Shown here: positions 1 through 64,000 of the stretch, piece by piece
Layout: each line of letters begins with the position of its first letter
How positions within the stretch are numbered: the stretch's first letter is position 1
Source of the DNA: a virus
Virus record (IMG/VR): IMGVR_UViG_3300021467_000006
Span: 1-64,000 of that record
Direction: 5' to 3' (one strand)
DNA: 64,000 bases
Made by a program: the position numbers and the translations under genes
Notes under the pieces: model-generated
Database searches by the model: none
Told to the model about the DNA's origin: nothing
Seen by the model: the letters and a program-made list of their open reading frames with translations, nothing else

Positions 1-44
1 CCCCCCCCTAATTATTATAGAGAATATAATAATAATTATTATCA

Positions 45-360
45 TACCAGACAAACTAATTGATAAAAAATTATCATAACTAATATTAAAAAATTATCAT
101 AATTTTTATTATGATTTTTATGTATACCAAGTCAATTAATTGATAAAAAATCATCATAATTTTTGTTATGAATTTTATGTATGCCTATTATTAAAAATAT
201 CATAACAATTATTAAAAAAACATCATAATTTTTGTTATGAATTTTATATGTAGCTATTATTATGAATTTTGCTTATAGTTACTACTATAGATTTTGTATA
301 TACCAACTAGTTGATAAAAAATTATCATAATTTTTGTTATGAATTTTACTTATACCAAGC
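45..360. repeat. Degenerate AT-rich repeats carrying TCATAA-N6-TTATGA palindromes
   Basis: Imperfect copies of a unit of roughly 55 bases follow one another. The unit contains TACCAA, TTGATAAAAAA and TCATAATTTTTGTTATGA. Perfect TCATAA-N6-TTATGA palindromes lie at 97-114, 154-171, 223-240 and 325-342. The same 18-bp palindrome occurs next to promoters elsewhere in the window, so this cluster is probably a protein-binding array. It could also belong to an origin. No gene is visible inside it. Confidence 0.7.
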
Positions 361-960
361 CAACACATCCCCCACGCCCCTATACAAAAAACCTGGCATT
401 TTGGCACATTTCTTGTCATCTCCTCAGAACTGCCACAATTTTATTGCACTCATTGTTAATATTATAAACATAAAAATAATAACATCATAATCATAATTAT
501 GATATCGTTGCAGAATGTAATATAACTGCAGTAAAACTATTGCAGTTATAACAGTATTATTACTAATCCCTATTATAATATGTGCGATTATTTCATTGCA
601 CCTAGCCCTGGATGCAATAAAATATTTGCACTGCGTGAAATGGCACAATAAAAAAATCACGATTATCTGCAAAGCTATATATAATAATGATTTACCAGCT
701 ATTAAAAAATTTAATACTTAATAATTATGTAAATCAGTAGCAAAAACACAACATATTGTTGTTTTTTTACATCATGAATATAAAATATTGTAATCATTAA
801 ACAAATAGAAAAAATCATAACTTTGGTGTTGCATAAATATCACAATAATTAAGTGCAATAAAATTATTTCACAAAAATTGTTATGAATTTAAGTTATTGA
901 TATCATTAGAGAAATAAAAAATTATGAAAAAGTTATGAAATTGGCATTGTGAATGCATAT
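361..960. other. Non-coding AT-rich region with one further palindrome
   Basis: There is no convincing gene here. One more palindrome (TCATAA TCATAA TTATGA) lies at 485-502. A weak promoter-like pair, TTGGCA at 941 and TATTAT at 962, has only a 15-bp spacer and could drive the first genes. An 82-codon minus-strand frame at 424-672 has no ribosome site and looks spurious. Confidence 0.5.
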
Positions 961-970
961 ATATTATGGC

Positions 971-1017
971 GTCCGGCTCGTTGAGCCGTACGAGCTGGAC
1001 ACATTATTAACAACGGC
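971..1017 (+). promoter_or_regulatory. Pseudoknot leader RNA, copy 1
   Basis: An 11-bp hairpin (971-981 with 990-1000, one G-U pair) closes an 8-base loop TGAGCCGT. After a 12-base A/T linker comes ACGGC at 1013-1017, which pairs with the loop GCCGT at 985-989 to make an H-type pseudoknot. The ribosome site AGGAG of the next gene starts 6 bases later. Copy 2 at 1447-1497 keeps the loop, linker length and ACGGC but has an unrelated stem that still pairs. Translation control is inferred. Confidence 0.7.
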
Positions 1018-1035
1018 ATGAGAGGAGAAACAAAG

Positions 1036-1251
1036 ATGTTAGAATTAAATCCTAACTACAATAAAGCCAATGAACAAACATGGTGTTACCACGTCGAAAT
1101 AATCGACGAAAAAGGTAACACTATAGAAGTTATTAATTACCAAGTCACTACCGATGGTGGTGAACCTGGATGGGAAGACTTGGAAGGATACTTTGAAGAA
1201 AGGTACCCTGAAGCCGAAGAAATTATTTGTAATTTAATAGATGTATGTTAG
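1036..1251 (+). CDS. Small acidic protein of unknown function
   Basis: The product is 71 residues, acidic, and has no recognised domain. An ATG at 1018 is in frame but directly follows the pseudoknot strand. The ATG at 1036 sits 8 bases after AGGAG and is preferred. It is the first gene of the + strand series and the first of two governed by a pseudoknot leader. Confidence 0.8.
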   Translation: MLELNPNYNKANEQTWCYHVEIIDEKGNTIEVINYQVTTDGGEPGWEDLEGYFEERYPEAEEIICNLIDVC

Positions 1252-1262
1252 GAGGATTTATC

Positions 1263-1433
1263 ATGATAAACTTATTACCAATAGAAGAAAAAGAGACAGT
1301 TAAGGCTAGGATTGATAATCCTAATGATCTTGACGTTCTCTTTTATTTGTTTCCGCATAGTGAGATTACTGTCTATGCGGAAGAAAACAATAGTTATTTA
1401 GCCATTATTAAAGCGGATACTACAATTAATTAG
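1263..1433 (+). CDS. Small protein of unknown function
   Basis: The product is 56 residues. The ATG at 1263 lies 8 bases behind GGAGG, whereas an in-frame ATG at 1245 overlaps that ribosome site. The last codons lie inside the terminator stem at 1411-1442. It probably shares a transcript with the gene at 1036. No homologous family is recognised. Confidence 0.75.
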   Translation: MINLLPIEEKETVKARIDNPNDLDVLFYLFPHSEITVYAEENNSYLAIIKADTTIN

Positions 1434-1447
1434 TATCCGCTTTTTTT
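1411..1447 (+). terminator. Rho-independent terminator
   Basis: A perfect 12-bp stem (1411-1422 with 1431-1442) and an 8-base loop are followed by seven T residues. It overlaps the end of the preceding gene and ends where the second pseudoknot hairpin begins. Confidence 0.9.
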
Positions 1448-1497
1448 GTCTATACCAGTTATGCCGTACTGGTATAGACAGTATTAATAATAACGGC
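1447..1497 (+). promoter_or_regulatory. Pseudoknot leader RNA, copy 2
   Basis: A perfect 13-bp hairpin (1447-1459 with 1468-1480) closes the 8-base loop TATGCCGT. A 12-base linker separates it from ACGGC at 1493-1497, complementary to loop bases 1463-1467. The ribosome site of the next gene follows at once. The stem differs in sequence from copy 1 but both arms change together. No separate promoter is seen, so it probably acts on read-through RNA. Confidence 0.7.
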
Positions 1498-1514
1498 TTA
1501 TAGGAGGCAAAGTT

Positions 1515-1709
1515 ATGGCTAGGAATTGGAAAAAGATTTATGAAGAATTCTTGGAGTCTCTACCTACAGAGACTCTTAAGGCAAGCTATGGGCATCATCC
1601 AGTTCTAGAGTCTATGAATAGACTCAAGTTGGATGGATGGAATGCCTATAAATGGTACTATGGGCAAGGCAGAGCTACGGAAAAAGAGCTTTTGCAATGC
1701 CAAAAATAA
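1515..1709 (+). CDS. Small protein of unknown function
   Basis: The product is 64 residues, rich in Trp, Tyr and Lys, with no recognised domain. An AGGAGG ribosome site precedes the ATG, and the gene follows the second pseudoknot leader directly. That leader is probably its main control point. Confidence 0.8.
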   Translation: MARNWKKIYEEFLESLPTETLKASYGHHPVLESMNRLKLDGWNAYKWYYGQGRATEKELLQCQK

Positions 1710-1735
1710 TTAACTAACAATTATAGGAGGATAAC

Positions 1736-2155
1736 ATGACAAGGGAAGAATTCTTTAACGTCTGGTGTAATGTGAGGCATGTAGACAAAAGAACAAATTG
1801 GCAAGCAGAGGACAGCAAGTATCTGTTTTCTGCAATTGAATTTGTTGACAAGGTGCTAAACCTTGTCAACGACATTCCTGAAGAATATGTGGGATTGCTT
1901 GAGTTAAGGTCTCATAATGACAGGGAATTAACTATTTATTTGTCTTCTTGGAATGATAGAGTCATTAGCATTTACATTCCAAAAGAAATTATAGAGAAGG
2001 AATTAGAATTTGATAGTACCGTCGAAAAAGTACAGTACTATCTCAGCAAGCTCAAGGCGCTCCTGAAGAAACGCCTTGAGTTTATCCAAGAAGAAATCAC
2101 GGAAATCGAGCAAGTGTTTCTTGCTCGGATTCGTGATCTGAAAAAAGAAGACTAA
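1736..2155 (+). CDS. Hypothetical protein with helical C-terminus
   Basis: The product is 139 residues. The first half is mixed, and about residues 85-139 are charged and helical with a likely coiled coil. AGGAGG precedes the ATG. It is the last gene before the terminator at 2164. No family is recognised. Confidence 0.8.
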   Translation: MTREEFFNVWCNVRHVDKRTNWQAEDSKYLFSAIEFVDKVLNLVNDIPEEYVGLLELRSHNDRELTIYLSSWNDRVISIYIPKEIIEKELEFDSTVEKVQYYLSKLKALLKKRLEFIQEEITEIEQVFLARIRDLKKED

Positions 2156-2163
2156 ACATTTTT

Positions 2164-2200
2164 TGCCAGGTTGAGTTTTTCAGCCTGGCATTTATTTTAT
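2164..2200 (+). terminator. Rho-independent terminator
   Basis: A 10-bp stem (2164-2173 with 2181-2190, one G-U pair) with a T-rich 7-base loop is followed by TTTATTTTAT. It closes the unit that ends with the gene at 1736-2155. Confidence 0.85.
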
Positions 2201-2285
2201 CGTAAATATTACAAAAACACTATATACTAATCATGGTTTTTGGTGCCTACGAAACAATACTATCAAACATAAGGAGTGTAAAATT

Positions 2286-2741
2286 ATGAAAAAGATAGTA
2301 TACATTAAGCCTGTAAAAGATACTATATCTAACATACCGGTTTTAACAGTTACAAATTTTCGCAAAGGGAAAAGGATTGTAATTGATTTGAGAAAAATAC
2401 AATCCCGTAAATATTGGACACGGATTTATAACCGTTTTGGCTATAGAGTCCGTCCTAATCATATAAAGCTAGATCATAAACTTATATGCCTTATATTTGA
2501 CGTACCTTCTGACAGACTCCACAAAAAATTAGCCAAAAGATTGTTTAATTCATGGAAGAATAACTCGTTTTCCCTGGAAAATATATCATACGACAGGGAA
2601 AAGGATATATTACATGTCACCTGTCCAGAATACAATCCTAGCAATCGTTATTACAATACGTTAGGAATTACCAAAGATCAAGTATGGTATCTTATGAGGC
2701 AATCAGAGCTAAAAAATAAAGAAATATTAAATATAGCTTAA
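2286..2741 (+). CDS. Hypothetical basic protein
   Basis: The product is 151 residues, rich in Lys, Arg and Tyr, which may suit nucleic-acid contact. A possible -10 TATACT lies at 2223 without a clear -35. AAGGAG precedes the start. No family is recognised. Confidence 0.8.
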   Translation: MKKIVYIKPVKDTISNIPVLTVTNFRKGKRIVIDLRKIQSRKYWTRIYNRFGYRVRPNHIKLDHKLICLIFDVPSDRLHKKLAKRLFNSWKNNSFSLENISYDREKDILHVTCPEYNPSNRYYNTLGITKDQVWYLMRQSELKNKEILNIA

Positions 2742-2759
2742 TTATAGGAGGTTTAAGCC

Positions 2760-3041
2760 ATGTTAAAAAGAAGAATTTATAAAGTTTATACTTATGATCT
2801 ATGGCGTGACGAACATGGATACTATGTTAACGATTGCTATGAAACAGATATAATCATTACAGTTAATGACTATACTTCTGACAGAGAAATAATAAAGAAA
2901 CTAAAAGAAAAAGGATTCCTTAAGAAGAATTTGCGATATAAATCTTTTGAAGTATATGGAGATATTGACGACTTATATATTGATTATTTTAGCCAAAAAA
3001 CAGGTTTAATACCGGTATGTAAACTAAGATTAATTGATTAA
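2760..3041 (+). CDS. Hypothetical protein, tandem paralogue A
   Basis: The product is 93 residues. It shares about half of its positions with the next gene, including YDLWRDE-GYYVN near the N-terminus and QKTGL-PVC-LRL at the C-terminus. The two are a local duplication. AGGAGG precedes the ATG. Function is unknown. Confidence 0.85.
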   Translation: MLKRRIYKVYTYDLWRDEHGYYVNDCYETDIIITVNDYTSDREIIKKLKEKGFLKKNLRYKSFEVYGDIDDLYIDYFSQKTGLIPVCKLRLID

Positions 3042-3060
3042 TGATAAGGAGGTAAAAGTT

Positions 3061-3357
3061 ATGAAAAAAGTATATAAAATATATGATTATGATTTGTGGC
3101 GTGATGAGTATGGATACTATGTTAATAATGTTTTTGGTACGGATTTTACTGTAGCTTTGAATGATAATGCTACAGATTTAGAAATAATAAGAATGTTAAA
3201 AGATAAGGGATTTATTAACAAATACACACGGAATAAATCCCTTAACATTTCTGGTGATGAATATTGCATTTACGTTGAATATTGCACACAAAAGACAGGG
3301 TTAATGCCTGTATGTGAATTAAGATTAGTAACCGAAAAAACCATTGGATTAGTATAG
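3061..3357 (+). CDS. Hypothetical protein, tandem paralogue B
   Basis: The product is 98 residues and is a paralogue of the preceding protein with the same N- and C-terminal signatures. The ATG at 3061 follows AAGGAGG at normal spacing; an earlier in-frame start at 3034 would overlap the upstream gene. Function is unknown. Confidence 0.85.
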   Translation: MKKVYKIYDYDLWRDEYGYYVNNVFGTDFTVALNDNATDLEIIRMLKDKGFINKYTRNKSLNISGDEYCIYVEYCTQKTGLMPVCELRLVTEKTIGLV

Positions 3358-3378
3358 CAGTAACAAGGAGTGATTATC

Positions 3379-3723
3379 ATGGAAAAAGTAGAATACTACA
3401 AGAAAACATTAAATGATAGCAGTTTAGAGTTTATTATTGATGATTGTTATAAGTCTATAAAAGCTATGCCTAACAATGAAAAAGTACCAGAATACTACAA
3501 TCTAGCCAAGGAGCTAGAAAACGAGCTATATATAAGGCATAGCAAAAGGATATTCCGAAAGCAAATTAAGCGGTATTGTTTAGATCCGTTAACTTTTCCT
3601 GTAAGAAAGTATCGGAATAGACTAGAACCACTAGACTTTAAAACCAGGTATCTAATGAATGATATCTTTCATACAGCAAATTTTGAGCTTGCTTATTATA
3701 AGAAATTAAAGAAAGAGAAATAA
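3379..3723 (+). CDS. Hypothetical charged protein
   Basis: The product is 114 residues, charged and mostly helical, with no recognised domain. The ATG at 3379 lies 10 bases after AAGGAG and is favoured over an in-frame GTG at 3370. The terminator at 3732 follows closely. Confidence 0.8.
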   Translation: MEKVEYYKKTLNDSSLEFIIDDCYKSIKAMPNNEKVPEYYNLAKELENELYIRHSKRIFRKQIKRYCLDPLTFPVRKYRNRLEPLDFKTRYLMNDIFHTANFELAYYKKLKKEK

Positions 3724-3731
3724 AATATATC

Positions 3732-3768
3732 ATATCCTGGTATCAATTCGATACCAGGATATATTTTT
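3732..3768 (+). terminator. Rho-independent terminator
   Basis: A perfect 13-bp stem (3732-3744 with 3750-3762) and a 5-base loop AATTC are followed by an A/T stretch containing TTTTT. Confidence 0.9.
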
Positions 3769-3807
3769 ATCCATTAATCATATATCGAATTTAAGGAGGG
3801 CTAAAAG

Positions 3808-4221
3808 ATGCAAGAAATCAAAGCTAAAATCGAATTGCTAGAAGTATATGGACATAAAATTAATGACGAATTTATCATTTCTGTCTGTCAGAATATCCTT
3901 AATGATCTACAGACAGAAAAAACCGAGGCTCAAAAAGATAGCTATGAAAAAGAAATCTTAAAGAAATTTGCAGGGAAACATCACAAATTTGTAAACAAGA
4001 AATTCCCTGGATTTAAAGGACTAGATAAGGATATTTGGAACGAAGTCAAGTATATTCAAGGTGATTCTGGTAAGGGAATCGCCAAAAAAGCAATCCTTTT
4101 AAATAAACATAGCGGAATATTGCTTAAAACTAACATTAGATTTGATTATATGATAACAAGGCTTAAATCCTTCGGAATTAACCTTAAGAAAATAGCTCCT
4201 AGCTATTATGAAATATTATGA
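3808..4221 (+). CDS. Hypothetical protein
   Basis: The product is 137 residues, Lys-rich with likely helices, and belongs to no recognised family. AAGGAGGG precedes the ATG. The terminator at 4229 lies just past the stop codon, so it appears to be a single-gene unit. Confidence 0.8.
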   Translation: MQEIKAKIELLEVYGHKINDEFIISVCQNILNDLQTEKTEAQKDSYEKEILKKFAGKHHKFVNKKFPGFKGLDKDIWNEVKYIQGDSGKGIAKKAILLNKHSGILLKTNIRFDYMITRLKSFGINLKKIAPSYYEIL

Positions 4222-4228
4222 AAAAATC

Positions 4229-4251
4229 GAGGGCATTTTAGCCCTCTTTTT
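4229..4251 (+). terminator. Rho-independent terminator
   Basis: The stem GAGGGC/GCCCTC (4229-4234 with 4241-4246) with a 6-base loop is preceded by an A tract and followed by five T residues. It closes the gene at 3808-4221. Confidence 0.85.
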
Positions 4252-4323
4252 CATAATAAAAGTTATGAAATATAATCGAGGCTTTTATTGTCTGATATGG
4301 AATTTAAACAGGGCTTCAGAATT

Positions 4324-4341
4324 TCATAATTTTTATTATGA
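4324..4341. promoter_or_regulatory. Palindromic operator candidate
   Basis: TCATAA-TTTTTA-TTATGA ends 8 bases before the -35 box of the promoter at 4350. It is the same 18-bp palindrome found at the left end and at 8745, 23503 and 49826-49958. The position suits an activator or repressor site; the binding protein is unknown. Confidence 0.6.
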
Positions 4342-4349
4342 AAAAATGG

Positions 4350-4378
4350 TTGACAAAATGCTAAACTTGTGGTATAAT
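4350..4378 (+). promoter_or_regulatory. Consensus sigma70-type promoter
   Basis: TTGACA (4350-4355), a 17-bp spacer and TATAAT (4373-4378) match the vegetative consensus exactly. It drives the gene at 4413 and probably the long run of small genes behind it. Confidence 0.9.
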
Positions 4379-4412
4379 ATTAATCAAACAATAGAGAAAA
4401 GGAGGTTTTAAA

Positions 4413-5069
4413 ATGGAAAAGAGAGATATTAAACAAAAAATTAATGAGAGGTTAGAGAAAGAGCTTAAAATTGCCGGAAGAATACAAAAATACATTTATG
4501 AAAAATCCGGTTACTATGAATTCGGGAAAGCACATTATTATGATTTTCCTGGAAAAGAAATCGTTATTGCCGCTGACTGGAATTCCCTCCCTGATAAACT
4601 CTATAATTACATAGATAATGAATTGGAGTTTGTTCATCCCACCTTTTTAGACGAAATTGCCACTTGCTCCCACTGTGGGAAAATTGTCTCCACTGTTCCA
4701 GATTCCGCTTTTTGGGAACCTAATTATATTATAGATGACGAGTACGGGGAATTGATTTGCCGTGAATGTATAGAGGAGAACCCCGACTTGTTAATTGATA
4801 TATGCAAAAATAGAATTGATAAAGCCGTGCCTTCTTGGGGCTATGATATCATTAAAAAAGCCGGTTTTTCGTGTATCGACTCAGAGGGGGGCTCCTGTAA
4901 ATACTTTAATAATGGTTTTCACTACGGGAACGACACTCCCGAAGAAATTCTTGAAGAATTCGCCGAAGAATTCGGTTTTGAATTAGGGGAAAAATTTGAC
5001 TATGTGTGGTTTATAAATAGTGCTGATTGCTTCCAAGTAAAATTTAGCTTGTGGATAAGAGAAAAATAA
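4413..5069 (+). CDS. Zinc-ribbon protein of unknown function
   Basis: The product is 218 residues. CSHC near residue 86 and CREC near residue 117 form a CxxC...CxxC pair that probably holds zinc. The C-terminal half is acidic. It is the first gene behind the consensus promoter at 4350, so it is probably an abundant early product. Function is not recognised. Confidence 0.85.
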   Translation: MEKRDIKQKINERLEKELKIAGRIQKYIYEKSGYYEFGKAHYYDFPGKEIVIAADWNSLPDKLYNYIDNELEFVHPTFLDEIATCSHCGKIVSTVPDSAFWEPNYIIDDEYGELICRECIEENPDLLIDICKNRIDKAVPSWGYDIIKKAGFSCIDSEGGSCKYFNNGFHYGNDTPEEILEEFAEEFGFELGEKFDYVWFINSADCFQVKFSLWIREK

Positions 5070-5098
5070 CAATAATTGAATTCAAAGAGGGCTTTAAA

Positions 5099-5401
5099 AT
5101 GGCAATACAGGAATTATTCAAAAAAGTAGAAAAAGAAATAAAAGAGTTAAAAGTTAACCCTAATAACGAACTAGAAAAGCGATTTCATGATGAAATCGTG
5201 GAAACATATGTAATAATCAGGGATTGTTATCATAATCAAGATAATGAAGGTAGGGTTTTCATAATTGATGCCCAAAATAAATCAGCAGTTTTATTTAACT
5301 TTACTTATCGTCTATCAGATAAATTCGGAGAACAGGTAAATAAGATATTTCTTCACTTATTCGAATTATCAAGACTTGTTAAAATATCAATATACGGATA
5401 G
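5099..5401 (+). CDS. Hypothetical protein
   Basis: The product is 100 residues with helices at both ends and no recognised domain. The ATG at 5099 follows AGAGGG at normal spacing. An upstream in-frame start at 5051 would overlap the preceding gene. Confidence 0.75.
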   Translation: MAIQELFKKVEKEIKELKVNPNNELEKRFHDEIVETYVIIRDCYHNQDNEGRVFIIDAQNKSAVLFNFTYRLSDKFGEQVNKIFLHLFELSRLVKISIYG

Positions 5402-5414
5402 AAAGGGGGATATT

Positions 5415-5540
5415 ATGAAAAATACATGCAAAAAATGTTTGTGCAGTACATGCAAAAACTATAATTGCCCTGTACCATGCAAGGCACATATACCGTGTGA
5501 TTTTCCTGTAACAAAATGCAAAAATTATATCAAAAAATAA
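5415..5540 (+). CDS. Very small cysteine-rich protein
   Basis: The product is 41 residues with eight cysteines, arranged CxxCxCxxC, then spaced pairs, and otherwise mostly lysine. AAAGGGGG precedes the ATG. The spacing suggests binding of one or two zinc ions. No family is recognised. Confidence 0.7.
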   Translation: MKNTCKKCLCSTCKNYNCPVPCKAHIPCDFPVTKCKNYIKK

Positions 5541-5550
5541 AGGGGCTAAA

Positions 5551-5754
5551 ATGTTTAAAGTAGGTGACAAAGTAAAAGTTATCACAAATCCAAAAGGTAC
5601 ATTATGGGAGAAAGGAACAATAGAAAAAGTATTAAAAAAAGAGAAATTGGCATTAATAAATTATGGGCTTAAATCTTTTCCAATATTAGATATCAGGGAA
5701 CCGTGGAAAAGATTTGAGGAATTAGAACTCATTAACGAAATAGAAAGGGGGTAA
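5551..5754 (+). CDS. Small SH3-like protein
   Basis: The product is 67 residues. The N-terminal segment FKVGDKVKVI, then a Gly/Pro turn and W-KGTI, resembles a KOW/SH3-like barrel. This fold is suggested only by local pattern. AAGGGG precedes the ATG. Confidence 0.75.
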   Translation: MFKVGDKVKVITNPKGTLWEKGTIEKVLKKEKLALINYGLKSFPILDIREPWKRFEELELINEIERG

Positions 5755-5757
5755 CTC

Positions 5758-6042
5758 ATGATTACTATTGATGATAGAACCGAAGAACAAAAAAAGACAC
5801 ATACAATTATCTTTGTAGGCACAGATAAATTTTTATCCGGTTGGGGTCAAGCTCAGGACGGGGCTTCATATGCTGGTTGGGCTTGCAAACCTGAAGATCG
5901 GTATAAGGTTGAAAATTGGGTTAGGAATAGAGGCGATATGCTGAGGGTTAGAGAGGTAGGAAATAACTATAGACCTAACCCTAGATATTGTGCCCATTTC
6001 CATATTTATGTTGTAGATAATGAGCATCCGGCAATCAAATAA
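5758..6042 (+). CDS. Hypothetical protein
   Basis: The product is 94 residues, rich in Trp, Tyr and His in its second half, with the central segment GWGQAQDGASYAGWAC. It starts 3 bases after the upstream stop, so translation is probably coupled. No family is recognised. Confidence 0.8.
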   Translation: MITIDDRTEEQKKTHTIIFVGTDKFLSGWGQAQDGASYAGWACKPEDRYKVENWVRNRGDMLRVREVGNNYRPNPRYCAHFHIYVVDNEHPAIK

Positions 6043-6058
6043 AAAAGGAGGATAAATC

Positions 6059-6298
6059 ATGCCAAGAAATGTTAGAAATTTTTGGGTAGAGGTTGAGGTT
6101 GACGGGTATAAGAACCCTATAAAGTTTGGCCCTAGGGAAAAAGACGGGGGCTTTGAAATGGTAATAAAGCAACGAAAAGAGGGAAAGGTTGCTATAGGTG
6201 CTTATATTAGGGGCTTTGTAACTGAAAGCGGACAAATCGTTCTTTCTATAGAATCAGGACAGAATATAAATCATATGGAAGTAGTTACAAAAAGATAA
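6059..6298 (+). CDS. Hypothetical protein
   Basis: The product is 79 residues and looks mostly beta. AGGAGG precedes the ATG. It is followed by the G-rich hairpin at 6305. No family is recognised. Confidence 0.8.
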   Translation: MPRNVRNFWVEVEVDGYKNPIKFGPREKDGGFEMVIKQRKEGKVAIGAYIRGFVTESGQIVLSIESGQNINHMEVVTKR

Positions 6299-6304
6299 TA
6301 AATC

Positions 6305-6324
6305 GAGGGGGCTTTTGCCTCCTC
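6305..6324 (+). other. Intergenic hairpin, possible attenuator
   Basis: An 8-bp stem (6305-6312 with 6317-6324, one G-U pair) closes a TTTT loop. No T tract follows, so it may be a weak terminator or an RNA-stability element. Confidence 0.5.
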
Positions 6325-6348
6325 TAATCAAATTATAAGGGGGATTAA

Positions 6349-6534
6349 ATGCTATACGCAAGAAAGAAGCCCTGTCAGTTAACAAAATTTAAATATGGGA
6401 AGTGGAGACCAATTAAAAAGATCGAGGAAGTTAAAAATATATTTGGAACTACTGAGGCAATTGTTTGGTATGCTGATACCCTAGATTGGGATTTTATTTT
6501 TAATGTTGAAATAAAAGAGAAAGGAGTTGAATAG
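6349..6534 (+). CDS. Small hypothetical protein
   Basis: The product is 61 residues with an N-terminus that is basic and Trp/Tyr-containing and no recognised domain. AAGGGGG precedes the ATG. Confidence 0.7.
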   Translation: MLYARKKPCQLTKFKYGKWRPIKKIEEVKNIFGTTEAIVWYADTLDWDFIFNVEIKEKGVE

Positions 6535-6559
6535 ATGAAATAGAAAGGAGGGTTAAGAA

Positions 6560-6784
6560 ATGGCAAATTTTATCAACTGTAAAGCACCTAAAGGCTGGAG
6601 GCCACAAATCGGGGAGTTGGTTATTGGTAGATCGGGAAAACGTGAATTCAAAGGCTACGTTCTGGAATCTACCAAAAAGAAAGGGAAGCCAGCTATTTTC
6701 AACCGCTGGGGCGCCGTGCTTTGTTGGATCGAAACAGAGGCAGGAACTAAAAAAGCCGTTAATGAACTAAGACCAGGATATTAA
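6560..6784 (+). CDS. Small hypothetical basic protein
   Basis: The product is 74 residues, basic, with several Trp-Arg and Gly-Arg positions. AAGGAGGG precedes the ATG. Its G+C content seems higher than that of its neighbours. No family is recognised. Confidence 0.8.
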   Translation: MANFINCKAPKGWRPQIGELVIGRSGKREFKGYVLESTKKKGKPAIFNRWGAVLCWIETEAGTKKAVNELRPGY

Positions 6785-6800
6785 AAGGAGGATATCAAAC

Positions 6801-7247
6801 ATGGAAAAAATGAAGCTAACAGGAAGAGACGGGTATAAATGCGTTAATTTTCATGATTTTATGTATATAAATACATCCGTCAATTGGTGGGTTGCAGAAA
6901 TAACAGGATTGCATCCCAAATTTAAATTCAATAGGTCTTTTCTAGAAGGATTTACAAGGGATTCAAAAAGAAGAAAAGAGCCTTATTTGCCTGTAGAAAA
7001 CATTCCTCTTGATGTCCCTATCGAAATAGTGGGGGGAAGTTGGAAAAATCAAAATAGGCAATATCTAATATTTAGAAAAATCGAGGGAGATTATATCTTT
7101 TATGAAAAATTTTCTGAGGGTGAAATAGTTAGCATGTTCAGAGATATGAAACCTGAAGAACGATATAAAGAAATACTTGAAAAGATGGTTAAAGAAATAG
7201 GAAAAGCGAGGATAATTTCAATATTGGCTGAAATTGAGGAGGGTTGA
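6801..7247 (+). CDS. Hypothetical protein
   Basis: The product is 148 residues of mixed structure with a helical C-terminus (about 110-148). AAGGAGG precedes the ATG. No family is recognised. Confidence 0.8.
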   Translation: MEKMKLTGRDGYKCVNFHDFMYINTSVNWWVAEITGLHPKFKFNRSFLEGFTRDSKRRKEPYLPVENIPLDVPIEIVGGSWKNQNRQYLIFRKIEGDYIFYEKFSEGEIVSMFRDMKPEERYKEILEKMVKEIGKARIISILAEIEEG

Positions 7248-7250
7248 ATC

Positions 7251-7316
7251 ATGATTATGTATGATCCTAAATGCAAAGATTTTGTTAATAAAATGTTTAG
7301 GGAATATGATGTTTGA
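7251..7316 (+). CDS. Possible 21-residue peptide
   Basis: A 21-codon frame begins 3 bases after the preceding stop, behind GAGGAGGG. It may be a short coupled peptide or a by-product of ribosome reinitiation. Nothing in the residues indicates function. Confidence 0.35.
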   Translation: MIMYDPKCKDFVNKMFREYDV

Positions 7317-7389
7317 GGAGATAGTGTTTATAAGTTGTATATCAAAACTCTATTTTAACAGCATTAAAAAGAAAAAGGAGGATTAGAAC

Positions 7390-7602
7390 GTGGACACAAT
7401 AAATTTTACTGAAATAACTCTTCAAATCAATACAAAGTTAAAAGAGAAAGGGTTTAAATCTAGAATTGTTTCAAACATCTATGACAGTTTTAATGTGTAT
7501 GTTCACCCACATGATAATTTCGAGGAATTAGTAAATGAACTTACTAACATCTCAGAAAAACATCTATATATTTATACATTTATGTATAGTAAGGAGGTTT
7601 AA
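7390..7602 (+). CDS. Small hypothetical protein
   Basis: The product is 70 residues with no recognised domain. The start is GTG, placed 7 bases after AGGAGG. The next gene starts 3 bases after the stop codon. Confidence 0.75.
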   Translation: MDTINFTEITLQINTKLKEKGFKSRIVSNIYDSFNVYVHPHDNFEELVNELTNISEKHLYIYTFMYSKEV

Positions 7603-7605
7603 ATC

Positions 7606-7812
7606 ATGATTTATATAGCAATCGAGGGTGGAATAATCACTTCTGTAACAAAAGATAACGATGAGTGTGATGAAGTTTGCGTAATTGATTATGATGTTCA
7701 ACCAACTTCAGGCGGGGAAGTAGAATTCACATATGGCAAAAAAGAAGAGGCTTATGTTTATTATGTACCTATTGAAAGGACATTTATTAAAAAAGTAAAA
7801 GAATCAAGATAA
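7606..7812 (+). CDS. Small hypothetical protein
   Basis: The product is 68 residues, acidic in the middle and probably beta-rich. AAGGAGG in the end of the previous gene serves as its ribosome site. Function is unknown. Confidence 0.75.
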   Translation: MIYIAIEGGIITSVTKDNDECDEVCVIDYDVQPTSGGEVEFTYGKKEEAYVYYVPIERTFIKKVKESR

Positions 7813-7854
7813 AATGGAAAGCTTATAGAGAATTTATGAAAAAGGAGGGACAAA

Positions 7855-8400
7855 GTGAAAAAGATTTTAAAAGATTTTGCGTCCAATTTTTTAAATACAT
7901 ACCAAGAAGAATATAAAAAATGGGGATTAACATTAAATATTTCTCAATCGAGAAATTATCCTTGGGCTTATATAAATGTTTATTCTGATACAAAAAATGA
8001 TCTGCCTCTTTATTATGGTTGCTATAAAATAACTATCAACAACAAGTCAGAACCTTATATCTATTCTAGCAAAGGTTGTTTTCTATATACCCTCGGAGGA
8101 GAACGTATCGACTTACGTCTAGGGTTTCTACTTTATCTTATAAAACACAAAATAACAAAACAAGAGTTCAAAAAATATATAGTTAGTGCTGATTATTTTA
8201 GAGCAGATATATACTGTAGGACATTATATTTAAGAGATCATAATATTTTCATGATAAAAACCTATGATGAAGAAAGCATGATTTACAAATGGGAATCCAA
8301 GAAGATAAAAAGGAAAGCACCTAAATTAAGAGATCTATCCTATACAGTTGAGAGATTAGTACATGAATGTCTAGACAACACCAAAGGAGGGATAAAGTGA
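7855..8400 (+). CDS. Hypothetical protein
   Basis: The product is 181 residues, rich in Tyr and Lys. The GTG start follows AAAGGAGGG. Its stop codon overlaps the GTG start of the next gene. No family is recognised. Confidence 0.8.
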   Translation: MKKILKDFASNFLNTYQEEYKKWGLTLNISQSRNYPWAYINVYSDTKNDLPLYYGCYKITINNKSEPYIYSSKGCFLYTLGGERIDLRLGFLLYLIKHKITKQEFKKYIVSADYFRADIYCRTLYLRDHNIFMIKTYDEESMIYKWESKKIKRKAPKLRDLSYTVERLVHECLDNTKGGIK

Positions 8401-8741
8401 AAATCATAAATCTAACAGCACATCCGGTAAGGGTGATTAATGAGGATAATAAAATAATTGCTACATTTCCCCCTAGCGGAAAAGTTGCCAGGGCATTAAC
8501 AGAATTTGAACCTGGCTGGACAATAGAAATCGAGGATACTTTTATCCCCACTAGCAGACCAAAATTTAAGGGGGTAGCTGATCTACCCCCACCAAAAGAT
8601 GGGGTTTTATATATCGTTTCTATTGTTCTATTCAATAAAATAAAAGGAAGGAGGGATGTAATAGCACCTGATACAGGGCTTGATTGTATTAAAGATGGCA
8701 ATGGAAATGTATTTGCAGTTAGAAGATTTCTGGTAAAATAA
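8397..8741 (+). CDS. Conserved phage-type protein (INLTAHPV/PPSGKVAR/VRRF family)
   Basis: The product is 114 residues. The features INLTAHPVRV near the start, PPSGKVAR in the middle, YIVS, and RRDVIAPDTG followed by a final VRRF match a small protein of unknown function that I recall from many phages and bacteria. The GTG at 8397 behind AAAGGAGGG is preferred to an in-frame start at 8367. It ends a transcription unit; the operator at 8745 follows. Confidence 0.85.
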   Translation: MKIINLTAHPVRVINEDNKIIATFPPSGKVARALTEFEPGWTIEIEDTFIPTSRPKFKGVADLPPPKDGVLYIVSIVLFNKIKGRRDVIAPDTGLDCIKDGNGNVFAVRRFLVK

Positions 8742-8744
8742 AAA

Positions 8745-8762
8745 TCATAATAAAAATTATGA
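8745..8762. promoter_or_regulatory. Palindromic operator candidate
   Basis: TCATAA-TAAAAA-TTATGA lies 11 bases upstream of the -35 box at 8774. This mirrors the arrangement at 4324. Confidence 0.6.
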
Positions 8763-8773
8763 AAAAGTTATGA

Positions 8774-8803
8774 TTGACAAAACATAGCATTTTATACTAA
8801 AAT
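8774..8803 (+). promoter_or_regulatory. Sigma70-type promoter candidate
   Basis: TTGACA (8774-8779) is followed after 18 bp by TAAAAT (8798-8803). TATAAT occurs at 8803 but is too far away for optimal spacing. It drives the gene at 8833. Confidence 0.6.
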
Positions 8804-8832
8804 ATAATCCAAAAAGAAAGGGGGTTAGAGAA

Positions 8833-9150
8833 ATGGGAGAGGTAGCTTTTAAAAAGAAAGATTATATACAGGAATGGTTCGAGGGAAGTTGCGAAATCAA
8901 ATATAACTATGTTGATTACGGTTTTGGCATCATTGAGCATGGAAATAACATCATAAATCACCATTCTTATGTTTGGGAAATTGATTTTGTAAAAATCCAC
9001 GATTTCAAAATAGACCTTCCCGATGGTTACCACGTCCTCACAGTAGAAGATCGAGACCCTGATGATAACGAAGTGGTTATCAATATGGGAATTACTGTAA
9101 AAAATGGAAGAATAGACCCTTATTCGTGGTGGTGGGAAGAAAAATTCTAA
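8833..9150 (+). CDS. Hypothetical acidic protein
   Basis: The product is 105 residues, acidic, rich in aromatic residues, and ends YSWWWEEKF. AAAGGGGG precedes the ATG. It is the first gene of a new unit behind the promoter at 8774. No family is recognised. Confidence 0.8.
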   Translation: MGEVAFKKKDYIQEWFEGSCEIKYNYVDYGFGIIEHGNNIINHHSYVWEIDFVKIHDFKIDLPDGYHVLTVEDRDPDDNEVVINMGITVKNGRIDPYSWWWEEKF

Positions 9151-9169
9151 GAAAAGGAGGTATAAAACA

Positions 9170-9403
9170 ATGGGATGGAGATACCTAGGTAGATTATCGG
9201 ATTTCTGGAGGGAACATCCAGAAGAGGCAGAAAGAGAATTTGAATATCAAACAGAACAGGATAAATGGTATACAGTTTATAAGTGCCCTGAATGTGGAAA
9301 GTTATCATTAATGGGATTTATCAATACAGAAGAAAATTGGGAATTGCCTGATCTTCCAGGTTGCGAGCATTGGACAGGTATAGGCGATCCAGAGGAGGAA
9401 TAA
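9170..9403 (+). CDS. Small zinc-binding protein
   Basis: The product is 77 residues. CPEC and a later CEH suggest a single zinc site. AAGGAGG precedes the ATG. The stop codon overlaps the next start (TAATG). Confidence 0.8.
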   Translation: MGWRYLGRLSDFWREHPEEAEREFEYQTEQDKWYTVYKCPECGKLSLMGFINTEENWELPDLPGCEHWTGIGDPEEE

Positions 9404-9570
9404 TGAAGATATTTACCGCTTTTATGATACTGGTAGTGGTATTGTTATTTACTTTGATTGCAATTAAAACACCTAAATATCTCCCTATGTCTTTAGGGAT
9501 ATTCTTTGCATCAGCTATAATAAATGCTGTAGCTTTTACGTTGATGAGAAAATTAATACTGAAAAGATAA
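9403..9570 (+). CDS. Small two-helix membrane protein
   Basis: The product is 55 residues with two hydrophobic segments (about 4-22 and 27-45) and a basic tail. The ATG at 9403 follows GAGGAGG and overlaps the upstream stop. It could be an envelope-acting phage protein, but nothing specific is recognised. Confidence 0.75.
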   Translation: MKIFTAFMILVVVLLFTLIAIKTPKYLPMSLGIFFASAIINAVAFTLMRKLILKR

Positions 9571-9592
9571 GAGTATTCAGGAGGCAAATATT

Positions 9593-9835
9593 ATGAAATT
9601 ATATTTTCATGGTTTTTGTCAGGGATATGGCAAAACAAAGAACCATTTTAGAGGCAAGAAAGATTCCGGTATATGGTGCAAACTTTCAAGCCCTAATACC
9701 GGAATCGAGGTCAGAATAACCCATGATAAAGAAAGGAGGTTAGATATAATCGAGGTATATGAAACTTTAGGGGGGATTAAAAATAGCCTTAAAACATTAA
9801 TTTTCGCTGGTGAAAGAGAAGCTAAAATAGCTTAG
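9593..9835 (+). CDS. Small hypothetical protein
   Basis: The product is 80 residues, basic and Gly-rich at its N-terminus. AGGAGG precedes the ATG. Function is unknown. Confidence 0.8.
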   Translation: MKLYFHGFCQGYGKTKNHFRGKKDSGIWCKLSSPNTGIEVRITHDKERRLDIIEVYETLGGIKNSLKTLIFAGEREAKIA

Positions 9836-9848
9836 GAAAAGGAATAAA

Positions 9849-10685
9849 ATGGATATATTCGATAAAAATTATGATCGTGATATTCCAAGTTTTGCTAATA
9901 TTAATTTATTAGGAACATGCAATATGGATTGCTATTTTTGTTTAGGAAAAGATCTTGAGGAAGAATTTTCAAAAACCAAATCTGAAAATATTCATTTTAG
10001 TGAATGGGAAAATTTCGATAAATTTTTACTATTTTGTAAACGTCACAACATCAAAAACATTTATATAACTGGCCAAAATACTGATCCATTGTTGTATCAA
10101 TATTTAAAAGAATTAATTGAGTTCTTGCAAAAAGATATGGGGTTTTTTGTTGGGATCAGAACCAATGGTTTATTGGCAGTTGGTTTATTGAATGTTCTTA
10201 ATTTATGTAAAAGAACAATAGGATATACACTACATTCTTTTAATAAAGAAAATTATCATAAAATAACTGGAATTGAAACCTTTCCGAATTGGGAGTATAT
10301 TTTGTCTAATACAAAAAATTCCAGAATATCAATTGTGGTAAATAGATATAATTTCATGGAGTTATTAGATCTTATTAAATTTGCTGCATCATTTGACAAT
10401 GTTAAATATATCCAATTGAGAAGAGTTTCAACTGATACAAGAAAAGAATTGCTAAAACCTGATGCTAAATTATTTGAAAAAATAGCCAACTCACTTAGAA
10501 AAATCGGAAAACTAAGAGATTTTGCAGGTGCAGAAATAGTTAATTTATTTGGAAAGGAGGTGGTTCTTTGGAGGACAGTTAAAACAAAAGTAAATAGTTT
10601 TAACTATTATACTGATGGGATATTTACCGATGAATATTTTATTATCGAGGGGTATCTTAAAGCAAAAGGGAGAATAAAATGTTAA
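9849..10685 (+). CDS. Radical SAM protein
   Basis: The product is 278 residues. C24-NMD-C28-YF-C31 is the CxxxCxxC motif that holds the 4Fe-4S cluster of radical SAM enzymes, in the usual place near the first beta strand. YITGQNTDP and GIRTNGLL fit later strands of the partial barrel. Such enzymes split S-adenosylmethionine to start radical chemistry on RNA, peptides or small molecules. The substrate is unknown and no peptide precursor or partner enzyme is seen. The protein lies among small genes upstream of the helicase. Confidence 0.8.
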   Translation: MDIFDKNYDRDIPSFANINLLGTCNMDCYFCLGKDLEEEFSKTKSENIHFSEWENFDKFLLFCKRHNIKNIYITGQNTDPLLYQYLKELIEFLQKDMGFFVGIRTNGLLAVGLLNVLNLCKRTIGYTLHSFNKENYHKITGIETFPNWEYILSNTKNSRISIVVNRYNFMELLDLIKFAASFDNVKYIQLRRVSTDTRKELLKPDAKLFEKIANSLRKIGKLRDFAGAEIVNLFGKEVVLWRTVKTKVNSFNYYTDGIFTDEYFIIEGYLKAKGRIKC

Positions 10686-11008
10686 CAGAACAGGAGAAAG
10701 AAAAACTTAAAAAGTATCCCAAATGGATAAAAGATTATATCAAAGAATTGGAAGAAAAATTATCAGAAACAAAAAAGACAATAAGGATTTTAAATAAAGA
10801 GGAACGTGAATCTGATATTTGGGTTCAAACAGGGGATAACAATGGTTTTTATCTCAATAATAATGCAAGAATAAAATTCAAAGATGGAATATCAATAATA
10901 GAAGTTTATTTCGAGGATGAACATAGAATAGTAGTACAAGGCCATACTTGTATAAAAGTATTACCTAGAGCATGGAATTCTATAAGAGTAAAAAGCGAAG
11001 AATATTAA
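10679..11008 (+). CDS. Hypothetical protein with coiled-coil start
   Basis: The product is 109 residues. Residues 1-45 are charged and helical; the rest looks beta. The start overlaps the end of the radical SAM gene by 7 bases, which suggests coupled translation and perhaps related work. Confidence 0.8.
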   Translation: MLTEQEKEKLKKYPKWIKDYIKELEEKLSETKKTIRILNKEERESDIWVQTGDNNGFYLNNNARIKFKDGISIIEVYFEDEHRIVVQGHTCIKVLPRAWNSIRVKSEEY

Positions 11009-11019
11009 AGGAGAATAAA

Positions 11020-11376
11020 ATGGCTGTTTCAAAGAAAAAAGTAGATAAACTGGTAAAGGAATATCTGAGAGTCAAAGAATTGAAAGAACAATATGCCAAA
11101 TATGAAAAACAGTATAAAGAAGAGCTTTTAAAATATGAGAATTATATCAACAAAAAAGATTATCCTATAGAAATTGTAACTGTAGAAACAATAATTTTAA
11201 ATCCAGCTATTGTTTGGAAAGCAATAAAGAGTGTGCCTAAGTTCCTGAAAGTCGTTTCTATAAACAAAACTGCCCTCTCCAAGCTGTTAGATAAGAAAAC
11301 TATGGCAAGCATCGAAGCCCAATGTGAGGTTAAAACCAGTAAAAGAATAACTTTGAGAAAAAAGACAAAGAAATAA
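11020..11376 (+). CDS. Hypothetical Lys-rich helical protein
   Basis: The product is 118 residues, strongly basic, with a long helix at residues 1-50. The ATG at 11020 follows AAAGGAG; an in-frame start at 10972 overlaps the upstream gene. The stop overlaps the helicase start (TAATG), so it may be a partner of that helicase. Confidence 0.8.
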   Translation: MAVSKKKVDKLVKEYLRVKELKEQYAKYEKQYKEELLKYENYINKKDYPIEIVTVETIILNPAIVWKAIKSVPKFLKVVSINKTALSKLLDKKTMASIEAQCEVKTSKRITLRKKTKK

Positions 11377-13061
11377 TGGTAGAAATCAAAAAAAGAAATA
11401 AAAACTGGATTTGGGTCAAAACCAATAAAAAGCTAAAAAATGTAAATTTTAAAGTTATAGAAAAAGGGGTATATAAAATACCCCTTACTCCTAGAAACCT
11501 ATTTGAATTAGGGGAACAATTCCCAAAAGAAAAGAAGTTTAAAGAACTGCAACTGAAAGAAGAAAAATACCTAGCTTCTATAAAGGAAAAGACCTGGGGG
11601 TTAGCAATAAAGAGCTTAATAAATAATGAAGATAAGGTATTAGAACTAAAAGAAAAACTCGAATCCAAAATAGATCTATTAGGAGATTTCTTCAGGCATC
11701 AGATACTTTCAATCTATTTTGGAACAATATTTCCTTCTGCAGGAATATTTCTAAAAATGGGGTTAGGAAAAACATATTGTGCTATAAACATTATGAAATT
11801 TAGGATGTTCCATTCTGGAGTAAGAAGAACATGGATAATAACCCCAAAGTCCTTGATACCGCAATGGGAAGAGCAGATAGAAAAATTCTTTCCAGAATTG
11901 AAAAATAAAATTCTATCTGTTTATGACCTATCACAAATAAGAGGAAAGGATTTAAATACAATAACAGCAAATGTCGTTATTGTTAATTATGAAAAAATCC
12001 TGAAAATCTTGGATAGATTGAACTCAGTTGATATGCTGATTCTGGATGAATCAACATTAGTAAAGAATTATAGAGCTAAACGTACAAAAGCAGCGCTTTA
12101 TCTATCAGAAAAAGTACGATTCAAATTGGTGCTGACAGGAACACCAATGATGAATAATCCTGATGAAGTATGGAGCCAGTATTATATCATTAATCCTTAT
12201 TGTTATAACATGTCTTATTATGCCTTCAGAGGAACATATTTCTATAAGCCTAAAGATAGTAGAAATTGGAAATTCAGACCATCAAAAGCAAAATATTTTA
12301 AAAGATTGTTATATACACAGGCTATAAGATTTAAGCATGAAGAAGTGCCTGAATACAAAGGTAAGAAGATCGTGAAGTATTGTCCGGTATCTCTCAATCC
12401 TCAGCATAGGGAAATTTATAATGATACAGCTATGGGGGTAATTGATGAGCTAGAAAGGCTAAAAGGATACAGCATAACCAAAGGTCTTCCCATACTCGGA
12501 AAATTAAGACAAATTACATCCGGTTTTTTAATCTTGAATAAAAAAGATAGCAAAGGCAAGCTCTTATCTAAAGTGATAAAATTAGATGGGGAATCCAATA
12601 AAATAAACTATGTATGCACACTGGCAGAAAGAGCAGTTAAAGAAGGAAACAGCGTTGTTATTGCCGTTAGTTTTGTTCATACAGGTAAAATAATAAGAAA
12701 AACAATAGAAGGAAAAGGCATTAAAACAGCTATTATATATGGACAACAAAGTGCAGTTAAAAGAAAAGAAAATGAAATGGATTTCAAGCGGGGAAAAGTA
12801 AAAGTAATGATCTCACAATTAAGAACAGGAGGGTTAGGGCTGGACTTTAAAAATGCCAATGTTGTAATATTTGCCGAGGAGGATTATTCACCTAAAGTAA
12901 ATGAGCAAGCTGCATATAGGATAGTCAGACTGGTTCAGAAAAAGAAATGCTTCATATTTTTCGTTTATACCAAAGATACAATAGACGAAAAAATATTGTT
13001 TGGAACCGTAAAAAACAAAGAGCAGTTGATAAATTCTATCGTAGAAACAATAAAAGATTGA
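11376..13061 (+). CDS. SNF2/DEAD-type helicase
   Basis: The product is 561 residues. Walker A is KMGLGKT with K132, and motif II reads D224-E-S-T, as in SNF2-like helicases that vary the last residues of DEAH. LVLTGTP is motif III. The C-terminal domain carries SQLRTGGLGLDF (motif V) and EQAAYRIVR (motif VI). Phage relatives act on DNA during replication, transcription or recombination, as T4 UvsW does. It starts inside the stop codon of the preceding gene. The promoter at 13058 overlaps its end, so it closes a unit. Confidence 0.9.
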   Translation: MVEIKKRNKNWIWVKTNKKLKNVNFKVIEKGVYKIPLTPRNLFELGEQFPKEKKFKELQLKEEKYLASIKEKTWGLAIKSLINNEDKVLELKEKLESKIDLLGDFFRHQILSIYFGTIFPSAGIFLKMGLGKTYCAINIMKFRMFHSGVRRTWIITPKSLIPQWEEQIEKFFPELKNKILSVYDLSQIRGKDLNTITANVVIVNYEKILKILDRLNSVDMLILDESTLVKNYRAKRTKAALYLSEKVRFKLVLTGTPMMNNPDEVWSQYYIINPYCYNMSYYAFRGTYFYKPKDSRNWKFRPSKAKYFKRLLYTQAIRFKHEEVPEYKGKKIVKYCPVSLNPQHREIYNDTAMGVIDELERLKGYSITKGLPILGKLRQITSGFLILNKKDSKGKLLSKVIKLDGESNKINYVCTLAERAVKEGNSVVIAVSFVHTGKIIRKTIEGKGIKTAIIYGQQSAVKRKENEMDFKRGKVKVMISQLRTGGLGLDFKNANVVIFAEEDYSPKVNEQAAYRIVRLVQKKKCFIFFVYTKDTIDEKILFGTVKNKEQLINSIVETIKD

Positions 13062-13086
13062 CAAACATTGATTTCTATAGTAATAT
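13058..13086 (+). promoter_or_regulatory. Sigma70-type promoter
   Basis: TTGACA (13058-13063), a 17-bp spacer ending TATAG, and TAATAT (13081-13086). The promoter at 16029 has the same end of spacer and -10. It drives the PPDK-like gene and overlaps the helicase stop codon. Confidence 0.85.
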
Positions 13087-13113
13087 ATAGGAAATTTCAA
13101 ACGGGGGTTAGAG

Positions 13114-15210
13114 ATGGATATTAAGCAAAGTTTTTTAACCGTAGGAGATATTAAAAAAATCTATGGCGGAAAAGGTTTTTATCTTTTATGGTTAAATAAA
13201 AAACTATCCGAAATAGATAAACCTTCGGCAGAAGTTCCACCTTTCAGAATCATTCCAATTCAGGAATGTAAAAATTTCCTAAAAACAAAAGAGTTCGATA
13301 GGGAAAAGGCATTTTCTTATTATAAAGACCTTCCAAGAAGAAAATACTCCGTAAGATCGGGAGCTGAAAAGTCGCTTCCTGGTTTGATGGATACTATATT
13401 GTTTGTAAAACACAACGAAGTTCCTGAAAGAATCAAAGAAGTCTTTCAATCCTTTACAAAAATCCCCGAAGATGTAAGGAAAGACTTAGAAGGTACTGCA
13501 GCTATTGTTCAATGTATGGCAACTGTATTACCTAAAAATGATGTAGCTGTTGGGGTAGTATTTCCAAAAATAAAAGATAATAGGGTTGAATTGACTTTTA
13601 GATATAAAAAAAGAATAGGTGATGATATTGTTTCCGGTAAATCAGAAGAAGACGGGGTAATGGTAATAGTAGATTATACAAGTGCTTCTATCCATAAAGA
13701 TACTGCATTTTATCAAGTTCCTATATTTCAAATATTCAGTGAATATTTGAAAACATTTCATCATCCACCAGAATTTGAAATCATAATAGATTTTACACGA
13801 AAGAATCTATTTTTCCTACAGGCTAGGGATTATAAATTAACTCCAGCAGAAGTTAAATTCTGGGTAAAACTATTAAAAGATATAAAAATTTCACCTTCCA
13901 GTGATATTATAAAACTGGCTTCAAAAAATAAAACAATCGAAATAGATAAAGAACCAACTTTTGAAGGAGAAGGGGAAGGGATTGCAATAGGTAAATTAAC
14001 TAAAAAGGATTATAAAAAGAAAAACTATATAAAATATATAGAAAGCGGTGTTTCTCTGGAATGGATAAATTCGGTGAAGAATCCAAACTGTGTAGGGATT
14101 GCATTTTCTACTGGCTCTCTTCATTGTCATGGTGTTGTGCTGGCAAAGGGATATGGAAAAGCATATATAAAAATACCTAAAAAAGCAGTAAAAGAATTTA
14201 TTGACCTCCCAAAAATTACCATAATAGATGGTAACATTTATACTGATGTAGATATAGAAATAAAAGAAAGCGAATTGGAAATAAAAGATGAGAAAGAAAA
14301 AGAAATAATACCAAAAATCTTAAGATCAAAAATAACACAGTCTGATGTTTTTAGTGAAGCAAAATCGGTGGAAGATATAGGAAAATATAAATTAGCTATA
14401 TTAGATAGAATTCCTTCAGAAGAATTGGAAGAAACATTAAATTCTGCAGTTACAAGGTTTGTATTATGGGGGGTTTTGGCTTCTATAGGGGAATCCAGGC
14501 ATATAGATTTACTGAGCAATAGTTACACATTACAGGTAAATAGAAAGATGATCTTCAAAGATTTTGATTTCTCAAATATAGATATAAGTGCTTCTAATAC
14601 ACTTCTAGAAGGATTAGTAGGGAAATGTGGCGGGGGATCTAAAAAAATCTATATTTATCTTCCTTTATTAGACATCATAAGAAAGGGAATCCCTAAAGAA
14701 AGATTATATAAAATAATGGAATTAGTTGAATTGATCTTTAAAGACCCCAGTAAAGCAGTAATAAAAATAGTTGGGAATGTTAATTTACTTAATAAATATG
14801 AGGAAAATAAAAGTTCTTTTATTGTACCTTATGAACAAGTAATAAAATCCTTAGCTGGTTTTGCTGGAGGTTTCGGTGGTAAAAAATGGGGTAAAATAGC
14901 TGAAGCCACTAAAAATCTTATAGAAGTGCTTGGAAAACCAACAAAGATAAGTAAGGTATTAGCCTTATTAAATGAAATAGAAGCTCTGCAACATAATAAT
15001 GCAATCTTTTTCAATAAATTTATAGACACTTATCCAATATTAAATATTTATAACGCTTTCAATAATGGTGAGAATCAATTCATCAGCTATTTAAAATTCA
15101 ATCATCCAGATATTTTTAATAATTACCTTTCAGAGGAAGGATGTAAAGAGAAAGGAATAGATATTAACAATATACCAATAGAAGAAATTTTTAACAAGAA
15201 AGGAGTATAA
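13114..15210 (+). CDS. PPDK-like phosphotransferase lacking the PEP/pyruvate barrel
   Basis: The product is 698 residues. The first 400 follow pyruvate phosphate dikinase: GGKG near residue 20, SVRSGAEKSLPGLMDT (about 79-94) in the ATP-grasp domain, TAAIVQ and GDDIVSG, then FFLQARDYKLTPA. The phosphohistidine domain carries GSLHCHGVVLAKG, aligning with the family motif GGMTSHAAVVARG and giving H339 as the carrier. The PEP-binding TIM barrel is absent; residues 400-698 match nothing I know. Rifampicin phosphotransferases show that these two domains can serve other acceptors. So it probably moves phosphate from ATP to an unknown target. A phosphatase gene follows 3 bases later. Confidence 0.8.
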   Translation: MDIKQSFLTVGDIKKIYGGKGFYLLWLNKKLSEIDKPSAEVPPFRIIPIQECKNFLKTKEFDREKAFSYYKDLPRRKYSVRSGAEKSLPGLMDTILFVKHNEVPERIKEVFQSFTKIPEDVRKDLEGTAAIVQCMATVLPKNDVAVGVVFPKIKDNRVELTFRYKKRIGDDIVSGKSEEDGVMVIVDYTSASIHKDTAFYQVPIFQIFSEYLKTFHHPPEFEIIIDFTRKNLFFLQARDYKLTPAEVKFWVKLLKDIKISPSSDIIKLASKNKTIEIDKEPTFEGEGEGIAIGKLTKKDYKKKNYIKYIESGVSLEWINSVKNPNCVGIAFSTGSLHCHGVVLAKGYGKAYIKIPKKAVKEFIDLPKITIIDGNIYTDVDIEIKESELEIKDEKEKEIIPKILRSKITQSDVFSEAKSVEDIGKYKLAILDRIPSEELEETLNSAVTRFVLWGVLASIGESRHIDLLSNSYTLQVNRKMIFKDFDFSNIDISASNTLLEGLVGKCGGGSKKIYIYLPLLDIIRKGIPKERLYKIMELVELIFKDPSKAVIKIVGNVNLLNKYEENKSSFIVPYEQVIKSLAGFAGGFGGKKWGKIAEATKNLIEVLGKPTKISKVLALLNEIEALQHNNAIFFNKFIDTYPILNIYNAFNNGENQFISYLKFNHPDIFNNYLSEEGCKEKGIDINNIPIEEIFNKKGV

Positions 15211-15213
15211 ATT

Positions 15214-16032
15214 ATGTACCATTACAATGGAACAAAAAAATGCCATGATTATAAAAAACCAGTATTCATTGTTGATAATCTATATATCTATGGAGGTGCG
15301 GAAAGAGAGATAAAATATGAAGAATATGATGCAGTTATAAGACTGTTGGAAAGCAAACCCTCCATTACAGAAATATTTGGAACAGGTATATTCAAGGACT
15401 TGGAAAGTATTCTAACAACAAAAACAAGCATTCTGCATCTACCAATCAGGGATATGTCAGCTCCAAATTATGGTGTGGGACTCTGGATAGGTCTGGTAGA
15501 ATTATTGAAACAAGCTGCAAAAAAACAGAAAGAACCATTCAAGGTAGCAATTCATTGTATGGGCGGACATGGAAGAACTGGATTGGTTTTGGCAATTATA
15601 GGATTGATTTTAGGGGAATTACCCCATGACCCAAAAGAGGCAATAATAGAACTAAGAAAAAGATATTGCCATAAAGCAGTAGAATCTGAAGAGCAATTAA
15701 GCTATATTTTTTCAATTGGTTATAATTTGGAATACTGGAAAGACATAGACGATGCCAAGGGGTTTTTAAGCCTGGCATCTAAAAGCTATGGGGGCTCTAG
15801 TATATTGGATAATTATGTTGATATAGATAGTAGATTTAATAATATGGATTATGAATATTTTGATGAAGAAGAGGATTTGACCATTCTAGACGAACTTCCA
15901 AGAGATACAAAATGTACCGATTGTAAATATTTTAATAACTGTCTTGCAGATGAAGAAGATACACCTTTCAGATATAATTGTATTGATTTTGAACCTAAAG
16001 GAGAGAAAGGAGGTGAAACAGATTTAGATTGA
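15214..16032 (+). CDS. Cysteine-based protein phosphatase (DSP/PTP type)
   Basis: The product is 272 residues. HCMGGHGRT carries the CX5R signature with C115 and R121, and IRDMSAP upstream supplies a likely general-acid Asp. These mark dual-specificity or tyrosine phosphatases. The C-terminus (about 230-265) has a four-cysteine motif, CTDCKYFNNCLADE...CIDFEP, which recurs at the start of the protein at 16606. The gene follows the PPDK-like gene by 3 bases under one promoter, which suggests that the pair adds and removes phosphate on one target or that the phosphatase resets the phosphohistidine. Confidence 0.85.
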   Translation: MYHYNGTKKCHDYKKPVFIVDNLYIYGGAEREIKYEEYDAVIRLLESKPSITEIFGTGIFKDLESILTTKTSILHLPIRDMSAPNYGVGLWIGLVELLKQAAKKQKEPFKVAIHCMGGHGRTGLVLAIIGLILGELPHDPKEAIIELRKRYCHKAVESEEQLSYIFSIGYNLEYWKDIDDAKGFLSLASKSYGGSSILDNYVDIDSRFNNMDYEYFDEEEDLTILDELPRDTKCTDCKYFNNCLADEEDTPFRYNCIDFEPKGEKGGETDLD

Positions 16033-16057
16033 CATTTCATAGTTTTTATAGTAATAT
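16029..16057 (+). promoter_or_regulatory. Sigma70-type promoter
   Basis: TTGACA (16029-16034), a 17-bp spacer ending TATAG, and TAATAT (16052-16057). It overlaps the phosphatase stop codon and drives the gene at 16089. Confidence 0.85.
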
Positions 16058-16088
16058 ATAAACCATCAATTTTTTAAAGGAGGAAATT

Positions 16089-16583
16089 ATGTTTGATTCG
16101 ATTGTTTCAACAAGTTTTTATGGTAGTCCAACCCCTTACGTAAGAGGGAAAATGGTAAGGATAGATGACACCACAGTAGCCTTCGACCTTGAAACCAAAG
16201 ATCTTTCCCAAGAAGAAAAAGAAGCCCTCACAGAATTTATAAAAGATGCCGAGGAATTCAAAGAAAAAATCATGAGCGAAATGAGTGGCTTAGTAGCAAT
16301 CACAAACAAAGTGGTAATAGATTGCAATGATGAAAGATTGCGATTTATAATCAAAGGAATAAAAACAGGATATGAAGAAAGAATTGCCCAAGCCAATCCT
16401 AGAATGGGTGGAATCGTCCATTTCCAATTTAAAGAAAACCTGGATGATGAAACCTATGACAAGGCAGATATAAAGATTGACGAGCTTGCCGTTATTCTTT
16501 TCAGAATTCTACTACTTAACAAGAAAACCAAAACTAAAATCATTGAAGCAGAGACTGAAGAAACAGAAGCATATATACAATAA
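16089..16583 (+). CDS. Hypothetical protein
   Basis: The product is 164 residues, acidic, with helices around 35-60 and 130-164. AAGGAGG precedes the ATG. It is the first gene behind the promoter at 16029. No family is recognised; with the next gene it may be an abundant product. Confidence 0.8.
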   Translation: MFDSIVSTSFYGSPTPYVRGKMVRIDDTTVAFDLETKDLSQEEKEALTEFIKDAEEFKEKIMSEMSGLVAITNKVVIDCNDERLRFIIKGIKTGYEERIAQANPRMGGIVHFQFKENLDDETYDKADIKIDELAVILFRILLLNKKTKTKIIEAETEETEAYIQ

Positions 16584-16605
16584 ACAATGAAAGGAGGTTT
16601 TAATT

Positions 16606-17163
16606 ATGCCTAAATGTAAAGATTGTGCCTTATTTGAAGATTGTATGGCAGACGAAAATGATGTGCCAGAAAATTTCGATTGCGAAGATTTCACACCAAA
16701 AGAAGAAGCCCCAACAGAAGAAGTAATCGAAGAAGCAGAAGAGGTTTGGGGAGAAGAAGCTGAAATGACAGATGAGTTTGAGGGGTTTGACGAAGAGGAA
16801 ATAAAAGAAGCAGAACCAGAGCCTGAGCCAGAACCTGAATCAAAACCAAAACCTAAGACAAAGAAACCCAAAGCTAAACCAGGGCCGAAACCCAAAGCCA
16901 AGCCTAAGAAAGAGGCTAAAACTAAGGAAGCTCCAAAAGAAGCCTTGCAAAAAGAGAAGGTTTCTGATAGTCTAGAAGATAAGATCAGGAAGGCTATAAA
17001 AGATCGTGAAGATATCATGGTAATCAAGGTGAAATTCCTGATTGAATTAGCTGAAACCAATCCCAAACTCAAAAAAGAAATAGAAATGGATACCCTATTA
17101 GATAAATTGGCAGATTTGATTACAACAGCAGAGGCAACCAAGATTGTCGCCTCCCTTCTCTAA
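16606..17163 (+). CDS. Four-cysteine protein with Pro/Lys/Glu-rich linker
   Basis: The product is 185 residues. The N-terminus CKDCALFEDCMADE...CEDFTP repeats the four-cysteine motif of the phosphatase tail. Residues 28-70 are acidic, 70-105 alternate Pro with Lys and Glu as a rigid linker, and the end is a helical domain. The shared motif suggests both proteins bind the same metal or partner. AAGGAGG precedes the ATG and a strong terminator follows. Confidence 0.8.
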   Translation: MPKCKDCALFEDCMADENDVPENFDCEDFTPKEEAPTEEVIEEAEEVWGEEAEMTDEFEGFDEEEIKEAEPEPEPEPESKPKPKTKKPKAKPGPKPKAKPKKEAKTKEAPKEALQKEKVSDSLEDKIRKAIKDREDIMVIKVKFLIELAETNPKLKKEIEMDTLLDKLADLITTAEATKIVASLL

Positions 17164-17175
17164 CCCCCATAAACA

Positions 17176-17203
17176 GCCCCCGTTACCCCCACGGGGGCTT
17201 TTT
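17176..17203 (+). terminator. Rho-independent terminator
   Basis: A perfect 8-bp G/C stem (17176-17183 with 17191-17198) and a 7-base loop are followed by five T residues. Confidence 0.95.
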
Positions 17204-17216
17204 GTTGTAAGGTGTT

Positions 17217-17642
17217 ATGGATGCTAAGAAGATATTAGTAGAACAGATAACAGAACAGGTTCTAAATGAATTAGAAAATAAGTCTAGAGCATTTAAAACC
17301 TGTTCTTATTTAATTCCACCTGATAAACATGAATCTCTTGTAAAACTTTATCTCACCTTAGTAATAGAAGAAGAACACTTAGAAACTCTTCAAACCCTCT
17401 CTAAAACTTTCCTCTGTACAATAGAAACATTAGTAGCGTTCTTTTTAAGACGAATGTTATCAACCATGTCTGTAAAAAACAAGATTTTAAAACTAGGTGG
17501 AATTGATAAAGAGACGCTTCAAATAATTGATGCCTTGGAAGAAACAAAGATCTTCCTAGCCAAAAAAGCCTACCTTGGCAAGAAGGGCATCAAGAAAAAA
17601 GAAATGGACAAGAAGATAGCCAAGCTAATAAGCAGGGCTTAA
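17217..17642 (+). CDS. Hypothetical helical protein
   Basis: The product is 141 residues and is predicted to be helical throughout, with a Lys-rich C-terminus. The ribosome site GTAAGGTG is modest. No promoter is seen between the terminator and this gene, so read-through is likely. No family is recognised. Confidence 0.75.
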   Translation: MDAKKILVEQITEQVLNELENKSRAFKTCSYLIPPDKHESLVKLYLTLVIEEEHLETLQTLSKTFLCTIETLVAFFLRRMLSTMSVKNKILKLGGIDKETLQIIDALEETKIFLAKKAYLGKKGIKKKEMDKKIAKLISRA

Positions 17643-17662
17643 CAAACCACTAGGGGGTTAAA

Positions 17663-18940
17663 ATGGAGAATTACGTTAATAGTCTGCTCACGGAGAGGTT
17701 TCTTTCTGAATTCAATAGAAAACCATTTGGCAAGAATCAAGATAAAATAATTTCCAATTGGTGTTCAAAAATAGAAACAATAGCAGAAAAGCATAAGATC
17801 GAGGCTACTATCTTGGCAGAAAAGGCAATAGATAACATTCTCAAAGTACATAAAAAATCGAGGAATTTTGTGCCATCTGTGAATGTTTTATTAGGCAATA
17901 AATATTTTGAGATGATAAAAAACCAGATAAGTAAGAGAAAATTGGGGATAACTCAAACAGAAAGATTAATCTCTGAAAGAAACATCAAGCCCCTCGTGCT
18001 TCCAAAAGAAAGTACGATAAATCTAATTTCAAAAAGCAAATTCATAAGAAATAATTCTACAATGACCAAACTAACACATACAGCATTTGAAGAAACATTC
18101 CTCGGAAATAAATTAACTACCCTTACAAACATACCAACAAAACCAATAAAAGGAAATTTCAAATGGGAATTAGTAACCTTACTGATGCACCTGAAGAAGT
18201 TCCATAACGAAATACCAGTAACAAGGCGGATAGTTATTGAGGTGGAATCAGTATTATTTAGTATATTACTGCATAACCATAAAGAAGAATTAAAAAAATT
18301 ATATATAAAAGACTATAATTATACCCCAGAGTACGCCAATGGAAATACATTAAATGTATTATTAGATCTATGGGAAGAATGTAGGGATAAAATAAACAAA
18401 AAAGATATCAATAGATATGTAAAAAGACAAAACGTAATAGATGATATAACTTATTTTATGGGATTCAAACCCGTAACAGTACCATTGAGAAAATTTGGAA
18501 CATCAATAGACGTTAAATATAGCTATTCCTATTGCATCTTATTAATGAAAGCCTTCACTTTAGCAATGAATCAGATGTTATTTAAGGGAGAAACTATCTT
18601 AGAACCTTTCTTGAAGAGGATAGCTTATATATATGATTGCAATTCTATAAAAGAAGTCTTGGAATTGAATTTATATATCTATAATGAAATATCCCAACAA
18701 AATACAGGAAAGATACTGCAAAGATATAATCATTATGTAAAAGAAAAAGTAATGTTTCTATTAGAACAAGTAACTTCAAAAATGAAAATATATGGAATAA
18801 ATAGAAAAGCTAAAAAAGAGATATCAAAGAACCTAATTCCAGATATAAAACTAAAAGGATTAAGAAGCAATAGATATAATGTCATAATGACACTGATGAA
18901 AAAATATAAAATCCCTCATATAAATCCATCCAACATATGA
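17663..18940 (+). CDS. Large hypothetical protein upstream of the primase-helicase
   Basis: The product is 425 residues, basic and mostly helical, with no motif I recognise. It ends 22 bases before the primase-helicase gene. Its place suggests a replication accessory role such as helicase loading, but this is only context. Confidence 0.8.
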   Translation: MENYVNSLLTERFLSEFNRKPFGKNQDKIISNWCSKIETIAEKHKIEATILAEKAIDNILKVHKKSRNFVPSVNVLLGNKYFEMIKNQISKRKLGITQTERLISERNIKPLVLPKESTINLISKSKFIRNNSTMTKLTHTAFEETFLGNKLTTLTNIPTKPIKGNFKWELVTLLMHLKKFHNEIPVTRRIVIEVESVLFSILLHNHKEELKKLYIKDYNYTPEYANGNTLNVLLDLWEECRDKINKKDINRYVKRQNVIDDITYFMGFKPVTVPLRKFGTSIDVKYSYSYCILLMKAFTLAMNQMLFKGETILEPFLKRIAYIYDCNSIKEVLELNLYIYNEISQQNTGKILQRYNHYVKEKVMFLLEQVTSKMKIYGINRKAKKEISKNLIPDIKLKGLRSNRYNVIMTLMKKYKIPHINPSNI

Positions 18941-18962
18941 AAATCCACGGGGGTTAGGAATT

Positions 18963-20747
18963 ATGTTCTCTATCCAAGATCAAATAACAGAGCTGTTAGG
19001 TGCACCCACCAGCAGTTGCGGGAATCAATATATCTACCAAACATGCCCTCTCTGTTTTGATAATAAAAAGCATTTCTACATAAATAGCCAGACAGGCTTA
19101 TGGGATTGTAAAAAATGCGGAGAAAGCGGGAACCTTTACAAACTAAAAAAAGAATTGGGAGTAACAAAAGATGTAAAGGTATTAGGCTTAAAAAAGAAGG
19201 AAGATAAACCTCAGAGCGGGATACCATTCAATAGACAGGTAGAAATCATAAAATATCATAAAAATCTATTAAAAGATGAAAAATTATTACAAGAATTAAT
19301 GGATTGGTGGAAAATAAGTTTAGAAACAGTAAAGAAATTCAAATTAGGAGTAGCAAGAAACAAAAATAAATTCAAAAAAGTCATAAAATGGGTATCAATA
19401 CCAACTTTTACATATAAAGAAATAGTCAATGTTAAATATAGAAGCTGGTTAGGAGAAGAAAAAGAGTTCAAAAGGGAATATGGAGGCAAATCTGATCTAT
19501 TCAATATTGATAATATCAATAAAAACCTAAAATTCGTCATACTTACCGAAGGTGAAAAGGATGCAATAGTAGCTACAGATGCCGGATTAAAAAATGTAAT
19601 AGGGCTTACAGGTGGGGCTGATACTTTTCTAGACGATTGGTTTGATTTCTTTGAGCCTTTTGAACGAATATTACTCTGCATGGATGAAGATAGAGCTGGA
19701 AAGAGGGGGTTATTAAAGATATCAAAGAGATTAGGAGTAGAAAGATGCAAATATATAAAACTTCCTGATGGTATGGATGTAGCAGATTATATTCATAAAT
19801 ATTCTGCAAAACAATTCAAGAAACTATTGAAAAATCCCCAAGAAATACCTGTAAAATTCGTTACAGATATAAAAACATCATTATTCAACTTCATGATGAA
19901 AAAAGACGATAATGATGAAGTTTATGATTTACCTTGGAAATCTGTAAATAAAATCTTAAATGGCGGTTTCAAACGAGGACAATTAATTACATTATCTGGA
20001 ACACCAAAAGTAGGTAAAACCACTACTTCTTTATACATAGCAGATCATTTTGCCAGAGTGCATAAAATACCTAGTTTATTTTTCTGTCTGGAAATGAAGG
20101 ATTCTGAATTAATTCAGAAACTACTAACCTCCAGATATAAAATCCACCATAAAGCATTGGCTAAAAGCGATGCTTTATGCCTAATATCAGATGTATTAAT
20201 GGATGATTACCCTCTATATTTGGCATATGTCAATGAGAAAATAGATATGAAGATTTTGAAAGAAGTATTGATAGACGCATGGAAAAGACTGGGTATAGGG
20301 TTCTTTGTTTTTGATAATGTTCATTATATGGTTAGACATGTTAAAGATAAAGTTACAGCTATAGAAGATGTTGTTAAAGATATGAAGCTATTAACCAATG
20401 AATTAGATCTCATAACAATACAAATAGCCCAACCTAAGAAAATATCAGTTACAAAAATGATGGATTATTTCGATATAGGATGGAGCGGTGCATTTGCTTC
20501 TGATTCAGATACAATCATATGTCTATTTAGAGAAAGAACAAATCAAACAAAAGATTTTGAAAACTTTGAAGATAGCTCTTTCTCTAACAATCTAGTATTT
20601 GGAGTAGATGCTGGAAGGTATACAGCAGGAGGAATGACTGTATTGAAACTAGATAAAAACTATCTCGATCTCAATGAATATAAGCAAAAAGATATATCTA
20701 TCATACTTACAAATATGCTATCTGCAAATGAAGATAAGAAGAAGTAG
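18963..20747 (+). CDS. DnaG/Twinkle-type primase-helicase
   Basis: The product is 594 residues. A zinc-binding primase domain has C28, C31, C49 and C52. A TOPRIM domain follows (LTEGEKDAIVATDAG), and then a RecA-like ring helicase with Walker A TPKVGKTT (K352) and Walker B FFVFDN. This is the plan of T7 gp4. The protein should unwind the fork and make primers. GGGGTTAGG precedes the ATG. A separate AEP-like primase is encoded at 22012. Confidence 0.9.
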   Translation: MFSIQDQITELLGAPTSSCGNQYIYQTCPLCFDNKKHFYINSQTGLWDCKKCGESGNLYKLKKELGVTKDVKVLGLKKKEDKPQSGIPFNRQVEIIKYHKNLLKDEKLLQELMDWWKISLETVKKFKLGVARNKNKFKKVIKWVSIPTFTYKEIVNVKYRSWLGEEKEFKREYGGKSDLFNIDNINKNLKFVILTEGEKDAIVATDAGLKNVIGLTGGADTFLDDWFDFFEPFERILLCMDEDRAGKRGLLKISKRLGVERCKYIKLPDGMDVADYIHKYSAKQFKKLLKNPQEIPVKFVTDIKTSLFNFMMKKDDNDEVYDLPWKSVNKILNGGFKRGQLITLSGTPKVGKTTTSLYIADHFARVHKIPSLFFCLEMKDSELIQKLLTSRYKIHHKALAKSDALCLISDVLMDDYPLYLAYVNEKIDMKILKEVLIDAWKRLGIGFFVFDNVHYMVRHVKDKVTAIEDVVKDMKLLTNELDLITIQIAQPKKISVTKMMDYFDIGWSGAFASDSDTIICLFRERTNQTKDFENFEDSSFSNNLVFGVDAGRYTAGGMTVLKLDKNYLDLNEYKQKDISIILTNMLSANEDKKK

Positions 20748-20764
20748 TAATAGGAGGTATTACA

Positions 20765-20941
20765 ATGGGAATTACATTGAAAGAATATGTAAGAGGGATG
20801 CTAATTAAATATAAAGAATATCCTGAAATGAAGAATATCCTAAAAGAATTATATGAGGAATGGTATGGAAAACCTGAACAACAAAAAATCGCTACAATAC
20901 AAGGTGCTTGTTGCACTTTGGAACAAACATGTAGTTCTTGA
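20765..20941 (+). CDS. Small hypothetical protein
   Basis: The product is 58 residues, helical for about 40 residues, then ACCTLEQTC at the end. AGGAGG lies 7 bases before the ATG. It follows the primase-helicase directly and may be its small partner. Confidence 0.7.
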   Translation: MGITLKEYVRGMLIKYKEYPEMKNILKELYEEWYGKPEQQKIATIQGACCTLEQTCSS

Positions 20942-20984
20942 GATTGAATAACATAACTTCAGTTAGAAGTGTGAGGAGGATACA

Positions 20985-21416
20985 ATGAAGACAGAAATAA
21001 TGTATGAATGTAGAAATTTTCAGAGATGCTCGGCTCCTATATGCCCTTTAGATAAAAATAAGAATCAAAGGATTTGGTATTCAAATGAGGCAATCTGTAT
21101 GAGAACAGATTTTTCAAAACTCCAATTCATTAAAACTCAGAGAAAAATCAAACGAAAACAGGCTGAAGGATTTTTTACATATAAGATGTTAGATAAAAAC
21201 TACGTTGTAAAGAAAGGAATAAAAGGATTGAATCCAGAATCTAATATCGAAAAAATCAACAAATCAGAAAGTAATTGGATTTCAAAACATAAAGGCAGAC
21301 CTAAGTTATCAAAAAAACAAGTAGAACAGTTAAAAAAACGCATGAAAACTATACAACAAAAAAAGGCTAAAAAATCGGCATCTAATGATTCCAATAACTT
21401 ACAAAGAAAGGTATAA
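20985..21416 (+). CDS. Hypothetical Lys-rich protein with N-terminal cysteines
   Basis: The product is 143 residues. Cysteines at 7, 13, 18 and about 35 suggest a metal site. The rest is very basic and may bind nucleic acid, with a Lys-rich helix at 100-130. GGAGG precedes the ATG. Confidence 0.8.
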   Translation: MKTEIMYECRNFQRCSAPICPLDKNKNQRIWYSNEAICMRTDFSKLQFIKTQRKIKRKQAEGFFTYKMLDKNYVVKKGIKGLNPESNIEKINKSESNWISKHKGRPKLSKKQVEQLKKRMKTIQQKKAKKSASNDSNNLQRKV

Positions 21417-21584
21417 CTAACTACTTGTTAGAAGACTTTAGTCATATTTCTACAGCATTGAAGGGGTTTGAACGCCAAAATTTGGGAAAATAGAAATTCT
21501 CCCTCATAGCTAATTTTAGATTTCAAAAAAATAGAGGGCTAATAAATTAATTAGTCCTCTAGAAAACAACTAGGAGGTAATCTG
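21417..21584 (+). other. Intergenic segment with 12-bp hairpin
   Basis: A 12-bp stem (21532-21543 with 21550-21561, one G-U pair) and a 6-base loop lie 10 bases before the AGGAGG of the next gene. There is no T tract, so it looks like a processing or translation-control hairpin. Confidence 0.55.
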
Positions 21585-21773
21585 GTGGCAGTATGTCAGA
21601 ACTGTGGAAATAATGTATGTAGGAATGGAAAGATCTGGATAGAAAAGGAAGGGATAGTCTTTGTATTTTGCAAGGCTTGCAGACTTAAAGTAAAGATTCC
21701 TGTAGAACATGGCAGAGCTTATTTATTTGCTTTTATGGCTGCAAACATAGCTGATTGGATAGAGTTGAATTAA
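21585..21773 (+). CDS. Small zinc-ribbon protein
   Basis: The product is 62 residues with CQNC (5-8), another Cys in CRNG, and CKAC (about 30-33). This resembles a zinc ribbon. GTG start behind AGGAGG. Function is unknown. Confidence 0.75.
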   Translation: MAVCQNCGNNVCRNGKIWIEKEGIVFVFCKACRLKVKIPVEHGRAYLFAFMAANIADWIELN

Positions 21774-21780
21774 AAAGCTG

Positions 21781-21990
21781 TTCCCCCTATGTCCGCTATC
21801 ACAGGGGGAATGGTAAGAAAGGAGGTTAGGAGAGGAAGGAATGGCTTTTGTGAATTCAAGAATGTTATAACAAGGCATAATGATTTTGTCAAAACTTTTT
21901 TGAAATTGAAAGGAGACATAAAAAATGTTATATAAAAATTCATCGGAAAAAATAAAAAAGAAGCCCTCAATTTCTAGGACGATTGAGGGC
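21781..21990 (+). promoter_or_regulatory. Two leader hairpins before the AEP-like primase
   Basis: A TTCCCCCT/AGGGGGAA stem (21781-21788 with 21803-21810) lies just past the upstream gene. A perfect 9-bp stem GCCCTCAAT/ATTGAGGGC (21963-21971 with 21982-21990) lies 21 bases before the primase start and overlaps a 23-codon frame at 21925-21996 that has its own AAGGAG. This could be an attenuator in which translation of the short frame opens the hairpin. Confidence 0.5.
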
Positions 21991-21996
21991 AACTAG
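21925..21996 (+). CDS. Possible 23-residue leader peptide
   Basis: The frame starts 7 bases after AAGGAG and ends past the 9-bp hairpin. The peptide is Lys/Ser-rich and has no recognised role other than as a leader. Confidence 0.35.
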   Translation: MLYKNSSEKIKKKPSISRTIEGN

Positions 21997-22011
21997 CAAG
22001 AGGTGCAGTTA

Positions 22012-23163
22012 ATGAACCTAACTAGGATTGATAGTAACAAAAACAGATTAAAAAATCAAGAAGAATTTTTAGAAAAAAATAAAATTCTTGAAAGATATCT
22101 CCACGAACTAAATCCCATCAATTATCTATCCGAAATCTTTAATAATTCAGAAGTCAATTATTTCATCCCCAAATTATCAAGACCAGAAAGAGGGGATATC
22201 TATGATGTTTTAGATTCTGCCTGGTATGAAGGTGGTATCTATGTTTCCTACCAAGATTTTGATGGAAGAGAATTCAGAAGAGAAAATCTGAAAGCAATCA
22301 GATGCTTGGTAGCAGACATAGATGATATAGATTCAAGAGATATCTATGAAATCATTCAGCTAATTAATTCGGGTATTCTCTTCCCAACTTATCTAGTGAA
22401 TTCTGGAAATGGAATTCATCTTATTTTCAAACTCAAAAGAGCGATATCTTACTCAGAAAGCATAGAGAATCTGAATAGGAAAATTTTGGAGAACATAAAA
22501 GAGAAATTACCTACCACAGATATTCTCCCACTCACACACTATTATCGAGTTCCAGGGTCTTATACAAAATTTGGAGAGAAAGCTACAGTTTTTCGAGCCG
22601 GAGATGAAATAGAACTCAGAGAAATAAGGATGATAAAAAATTATGAAAAAATTATGAAAAATAGAATCTATTCTGAACCTAATGCACACCCAATGTTTTA
22701 TTACTGGTTCAGATCAAAAATACTAGAAACAGCTATAAAAGGGTGCAGATATACGTCATTATATGCACTTTGTATAGTTGCTTGGAAATGCAAAATATCT
22801 AAAAAACAGCTAGAAAAAGACCTAAAACATATAGTTTCTGCATGGAATAAGAAATTTTATTATGATCCTCTGAAAGAAAACGAGATAAAGAAAGCATTAA
22901 AAGCCTATAAACCAATATCTGTAAGTGCAAGAAGAAAATATTTGAATACGCTTGTTAACTTCAAGATGAAACCTAAACATGAAAAAACACTAAGGGGACA
23001 TCTGAAGGAAGTAGGTAGGAAGAAAAAAGATAGAAGTAGAAAGAAGATACAATATTGGCTTAAAAAGCTAGAAAATCCATCAATAACAAAGCTAATGAAT
23101 AAGACTGAGATGGATTATAAAACTATCAAAAAATACCTAAAAAGCTGGAAAATAGAGCTGTAA
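22012..23163 (+). CDS. AEP-superfamily primase/RepB-like replication protein
   Basis: The product is 383 residues. CLVADIDDID provides the acidic metal-binding cluster, SGNGIHLIFKL the conserved His strand, and LTHYYRVPGS the basic strand typical of archaeo-eukaryotic primase-like replication proteins. The last 60 residues are basic and end in a helix-turn-helix-like segment. The ATG at 22012 follows AAGAGGTG; an in-frame GTG lies at 22003. The non-coding segment behind it contains iteron-like repeats, so it may be an origin-binding initiator. Confidence 0.7.
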   Translation: MNLTRIDSNKNRLKNQEEFLEKNKILERYLHELNPINYLSEIFNNSEVNYFIPKLSRPERGDIYDVLDSAWYEGGIYVSYQDFDGREFRRENLKAIRCLVADIDDIDSRDIYEIIQLINSGILFPTYLVNSGNGIHLIFKLKRAISYSESIENLNRKILENIKEKLPTTDILPLTHYYRVPGSYTKFGEKATVFRAGDEIELREIRMIKNYEKIMKNRIYSEPNAHPMFYYWFRSKILETAIKGCRYTSLYALCIVAWKCKISKKQLEKDLKHIVSAWNKKFYYDPLKENEIKKALKAYKPISVSARRKYLNTLVNFKMKPKHEKTLRGHLKEVGRKKKDRSRKKIQYWLKKLENPSITKLMNKTEMDYKTIKKYLKSWKIEL

Positions 23164-23502
23164 ATAAGAGGCTCTAAGGTGGTTATAAAAAAGTGGAGAA
23201 AATCCGCATATTAAGTGGCTGTAATCACTACAATAAATACCCCTATTTTATTGGAATTCAGAAGGACTATAATACTTTATATATAGAGGGGGTTTGTTAG
23301 GGGGTATGATAGCCACCTAGTGATACCTAATAGCCAGTATGATATCTAATAGCCACCTAATAACAGCTTAACAGCAATACATAATAGCAGATTAATAGCA
23401 GGTATTATGAGATTTCTAGTGATGTAATAATACAACAAAATAGCTTAATAATAGTGCATTATAGGGGGTTTTTATGTGTTTATACTATCAAGCCGGCGGA
23501 TT

Positions 23503-23520
23503 TCATAATTTTTGTTATGA
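23503..23520. promoter_or_regulatory. Palindromic operator candidate
   Basis: TCATAA-TTTTTG-TTATGA, identical to the copies at 154, 223 and 325. It lies 108 bases upstream of the -35 box at 23629, farther than at the other promoters. Confidence 0.55.
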
Positions 23521-23628
23521 AATTTAAAAAGTGCAAAAATAGGGTATTATGTGGTGTTATGAAATTATTATGATTTTTTTGTTTAGAAATACTAAACTTC
23601 AAAAAATGCTTATTATTGATATTTTTAA

Positions 23629-23657
23629 TTGACAATGATGGGGAAATATAGTATTAT
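23629..23657 (+). promoter_or_regulatory. Sigma70-type promoter
   Basis: TTGACA (23629-23634), a 17-bp spacer ending TAG, and TATTAT (23652-23657). It drives the gene at 23684 and the clamp/polymerase genes behind it. Confidence 0.85.
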
Positions 23658-23683
23658 CTGATACCAAGAAAGGAGGCAAAGAT

Positions 23684-24028
23684 ATGTTTGAAGTTATTCC
23701 TTATGATTTACTGGAAGAAGATGAGAAATTTGAGTTAGATGATTTTGTTGGCAATATGAAGAAGGCTGGCTTGGATTTATATGTTATTGCAATTACTAAA
23801 GAAATTGATGAAGAATTTATCAGCTTCAGGATACTGAATCTCAGCTACGTCATTCAGGTTTTTGTAAAGAGAGACGAATTAAGCTATGAAAAGTTGATGA
23901 ATGAAATAGAAAAAGAAATGGCAAATAGGCTGGAAAATAGCTATAGAATGTACAATCTTGCTTCAGAGAAGTGCAATGAAATAAGAGAGAAATTAGGTAT
24001 CAAAAAGGAGCTTGAAAATGTTAAATAA
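23684..24028 (+). CDS. Hypothetical acidic protein
   Basis: The product is 114 residues, acidic and largely helical after residue 65. AAGGAGG precedes the ATG. It overlaps the next gene by 11 bases. Its place before a possible clamp suggests a replication role, otherwise unknown. Confidence 0.8.
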   Translation: MFEVIPYDLLEEDEKFELDDFVGNMKKAGLDLYVIAITKEIDEEFISFRILNLSYVIQVFVKRDELSYEKLMNEIEKEMANRLENSYRMYNLASEKCNEIREKLGIKKELENVK

Positions 24029-25058
24029 GATAGTAAGTGCAATAATGAGAAATGAAAAAGACCCTGAATTGAATCCTATCAGAATAACCCCTGATGGCTA
24101 TTTGGAATGTATGTCAGGGATATTATATGGGAAATTCAAGCTCTTTGAGAAAGGAGAACATGCAATAAACAGCGATATCTACATGAATTATAAAATATTC
24201 AATTCAATCCTTTATCCTTCTCTCTCAGAAAACCCTACCATAACCCTTAAAAACAATGTATTAAACATACTCAGCAAAGAATCCAATCTAAAGATAAACC
24301 TCTCTATGCCTTTTGATGATTATAAAAAGACATTGGAAGAACTGAGAGATAGATTGGAAGAGATGAATGAGAAAACAGATTGGATAGTTTCTGGAGAGGA
24401 CTTCAAAGAATATGCTTATTTATTGAAAGAAAACATGAAGATAGCTAAATCGTTAAGCGCTTATAAAGATCTTAATTATCTGAAGATAACTGATAGAAAG
24501 ATTCTTTCATTTTCTCCTATTTCTATGATGGCAGCTAGTACAAATTTTCACACACATATCAAATCAGATGTGCCTGGAGTTCTAGTAGATTTGATTCTTT
24601 CTTCAGAACCTTTATATATGGAATTTGCCGAAGAATATATAATTGTGAGATATAACGAGGGAGAAGTTATATGCAAAAAATTGACATATGATGAATTGGA
24701 ATATAAGCATTTTCTTGAAGATTTGGAGAAGCAGGGTTCTATAGCATTGGATAGCATAGATAAGTTCTGGAGTATGGCTCAATTCATAGAATCTTCTTAT
24801 TGGGTAAAGAATCTTCATATAAAAGGCAAATATCCAAATGGATATATAATGCTAAAATCCCCTACTGCTAATATAAAACGAAAGATAAAGATATCTTCTG
24901 GAATGGTAGATGTAAAAATAAGCCCTCAGATATTCAAATTGATATATAAATTAGGTCTTTCAGACGTTTCTGAATCAGATAGAGTATATACATTTATGTC
25001 TGAAAATAAGGATTTAATATTTGTTATTTCAAAGGAATTAGAAGGAGAACAGTTATGA
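24018..25058 (+). CDS. Possible DNA sliding clamp
   Basis: The product is 346 residues. Repeated beta-rich segments with helices (such as FKEYAYLLKENMKIA, then a strand and FSPISMMA) suggest the repeated fold of beta/PCNA clamps, and the length suits the family. No invariant motif exists to prove this by eye. The ATG at 24018 follows AAGGAG; an in-frame TTG lies at 24012. The polymerase gene is close downstream and a clamp loader lies at 30326, which supports the reading. Confidence 0.5.
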   Translation: MLNKIVSAIMRNEKDPELNPIRITPDGYLECMSGILYGKFKLFEKGEHAINSDIYMNYKIFNSILYPSLSENPTITLKNNVLNILSKESNLKINLSMPFDDYKKTLEELRDRLEEMNEKTDWIVSGEDFKEYAYLLKENMKIAKSLSAYKDLNYLKITDRKILSFSPISMMAASTNFHTHIKSDVPGVLVDLILSSEPLYMEFAEEYIIVRYNEGEVICKKLTYDELEYKHFLEDLEKQGSIALDSIDKFWSMAQFIESSYWVKNLHIKGKYPNGYIMLKSPTANIKRKIKISSGMVDVKISPQIFKLIYKLGLSDVSESDRVYTFMSENKDLIFVISKELEGEQL

Positions 25059-25249
25059 TTATTTATAAATGTGATATCTGTGGAAAAGAAACTATGTATG
25101 CCTCTGAAGTAATTAGACCTGAATGGTTTGATTCGAAAAGAGTAGTAATTTGTGATGATTGTAAATATACTCTACAGAACGTAACTGGTTATAATTTTAA
25201 TGATGTCGATTTTCTAATCAGTATTTTAAGAATTGCATTTCCTAATTAG
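25055..25249 (+). CDS. Small zinc-finger protein
   Basis: The product is 64 residues with CDIC (5-8) and CDDC (about 35-38), a likely zinc ribbon. It overlaps the upstream stop (ATGA) and precedes the polymerase gene by 8 bases. Confidence 0.8.
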   Translation: MIIYKCDICGKETMYASEVIRPEWFDSKRVVICDDCKYTLQNVTGYNFNDVDFLISILRIAFPN

Positions 25250-25257
25250 GGTGAAAA

Positions 25258-27729
25258 ATGGGCTGTCCTTGCAAGATATATAACAGAATGATACCTCCTG
25301 AAGGCAGTAAGAATCCTGAAATATATATAGTGGGTGAGGCGCCTGGTAAATTAGAGAATATAGAAGGAGTGCCTTTTATAGGGGAATCTGGACAGCTTCT
25401 CCGTACAGCTATGCGAATTGTAAATAAAGCCATTGGTAGAAAGTTTAGGTATAGAATAAATAATTCCTGTCTTTGCTCCCCGAAAGATAAAGAAGGAAAT
25501 ATAAGAACTCCCACATTTGCTGAAAGTATGAACTGCTCCAGAATTCATCTATATTCTGATATTGCCAAACATCCACCATCAAAAGGTATTATTACGTTAG
25601 GTAAGTTGGCTATCTCGGTTATTCTGGGTGAAAATATAAAATCAATGAAGCAATGTATAGGTTCTGTATATGAGTTTCATGGTATAAAAGTATATCCTTT
25701 CTACCATCCTTCTTATATAAAAAGAAATGGAGGTACTTCTTCATTACTTTTCAAAAAGCTAATAGATCATATAGAAGAAGTATTAACAGGTAAAAAACAA
25801 ATAACTAAAATAAGTACAGAAGTAAAATTGAATTATGAATATATAGTTGTCAAAGATGAAGAGGTAGATAAAATATTTGAAGAAGAAATATTAAATAAAA
25901 AATATATATGCCTTGATATAGAAACAAATGGTTTAGCATATAAATTAAACCATATAAAAACCAGATGTATAGGAATAGCTGTAGATAGAAGAAAAGCATA
26001 TATTTTCCTTCCTTCAGAGAAAGTAAATAAAAATCTGGATAAATTATTTCGATCAGAAACAAAAATTTTAGGTCAAAATATAGGATTTGATATAGGGTTT
26101 TTATGCTATAAAAATGGATATAAATGGCCTAAAGTATTAACTGATACGATGCTTGCAGGTTATCTATTAAACGAAAACCAACGCAGATATAATCTTCTTG
26201 AATTATACAGGCGTTATCTTCCAGAATTTGTAAAATATAAAAAAGAGGCGGAAGGCAATGTCCTTCATATGAATGATAAGCAATTATATGAATATAATGC
26301 TGCTGACTGCGTAGGAGAGTTAAGATTAGCTGAGAAACTGTATAAAAAGCTGAGGAAAGAAAAATTATTATGGCTTCATGATAATATTATGATCCCAGCC
26401 TTAAAGGTTATACACCGTAAAGAACAGAGAGGGGTTAGATTCGATGTTCCTTATATGAAGAAATTAGATGCTTTTTTAGCCAAAAGGCAGCATGTAATCG
26501 AAAGAAATATAAGAAGCCAACCAGATTTTATTGAATTCAGAAAGCATTATAAAACAGTAAAACTTACCTCTCCTATAGATATCAGGAATTTCTTCATAGA
26601 ATTCAAGAAGTATCCTGTAGTATCAACAAGTAAGAAAACCAAACTTCCGGCAATGGATGTTAAGACATTAGAATATTATGCAGATAATTTAGATTGCAAA
26701 ATAGCAAAGCTATTATTAAAACTCAGAAAGATACAAAAAGCCAGATCTACCTATCTATCCGGTTTAATATCAAAACTAATAGGAGATATAGGATATCCTA
26801 CCTATAATCTAACCCGTACTGCTACAGGAAGATTAAGTTCAGGAGGGAGAACAAAAGGAATAGATACAAATAAAGCTAAAATAAAACTATTTCAAGACGA
26901 TATTGCAATCTCTGATTTCAATATACAAAATATTCCCAGTAGAGATAAAACATTAAAAAACATAGTTATTGCAAGAGAGGGCAGGGTATTAATTGCTGCT
27001 GATTATGATACAACTGAAATAAAATGTGCTGCTGCTTATTCAAAATGCCCAGCAATGAGAGAATTCTGTAATGATAAAAAGAAAGATTTTCATACTCTTA
27101 TTGCTTCAGAAGTCTTTAATGTACCTTATAATGAAGTATCAAAAGAGCTAAGAACAATAGCAAAAAGCATATCTTTTGGGGTATTATATGGCATGACTAA
27201 AGAAGGGTTGGCATTAAGGTTAGGAATCTCCGTAGATGAAGCAGAGAGATATATAAATGAATATTTTGAGAGGATGCCTGAAGTAAAAGAAGCAATAGAT
27301 AGAGCTATAGATAATGTTAGAAAATATGGATATGTTGTTAATCCTTTTGGTAGAAGACGTAGATTTGAATATTTAAATGCTGAAGTTGAGAGAGAGGCAT
27401 TTAATGCAATTATCCAATCCTTTTCGTCAGATTTATTGCTATTTGCGCTTATAAAATTAGATTCTTTATGCGAAAGAGAAGATCCTGAAACAGAACCAAT
27501 TTATCCATTAATTGACGTCCACGATAGTATTGTGGTAGAAGCCTATGACCATCCAGCTACAATCGAAGAGGCAATAGAAATGATAACATATTCAATGGTT
27601 AAATATCCGCTGGAAAACAGAGTGGTAAAAAAAGCATTATGGGGCGTCAGACCTTCAATAGATATAAAAATAGGCTATAAATGGGGGGATATGATAGATT
27701 ATAAAGAATTTATGCAAAAATATTGTTGA
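25258..27729 (+). CDS. Family A DNA polymerase with N-terminal uracil-DNA glycosylase-like domain
   Basis: The product is 823 residues. Residues 1-180 resemble family 4 uracil-DNA glycosylases (VGEAPG, then G-PFIGESGQLL, then HPSY). A 3'-5' exonuclease follows with D220-I-E222, then the polymerase: motif A around D582 (ADYDTTEIK), motif B (KSISFGVLYG) and motif C with D756 (VHDSIVVE). Motif C has Ser where most family members have Glu. SPO1-type phages also fuse a UDG-like domain to PolA. The protein is probably the replicative polymerase. The ribosome site (AGGGTG) is weak, so translation may be coupled. Confidence 0.92.
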   Translation: MGCPCKIYNRMIPPEGSKNPEIYIVGEAPGKLENIEGVPFIGESGQLLRTAMRIVNKAIGRKFRYRINNSCLCSPKDKEGNIRTPTFAESMNCSRIHLYSDIAKHPPSKGIITLGKLAISVILGENIKSMKQCIGSVYEFHGIKVYPFYHPSYIKRNGGTSSLLFKKLIDHIEEVLTGKKQITKISTEVKLNYEYIVVKDEEVDKIFEEEILNKKYICLDIETNGLAYKLNHIKTRCIGIAVDRRKAYIFLPSEKVNKNLDKLFRSETKILGQNIGFDIGFLCYKNGYKWPKVLTDTMLAGYLLNENQRRYNLLELYRRYLPEFVKYKKEAEGNVLHMNDKQLYEYNAADCVGELRLAEKLYKKLRKEKLLWLHDNIMIPALKVIHRKEQRGVRFDVPYMKKLDAFLAKRQHVIERNIRSQPDFIEFRKHYKTVKLTSPIDIRNFFIEFKKYPVVSTSKKTKLPAMDVKTLEYYADNLDCKIAKLLLKLRKIQKARSTYLSGLISKLIGDIGYPTYNLTRTATGRLSSGGRTKGIDTNKAKIKLFQDDIAISDFNIQNIPSRDKTLKNIVIAREGRVLIAADYDTTEIKCAAAYSKCPAMREFCNDKKKDFHTLIASEVFNVPYNEVSKELRTIAKSISFGVLYGMTKEGLALRLGISVDEAERYINEYFERMPEVKEAIDRAIDNVRKYGYVVNPFGRRRRFEYLNAEVEREAFNAIIQSFSSDLLLFALIKLDSLCEREDPETEPIYPLIDVHDSIVVEAYDHPATIEEAIEMITYSMVKYPLENRVVKKALWGVRPSIDIKIGYKWGDMIDYKEFMQKYC

Positions 27730-27754
27730 CAAACAGTTAAAAATGTAGTATTAT
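27726..27754 (+). promoter_or_regulatory. Sigma70-type promoter
   Basis: TTGACA (27726-27731), a 17-bp spacer ending TAG, and TATTAT (27749-27754). It overlaps the polymerase stop codon and drives the SSB region. Confidence 0.88.
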
Positions 27755-27782
27755 CATTAGCGTTTAAAAAGGAGAAAAGATT

Positions 27783-28112
27783 ATGAAAAAAGTTGTTTTG
27801 GTTAGGATTGGAAGTACCTACATTGTAGGTGAAAAAAAGGCCAATTTCATATGGAAACCGCTATTAATTAGATTCACACCTAATCCGCAAAACCCCAAGG
27901 AAATCAGAATTGATATGGCTTCTCCATTTATGGGAATGGTTGAGCCTTCTGGCAGTAGATTTGTTTTACCAGAAGGAGGATATTTCATCACTGAAGCACC
28001 TTCTGAAATGGAGAAAGCCTGGAGGCAATCCGTTTCAGGATTAAAGATACCTGATATAAATGAGATTAATAAAATAGCCAATGTTAAACATCCAAATGGT
28101 TTTAAAAAATGA
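27783..28112 (+). CDS. Hypothetical protein in the SSB operon
   Basis: The product is 109 residues, beta-rich, with a basic C-terminus. It is first behind the promoter at 27726, and its end overlaps the next gene (ATGA). No family is recognised. Confidence 0.8.
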   Translation: MKKVVLVRIGSTYIVGEKKANFIWKPLLIRFTPNPQNPKEIRIDMASPFMGMVEPSGSRFVLPEGGYFITEAPSEMEKAWRQSVSGLKIPDINEINKIANVKHPNGFKK

Positions 28113-28657
28113 ACGATATTAAAATAAAGAAGTTATTACATGAAAACAAATTCCTCATAGCCGAGGTTTCCATAGATACATCTTCTATGGCAGCCTTGGT
28201 AAAAGAGGCTAAATTAAACCCTATTAAAAAAGCCCAATGGGCAATGATTGAAAGAGAATTAACAAAAAGGGCAAAAGAACTAGCTGTAAAAAGAGATGAA
28301 TTGGTTGCTAAATTAACAGATGATATAGTAAGAAATGCAGAAAAAAATGGTAAACCAATAGCCTCTTCAGCGGTAAAAGACCTACAAAAAACCAAGATTC
28401 CTCTTTATAAAGAGTATACAAATCTTGATAAATTGGTAAGAGAAGCAGAAGCTGATGCCAGATTTGCTAGCAGAATGTATTCCATTATGGAATCACGAGG
28501 AAGAGCTATTGATTATCTATTAAAAATTGAAGAAAAATTAAGTTTGAAGGAAAAGATAGCCTTTTCTGATTCAGAAGTAATGCAAAATAGGCATAAAATA
28601 ATGAAAGGCAAACTTATGAAAATCTATAAAAAATATGGAGGTTTGAAAAATGAATGA
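28109..28657 (+). CDS. Hypothetical coiled-coil protein in the SSB operon
   Basis: The product is 182 residues, almost wholly helical and charged. Recombination mediators such as UvsY are helical and encoded near SSB genes, but no sequence signature supports that identity here. It overlaps both neighbours by a few bases. Confidence 0.8.
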   Translation: MNDIKIKKLLHENKFLIAEVSIDTSSMAALVKEAKLNPIKKAQWAMIERELTKRAKELAVKRDELVAKLTDDIVRNAEKNGKPIASSAVKDLQKTKIPLYKEYTNLDKLVREAEADARFASRMYSIMESRGRAIDYLLKIEEKLSLKEKIAFSDSEVMQNRHKIMKGKLMKIYKKYGGLKNE

Positions 28658-28877
28658 AGAAAAAATGGAAAAGATGTACAGAGGATATCTATCAAACAAA
28701 TTACCTAAAATGCTTGATGAATTAAAAACTCTGGCAGCAGTACGAGCCAGAAACAAATGGACGTTAAAAAATGCAAAAGAGTTAAGAAGCAAATTTGTAG
28801 AAGTTAAAAAAGAGCTACATAAAGCAAGGCAAATGGCTTTAAAAGTAGATAAAATGAAGGTTAAAAAACTGAATTAA
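28650..28877 (+). CDS. Small basic helical protein in the SSB operon
   Basis: The product is 75 residues, very basic and helical. It overlaps the preceding gene by 8 bases and lies 11 bases before the SSB gene. It probably belongs with them, function unknown. Confidence 0.8.
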   Translation: MNEEKMEKMYRGYLSNKLPKMLDELKTLAAVRARNKWTLKNAKELRSKFVEVKKELHKARQMALKVDKMKVKKLN

Positions 28878-28888
28878 AGGAGGAAAAG

Positions 28889-29710
28889 ATGGATAAAATC
28901 ACAATATCTGATATCAAACAAAGCATAATATTGTGTGAAAAAGACCCTTGGGATTTGGATTTTAATGCTGGTAAGCAGGCTTTTTCGGGTCTCACGGGTG
29001 GTGGGGCAAAATTCGGCAAAGTGTGTCCTTTGAAGAATTATAAAAAACCATGCAAAGTATGTGAAAAAGCAGTTGGTTTATTTAATACTGGATCTAAGCA
29101 GGATGAAGTCATTGCCAGAAAGATATATGCTAAAAAGCAGTGCTTCTGGCCTGTATGGGTTCCTTCGATTGAAAAGAAACCTTTTATTCTTCACACCCCT
29201 GTTTCTGTAGCAGAAGAGATAATGGATGGAGTTTACAATACAAGATTGTGGGGAAATATTTTCCATCCTGTAAAAGGGAGGATTATTTATGTAAGTAAAA
29301 TACCCCCAAAGACCAAGGATGACTGGGTATCTTACAGAACAACTCCAGACCCCGAAGGAACACATAAGTTACCAAATATGAAAATTCTGGAATATGTTCC
29401 TGATATGGATAAGATATTTGAGAAACTAGAGAAAGAAGAAACAGACGGAATCAGGTCTTTAAGGGATATACTTGAGCCTAATGAAAGCCTTAAGATACGT
29501 TTTCTTCCAGATCCTAAGCATCCTTCTCATCCACCACTTAGGATCGTCTGGACGCATTATATTGATGACGTGACACTTGCTTCTCTTGAGGATACAGAAG
29601 TTAGTACTGATGAATTGATGGATAATTCTGTACCTTTTGATACTGCTGAAGTGGATGAGATTCCAGATTTTGAAGGGGATGAGGGAGATGAAGAAGATAT
29701 ATTTGCATAA
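28889..29710 (+). CDS. gp32-like single-stranded DNA-binding protein
   Basis: The product is 273 residues. A central zinc-type segment (KVCPLKNYKKPCKVC) and many aromatic and basic residues (about 40-160) resemble T4 gp32. The last 25 residues are strongly acidic and end DEEDIFA, the tail by which SSBs recruit partners. It would coat DNA at the fork and guide the recombinase. AGGAGG precedes the ATG. The four genes from 27783 to here form one unit ending at the terminator at 29895. Confidence 0.82.
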   Translation: MDKITISDIKQSIILCEKDPWDLDFNAGKQAFSGLTGGGAKFGKVCPLKNYKKPCKVCEKAVGLFNTGSKQDEVIARKIYAKKQCFWPVWVPSIEKKPFILHTPVSVAEEIMDGVYNTRLWGNIFHPVKGRIIYVSKIPPKTKDDWVSYRTTPDPEGTHKLPNMKILEYVPDMDKIFEKLEKEETDGIRSLRDILEPNESLKIRFLPDPKHPSHPPLRIVWTHYIDDVTLASLEDTEVSTDELMDNSVPFDTAEVDEIPDFEGDEGDEEDIFA

Positions 29711-29894
29711 TACTCCCCTCTGGTTTCTGGTATTTAATCACAGCGGGATGAGATACCTGTACAAAGCTGCACACTTTATAGAGGGGATATGAAAGGGGGT
29801 GATATATGGATCATAGGTCTCTGCTCATAGCTTGTAGGTTGAATTTTTGTTTAACATTAACCAGAAGTAAAAGGAAATAACTGGGATTTTCTTC
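29711..29894 (+). ncRNA. Possible structured 3' RNA after the SSB gene
   Basis: CCCCTCT (29715-29721) pairs with AGAGGGG (29780-29786). Inside, GGTAT (29729-29733) can pair with ATACC (29753-29757), and CAGC (29741-29744) with GCTG (29766-29769), which cross each other as a pseudoknot would. No protein-coding frame is convincing here. It may be a 3' element or small RNA. Confidence 0.35.
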
Positions 29895-29920
29895 GAGGCC
29901 GATTCATTCGGCCTCATTTT
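29895..29920 (+). terminator. Rho-independent terminator
   Basis: A perfect 8-bp stem GAGGCCGA/TCGGCCTC (29895-29902 with 29908-29915), loop TTCAT, then ATTTT. Confidence 0.85.
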
Positions 29921-29937
29921 AGTATTAAGGAGAGAGT

Positions 29938-30309
29938 ATGAAGAAAGAAACTAAAAAATGGATAGCCTTCTATTCTCTTGGTGCATTATTTACCGAAGAA
30001 ACCATTCAATATGTAAATGAATTTCCAGATCCTTATGATGTTGAATTCCCTGATTATGCTTTTGCATTTCAATTTTGTAAACAGAATTTTATTGTAGATG
30101 ATGAGGATAGCCGTTATAAAGGAGAGATTATTTATCTTCCACCTGTATATATGCATCCTGATACAAAAAAAGTATATTTAGATGAAGAAGGGAATATTTC
30201 TCCTTCTATGCGTGAGAACGCTAAAAGTATGGGAAAGGATTATGTTCTGGAAACCAGATTTGGAAGTCATATTCTTTTTGAGGAAGAATTCATAATTATG
30301 AAAAAATGA
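29938..30309 (+). CDS. Hypothetical protein
   Basis: The product is 123 residues, acidic and rich in aromatic residues. AAGGAGAG precedes the ATG. It lies 16 bases before the clamp-loader gene. Function is unknown. Confidence 0.8.
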   Translation: MKKETKKWIAFYSLGALFTEETIQYVNEFPDPYDVEFPDYAFAFQFCKQNFIVDDEDSRYKGEIIYLPPVYMHPDTKKVYLDEEGNISPSMRENAKSMGKDYVLETRFGSHILFEEEFIIMKK

Positions 30310-30325
30310 TTTTTAGGAGATTATT

Positions 30326-31288
30326 ATGCTACATGTTAAACACAGACCAAAAACTTTGGATGAATTTTTTGGTAATGAAGCTCTAAAAGAGAGCTTGTCA
30401 GATATATTGAAAAGACCTATTAATGAGATGCCAAGAGCATATCTTTTCTATGGAAAAAGAGGAGCAGGAAAAACTACTTTAGCCAATATTCTAAAAAACT
30501 ATTTAGATGCTGAAGCGGAATATGTTACAGGTTCCGGTGTTGATGATATAAGGGAATTGCTGACCCAGGTAAAATATGGTTCAATGGTAAAGGATAATAA
30601 AATCTTTATCATTGATGAAGCGCATAGGCTTTCCACAAAAGCTGTAGATGAATTATTAGTTGAAATAGAAGAACCCAGAGAAGGAATATTCTTTGTATTA
30701 TGCACAAATGAACATCTCAAACTTCCTGAAACCCTCAGAAGTAGATTGATGCCATTTGAGGTAAAAAATCTATCCAAAGAAGAATCCTTAAAATTTCTCA
30801 CATTTATCTGCAAAAAAGAGAAAATAAAACCAGCCAAAAAAGCACTAACATATCTTGCTTCCAGATTTGAAGGAAACCCCAGGGATATGCTAGTAGCTTT
30901 AGATAAAGTTAAATCCTTCATTTCAAGCTATTCCAAGGTAAAAAAAGCAATAGACGAGCTTTCCAAAGATGATGTAGAAATTATAGATCTATTGAGAATA
31001 TTATTGAAGAAACCTATCAATGGGGCTTCTTCTAAAATAATGATGTTTCAAGAAGCTCTTTCTAAATGCCATGAGAAAATAAAAAAAGATCCAGAATTAG
31101 CCAGAATGGCTATTGGAAGATATATGTCAAAAGTAGCTATGAACCCCTCCAATTGGCAGGTAGCCGGAGATTTAGGGGAATTATTAATAGAACTTGGAGA
31201 ACCTTTTTATTATACAGGTGCAGATATTAAATTGATAGGTATATTATTAAAGATGCATAAAATATTATTGGAAGAGAAATGGACATAA
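30326..31288 (+). CDS. AAA+ clamp-loader subunit
   Basis: The product is 320 residues. KHRPKTLDEFFGN at the start is the typical RFC/DnaX opening. Walker A is GKRGAGKTT (K49), Walker B IFIIDEAHRL, sensor 1 CTNE, and LRSRLMPFEV carries the SRC-like arginine finger. It should load the sliding clamp and resembles the large subunit of T4-type loaders. No separate small subunit is recognised. Confidence 0.9.
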   Translation: MLHVKHRPKTLDEFFGNEALKESLSDILKRPINEMPRAYLFYGKRGAGKTTLANILKNYLDAEAEYVTGSGVDDIRELLTQVKYGSMVKDNKIFIIDEAHRLSTKAVDELLVEIEEPREGIFFVLCTNEHLKLPETLRSRLMPFEVKNLSKEESLKFLTFICKKEKIKPAKKALTYLASRFEGNPRDMLVALDKVKSFISSYSKVKKAIDELSKDDVEIIDLLRILLKKPINGASSKIMMFQEALSKCHEKIKKDPELARMAIGRYMSKVAMNPSNWQVAGDLGELLIELGEPFYYTGADIKLIGILLKMHKILLEEKWT

Positions 31289-31300
31289 AGGAGATCAATT

Positions 31301-32197
31301 ATGATTGTTATTTTTTATAATAATAGCTTGGATGGGAAAGTAGCTGCACATCATTATAGAAGAATAAAACATAAAGATGATGAAGTTAAATATATTCCAT
31401 TCTTCAGAATACCAGCGTTAAATGATTACAATTTGAAAGAAGATGATATAATCATAATACTTGGTGCTCAAGAACATATAGAAACAAATTTGAATACAAA
31501 ACAAATAAGCCATAACTTCATTGAAAGTAATAATCTATCAACGTCAGGGTTAGTATATTCACTAACAGGACTCAAATATTTACCAAAATATATAACTTAC
31601 ATTGCAAATAAGGAATTAAAACTAGGTAAGTTCAGGGAAAGCGAAGCCTTTTGTATCCAATTAGAAAATATATTAAGATCATGTAAAATACCAGAGCATA
31701 GAACATTAGACGAATTATATGATGATCCAGACGGAGAAGCATTCCAGTATTTAATGATGACCGGAGAAGCAAACTATGACCAATATCTGGATATGATAAA
31801 ATTAAATGCTGAAAGGGCTTATATAGCATTATTGGAAAACGGCCTGAAAATAGGGGTATTAAATACCAGAACTTATATTGCAGATATAGCTGATTATCTA
31901 TTAAAAGTGAAGAATTGCGATGCAGCTATTCTATGGTATATGGATAAAAAAGATTCCATAGTTTTTCAATTGAGATCTTTGGGAGCTATAGACGTATCCG
32001 AAATAGCCAGAATGTATACCGGAGATGGCTATAGAAATGCTGCAGGCTTTACAGTTCCTTTCAGGATTGGTACTGTTATACTTGAAAATATGATAGGGAT
32101 AGCAAAAGATAAAAAAAGAGAGATAAAACTAGATAATATAACGGAAACTGAATTAGAACGGATATTGAAAATCCTTGGAGTTCCAAGTTTGGAGTAA
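31301..32197 (+). CDS. Degenerate DHH/DHHA1-family phosphoesterase-like protein
   Basis: The product is 298 residues. The N-terminus NNSLDGKVAAHHY matches the DxDG-SA opening of DHH phosphoesterases but lacks its first His/Asp residues. The DHH triad is replaced (GAQEHIE). The C-terminal DHHA1 motif GGGHxxAAG appears as GDGYRNAAGF. Such proteins normally cleave short RNA or cyclic dinucleotides. With the metal ligands lost this one is probably inactive and may only bind nucleotide or RNA. It sits between clamp-loader and recombinase genes with normal ribosome signals. Confidence 0.6.
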   Translation: MIVIFYNNSLDGKVAAHHYRRIKHKDDEVKYIPFFRIPALNDYNLKEDDIIIILGAQEHIETNLNTKQISHNFIESNNLSTSGLVYSLTGLKYLPKYITYIANKELKLGKFRESEAFCIQLENILRSCKIPEHRTLDELYDDPDGEAFQYLMMTGEANYDQYLDMIKLNAERAYIALLENGLKIGVLNTRTYIADIADYLLKVKNCDAAILWYMDKKDSIVFQLRSLGAIDVSEIARMYTGDGYRNAAGFTVPFRIGTVILENMIGIAKDKKREIKLDNITETELERILKILGVPSLE

Positions 32198-32200
32198 AAT

Positions 32201-34447
32201 ATGGCTGAAAAAAAGAAAGACCTTAATCTCAAAAACCTAATAAATAGCCTTAAAAAAGATTTTGGTTCCGACATCGAATTGTTTTCTGAATCTACAGAGG
32301 GAGATTTATTAACATTAGGAAATAGAGCTATTGATAAAATGCTCTATGGGGGATTACCTTTTGGGCATCTTCATGAATTTTTTGGATTATCACAAACAGG
32401 CAAATGTGTAACTCCAGATACTTATCTTTTCAGCCCTGATTATGGCTTCATAATGATAGATGATATTATTTTCCCACCTTCTGGTTATAATCTCATAACG
32501 GGTAGATACTTCACAAAAATGAAAGATTTCCTACCTCCTAATTATTGGTGGGAATTGGATTATAAAATCTGTATAGAAGGAAAACAAAAACCGGAAGAAG
32601 TAGATAAGATATATTTTGCAAAAAATGAAAAAGTCATAAGAATCATAACTTATAATGGATTCACAATAGCAGGCACTCCAGATCATAAAATAGAGGTTAT
32701 AGATAAAAATGGAAAAGTAATAGATAAAGAACTACGAGAAATCACAAAAGATGATGAAATCAAAATAGAATTACCCAATGTAACTGAATGTCCTGGAAAT
32801 AATAAACTGCCTAAATATGAAATAGTAGATGAAGAAGCAATAATAGATTATTCCATATTAACAGAATTGCCTGTTGAATTGACCAATGATCTGGTAAGTT
32901 TAATAGCTTTATTGCTTACGTTTTATGAATATAAAGATGGGGTTATATCTACCTTACCTACACAACAGTTTTCTTTGAATCAAATGAAAAGCGCAGATAT
33001 ACGCAAAACATTCAGGTTATTGCTATCCAGAGTAATAAATGTAAGCAATGAAGAACTAGATCCAAGCGAGAATATAACCCAACAATTAATACCTTATTTG
33101 TTGAATATTGGAGTAGCCTTGAATTTTCCTATAGGAGCCAGATTTGTACCTTTCTGCTTATTAAGAGCTTCTAAGGATAAGATATTACGTTTCATAATAG
33201 AATTCATGGCTCTGAATGGAAGAATGGAAAAGAAGAAATATTCTGTATTTTCTTTCTCATTTTATATACTTTATTTCATAAAGCTATATTTGGAATCATT
33301 AGGAATACAATCTAGAGGCTTTTATACATCTTCTGATGAAGATAAAGATTTTAGATATATAAATGTAATAACCCCTTTCCAAATGACCAGGTTAAGCCTT
33401 AAATTCGATAGGCAAAATATAGCTAAATTATTGAATCTTGTGGATGTAGACTTTATAGAGGAAAATTATCCTTCTAAATTTGCTTTAATGGTACAGTATG
33501 CTCATCCATATTTGGAAAAGGATTTAAGTTATGTAAAAACAACGCATGATAAAGTATATAAAATACAGAAATATAAAAGCGATGTTCTTGATATAGAAAT
33601 GCCAATACAGCATAAATATCTTGCTAATGGTTTTGTATCTCATAATTCGTTTTTCTTACAGAAAGCGCTTGCAAATGCCCAAAAACAATATCCTCCTACA
33701 ATTGGAATTATTTTAGATAGGGAAAAAGCATATACTACAAAGAGGGCTGAATTTCTAGGTATTGAAACTGATAAAGTTATACTAGCTAAACCAGCTTCCA
33801 TACCAACCCCTGAAGCAGCAAAGGATTTCATATTAGGAACTGTCAATAAAATAAGAGATAAAGATCCTGATATGCACTATCACATTGTTGTTCTTATTGA
33901 CTCCTTGGCTGCTTTTATGCCTAAAGGTCTAAAGGGTGAAGATATGGGCAAAAAAGCAAAAGCCATCCATGCTGCTTTCAGGGAATTGTTGGTAATTGAT
34001 TCCAAGACAATGATTCTATTTTCCAATCATGTAACATTCAATCCCAATGCAATGTTTACCAGTCCTAAAACGAAAGCATGTGGCACTGCACCTGATTATC
34101 TCAGAACCTGTGGTATAGCTCTGGATGCAAAAAAACCCATAAAAATAGGTACTAAACAGGTAGGGGTATATTTAGAAGTTATTGTGGATAAAACACGCCG
34201 TGGCCCCAGTTTCTCACGCACAGTTATTCCTTTCTTTTTTGCTACAGGAGTTCCAGAATGGGGTGGTTATGATAGATATTTAGCATTTGAAGGAGTATTA
34301 ACTCCTACCAATAAGCAAAAATTCAATAAAATAACAGATAATAGCTTTGAATATATCTATGAAGATAAAGATACCGGTGAAAAATATAAAATAAAGGCCG
34401 GTAATGAAAAACAATTAATAGCATTATGCAAGAAATTCAATCTTTAA
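32201..34447 (+). CDS. RecA/UvsX-type recombinase precursor with intein
   Basis: The product is 748 residues before splicing. The recombinase halves are residues 1-68 and 483-748; joined they restore Walker A GLSQTGK-S. Later RecA features include VVLIDSLAAF (Walker B) and NHVTFN. The mature protein would be 334 residues, normal for phage RecA-like proteins that pair homologous DNA. The first codon follows the preceding stop by 3 bases. It lies between the clamp-loader region and SbcD/SbcC, a full recombination set. Confidence 0.9.
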   Translation: MAEKKKDLNLKNLINSLKKDFGSDIELFSESTEGDLLTLGNRAIDKMLYGGLPFGHLHEFFGLSQTGKCVTPDTYLFSPDYGFIMIDDIIFPPSGYNLITGRYFTKMKDFLPPNYWWELDYKICIEGKQKPEEVDKIYFAKNEKVIRIITYNGFTIAGTPDHKIEVIDKNGKVIDKELREITKDDEIKIELPNVTECPGNNKLPKYEIVDEEAIIDYSILTELPVELTNDLVSLIALLLTFYEYKDGVISTLPTQQFSLNQMKSADIRKTFRLLLSRVINVSNEELDPSENITQQLIPYLLNIGVALNFPIGARFVPFCLLRASKDKILRFIIEFMALNGRMEKKKYSVFSFSFYILYFIKLYLESLGIQSRGFYTSSDEDKDFRYINVITPFQMTRLSLKFDRQNIAKLLNLVDVDFIEENYPSKFALMVQYAHPYLEKDLSYVKTTHDKVYKIQKYKSDVLDIEMPIQHKYLANGFVSHNSFFLQKALANAQKQYPPTIGIILDREKAYTTKRAEFLGIETDKVILAKPASIPTPEAAKDFILGTVNKIRDKDPDMHYHIVVLIDSLAAFMPKGLKGEDMGKKAKAIHAAFRELLVIDSKTMILFSNHVTFNPNAMFTSPKTKACGTAPDYLRTCGIALDAKKPIKIGTKQVGVYLEVIVDKTRRGPSFSRTVIPFFFATGVPEWGGYDRYLAFEGVLTPTNKQKFNKITDNSFEYIYEDKDTGEKYKIKAGNEKQLIALCKKFNL
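32405..33646 (+). mobile_element. Intein within Walker A of the recombinase
   Basis: The intein covers residues 69-482 (414 residues). It starts with Cys (CVTPDTYLF) and has block B GTPDHKIEV with TxxH. Its end has YLANGFVSHN, with the usual His-Asn pair, and the first residue of the next extein is Ser. The middle 200 residues are long enough for a homing endonuclease but no clear LAGLIDADG motif is visible. Insertion between Lys and Ser of the P-loop disables ATP binding until splicing. Confidence 0.92.
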
Positions 34448-34459
34448 AAGGAGGTTATA

Positions 34460-34741
34460 ATGACAGAAACAAATTTAAAAGATTATGAAATTTTAGAAGA
34501 ATTTAAAGATTTCAATGTAACTGTTTTAATAAATAAAGAATATAATAAAGTTCTTGTTATGCTGGGTTATAGAGGATTAACAATAGAATTCAAACTCATA
34601 GAATTCATAACAATCATAACTACTCTTGCTCAAGCTGCTTCTAAGTTAGATATATCCAGAATAAACATGGAAAGTGAAATCGCAAATTTAGAACAAGAAC
34701 TAAAAGAAGCTGTAAGTCTGATAAAAGAAGGTAAGAAATAG
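34460..34741 (+). CDS. Hypothetical helical protein
   Basis: The product is 93 residues, with beta strands first and a coiled coil at 65-93. AAGGAGG precedes the ATG. The next gene starts at the adjacent base. It may assist the recombinase or SbcD; function unknown. Confidence 0.8.
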   Translation: MTETNLKDYEILEEFKDFNVTVLINKEYNKVLVMLGYRGLTIEFKLIEFITIITTLAQAASKLDISRINMESEIANLEQELKEAVSLIKEGKK

Positions 34742-42302: not shown

Positions 42303-42828
42303 ATATTTTATGTTAATAGCAAAAGTAGTCGCTACCCGATCTACATGCAATTCCCGTCCAATTGGAGCTGTTATAGTAAAAGATAACCGTATTCTAGCTA
42401 CTGGCTACAACGGAGCTATTCCTAAAGCAACTCATTGTACAAGTCTGTTGATGGGCAAAGAGCCTTTCTGCATGAGAAGATATATGAAAGCTGAAGAACA
42501 CAGCAAAATGGATTATTGCGTAGCTGTTCATGCAGAGGCTAATGCTGTGGCTCAAGCTGCAAAGATGGGAACAAGTATAGAGGGAGCTTCTATTTATTGC
42601 ACAGTTTCTCCTTGTTATTCATGTTTCAAATTATTAGCTTCTGCAGGTATAAAAAACATATTTTATGAATTGGGATATTCATCTAAGGACAAAAAAAGAG
42701 ATAAATTCTGGAAGGAACAAATTAAGAAATCAGGAATAAATATGAAGCAAATAACAATTAATGAAAATTCTATGAAATATATGTTGGAGATGATTCAGGG
42801 AATAACATCATTAAGAAGGTTTAAATGA
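42283..42828 (+). CDS. dCMP deaminase
   Basis: The product is 181 residues. The zinc site is H83-A-E85 followed by SPCYSC, as in dCMP/cytidine deaminases, and the N-terminus SWHEYFM, then CNSRPIGAVIV, matches the dCMP type. It turns dCMP into dUMP for thymidylate synthesis, a common phage supply enzyme. The ribosome site (AGGAG) is inside the upstream gene. Confidence 0.92.
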   Translation: MRPSWHEYFMLIAKVVATRSTCNSRPIGAVIVKDNRILATGYNGAIPKATHCTSLLMGKEPFCMRRYMKAEEHSKMDYCVAVHAEANAVAQAAKMGTSIEGASIYCTVSPCYSCFKLLASAGIKNIFYELGYSSKDKKRDKFWKEQIKKSGINMKQITINENSMKYMLEMIQGITSLRRFK

Positions 42829-42840
42829 GGAGGAGACAAA

Positions 42841-43038
42841 ATGGATGAATTGCAAGAAAAAATAACAATAGAAATCCCAGAAACTGCTTTTATAGAATTA
42901 ATTTTAGGTTATGTAAGAGAAAAGATGGAAATAAATATAGAAGATCCAGAAATAGAAATAAGATATTCTAAAGGATTAAATAATCCAGGAAATATGATTG
43001 TTTCAGTCCACGGTAAGGCCATCAAAAGGAACCTATAA
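42841..43038 (+). CDS. Small acidic hypothetical protein
   Basis: The product is 65 residues, acidic. GAGGAG precedes the ATG; the next gene starts at the base after its stop codon. Function is unknown. Confidence 0.75.
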   Translation: MDELQEKITIEIPETAFIELILGYVREKMEINIEDPEIEIRYSKGLNNPGNMIVSVHGKAIKRNL

Positions 43039-43242
43039 ATGAGATATTTTTCTTGTAGAGATCTGCTATCTGGAAATATTAGTTCTCTTAAGGTTGGTGA
43101 CAGAATAGTAGGTATTGGATTTGTTCAAACAGAAAGAGAAGCACAATTGATAAAAGATCTCTGCAAAACTATAAAAAATTGTCATGATAAAACATGGAGT
43201 AAAAATATAAAAAGGAAGAGAAGAGGCTGTTATGAATATTAA
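43039..43242 (+). CDS. Small hypothetical protein
   Basis: The product is 67 residues, basic at the C-terminus. AAAGGAAC near the end of the preceding gene is its likely ribosome site. It overlaps the next gene by 11 bases. Confidence 0.7.
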   Translation: MRYFSCRDLLSGNISSLKVGDRIVGIGFVQTEREAQLIKDLCKTIKNCHDKTWSKNIKRKRRGCYEY

Positions 43243-43588
43243 GAAAATCATAAAAAAACATTATAACTTCTATAAAAAACCTCAATTAATTCAACTTGTA
43301 CCTACTTTAGAGATTCATATTGGATATGGATTGAATTTAACAAAAACAGGAATAGACAGAGATATAGCTGAAGAATTATTAAGCAGGGAAATTACAAAAA
43401 TATGGAGGCATCTAAGAGCTAAATATAATTGGTGGGAAGATTTAGATCATGATACTCAAACAAAGCTCTTATTCATAGTTTATGATTCTTATGGTTATGA
43501 TTTAAATGAGGAAATAATAGATTCTATAGAGAAAGGAGAATTGGATATAATTGATAACATTTTCAACCAGATTTTAGAAGGAGCTTGA
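43232..43588 (+). CDS. Lysozyme-like (GH24-type) fold protein, catalytic end missing
   Basis: The product is 118 residues. HIGYGLNLTKTGID, then AEELLSREI and DHDTQTKLLFIVYDSYG, resemble T4-type lysozyme (IGxGH-L, the LF-QD helix, and AL-MVFQMG). The N-terminal helix lacks the catalytic Glu of the EG motif. If the match is real it is a pseudo-lysozyme or binder. The true endolysin candidate is at 50452. Confidence 0.45.
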   Translation: MNIKKIIKKHYNFYKKPQLIQLVPTLEIHIGYGLNLTKTGIDRDIAEELLSREITKIWRHLRAKYNWWEDLDHDTQTKLLFIVYDSYGYDLNEEIIDSIEKGELDIIDNIFNQILEGA

Positions 43589-43589
43589 A

Positions 43590-43946
43590 ATGATGACTCT
43601 ACACAGACTTCCTCTAAATTGTTTCACTAAAAGAAGTAACCTCTTAAGCAGTTTGAATTATTGTAACAGGTTTATGGATTATTTAGTAGACGTTCTGGAT
43701 GTTACAGAAATAGGAAGGATAGCACATTTAATTGGCGGTGCAAGCTGGAATGGTAAAGAACCAGGAGTATCCATAACCAGCATGTATATAGAAAGCGGGT
43801 CTCAATTACATACATGGCCTGAAAAGAATGAATTCTATCTAGATATAACATCCTGTAAAGAATTTTCCAATGCAGTAGTCATTACTGCTGTAGAAAACTT
43901 CTTTGATGCGGAGGTGACAGAATTGTGCGTTATATTGAAGGAATAA
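43590..43946 (+). CDS. S-adenosylmethionine decarboxylase-like protein
   Basis: The product is 118 residues. IESGSQLHTWPE aligns with the ESHxxIHTWPE motif of bacterial SpeD, so E68-S69 is the self-cleavage site that makes the pyruvoyl group. H74 and C89 (in ITSCK) match the other catalytic positions. The enzyme makes decarboxylated AdoMet for spermidine. Length and motif order are normal, so it may be active. Polyamines could help package DNA, but no other polyamine gene is seen. Confidence 0.75.
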   Translation: MMTLHRLPLNCFTKRSNLLSSLNYCNRFMDYLVDVLDVTEIGRIAHLIGGASWNGKEPGVSITSMYIESGSQLHTWPEKNEFYLDITSCKEFSNAVVITAVENFFDAEVTELCVILKE

Positions 43947-44335
43947 GAGTTTGGGGAGGTTCTTTTTTAGAATTAGTTCTGAAAGAGAATAACTGGGATT
44001 TGAAGAAAGCTAAAAAGAATTTAGAGAAGGAATATTATGAAACTTCAACTACAAGAATGGCTAAAAGATGGGGTTTTCATTATCAAACAGTATATAACAC
44101 AATAAAGAAACTGGGGATAAAAATAAAGCCCAAAGGATGGGCAGGCACTAAAACCAGATTCCAATTAAAGGTGGAGGAATTTGGTGGTTATGAAAAAATG
44201 ATGGAAAAATTCAAATATGAAAGGTTAGTGGATATTGCAAGGAAGTTAGGCTTTTCAGGTTGCTATACTAAGAATTGCTTATTAAAAGCCGGATATGATT
44301 GGGATAAAAACAAAGGAGAGTGGATAAAGCTATGA
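43925..44335 (+). CDS. HTH protein, tandem paralogue 1
   Basis: The product is 136 residues with two likely helix-turn-helix segments (about 41-60, MAKRWGFHYQTVYNTIKKLG, and 98-118). It shares the order of segments with the next protein, including KRLGIKIK-KGW. The start is GTG behind GGAGG. It probably binds DNA. Confidence 0.75.
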   Translation: MRYIEGIRVWGGSFLELVLKENNWDLKKAKKNLEKEYYETSTTRMAKRWGFHYQTVYNTIKKLGIKIKPKGWAGTKTRFQLKVEEFGGYEKMMEKFKYERLVDIARKLGFSGCYTKNCLLKAGYDWDKNKGEWIKL

Positions 44336-44727
44336 TAGAAATAAAAAACGGTACTTTCCTTAAATTAGCGTTGGAAGAATGTGGCAATGATTTAGAAGCT
44401 CTCAAAGAAAGATTAAGCAAAGAATATGACAAATATGGAACTACAAAAATGGCTGAAAAGTGGGGATATCATCCAAATACTATATGGATGGCCTTGAAAA
44501 GATTAGGAATAAAAATAAAGGAAAAGGGATGGCAGGAATACCATGAAACACGTATGAAAAAAGCATTAAAAGAAATTGGAGGCATAGAAACACTGCTTAA
44601 AACAAGAGAGAAGACAAAAGACATAGCTACAAAGATGGGTATTTCTCCGCAGTATTTAAATAATTTTATGTGGAAACATGGTTATAAGAGATCAAGAAGA
44701 GAAAAAAGATGGGTAAAAGCAAGCTAG
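44332..44727 (+). CDS. HTH protein, tandem paralogue 2
   Basis: The product is 131 residues, a paralogue of the preceding protein (MAEKWGYHPNTIWMALKRLG at the first HTH, then GISPQYLNNFMWKHG). The ATG at 44332 overlaps the upstream stop (ATGA); an in-frame GTG lies at 44320. It probably binds DNA; perhaps the pair regulate this region. Confidence 0.78.
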   Translation: MIEIKNGTFLKLALEECGNDLEALKERLSKEYDKYGTTKMAEKWGYHPNTIWMALKRLGIKIKEKGWQEYHETRMKKALKEIGGIETLLKTREKTKDIATKMGISPQYLNNFMWKHGYKRSRREKRWVKAS

Positions 44728-44748
44728 GAATTGATAAGGAGGGAAGCA

Positions 44749-45054
44749 ATGGATGATAAGCCACCATTCAAACCGGAGAATAAAAAACTTTACCAAAAAG
44801 CACTGAACAAATGGGGAATGGAATTTCAGTTATTAATGTTGATGGAAGAATGCTCAGAATTGATTACCGCTACTTCAAAGGTCTTTAGATATAATAACCT
44901 GGAGGTAATAGATAGGCTTGCTGAAGAAATAGCTGATGTTGAAATAATGATCGAACAGATAAAATATGCCATTGGCTTACAAGAAGCATGTAGGTTGCAC
45001 AAAGAGAAGAAAATTTACAGACTTTCAAAGCTATTGGAGGAAAGAGATGAATGA
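44749..45054 (+). CDS. MazG-like nucleotide pyrophosphohydrolase
   Basis: The product is 101 residues. LLMLMEECSELI and RLAEEIADVEIMIEQI carry the EExxE and ExxD motifs of the MazG/all-alpha NTP pyrophosphatase fold. Phage members clean the nucleotide pool or lower ppGpp. The ATG at 44749 follows AAGGAGGG. Stop overlaps the next start. Confidence 0.88.
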   Translation: MDDKPPFKPENKKLYQKALNKWGMEFQLLMLMEECSELITATSKVFRYNNLEVIDRLAEEIADVEIMIEQIKYAIGLQEACRLHKEKKIYRLSKLLEERDE

Positions 45055-45256
45055 ATACTCTACTATGGATAATATGAGTGAAATCATAAAAAAGGGTTTT
45101 AAATCCAAACAAGAAGCGATTAATTACATGGCTGCTTACCCTGAGAAACATATGCCGTCATTCTTTGTTAAGGAAATAAGGGAATATGAACTCTGGGATT
45201 GTTTTGTCAAACAGGCTAAAAAGAAGAAAGATAAAGCGAGGAAAAGAGATGAGTAG
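45047..45256 (+). CDS. Small hypothetical protein
   Basis: The product is 69 residues with a very basic C-terminal helix. GAGGAAAG is the ribosome site. It overlaps the ends of both neighbours, so it is translated with them. Confidence 0.75.
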   Translation: MNEYSTMDNMSEIIKKGFKSKQEAINYMAAYPEKHMPSFFVKEIREYELWDCFVKQAKKKKDKARKRDE

Positions 45257-45443
45257 TAGTTGGAGAATAATAATTGGAATGTTTCTAATCATGCTGCCTC
45301 TTATGGTTAGTTTGGGATATAGTGTCTGGTCATTGGGTTTAAGACAGACGATTTTAATTATGTTGTTAGTCGTTTCCATATTAGGATGTGTGGGTGGTGG
45401 ACTTTATCTCTTACAAAATGGCAATGAAGAGGAGGGAGAATAA
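45249..45443 (+). CDS. Small two-helix membrane protein
   Basis: The product is 64 residues with hydrophobic segments at about 6-24 and 30-53 and an acidic tail. The ATG at 45249 is preferred over an in-frame start at 45186 inside the upstream gene. Function is unknown. Confidence 0.72.
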   Translation: MSSSWRIIIGMFLIMLPLMVSLGYSVWSLGLRQTILIMLLVVSILGCVGGGLYLLQNGNEEEGE

Positions 45444-45444
45444 G

Positions 45445-45567
45445 ATGAGTACAGATGATACATACGAGAAAGAAATTAAATATGATAAAGAGAAAGCCAG
45501 AAAGATTCTTATGAAGATATTCGAGTGTAAAGAAACTAATACAAAAAAGGAAGAGGATGAGAAATGA
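45445..45567 (+). CDS. Very small charged protein
   Basis: The product is 40 residues, half of them Lys, Glu or Asp. GAGGGAG lies 6 bases before the ATG. Its stop overlaps the next start (ATGA), which supports real translation. Confidence 0.65.
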   Translation: MSTDDTYEKEIKYDKEKARKILMKIFECKETNTKKEEDEK

Positions 45568-45935
45568 AGAAAATTAAAGATATAGCAATATGGATATTAT
45601 TTCAATTAATAGCAATAACATTGCTTTATTTGGCGGGAGTCAAGGATGTAAAAGGCGCTGAAAATGTCTTAAAATTTATCATAGCTATTAATTGTGTTTT
45701 TTCTATTCTTATCCTTATTTTAGTTACTAAGGAAGATGAGAGAGTTATTTCAACATTAGCTAATAAATATAGAATCCCTTACGCAATTGACATGATTTAC
45801 AGCTTACTTTTTGCATGTGCTTTAGCATGGTTTGGCTATACAGTCTTAGCTATAGTAGATTTTGTAGCTGGCTTAGCCCAAATAGGCACATCTCAAGAAG
45901 TAGAGAAGTTAAAAAAAGGAGAAAAATGTGAATAA
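45564..45935 (+). CDS. Three-helix membrane protein
   Basis: The product is 123 residues with hydrophobic segments at about 5-22, 34-52 and 76-100. AAGGAAGAGG precedes the ATG. It may act at the host membrane. No family is recognised. Confidence 0.75.
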   Translation: MKKIKDIAIWILFQLIAITLLYLAGVKDVKGAENVLKFIIAINCVFSILILILVTKEDERVISTLANKYRIPYAIDMIYSLLFACALAWFGYTVLAIVDFVAGLAQIGTSQEVEKLKKGEKCE

Positions 45936-46251
45936 TGAGAATCAATATGAAGCAATAACAGAGACAATTTTGGTAGACATGACAAAAAAAGAAGAAATTT
46001 GGAAGCAAGTTAAACGAATGGAAGAGGTCTTCAACGAACACGAAAAAGTCAACGATGATTATCACATGGCCAGAGCTACAATGCTGGCTAACTTTGGAGA
46101 AAAAGGAAGCATAAGAAAAGGGTTAATCAATTCTAATCAAACATTAACACAAATGATCGTTGAAGCCTTGGGTTGTTTAGTGGAAAAGGTCAATCAATAT
46201 GAAGGGGCTATTATAGAAAAAGAAGAGACAAAAAGATTAATAAAATTGTAA
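45928..46251 (+). CDS. Hypothetical helical protein
   Basis: The product is 107 residues, helical and charged. The start is GTG behind AAAAGGAG and overlaps the upstream gene by 8 bases. Function is unknown. Confidence 0.75.
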   Translation: MNNENQYEAITETILVDMTKKEEIWKQVKRMEEVFNEHEKVNDDYHMARATMLANFGEKGSIRKGLINSNQTLTQMIVEALGCLVEKVNQYEGAIIEKEETKRLIKL

Positions 46252-46310
46252 TTCCCTTATAATAAAAGAAAGGGGAAAATAAATAAATTCAATTATTGCA
46301 AAGGAGAGGA

Positions 46311-46487
46311 ATGAAATACTTTCTACAACAACTTATAGCACTCCTGCTTATTGATTCTCCAGTACTTGTACTTCTTTATTATGCAATAGCTGAGGAAGTC
46401 CTTATACCTACACGGTTCATGGTTCTTAATTTTGCCATATTAGTCACGTTGGGAATATTTATATATCCTTTTGGAGGGAAGAGATGA
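46311..46487 (+). CDS. Small two-helix membrane protein
   Basis: The product is 58 residues with two hydrophobic segments and a basic end. AAGGAGAGG precedes the ATG at 46311. It overlaps the next gene by 4 bases. Confidence 0.72.
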   Translation: MKYFLQQLIALLLIDSPVLVLLYYAIAEEVLIPTRFMVLNFAILVTLGIFIYPFGGKR

Positions 46488-46792
46488 GCAGTTTTTTCTG
46501 TGAATATTGTGGGAAGGAAATAATTGACACTGAGAATGGTTATATCACTGGATGTGAACATTATCCAATAGAAGAAAAATCCCAGCAACTAGATCCCAAA
46601 ATGGAGGTATTATTAATAGATATGCAAGAAGCTATAAAACCTAATTTAGAATATAAAATCATAACTGGAAATATTACAAAACTACAAACAATGCTAAATC
46701 AATGGCGTCACATGTATGAATTAAATATCATTCAAATGATACAATATAAACAAGGATTAGCCATTTTATTGACAAGAAGGAGGATTAAATAA
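46484..46792 (+). CDS. Small protein with zinc finger
   Basis: The product is 102 residues. CEYC (6-9) and CEH further on suggest a zinc site; the rest is helical. GGAGGG precedes the ATG. It shares one base with the next gene. Confidence 0.78.
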   Translation: MSSFFCEYCGKEIIDTENGYITGCEHYPIEEKSQQLDPKMEVLLIDMQEAIKPNLEYKIITGNITKLQTMLNQWRHMYELNIIQMIQYKQGLAILLTRRRIK

Positions 46793-47187
46793 TGGGTGAA
46801 TACATTATATATCTGAAAGAAGGGGAAGCTATAGATTACAACATGGCCGAGGATGGAAAATATAAACCTGATTATAGAGGAAAAATAGTTGTTCCTTCAG
46901 AAATGAGAAGTGATGGATTATGGCCTGTATATTTCTATAAAAATGGTTCTATGTATGCCTCTATAGATCCCAATCTACTCACCGAATTCATTGAGCCTCT
47001 AATTAAAAAATTAGAAGCGCAAAAAACAGAATATGAACATGAACATAAAATAGAAGAGCTACATAAAAAATTAGAAAAGGAAACCTCTGCAAGCGAAAAT
47101 ATTGCAAAGATACAAGGTTTATTGAGATTATTGGATAAAGTTAATCCAGATGATTTAATACGTCTGAAGAAGGAAGGGATTTTATAA
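46792..47187 (+). CDS. Hypothetical protein with coiled coil
   Basis: The product is 131 residues. The first half is beta-rich and residues 70-110 form a coiled coil. AGGAGG precedes the ATG. Function is unknown. Confidence 0.78.
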   Translation: MGEYIIYLKEGEAIDYNMAEDGKYKPDYRGKIVVPSEMRSDGLWPVYFYKNGSMYASIDPNLLTEFIEPLIKKLEAQKTEYEHEHKIEELHKKLEKETSASENIAKIQGLLRLLDKVNPDDLIRLKKEGIL

Positions 47188-47199
47188 AGGGGTCTAATA

Positions 47200-47712
47200 A
47201 TGATATTTAGGGGATTAGATATACCATATGGCAAGATTTCTGAGAAAACAAAAATAGATAAGCAATATCTATCAAATCTATTTTTAGATAATTATAAAGG
47301 AGAAATATCTATAATTGAAGATGCAAGCCAAGATAGAATAGAATTAATGGAAATAATCACTCTCCAACCAAGGATAGCTATTAAAAAAGCGATTAACTAT
47401 CCTCTTAATTGGTATGGCAGCCATGCTAAAATAGGTGAAGAAGCTGTAGAAAGATACTATAATGACAATTTATACTTAGTAATAGATCTCTGGATATCTA
47501 AAGAAATAAGAAAAGTTTTCGATAAGTATAAGAAAATCATATTAGCTGATGCTCAAGGAGTTATTGTTAAATATATTAATTACTCATGGGCAGACAAGCA
47601 AATATTAGATTATTGGTGGATTACAATTTCACAACGAGATTATGATTTTTCGCAGTTAAAATCATCTGCAACATATTTTGTAGAAGCAAAATATAAAATA
47701 GGTATTATCTAG
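47200..47712 (+). CDS. Hypothetical protein
   Basis: The product is 170 residues of mixed structure. The opening KISEKTKIDKQYLSNLF may form an HTH. AAAGGGG precedes the ATG. No family is recognised. Confidence 0.75.
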   Translation: MIFRGLDIPYGKISEKTKIDKQYLSNLFLDNYKGEISIIEDASQDRIELMEIITLQPRIAIKKAINYPLNWYGSHAKIGEEAVERYYNDNLYLVIDLWISKEIRKVFDKYKKIILADAQGVIVKYINYSWADKQILDYWWITISQRDYDFSQLKSSATYFVEAKYKIGII

Positions 47713-47733
47713 ATCTATAAAAAAGGATTGGAA

Positions 47734-48099
47734 ATGAAAACATTTACTTGTCTGAAATGTGGAGGAAAATATATTCCAAAACAAGGAACGTTAAAAGACC
47801 TGGAATTCTGCGGGTTTATATTAACAGTAAAAGATGTTGAATATTATGAATGCGAAAAATGTGGTAGGCTACTATTTTCCTCAGAAACTGCTGAAAAGAT
47901 AGAAAAAGAGTTTTCTAAAGTTAAAAAAGAAGAAGGGTGTAAAGCATGTAAATATTCCTATTCTGGTTATTTCAAATACCTTAAAGGAAATGTCTGCATA
48001 CATAACACAATAATAAAATATTACCCCAAAGGAAGGATATTAAATCCTGATTTTAAAATACCTTCTTGGTGTCCACTTTTAAAAGGAGTTAAAACATGA
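47734..48099 (+). CDS. YgiT/MqsA-type zinc-finger protein
   Basis: The product is 121 residues. CLKC (6-9) and CEKC (about 41-44) are spaced as in YgiT-type zinc fingers, with a CGRLLFS-like turn. A second group of four cysteines follows (CKAC, then C-I, then WC). No partner toxin gene and no C-terminal HTH are present, so it is not a normal antitoxin. The ATG at 47734 is preferred over TTG at 47728. Confidence 0.75.
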   Translation: MKTFTCLKCGGKYIPKQGTLKDLEFCGFILTVKDVEYYECEKCGRLLFSSETAEKIEKEFSKVKKEEGCKACKYSYSGYFKYLKGNVCIHNTIIKYYPKGRILNPDFKIPSWCPLLKGVKT

Positions 48100-48572
48100 A
48101 GATACATCCAAAAGATATGCTATTAGAACCAACAAACAATGAAGATCTTTTAAAATATCCCAGAGATATGATGGAAATTGAAGAAGAAGCCCGAAAAGCC
48201 TTTAAAGCTAAAGAGCTGAGAGAAGAATATCTCGAATCTATCAAAAATAAAAAAGAAAGAAGAATAGTTCTGCAGAAGGAAAGGACATTGGAAGATGTAT
48301 TATTAAGCGTAACAAAACTATATCCAAACGGTTGTACTGTTAATTTCATAATAGAGGGAAGGAAGGTATATATTAAATATGGTTGTCATGGTTTTACAGC
48401 TTTCTTTTCTTTTAGTGGTGATGAGAAATTATTTATTGATTGGTTCGAAGAAAATAAAGACGATAAAGAAAGGGTTAGGGTAGATCATATAATACATCCT
48501 AAAATCTTAGCAGAACTTAGAAAGAGAGTATATCAATGCCCTATATGTGGAGGGGAAATATATTCAATGTAA
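48096..48572 (+). CDS. Hypothetical protein with C-terminal CxxC
   Basis: The product is 158 residues, charged, helical in the first half, and ends with CPIC. It overlaps the preceding gene by 4 bases. Function is unknown. Confidence 0.78.
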   Translation: MKIHPKDMLLEPTNNEDLLKYPRDMMEIEEEARKAFKAKELREEYLESIKNKKERRIVLQKERTLEDVLLSVTKLYPNGCTVNFIIEGRKVYIKYGCHGFTAFFSFSGDEKLFIDWFEENKDDKERVRVDHIIHPKILAELRKRVYQCPICGGEIYSM

Positions 48573-48599
48573 AAGTAACTGATTAAAAAGGAGTATAAA

Positions 48600-49061
48600 A
48601 TGCGTAAACCTTGTGCTTTCAACAGGAATTCTTACTTGATACATGTTTCGGATTTTGAAAAACTTTTGGTTTCAGAAGCAGATATCGAATTGAAAGAATT
48701 CGATTATAATCCAAAAGATCTTGCTCTGGAATTGGCTTATACAAGATATCTGCTAGCAAAAGCTGAAAAGGAACTTGGTAAGAAACTAGATTTTGACGAA
48801 TCTTATCCCATAAGGAACAAATCAGGCAAAAGGGGAAGAGAGGAAGTAGATGTTGAAATACCTAACTCAGATGTAGTTGTTAAGATAACCTCTGAAGGCA
48901 ATGGGATAATGTGGGAATGGAAAAATATAGAAAATATCAAATTGACTTTCCATAGAAGCGAATGGCCTTTGCATCCACGTTCTGAGTTCTCTTTTGAAGA
49001 ATTACGGGAAATATCGCTTACATCAGCTTATATTGTTGTTGAGTTCTTTGAGCCTCATTAA
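48600..49061 (+). CDS. Hypothetical protein
   Basis: The product is 153 residues, acidic, alpha/beta. AAGGAG precedes the ATG. No family is recognised. Confidence 0.78.
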   Translation: MRKPCAFNRNSYLIHVSDFEKLLVSEADIELKEFDYNPKDLALELAYTRYLLAKAEKELGKKLDFDESYPIRNKSGKRGREEVDVEIPNSDVVVKITSEGNGIMWEWKNIENIKLTFHRSEWPLHPRSEFSFEELREISLTSAYIVVEFFEPH

Positions 49062-49072
49062 TAGGATGAATT

Positions 49073-49192
49073 ATGTTTATATTAAAATTATTTTGTATTT
49101 TATTATGGGCATTTATATGTATCTTTAAACTCTGTATTATAGTTATTGTAGCGGTGTGTGTAGCAATTGGAGTTATTGGAATACGAGGATAG
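49073..49192 (+). CDS. Very small membrane peptide
   Basis: The product is 39 residues, almost all hydrophobic, with four Cys and a terminal IRG. TAGGATG lies before the ATG. It may insert in the membrane as a single helix. Confidence 0.55.
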   Translation: MFILKLFCILLWAFICIFKLCIIVIVAVCVAIGVIGIRG

Positions 49193-49195
49193 TGA

Positions 49196-49267
49196 ATGAT
49201 GGAATCTAATACCATTTTAGATTGTTTATTATCGGTATTTATGCAGCTATTGGGGATAGAAATATGA
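49196..49267 (+). CDS. Possible 23-residue coupled peptide
   Basis: The frame opens after the preceding stop behind GAGGATAG and ends in ATGA overlap with the next gene. It could simply deliver ribosomes to that gene. Confidence 0.35.
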   Translation: MMESNTILDCLLSVFMQLLGIEI

Positions 49268-49485
49268 ATAAGGAATTAATAAAATGGACTTGCAAATATT
49301 GCTCTGCATATTTTGAATTTTATATGCATAAAAATTCAGATCAACCCCGTATTATCTCTGAAGATAGAATAATGATTCGGGAAACTACATTGTATTGCCC
49401 TTGGTGTGGAACACCTGTAAAAATAAGAGGAAAAATAGCTAAAATAATTATGGAAGATGCAAAATCTAAATTTATTGTTTCATAA
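49264..49485 (+). CDS. Small zinc-ribbon protein
   Basis: The product is 73 residues with CKYC (10-13) and CPWC (about 45-48), a zinc ribbon. It is the last + strand gene before the convergence zone. Function is unknown. Confidence 0.75.
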   Translation: MNKELIKWTCKYCSAYFEFYMHKNSDQPRIISEDRIMIRETTLYCPWCGTPVKIRGKIAKIIMEDAKSKFIVS

Positions 49486-49974
49486 AAATAAACCATTCAT
49501 TAATATCGTTATTTCATAACAGGCATAACGCCTAATATATAAAAAATCATAATAATATCATAATAACTATACATTACTCCATATATCCCCTTATTATCAC
49601 TCTTAGCTCTTAACACCCTAACCTGTAGTTATCTAACATCATCCTATATGTTATCATTCTAACTGTTATCATGTTATCATATTTCATAATTTTTCATAAT
49701 AACCCTATATCTTCACTGGTGGTGAATTAGAGAATTATCCCCCCTATATATGCTACTATATAGGGGGAGATTATTATAGCCTTATAGTAGCATATATAAG
49801 GGGGATAATTCTTTAATAATAAAAATCATAATAATTATTATGAAAAATATATATTAGACGTTATGTCGGGAATGATATAAGTGTTTTCTATATTAACTAA
49901 AAAATCATAATAAAAATTATGAAATTTATTGTTATGAAAATCATAATAATTATTATGAAAAAATTATGATGGTT
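49486..49974. other. Convergence zone: operators and a long inverted repeat
   Basis: No gene is seen. Three palindromes of the TCATAA-N6-TTATGA family lie at 49826-49843, 49905-49922 and 49941-49958, with several half-sites around them. The region separates + and minus strand gene sets. Confidence 0.65.
49731..49812. repeat. Long inverted repeat (about 29 bp arms)
   Basis: Bases 49731-49760 pair with 49783-49812 apart from one mismatch. The arms contain CCCCC and TATATGCTACTATA. The 22-base loop holds another TAGGGGGAGA. It may stop transcription from both sides, form a cruciform, or be a recombination site. Confidence 0.7.
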
Positions 49975-50245
49975 TTTCTTCACTGTATGGAGCCATCGTC
50001 GAATCAGCATTTAAGCGCTGGACTGGGGTGGTGTGGCCTCCCAGGTCTGGCTTTACAGGCCATTCGCTGTTGCATATCCCCCAACAGCGAATCCCCAGCC
50101 TATCCCCTGCCTTTCGGCACCAGGACGGGGTGCCCTCTTAAAGGGCAAATCTGGGCAGCGCCACTTTTACAGCGAGGAGACGCCAGCCTCGGCTCATATA
50201 CATCCATATCCTATAAAAATACAGATGTATCCTCAGAGCCTTTAG
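49975..50245. ncRNA. GC-rich, heavily folded segment, candidate structured RNA
   Basis: This stretch is far richer in G and C than its surroundings. It has an 11-bp stem (ATTCGCTGTTG with CAACAGCGAAT, 50063-50093), GGCACC/GGTGCC near 50117-50134, GCCCT/AGGGC close behind, GGACTGGGG pairing with CCCCAGCC across the 11-bp stem, and an outer arm GGCTC...GAGCC ending near 50240. On the minus strand a TGCC-GAAA-GGCA hairpin has a GNRA loop, which favours that strand. No promoter is clear and no family is recognised. Confidence 0.55.
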
Positions 50246-50274
50246 AGGGGATACCAGATGACGGGATATGTGTA

Positions 50275-50313
50275 GAAAAAAGAAAACCCCCTAAGTGAGT
50301 GATGCTTAGAGGG
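50275..50313 (-). terminator. Minus-strand rho-independent terminator
   Basis: On the minus strand a 9-bp stem with one mismatch (50305-50313 with 50287-50295) is followed by TTTTCTTTTTT. It closes the lysis and fibre module after the endolysin gene. Confidence 0.75.
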
Positions 50314-50320
50314 CTATAAG

Positions 50321-50404
50321 AAGGAATAGCACAAAAACTCAGTTTATCTGAGTTATTGTCGTTTATATAACTTGTCATTTCTTCACTCATAATTGCTATT
50401 CCTT
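50321..50404. other. Terminal-stem element next to the terminator
   Basis: AAGGAATAGCA (50321-50331) pairs perfectly with TGCTATTCCTT (50394-50404). Inside, AACTCAG (50336-50342) pairs with CTGAGTT (50348-50354). It lies in the 3' leader of the endolysin transcript and may protect or process it. A 59-codon minus frame from 50390 runs through it and the terminator. Confidence 0.5.
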
Positions 50405-50451
50405 CCTTGTTTATTACTTCAATAATTGCTTAACATATTAATTTATAAGAG

Positions 50452-51078
50452 TCAAGACTTTTCTGTATAAAAAATATGATTTCCAAACCTACCTAGTTTC
50501 TTTAATTTCAACCACCAACCATGAGGCTTAAATCCAACTGCATGATAATAGAGAGGCTTACCAACAAAATCTTCAAATAATCCTAAATATACATTAATGG
50601 CAATTCCTTGATGCTCTTGCCATAGAGTATCTTGCTTTTTCCAGTGTCCTATCATGGATTTGATTCTGCTCTTATTTCCAAAACAACTGAACTGTAACGC
50701 ACCATTTGTTGTTGTAGAAAGCATTACTCCCCGCCACCCTATACCAAAGTACTTCTTACGTGCTAAAACTCGATTCCTGACAGTTAAACCTACCCCTACC
50801 TTGCTTTCCCAGGGTTCTCCTTCAGCCTCTCCAATCAATAGCATGGTGAGCAATTCAAGATCGCTGTATCTATTAAATATTGCTATATGCTTATCACAAA
50901 TTCTACCTGTCACACCTTTCTCCAGCCTTCTAACAAAAAATTCTATATCCGAGATGGCATCATTGACTTCTTTTGCGGACTCTGAATGTTTATCTCTGGT
51001 TCTAGATAATTTCCTACACACCAATTTAAGTCCGGTGGTAGCATTCCGCACGTGATGCTTGGTATATTGAGTAGTCAT
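50452..51078 (-). CDS. Endolysin candidate, SleB-type cell-wall hydrolase
   Basis: The product is 208 residues. From residue 75 it follows the Hydrolase_2/SleB family: LLTMLLIGEAEGEPWESKVGVGLTVRNRV without long gaps, with the catalytic Glu in GEAEGEP, then QFSCF and a final GNHIFY. These enzymes cut peptidoglycan glycan strands. The first 70 residues are basic and helical and may bind the wall. There is no signal peptide; holin candidates lie just upstream on the same strand. Confidence 0.85.
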   Translation of the reverse strand: MTTQYTKHHVRNATTGLKLVCRKLSRTRDKHSESAKEVNDAISDIEFFVRRLEKGVTGRICDKHIAIFNRYSDLELLTMLLIGEAEGEPWESKVGVGLTVRNRVLARKKYFGIGWRGVMLSTTTNGALQFSCFGNKSRIKSMIGHWKKQDTLWQEHQGIAINVYLGLFEDFVGKPLYYHAVGFKPHGWWLKLKKLGRFGNHIFYTEKS

Positions 51079-51434
51079 CTCTCTCCGCTACTGCCCCTCG
51101 CCTGAGCTTCTATTAGACTCTTCAGACAATTTATATCTTCTTTCATTTCTTTTCGCATCGTTTTAGTTTCTTTGAATAGCATGTCGAATTTCTGTTCAAG
51201 TCTCTCAATAGCAGCATCCCGCATTTCCAGATCTTTTTGCTGTATTTCCATATCCTTTTTATGCAATTCCATGCATCCTTCTCTCAATTTTTTACATTTC
51301 TCTTCATGATCTTCCCTGAAAGATTCGAATTCTGATCTAAAGAGGAAGGCTTTTCTTAAAGCAGTGACTATTGATAAAGTTATAATAACAATAGTCAATA
51401 CTATCCCTAAAAACCATTGGCCCCAATCTTCCAT
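51075..51434 (-). CDS. Membrane-anchored coiled-coil lysis protein candidate
   Basis: The product is 119 residues. One transmembrane helix (about 8-28) is followed by a long charged coiled coil to residue 110. This is the shape of hemolysin XhlA-like proteins or inner-membrane spanins. It overlaps the endolysin gene by 4 bases, which fits a lysis role. Confidence 0.65.
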   Translation of the reverse strand: MEDWGQWFLGIVLTIVIITLSIVTALRKAFLFRSEFESFREDHEEKCKKLREGCMELHKKDMEIQQKDLEMRDAAIERLEQKFDMLFKETKTMRKEMKEDINCLKSLIEAQARGSSGER

Positions 51435-51442
51435 CTATCCAA

Positions 51443-51673
51443 TTACCTCTTTGCAATAGAATAGCCCATTATAGCACCAAATACCCCTGATAGTGCCATT
51501 TTATACCATTCTAGTATTCCTGTCACAACCTCTCCTTCTGCATTGGCTAATCTAGCAACATAATGTGCCAATATTATAACAAGCAAAAACCCTATAGTTT
51601 TATCGTTGCTTAAAACCTCATTTATTCCATCAGAAATAGTTTTCATTGTTTTAGGAATCCAATCATAATTCAT
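51443..51673 (-). CDS. Holin candidate
   Basis: The product is 76 residues with hydrophobic segments at about 25-43 and 58-74 and charged ends, typical of small phage holins. It lies two genes upstream of the endolysin and starts in the stop codon of the preceding tiny gene. Confidence 0.65.
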   Translation of the reverse strand: MNYDWIPKTMKTISDGINEVLSNDKTIGFLLVIILAHYVARLANAEGEVVTGILEWYKMALSGVFGAIMGYSIAKR

Positions 51674-51768
51674 TTGTTACCTCCATGTATCCATAGATAA
51701 ATAGCAGCAAATAACAAAGAAAAACCAGCTATATATAAACTACATAAGATTCCATATATCATATCCAT
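51670..51768 (-). CDS. Very small single-helix membrane protein
   Basis: The product is 32 residues with one hydrophobic helix and a basic end. GGAGGG lies 8 bases before the ATG at 51768, and it overlaps both neighbours. It may be a lysis helper. Confidence 0.65.
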   Translation of the reverse strand: MDMIYGILCSLYIAGFSLLFAAIYLWIHGGNK

Positions 51769-52037
51769 TGTATTCCCTCCAAACCTTGAAACATTTCTAT
51801 ATATTCCAATTCTCTTCCCTTTACAGGTCTGAAATAGATATCGTCATTTATCATTGCTTTGAATATTTCTTTAGGATTTTTTAATTCCTTCATTGTAGAT
51901 GCTTGATAGAATCTTGTTCCTAAATTCTGTTCTTCAATAATGGTTGCTATAATAGCAGTTATTTCTGATTGTATTGTTTGAACTATTTCAGGATTTCCTG
52001 AAGAAATCATGATTTTCAACAAATCTTCACCTTTCAT
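51759..52037 (-). CDS. Hypothetical protein
   Basis: The product is 92 residues, helical and acidic. It lies just before the holin candidates. Function is unknown. Confidence 0.75.
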   Translation of the reverse strand: MKGEDLLKIMISSGNPEIVQTIQSEITAIIATIIEEQNLGTRFYQASTMKELKNPKEIFKAMINDDIYFRPVKGRELEYIEMFQGLEGIQWI

Positions 52038-52039
52038 GT

Positions 52040-52255
52040 TTATATTCCTAACCTAATCATAATTCCCAACATAAACCCAACTACAAATTCCATTAGATCT
52101 CCAACTGTAGAAACAGGGTTTTCCGGTTCTTTTACCTCATATATTGTATAGGAAATTATGATTATTATTCCTAACCAGAAAGGAACAATAGCCGAAATAA
52201 AACCAAAAACAGCATGTCCTAATGATCTTTTATCATCAAATAGATATGTCTTCAT
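52040..52255 (-). CDS. Small two-helix membrane protein
   Basis: The product is 71 residues with hydrophobic segments at about 13-38 and 53-70. It is a second holin-like candidate. It overlaps the preceding gene by 20 bases. Confidence 0.7.
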   Translation of the reverse strand: MKTYLFDDKRSLGHAVFGFISAIVPFWLGIIIIISYTIYEVKEPENPVSTVGDLMEFVVGFMLGIMIRLGI

Positions 52256-52454
52256 TTTCCATTTCCTGCATAATTTTGGATTCTATTAGCTTTATTTCAC
52301 GCAATAAATGCACTCTTGCTAAATAACAAGCCATCTGAGCCAGAGAATTATTAACATATACCCCCTGTACTTCTCCTTCCAGACGTATTTCTACTTCTCC
52401 TTTTGCAGTTTCAAATTTCCTCAGCATTTTATAAAGGTCTGTTAGATTTTTCAT
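52236..52454 (-). CDS. Small hypothetical protein
   Basis: The product is 72 residues, helical and acidic. CGAGG lies 7 bases before the ATG. Function is unknown. Confidence 0.75.
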   Translation of the reverse strand: MKNLTDLYKMLRKFETAKGEVEIRLEGEVQGVYVNNSLAQMACYLARVHLLREIKLIESKIMQEMENEDISI

Positions 52455-52464
52455 AATAACCTCG

Positions 52465-52992
52465 TTATGATTTTTTTATGTTATACAATTTACCATTCCA
52501 CCATTTAGGAATATCACCAGGCCAAGCTGCATAGTTATTCATGATTTTACGTTCTAAGCCATTTATTATCCATACATAATCTACAAATTCAGAGCATATG
52601 AATTTTTCGGGATTTCTTTCTGGATGGGTAAAAGCACTTTTTAATAATGCTGAATAATCATAACCTTTATTATGAGAAAGCAATAGGAAGGCTGTTTTAA
52701 AAATAGTCAATGTATTCCATCTGTTTAATCCTTCTGGAACAAATAAGTCTACCTGTTCAGAAGGTTCATTTTTCAACATTTCTTCTAAATCATTAAATTC
52801 CAAACCATGTTCAAATGCTTCTATTAAAAATACTTTGTCCTTCAATAAATCATATTTATCAAACCTAATAATCAGAGAAGCATGGCTGTATTCAGTCCAT
52901 TTCTTTATTACTTCTGAAATAAGAAAGGAATTCTTCCATAAAATACAGCTTCCGGTTACCATTTTAGGTTTTAATGATTCAAAGTTATTCAT
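52465..52992 (-). CDS. Permuted NlpC/P60 (YiiX-like) papain-fold protein
   Basis: The product is 175 residues. TGSCILWKNSFLISEVIKKW, the His of YSHASLII, and then KFICSEFVDYVW with its Cys are in the order of the circularly permuted papain-like family (YiiX, DUF830). These cleave peptide or amide bonds, some in the cell wall. It may aid tail penetration or modify the host. Placed beside the GNAT gene. Confidence 0.72.
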   Translation of the reverse strand: MNNFESLKPKMVTGSCILWKNSFLISEVIKKWTEYSHASLIIRFDKYDLLKDKVFLIEAFEHGLEFNDLEEMLKNEPSEQVDLFVPEGLNRWNTLTIFKTAFLLLSHNKGYDYSALLKSAFTHPERNPEKFICSEFVDYVWIINGLERKIMNNYAAWPGDIPKWWNGKLYNIKKS

Positions 52993-52994
52993 GA

Positions 52995-53546
52995 TTATCC
53001 AAATAATAATGAAGATTCAATTATTTTAGAATCATATCTATAAATGTTTATTAATCTATCGCTACATTCTTTCCATGTATTGCTAAAGTGCTTGCCCTTT
53101 CTCTCTCCTATTTTCTTCCAACCCATAGCTTTCCAAAATAAATTGGATTCTAAATCGTAAGCACAACCACAACTAAAGGATAGGGTTTGAACATTGCTCT
53201 TTCCATATTCTAAAACTTCAGTTAGTAACATTCTTCCTCTTTGCATCATTCTAGCATCTTCCTGAAGGCATATTTGGGCTATTTTACCTATTCTTATTTT
53301 GGAAAGGGGATTACCAAAAGATGCAAGGACAAAACCAACTAAATCACCATTTATTTCACAAACATATAATTTATCATTACATCTATCAGACCATCTATTT
53401 TTGCTAGGTTTTAATCCTGTTATAGCAGCTTCATATGCTTGTTTAGGTATAAAACCTATGCTAAAACTATTCTTTTTAGATAAATCTATTATATATTTTA
53501 GATCTTCTAATCTTGCTGGTCTTACTAACTCATCAGACATGTTCAA
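52995..53546 (-). CDS. GNAT-family acetyltransferase
   Basis: The product is 183 residues. VRPARLEDLKYIIDLS opens like a GNAT domain, CEINGDLVGFVLASFG is the beta 2-4 hairpin, IAQICLQEDARMMQRGRMLL covers motif A (acetyl-CoA loop, degenerate), and FWKAMGWKKIGERKG the final motif. The substrate is unknown. Such genes often lie among phage structural genes. It overlaps the upstream gene by 4 bases. Confidence 0.78.
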   Translation of the reverse strand: MNMSDELVRPARLEDLKYIIDLSKKNSFSIGFIPKQAYEAAITGLKPSKNRWSDRCNDKLYVCEINGDLVGFVLASFGNPLSKIRIGKIAQICLQEDARMMQRGRMLLTEVLEYGKSNVQTLSFSCGCAYDLESNLFWKAMGWKKIGERKGKHFSNTWKECSDRLINIYRYDSKIIESSLLFG

Positions 53547-53839
53547 TGCTCTCTTAATCCTTTAGGTTTCTCTGCTTTTATTTGCAATTTCCATCTATTC
53601 TTTCCGCAGCCATATCTGCAAATTGCTTTGGTAACTACAAACTTTTGTCTGCATTCGAACCATGTTACTTCTACCCAAGCACCAACACCACAATTCCTAC
53701 AAATTATTCTCAGCCACGGCCTCTCATCCAACTCTATAACATCAAATTTTTCAAACAGGCTTTCTGGATATGTTTCTGATTTGTTTAATAGCCACTCTCT
53801 AGGGTCTTCATCTTCTATATAATGTAGCTGAAAACGCAC
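53543..53839 (-). CDS. Small zinc-binding protein
   Basis: The product is 98 residues. CRNC, a later single Cys and CRYGCG suggest a zinc ribbon in the second half. Function is unknown. Confidence 0.75.
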   Translation of the reverse strand: MRFQLHYIEDEDPREWLLNKSETYPESLFEKFDVIELDERPWLRIICRNCGVGAWVEVTWFECRQKFVVTKAICRYGCGKNRWKLQIKAEKPKGLREH

Positions 53840-53842
53840 TAT

Positions 53843-54121
53843 TCACTCCAAATAATACATCCATCTAGCAAAGCTATCCCTAACTTTAGGTTCAGGACGT
53901 AATAAATTCCCATAAATAACATAAATACCGCTTTTCCTATGAAAAGTATTATGATGTTTTAAAATGCTGTATAATTTACCTTCTGAGTAAAGAAGCAAAT
54001 ATATATCCATATTACCCTTATTAAAATGCACTTTTGAGCAAATTTCTGGATCATAAACAATACATCTAGCAATATACTGTTCTAGCTCATCACTATATTC
54101 TTCTACTTCTACTCTCTTCAT
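53843..54121 (-). CDS. Hypothetical protein
   Basis: The product is 92 residues, mixed, with no recognised domain. The ribosome site is weak. It precedes the zinc protein by 3 bases. Confidence 0.7.
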   Translation of the reverse strand: MKRVEVEEYSDELEQYIARCIVYDPEICSKVHFNKGNMDIYLLLYSEGKLYSILKHHNTFHRKSGIYVIYGNLLRPEPKVRDSFARWMYYLE

Positions 54122-54149
54122 GGCTTAAATAATGGTAAAATTAATTAAT

Positions 54150-54368
54150 TTATCTGGTAGTATTTGTAGCTGTGTTTGATGTCTCAAAGTCATAACATTT
54201 TTCTAATTCATATAGGGTTCCTGGAATAAGCTCTGACCAAGAATGTCCGCAATGCTCACATACATAATAATACCATGTTGGATGAGTAGGTTTCTTGGCT
54301 TGTAAAAGTCTTTGTGCCTTACAATTAGGACACGTGGTATATGTCTTATACTTTGTATTATAATTCAT
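54150..54368 (-). CDS. Small zinc-ribbon protein
   Basis: The product is 72 residues with CPNC (13-16) and CEHC (about 37-40), a classic zinc ribbon (WYYYVCEHCGHSW). It starts in the stop codon of the next upstream gene (TAATG). Confidence 0.8.
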   Translation of the reverse strand: MNYNTKYKTYTTCPNCKAQRLLQAKKPTHPTWYYYVCEHCGHSWSELIPGTLYELEKCYDFETSNTATNTTR

Positions 54369-54532
54369 TACTGCTCCTTCCTACACATCCTCAATGCCTT
54401 CGAGAGGCAAGTCTCACAAAGGTTGTATGTCTTTGTCCTGGTGAAGAAGAAGCTCTCCACCAGAATGTTGATCTGGATGCACTCTTTCTCCTGACCGCAT
54501 TGGTTACAGATTGCTATGCCTACGTTCTTCAT
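54368..54532 (-). CDS. Small four-cysteine protein
   Basis: The product is 54 residues with CNQC (9-12), CETC (about 39-42) and a further Cys. It overlaps the upstream gene by 29 bases and the downstream gene by one, and GGAGAGAAAGT lies before the ATG. Probably a zinc ribbon of unknown role. Confidence 0.72.
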   Translation of the reverse strand: MKNVGIAICNQCGQEKECIQINILVESFFFTRTKTYNLCETCLSKALRMCRKEQ

Positions 54533-54749
54533 ACTTTCTCTCCTGTACTATCTTCTGACCAAAGTGTCTTCTTGGATTCCCACACATCCAACAAGAACAC
54601 CTTGGCCTGCTGTTCACTAGAATGCTTAGTTCTTTCTCGCTTGGCGAATACCAGGTGATTTCCCTAGCTAATCGCTTCATCAATCGCTGTCTGTTGTATC
54701 GTCTTTGTGCTCTAGGTTTTATATTTTTCACTGCTAACTTATTCATCAT
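54504..54749 (-). CDS. Conserved small protein with CSCWMCGNPRR motif
   Basis: The product is 81 residues, basic. CSCWMCGNPRRHFG near residue 51, followed by QERK, matches a small protein that I recall as widespread in bacteria and phages. A longer version from a TTG at 54869 would add a hydrophobic start, but that part lies over another well-started gene in a different frame, so the ATG at 54749 is chosen. Confidence 0.75.
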   Translation of the reverse strand: MMNKLAVKNIKPRAQRRYNRQRLMKRLAREITWYSPSEKELSILVNSRPRCSCWMCGNPRRHFGQKIVQERKYEERRHSNL

Positions 54750-54888
54750 TATTTTCTTCATCTCCCCAGTCTGGAATAACCAATTGACCATTTGTCTTGA
54801 TGACATTCCTAATAGCAACAAAGCACATATACTCGTCAACAGATACAAAATGATTATCATGAGATTCAATATTCTCTATATTTTCCAT
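54739..54888 (-). CDS. Small acidic protein
   Basis: The product is 49 residues and ends DEENNDE. AAGGAG lies 9 bases before the ATG at 54888, a far better start than that of the overlapping frame. Its stop overlaps the start of the next gene. Function is unknown. Confidence 0.65.
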   Translation of the reverse strand: MENIENIESHDNHFVSVDEYMCFVAIRNVIKTNGQLVIPDWGDEENNDE

Positions 54889-54955
54889 CGCTAGCTTGCT
54901 CCTTTTCGAGTTAACAGTGGAAGTATGTATCTGATCCTATCTCTCCCTCAATTAA

Positions 54956-55040
54956 GACTGGCTAGTGGTTGCAAACCCACGGGACGCCGGCCTTTTGCTT
55001 CCACTGAGGGGGATTCCCGACCGCTAGGGTCTAGCCAGTC
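54956..55040 (-). ncRNA. Structured GC-rich intergenic element A
   Basis: GACTGGCTAG (54956-54965) pairs perfectly with CTAGCCAGTC (55031-55040). Inside, GTGG/CCAC (54965-54968 with 54977-54980) closes an 8-base loop, and CGGGA (54980-54984) pairs with TCCCG (55015-55019). It forms a branched structure in the gap between two minus-strand genes, and is much richer in G and C than the genome. Confidence 0.6.
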
Positions 55041-55044
55041 CGTC

Positions 55045-55269
55045 TTACACAATCTTTCCCTCATTGCTTAGTTCATCACAAATATCCATTGCTAATTTTG
55101 GCGGTATTTGCAACTGTTCTACTATTTCTGCTAGGTCAACAGTTCCCTTATCATCTATATAATCAGCTATAACCCTTTTGAGAGAGTTTGATTCTTTTTC
55201 AGTCACAAATACATCCTTTTCACAATCAACAACGATACAAGGTTTGCCTCTTCTTCTCTTTACCTTCAC
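55045..55269 (-). CDS. Small winged-helix-like protein
   Basis: The product is 74 residues. After a basic start, VDLAEIVEQLQIPPKLAMDICDELSNEGKIV reads like the recognition part of a winged helix. The start is GTG behind GGGAGG, just after element B. It may regulate the module. Confidence 0.7.
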   Translation of the reverse strand: MKVKRRRGKPCIVVDCEKDVFVTEKESNSLKRVIADYIDDKGTVDLAEIVEQLQIPPKLAMDICDELSNEGKIV

Positions 55270-55286
55270 CTTGGCCTCCCTGATGG

Positions 55287-55351
55287 AGCGGGTTGCAGGA
55301 ACTGCCCCTGCTCATCCCGTTGGTTAGGGATGCTCGCTGACCGAACCCGCT
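55287..55351 (-). ncRNA. Structured GC-rich intergenic element B
   Basis: AGCGGGTT (55287-55294) pairs with AACCCGCT (55344-55351). Inside are two 5-bp hairpins: GCAGG/CCTGC (55295-55299 with 55307-55311, 7-base loop) directly on the stem, and ATCCC/GGGAT (55314-55318 with 55327-55331, 8-base loop). On the minus strand the layout resembles a tRNA without D-arm, though the loops are not tRNA-like. The ribosome site of the next gene follows. Confidence 0.6.
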
Positions 55352-55798
55352 TCTATCTTATACTATGCAGAAAGATCAATTTTTACCCACCCAGTGATTA
55401 ATTTAGGATGAACATAAGTTACTTTTACTTCATCCTTTCCTTGCAAATTTACAAAATATACATATCCAATTCTATTTGGTTTCCAAATTTTACCAAGCAA
55501 ATCACAAGCCTCTATTTCAAGGAGTCCTATAAAATTACCACCATACTTTGCATAACTAATAGCCATGTTAAAATCATCCGTCAGATAGACGTGTAAATGC
55601 TTTAACTTTGCTTGGACATATTCAGAAATTCTCTTCTTAAATTTACATTTTAGTTGGCCACAAAAAGAATACTTCTCTATTACATTATTTATGGTTTGTT
55701 TCACATCAATTGGTTTTAAACCAGTAATTAAAACTTCATTAGGAGAAATTTTTGTTCCATGATATAGCATTAGAATGCTCACCAACCGAACCCGCCTT
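55330..55798. repeat. Direct repeats flanking the ART-like gene
   Basis: ATGCTC-N-C-NN-ACCGAACCCGC occurs at 55330-55350 and again at 55775-55795 with 18 of 21 positions alike. The first copy is one arm of element B; the second lacks the rest of B. The ART-like gene lies exactly between, as if inserted into or beside element B with duplication. Confidence 0.6.
55363..55770 (-). CDS. ADP-ribosyltransferase-fold protein candidate
   Basis: The product is 135 residues. LYHGTKISP at the start, VYLTDDFNMAISYAKYG in the middle and a later strand LLEIEA match the H-Y-x order of KptA/PARP-like ART folds, which use NAD. Phages use such enzymes on host proteins or RNA. The third catalytic residue is not certain. 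The ATG at 55770 behind GGTGAG is chosen; a longer frame runs into the preceding gene. Confidence 0.5.
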   Translation of the reverse strand: MLYHGTKISPNEVLITGLKPIDVKQTINNVIEKYSFCGQLKCKFKKRISEYVQAKLKHLHVYLTDDFNMAISYAKYGGNFIGLLEIEACDLLGKIWKPNRIGYVYFVNLQGKDEVKVTYVHPKLITGWVKIDLSA

Positions 55799-56102
55799 AA
55801 TCCTTCTTCTGCAACAACCCAGCCACTATCGGTAGTGCTATTTGTGCTAACTGCAACCATCCTCCACCGCCTGCACTACCAACTATGCCCGCAATTACAT
55901 TCATTACATCCTTGATCTGGAGCTCGCCGAGGTTGATGCCTTGCTGATCTAGCAACTTGGCAATAGCGCTCAAGTCTAGTCCTTGTGGCTGAGCGTAGAA
56001 CTGTTGCTCGCCAATTTTGATACTACGGACTTGGGCCTCAGCTGGAATGTCTAGCTGGGTTGTAATTGCATGTGTTACGACTACTTCTATGTCCTGTGGC
56101 AT
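55797..56102 (-). CDS. Hypothetical protein with hydrophobic C-terminus
   Basis: The product is 101 residues. The first half is beta-rich, a short helix follows, and residues 65-98 are Gly/Ala-rich and hydrophobic. It may be a small virion or membrane protein. It directly follows the fibre-like genes. Confidence 0.7.
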   Translation of the reverse strand: MPQDIEVVVTHAITTQLDIPAEAQVRSIKIGEQQFYAQPQGLDLSAIAKLLDQQGINLGELQIKDVMNVIAGIVGSAGGGGWLQLAQIALPIVAGLLQKKD

Positions 56103-56111
56103 GTTGCCCTC

Positions 56112-58346
56112 CTATCTAAAATTGGCTTGGCCTGAGTAATAGTGCTTACTTCGATGTTCTGTATATGAAATATCGTCCCATTCTATGGTGTACTGCCCAT
56201 CCGCTGTTGCAGGACTTTTCTTATGAGTGTATGTACAACTTAATGCAGGCGACTCATTTCCTTGAGTGTCTACAGCCGTAACTACATATTGAGTAGTGCC
56301 ACTAGTATTTCCTAGCCAATCTACCCAAGAACATTTGCCACTTTGGCACCATCCCTTTGGTATTGAGGCTATTCTATTCTGTTGGTTGATAGCAGGGATC
56401 GAACCATCTTCAGCATAAATATTGTAATAACGTATCAGTTCTGGGTAGTTAGAATTGTAACTGGTATAAAAGTCACTGGAGCCTGGGTCATCAAGGTCGC
56501 CAGGGCTAGATGGATAAACTGTATCTTGCGAACCTGTACCACTACCATCACTTACGGTGATGGTATATATGTTAGATAAAGTACGGCTTTCAAGACCAGA
56601 CCACTCAATAGACGTGACAGCATAATACCATGTTCCGTCACCTGGGGTGTCTGTTGCTTCCCAGTAAGAATCGCCTGACCAGGTGCCATCGCTGAAATCA
56701 TAACGACTAAAAATATCATAACTAACTGTCGTTATGGGTTCCCATGTCGATTTATCAGTAGAACGCCATAATCTAAACTCTTTTATCTCTCTTGGCGGAG
56801 GCGGATCATCTGAGTCTTGATTTGGCCAACCCCTACTTGTATAGCCTCGTGGTGATGTTGTAGATAGCCTCCAATCCCATCGAATAGTGACAACTCCATT
56901 GGTTGCGCTACAGGTAGTAATTTCAGGCGGGTGTGGAAATTCTGCAATTACCACAAAAAGGTCACGCACTCCAGTAGAACTTAGCCAGTCAGACCCCACA
57001 GCTATTTTCGTGCCATCGGGGCTTTGCCCAGGCTTAGTGAACTCGTTAGCTGTTTCAGAATGTAGATATGCCAATATGTAGTGGTCTGCATTATTAGTTG
57101 AATTGTATTTAGTTATGCAAACATTTACTGCCGGACTACCACATGTATGTGCAGCGTAATCTGTCCAACCTGTCCACGCATGATATTGGGTGCCTCCAGG
57201 CGTAGTGTAAAGCGCCGTTTGTGTAGAGTTTTCCACATCAAAGACTCCTGGACTAACTGGAGAAGCATCAGTGTCAGAAAATGCTATATGAGTACCCCAT
57301 CTATCAGTAACTCCATGGCTCCAGTAGTCACTAACGAAGTCAGGCAAAGTGCCTGCATTACCATTAACGCATTGAATCTCTTTCTGTGCATCTGTTCCTT
57401 CCCACCAGTCGTAAGGGCTAGTATGATCTACTGTGTGATTCGGAGCGTTATTGTCTGTACCCCATGGTCTCATCCGCCACCAGTCAGCAGCAGTGTGTAA
57501 GAGATAAATCCAATATCCTTGAGAACTGTTCCCTGTAAACATTTCATCATGCCAATCACCCTGTCCAGTAGACGGAGTATTCGCCCAATATGTATCTAAT
57601 GAGGGTTGGCTGTAACTTAATTTGAGTTGACGGGAGCTGGAAGGCTCGATTTGAACAATGTAAAATGGTTCGTTTTCAGCCCAAGTACTGGTTAAGTAGT
57701 AGAGGCCATCAGAAGTGATAGCGTCTTTCATGCCTCCAGTTCTTAATGAAGTAGTGTCACCAGCTATCATGTCTACTATGAGAGTTGAGCTTACCGAAGT
57801 GTCACTAATGACTTCTCTATACACTGCATTCTGATCTTTACCAGAGACACCGTTATCATTATATGCTATTGCGTATGCTATGTCTGGAATGGTCGGAGAC
57901 CAGTCAAAGTATGGTCTCCTGATGTCTGTTGTACTCACAGATCCATTGATGGGACGCCAATAAGTTCCATCGCTTCTAGCGACATACCACGGATAACCTG
58001 TGTTTCTAGTGAACGCTCCTGTTTCGACCTCTTGCACAAATGCAATTCTTTTTCCATCAGCAGACCAAGGTTGCCAGCCATATTCCGTAACTGACCGAAC
58101 AGTGTTTACATCAGGAAGTTGTGACCAAAGAATAACTTCATGGGACGTTGTTGTGTCTTGGTAGATACATAGTTGTGGTTGCCTTATGTAATAGTTATTT
58201 GAGTCTTCTCCACTATAATATGTATTGCTTCCCTTTCTGGAGGAACGTGCCTCTAACTCGTCTAAATTTTCATACGCAAAAACATTTACTGCAAACAACA
58301 AACTCATAAAGAATAAGATTGTTAAAGTTATCCTTACTGATCGCAT
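56112..58346 (-). CDS. Secreted beta-propeller and FN3-type surface protein
   Basis: The product is about 744 residues. It starts with a Sec signal peptide (about 1-24, ending VNVFA). Residues 70-460 contain repeated SWSP/SPDGTKIA-like blades of a TolB-type beta propeller. Two or three fibronectin-like modules follow (FRLWRSTDKSTW, then YYAVTSIEWSG and YVVTAVDTQGN). This is a likely adhesion or glycan-contact protein. The ATG at 58346 behind AGGGTGG is preferred over a GTG at 58355. Confidence 0.75.
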   Translation of the reverse strand: MRSVRITLTILFFMSLLFAVNVFAYENLDELEARSSRKGSNTYYSGEDSNNYYIRQPQLCIYQDTTTSHEVILWSQLPDVNTVRSVTEYGWQPWSADGKRIAFVQEVETGAFTRNTGYPWYVARSDGTYWRPINGSVSTTDIRRPYFDWSPTIPDIAYAIAYNDNGVSGKDQNAVYREVISDTSVSSTLIVDMIAGDTTSLRTGGMKDAITSDGLYYLTSTWAENEPFYIVQIEPSSSRQLKLSYSQPSLDTYWANTPSTGQGDWHDEMFTGNSSQGYWIYLLHTAADWWRMRPWGTDNNAPNHTVDHTSPYDWWEGTDAQKEIQCVNGNAGTLPDFVSDYWSHGVTDRWGTHIAFSDTDASPVSPGVFDVENSTQTALYTTPGGTQYHAWTGWTDYAAHTCGSPAVNVCITKYNSTNNADHYILAYLHSETANEFTKPGQSPDGTKIAVGSDWLSSTGVRDLFVVIAEFPHPPEITTCSATNGVVTIRWDWRLSTTSPRGYTSRGWPNQDSDDPPPPREIKEFRLWRSTDKSTWEPITTVSYDIFSRYDFSDGTWSGDSYWEATDTPGDGTWYYAVTSIEWSGLESRTLSNIYTITVSDGSGTGSQDTVYPSSPGDLDDPGSSDFYTSYNSNYPELIRYYNIYAEDGSIPAINQQNRIASIPKGWCQSGKCSWVDWLGNTSGTTQYVVTAVDTQGNESPALSCTYTHKKSPATADGQYTIEWDDISYTEHRSKHYYSGQANFR

Positions 58347-64000: not shown

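What the first reader, a model, noticed from the sequence alone, without database searches (positions are those of the whole stretch)
971..1497. Two matching pseudoknot leaders with exchanged stems
Both leaders have a long hairpin, an 8-base loop ending GCCGT, a 12-base A/T linker and ACGGC just before the ribosome site. The stem sequences are unrelated yet perfectly or nearly paired in each, so both arms changed together. Loop and ACGGC are fixed and complementary. This looks like a small translation-control element, or a binding site for a phage protein or ligand.
Basis: seen in the sequence. Interest (0 to 1): 0.75.

Follow-up and report, generated by a model that had tools for sequence, protein, structure and literature searches.

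The report
Twin RNA pseudoknots before phage genes
Two small unrelated genes of an uncultured phage start with the same knotted RNA shape right beside the ribosome-binding site, and a related phage keeps the shape with matching paired changes, so it is probably a portable switch or stabiliser for making those proteins.

Summary
At 971-1017 and 1446-1497 lie two H-type pseudoknot leaders with the same loop end (GCCGT), the same partner (ACGGC), similar A/T-rich linkers and different 11-14 bp stems; they are the only copies in the 96 kb phage record. The one near relative found carries a third copy with compensatory changes in both helices (S2 U-A to C-G, a stem A-U to G-C), besides one wobble and one C·A mismatch. 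The genes behind the three leaders are unrelated, and in the relative the block 'leader 1 + gene A' is absent, so leader and small ORF look like a removable unit. The knot ends 15-18 nt before the start codon, against the Shine-Dalgarno site. Likeliest role: cis control of translation initiation (or 5'-end stability) of small early genes, perhaps through a trans factor; this is inferred, not shown. No Rfam family matches the leaders. Eight viral scans, one genome-collection scan and model searches of 1,184 genomes gave no convincing copy outside this lineage. Closest analogue: the T4 gene 32 operator; guanidine-III membership fails. New variant of a known kind, moderate interest.

The parts
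736..969 (+). Early promoter/operator-like region, 85% identical in G001; the similarity stops at 969, directly before leader 1
   Evidence: 900-969: 93%. No sigma-70 match of normal spacing leads into leader 1; the promoter itself is inferred
971..981 (+). Leader 1, stem S1 5' arm
982..989 (+). Leader 1 loop TGAGCCGT; 985-989 GCCGT is the S2 5' strand
990..1000 (+). Leader 1, stem S1 3' arm
1001..1012 (+). Leader 1 A/T-rich linker
   Evidence: conserved columns
1013..1017 (+). Leader 1 ACGGC, S2 3' strand
1023..1027 (+). Shine-Dalgarno AGGAG of gene A
1036..1251 (+). Gene A, 71 aa, acidic (pI 4.05), no family; no match in G001
1263..1433 (+). Gene B, 56 aa; kept in G001 (47% identity), where no pseudoknot precedes it
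1410..1443 (+). Terminator-like hairpin whose U run reaches leader 2; an analogous hairpin is seen at the same place in G001
   Evidence: G001 copy read by eye
1447..1459 (+). Leader 2, stem S1 5' arm
1460..1467 (+). Leader 2 loop TATGCCGT; 1463-1467 GCCGT
1468..1480 (+). Leader 2, stem S1 3' arm
1481..1492 (+). Leader 2 A/T-rich linker
1493..1497 (+). Leader 2 ACGGC, S2 3' strand
1502..1507 (+). Shine-Dalgarno AGGAGG of gene C
1515..1709 (+). Gene C, 64 aa, basic (pI 8.8), no family; an unrelated ORF stands in its place in G001

Best explanation
Each leader is the 5' untranslated part of a small early phage gene and folds into an H-type RNA pseudoknot: stem S1 of 11-15 bp, a 3-nt first loop, S2 of 5 bp (GCCGY:RCGGC) stacked directly on S1, and an A/U-rich linker of about 12 nt running along S1. 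It ends 4-5 nt before the Shine-Dalgarno sequence and 15-18 nt before the start codon, where a bound 30S subunit would meet it. Shown from sequence: the anatomy, compensatory change in both helices, the relative's third copy, and that the gene behind the leader changes while the leader stays. Inferred: that the knot acts in cis on translation initiation of whichever ORF it precedes, and that a trans factor (phage or host protein, less likely a ligand) reads the conserved loop, S2 and linker to set when initiation is allowed. Leader and ORF appear to be gained or lost as one unit.
For: Exact shared S2 and loop end in two leaders with different stems. Third copy in G001; over the three copies 96.2% of pair cells are standard pairs, 6 pairs are changed on both sides (5 in S1, 1 in S2), 0 of 500 shuffles reach this, slid controls are at most 38.5% paired. 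Linker and loop are more alike than the stems. Upstream fold energy of genes A and C ranks 2nd and 4th of 88 ORFs with a Shine-Dalgarno-like site. S2 duplex -6.7 to -8.4 kcal/mol. Genes A, C and the G001 gene are unrelated by BLAST. G000/G001 similarity stops at 969, and a second similar stretch stops just after leader 2 and its Shine-Dalgarno site.
Against: No expression data. Only three copies, two of them orthologous, so the covariation test has little power. G001 has a C·A mismatch and a U·G in S1. The ribosome site is not sequestered: its fold energy ranks 50th and 44th of 88. Gene B in G001 sits directly behind the same promoter-like region without a knot. Folding without pseudoknots pairs part of ACGGC/GCGGC elsewhere in all three.
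Confidence: 0.5

Rival explanations
1. Constitutive 5' stabiliser and insulator: the knot is not regulated. It caps the early mRNA against 5'-end decay and keeps upstream RNA (such as the terminator hairpin before leader 2) away from the ribosome site.
For: Leader 1 lies directly behind the conserved promoter-like region, so the mRNA may begin at or near S1 (start site inferred). Leader 2 directly follows a terminator-like hairpin in both phages. S1 is long and stable.
Against: A plain hairpin would do this; it does not explain why loop, S2 and linker sequences are held while S1 sequence is free.
Confidence: 0.27
2. Ligand-binding riboswitch of a new small class.
For: H-type knot ending just before the Shine-Dalgarno site, shared core, unrelated downstream genes; the S2 letters GCCGU/ACGGC recall guanidine-III (consensus recalled, not from a call).
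Against: No Rfam riboswitch matches over the leaders on the + strand up to E 10; guanidine-III's conserved CG dimer in the first loop (PMC7736828 passage) is absent (UGA, UAU, UAA); downstream genes are phage orphans; only one lineage.
Confidence: 0.08
3. DNA-level element: operator or recombination site made of inverted repeats, with RNA folding a by-product.
For: Similarity between the two phages breaks at the leaders, as at a swap point; GCCGT/ACGGC is also an inverted repeat in DNA.
Against: S1 sequences differ, so there is no shared palindromic operator; the spacing between GCCGY and RCGGC differs (23 and 25 nt, 24 in G001); G-U pairs occur; fixed place just before the Shine-Dalgarno site on the sense strand.
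Confidence: 0.07
4. Chance: two ordinary hairpins with a chance loop match.
For: Each match alone is not rare: 1.7-3.6% of shuffled downstream stretches hold some 5-nt loop complement; other hairpins of similar score occur (10 sites with a Shine-Dalgarno-like sequence in both phages, the three leaders included, against 6 in the reversed controls).
Against: The same loop end, S2 and linker twice, and compensatory change in the relative.
Confidence: 0.03

Closest known systems
T4/T2/RB69 gene 32 mRNA pseudoknot (translational operator bound by gp32)
   Same: Phage H-type pseudoknot with coaxial stems in the 5' leader, upstream of a ribosome site, near an A/U-rich single strand (PMC535899 and PMC3014915, passages seen).
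   Different: In T4 the knot lies about 67 nt upstream of the start, with more than 40 nt of less structured RNA with UUAAA repeats 3' of it; here the knot ends 15-18 nt before the start. T4's precedes the single-strand-binding protein gene; here unrelated small orphan genes, two copies in one genome.
Guanidine-III riboswitch (ykkC-III)
   Same: H-type knot close to the Shine-Dalgarno site; S2 letters GCCGU/ACGGC similar (consensus recalled).
   Different: First loop has no CG dimer flanked by A; S1 is far longer (recalled); no Rfam match.
IncI/IncB plasmid repZ pseudoknot (recalled)
   Same: Loop pairs with a stretch next to the Shine-Dalgarno site.
   Different: repZ has a leader peptide and an inhibitory hairpin over the ribosome site; no unusual fold over the ribosome site here. 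The paper search listed 3 papers, none read.
PeSL promoter-stem-loop cassettes of T4-type phages
   Same: Early region of small orphan genes, stem-loop and promoter/terminator next to swapped ORFs (secondary mentions in PMC4503421 and PMC3950731, passages).
   Different: The original papers are not held; as recalled, PeSLs are promoter/terminator stem-loops, not pseudoknots abutting the ribosome site.
ToxI RNA of type III toxin-antitoxin systems (recalled; review PMC5086642 seen only in a search listing)
   Same: Short RNA pseudoknots next to a small gene.
   Different: ToxI is a tandem repeat array before an endoribonuclease gene; here two single knots before different genes, and no defence-system match for genes A-D.

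Membership tests
H-type RNA pseudoknot (structural class) | Hairpin loop pairs with a downstream single strand, with loop lengths that permit coaxial stacking | tested here: met
   Sequence anatomy in three copies and one both-sided change in S2; not probed chemically
T4 gene 32 translational operator | Pseudoknot about 67 nt upstream of the start with a less structured UUAAA-rich stretch between | tested here: not met
   Knot ends 18 and 17 nt before the start in the window and 15 nt in G001; feature from PMC535899/PMC3014915 passages
T4 gene 32 translational operator | Precedes the gene for a single-strand-binding protein | tested here: not met
   Genes A and C: no Pfam family; the G001 gene was not scanned, and is unrelated to A and C by BLAST
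T4 gene 32 translational operator | Bound by the encoded protein | not testable with these tools
   Needs a binding assay
Guanidine-III riboswitch | Conserved CG dimer flanked by A in the first loop | tested here: not met
   First loops UGA, UAU, UAA; feature from PMC7736828 passage
Any Rfam family (guanidine-III, preQ1, SAM-II and others) | Match to the family covariance model | tested here: not met
   No gathering-level match in the window except EGFOA elsewhere, none in L017; up to E 10 only sub-threshold rows, e.g. SAM-II 21.6 bits (threshold 44) at 1388-1446 on the other strand
PeSL cassette | Early promoter plus stem-loop repeated between shuffled ORFs | tested here: inconclusive
   Leader 1 is next to a conserved promoter-like region, leader 2 next to a terminator-like hairpin; only two copies; original definition not readable here
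Type III toxin-antitoxin (ToxI) | Tandem pseudoknot repeats followed by a ToxN-like gene | tested here: not met
   Two single copies 475 nt apart with genes between; no PADLOC match for genes A-D at E 0.1; feature recalled

The most novel reading that the evidence does not exclude
A phage-specific class of pseudoknot leaders that travels with small early ORFs as a ready-made translation unit and is read by a trans-acting phage or host factor through the fixed loop, S2 and linker, so that several unrelated accessory genes are switched together after transcription.
Probability: 0.25. Interest if true: 0.7.

Novelty: new variant of a known kind. Interest (0 to 1): 0.47.

Why it matters
A 2010 review calls the T4 gene 32 knot perhaps the only viral example of a pseudoknot used in autoregulation of translation (PMC3014915 passage). 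A second, unrelated phage leader family with compensatory evolution, reused in front of different orphan genes, would show that phages use portable RNA knots to control accessory genes after transcription, and it offers a short testable module. Paper searches in the held library listed nothing whose title or abstract start describes this motif; nothing wider is claimed.

Tried and rejected
Exact leader pattern with the A/T linker in viral contigs: 7 stretches, none with a proper S1. GCCGTAC/ACGGC pattern with Shine-Dalgarno: 0. GCCGY/RCGGC version: G001 (positive control) plus L171, which has no S1. Same pattern in genome contigs: 31 stretches, only L027 and L033 with a stem. L027 precedes a carbonic-anhydrase-like gene and L033 a gene that reads like hisS (both named by eye). 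In the 8 family leaders of the L027 gene that could be read, none keeps the knot (L063 keeps a similar hairpin but not the partner); L064 is a fragment, L067 and L068 were not read. For L033, 7 of 16 non-self loci could be read, at approximate starts, and none keeps it; the nearest relative, L070, could not be placed. Neither L027 nor L033 scored at E 10 with model R1. Both are taken as lookalikes, the second less firmly.

Covariance model R1 (S1 and sequence; built from the same three copies): in the two phages it finds the three (78-89 bits); the next rows are the reverse strands of the two leader-2 stems, 22 and 15 bits. Genomes: 2 of 391 from the class of G003, both lacking S2; 0 of 398 from the class of G501; 0 of 395 from the phylum of G502; 0 of 45 virus records (45 of the 80 terminase loci were given). 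Sets over 40 genomes were run with strict filters; G001 was recovered by the same tool at E 9.5e-20.

Search for more relatives in viral contigs: gene C and DNA polymerase (none), terminase (G001 only), protein 2286-2738 aligned with its G001 homologue (G001 only), terminase alignment with four database phages (the best 80 at most 37% identity). Named phages: no DNA match to 900-2200; only distant protein matches or none.

Hypothesis that the knot frees a masked ribosome site: not supported. One search read the wrong frame and was discarded.

Full report
What is there. The window is the first 64 kb of a 96,320-base virus record with phage replication, terminase, portal and tail genes, 33.6% G+C. 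The early genes run on the + strand from about 1 kb. The two leaders lie before the first gene (A, 1036-1251) and before the third (C, 1515-1709); between them are gene B and a terminator-like hairpin at 1410-1443. GCCGT-N20..30-ACGGC occurs nowhere else in the 96 kb, and no shuffle of 100 of the window held two of the N15..30 form.

Is it more than chance? One leader alone would be weak: 1.7-3.6% of shuffled downstream stretches contain some 5-nt complement of the loop, and a generous structural scan of both phages found 10 hairpin-plus-complement sites followed by a Shine-Dalgarno-like site (the three leaders included) against 6 in reversed sequence, two of the others with stem scores as high as the weaker leaders. 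What makes the case is repetition and covariation. The two window leaders share loop end, S2 and most of the linker while 8 of the first 11 stem pairs differ, and the only near relative found (G001, IMGVR_UViG_3300022188_000008, terminase 95% identical) has a third copy at G001:C1:42592-42526, - strand.

Covariation. On the alignment of the three, the named pseudoknot has 96.2% standard pairs. Six pairs change on both sides, five in S1 and one in S2 (U-A to C-G). None of 500 shuffles reached these numbers, and structures slid by 1-3 columns pair in at most 38.5% of cells. Against it: G001 has one C·A mismatch and one U·G in S1, leader 1 has a C·A just outside its 11 bp, and three sequences are few. 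Between leader 2 and its G001 homologue alone, four helix pairs changed: two compensated, one to U·G, one broken.

Geometry. S1 11-15 bp, first loop 3 nt, no nucleotide between S2 and S1, linker about 12 nt: by established pseudoknot geometry (recalled) this permits coaxial stacking with the linker crossing S1. S2 as a free duplex is -6.7 kcal/mol (U-A form) or -8.4 (C-G form). S2 ends 4-5 nt before AGGAG(G) and 18, 17 and 15 nt before the three start codons. Genes A and C have the 2nd and 4th strongest upstream folds of 88 ORFs with a Shine-Dalgarno-like site, but unremarkable folding of the ribosome site itself (ranks 50 and 44; the ORF list is mechanical and includes doubtful ORFs).

A unit that moves. 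Similarity between the phages runs from 736 to 969 and stops directly before leader 1 (900-969 is 93% identical). In G001 the promoter-like region is followed at once by the homologue of gene B (47% identity); leader 1 and gene A are missing. A second similar stretch covers 1343-1507, that is gene B's end, the terminator-like hairpin, leader 2 and its Shine-Dalgarno site (68%), and stops where the coding part begins: the gene behind it in G001 is unrelated to C and to A. So the leader stays while the gene changes, and leader plus gene can be absent as a block. Direction (gain or loss) is unknown.

How it probably works. Shown by sequence: structure by covariation, position, gene exchange. Inferred: it acts in cis on initiation of the attached ORF, standing at the edge of the 30S footprint; because loop, S2 and linker letters are held while S1 is free, a factor probably reads them, though tertiary contacts of the linker with S1 could also hold them. 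The main rival is a constitutive 5' stabiliser or insulator. A riboswitch is less likely: no Rfam match and only orphan genes behind it. A DNA operator is unlikely because the palindromes differ and the spacing varies.

How widespread. All eight viral-collection scans and the one genome-collection scan are spent; besides G001 only lookalikes appeared. The covariance model found no convincing copy in 391, 398 and 395 genomes of three groups or in 45 virus records. The element is so far confined to one phage lineage with no close named relative; the host is unknown, so the right host group may not have been searched.

Compared with the known. It works like the T4 gene 32 operator in being a phage leader pseudoknot, but position and gene differ, so it is not filed as a member. 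Guanidine-III membership fails on the first loop. The cassette behaviour recalls PeSLs of T4-type phages, whose original papers could not be read here.

Noticed in passing
window 40013-40270: A 67-nt tRNA-Gly(acc)-like RNA (ARAGORN; Rfam gives only a weak tRNA-Sec match, no ordinary tRNA at E 1) followed by two long hairpins that both contain TACAGCAA (GGGAGG..CCTCCC and GGCTGGGT..ACCCAGCC), directly upstream of an RNA-binding-protein gene (phrog_850; Pfam DUF2828 and DUF7788). The noncoding stretch averages 93% column identity with G001. It could be a Y-RNA-like tRNA mimic with a Ro-like partner (Ro reading recalled)..
   Followed up: partly
window 50024-50146, - strand: EGFOA RNA (RF02955, 49.8 bits, above its gathering score) in the region between the early and late gene blocks.
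   Followed up: no
window 1-900 and 49500-50000: Many iterated TCATAAT..ATTATGA palindromes and related direct repeats in both noncoding regions, with similar repeats in G001: possible repressor or origin sites.
   Followed up: no
window 49726-49817: Long inverted repeat, 35-nt arms 94% complementary, with a C-run/G-run core.
   Followed up: no
G001 position 20810 (- strand), homologue window 21780-21830: Hairpin whose loop GCCTC could pair with GAGGC overlapping a Shine-Dalgarno site in G001; the loop is not kept in the window's homologue.
   Followed up: partly
window 2760-3357: Two adjacent paralogous small genes sharing the motif YDLWRDE.GYYVN; G001 appears to have only one at this place.
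   Followed up: no
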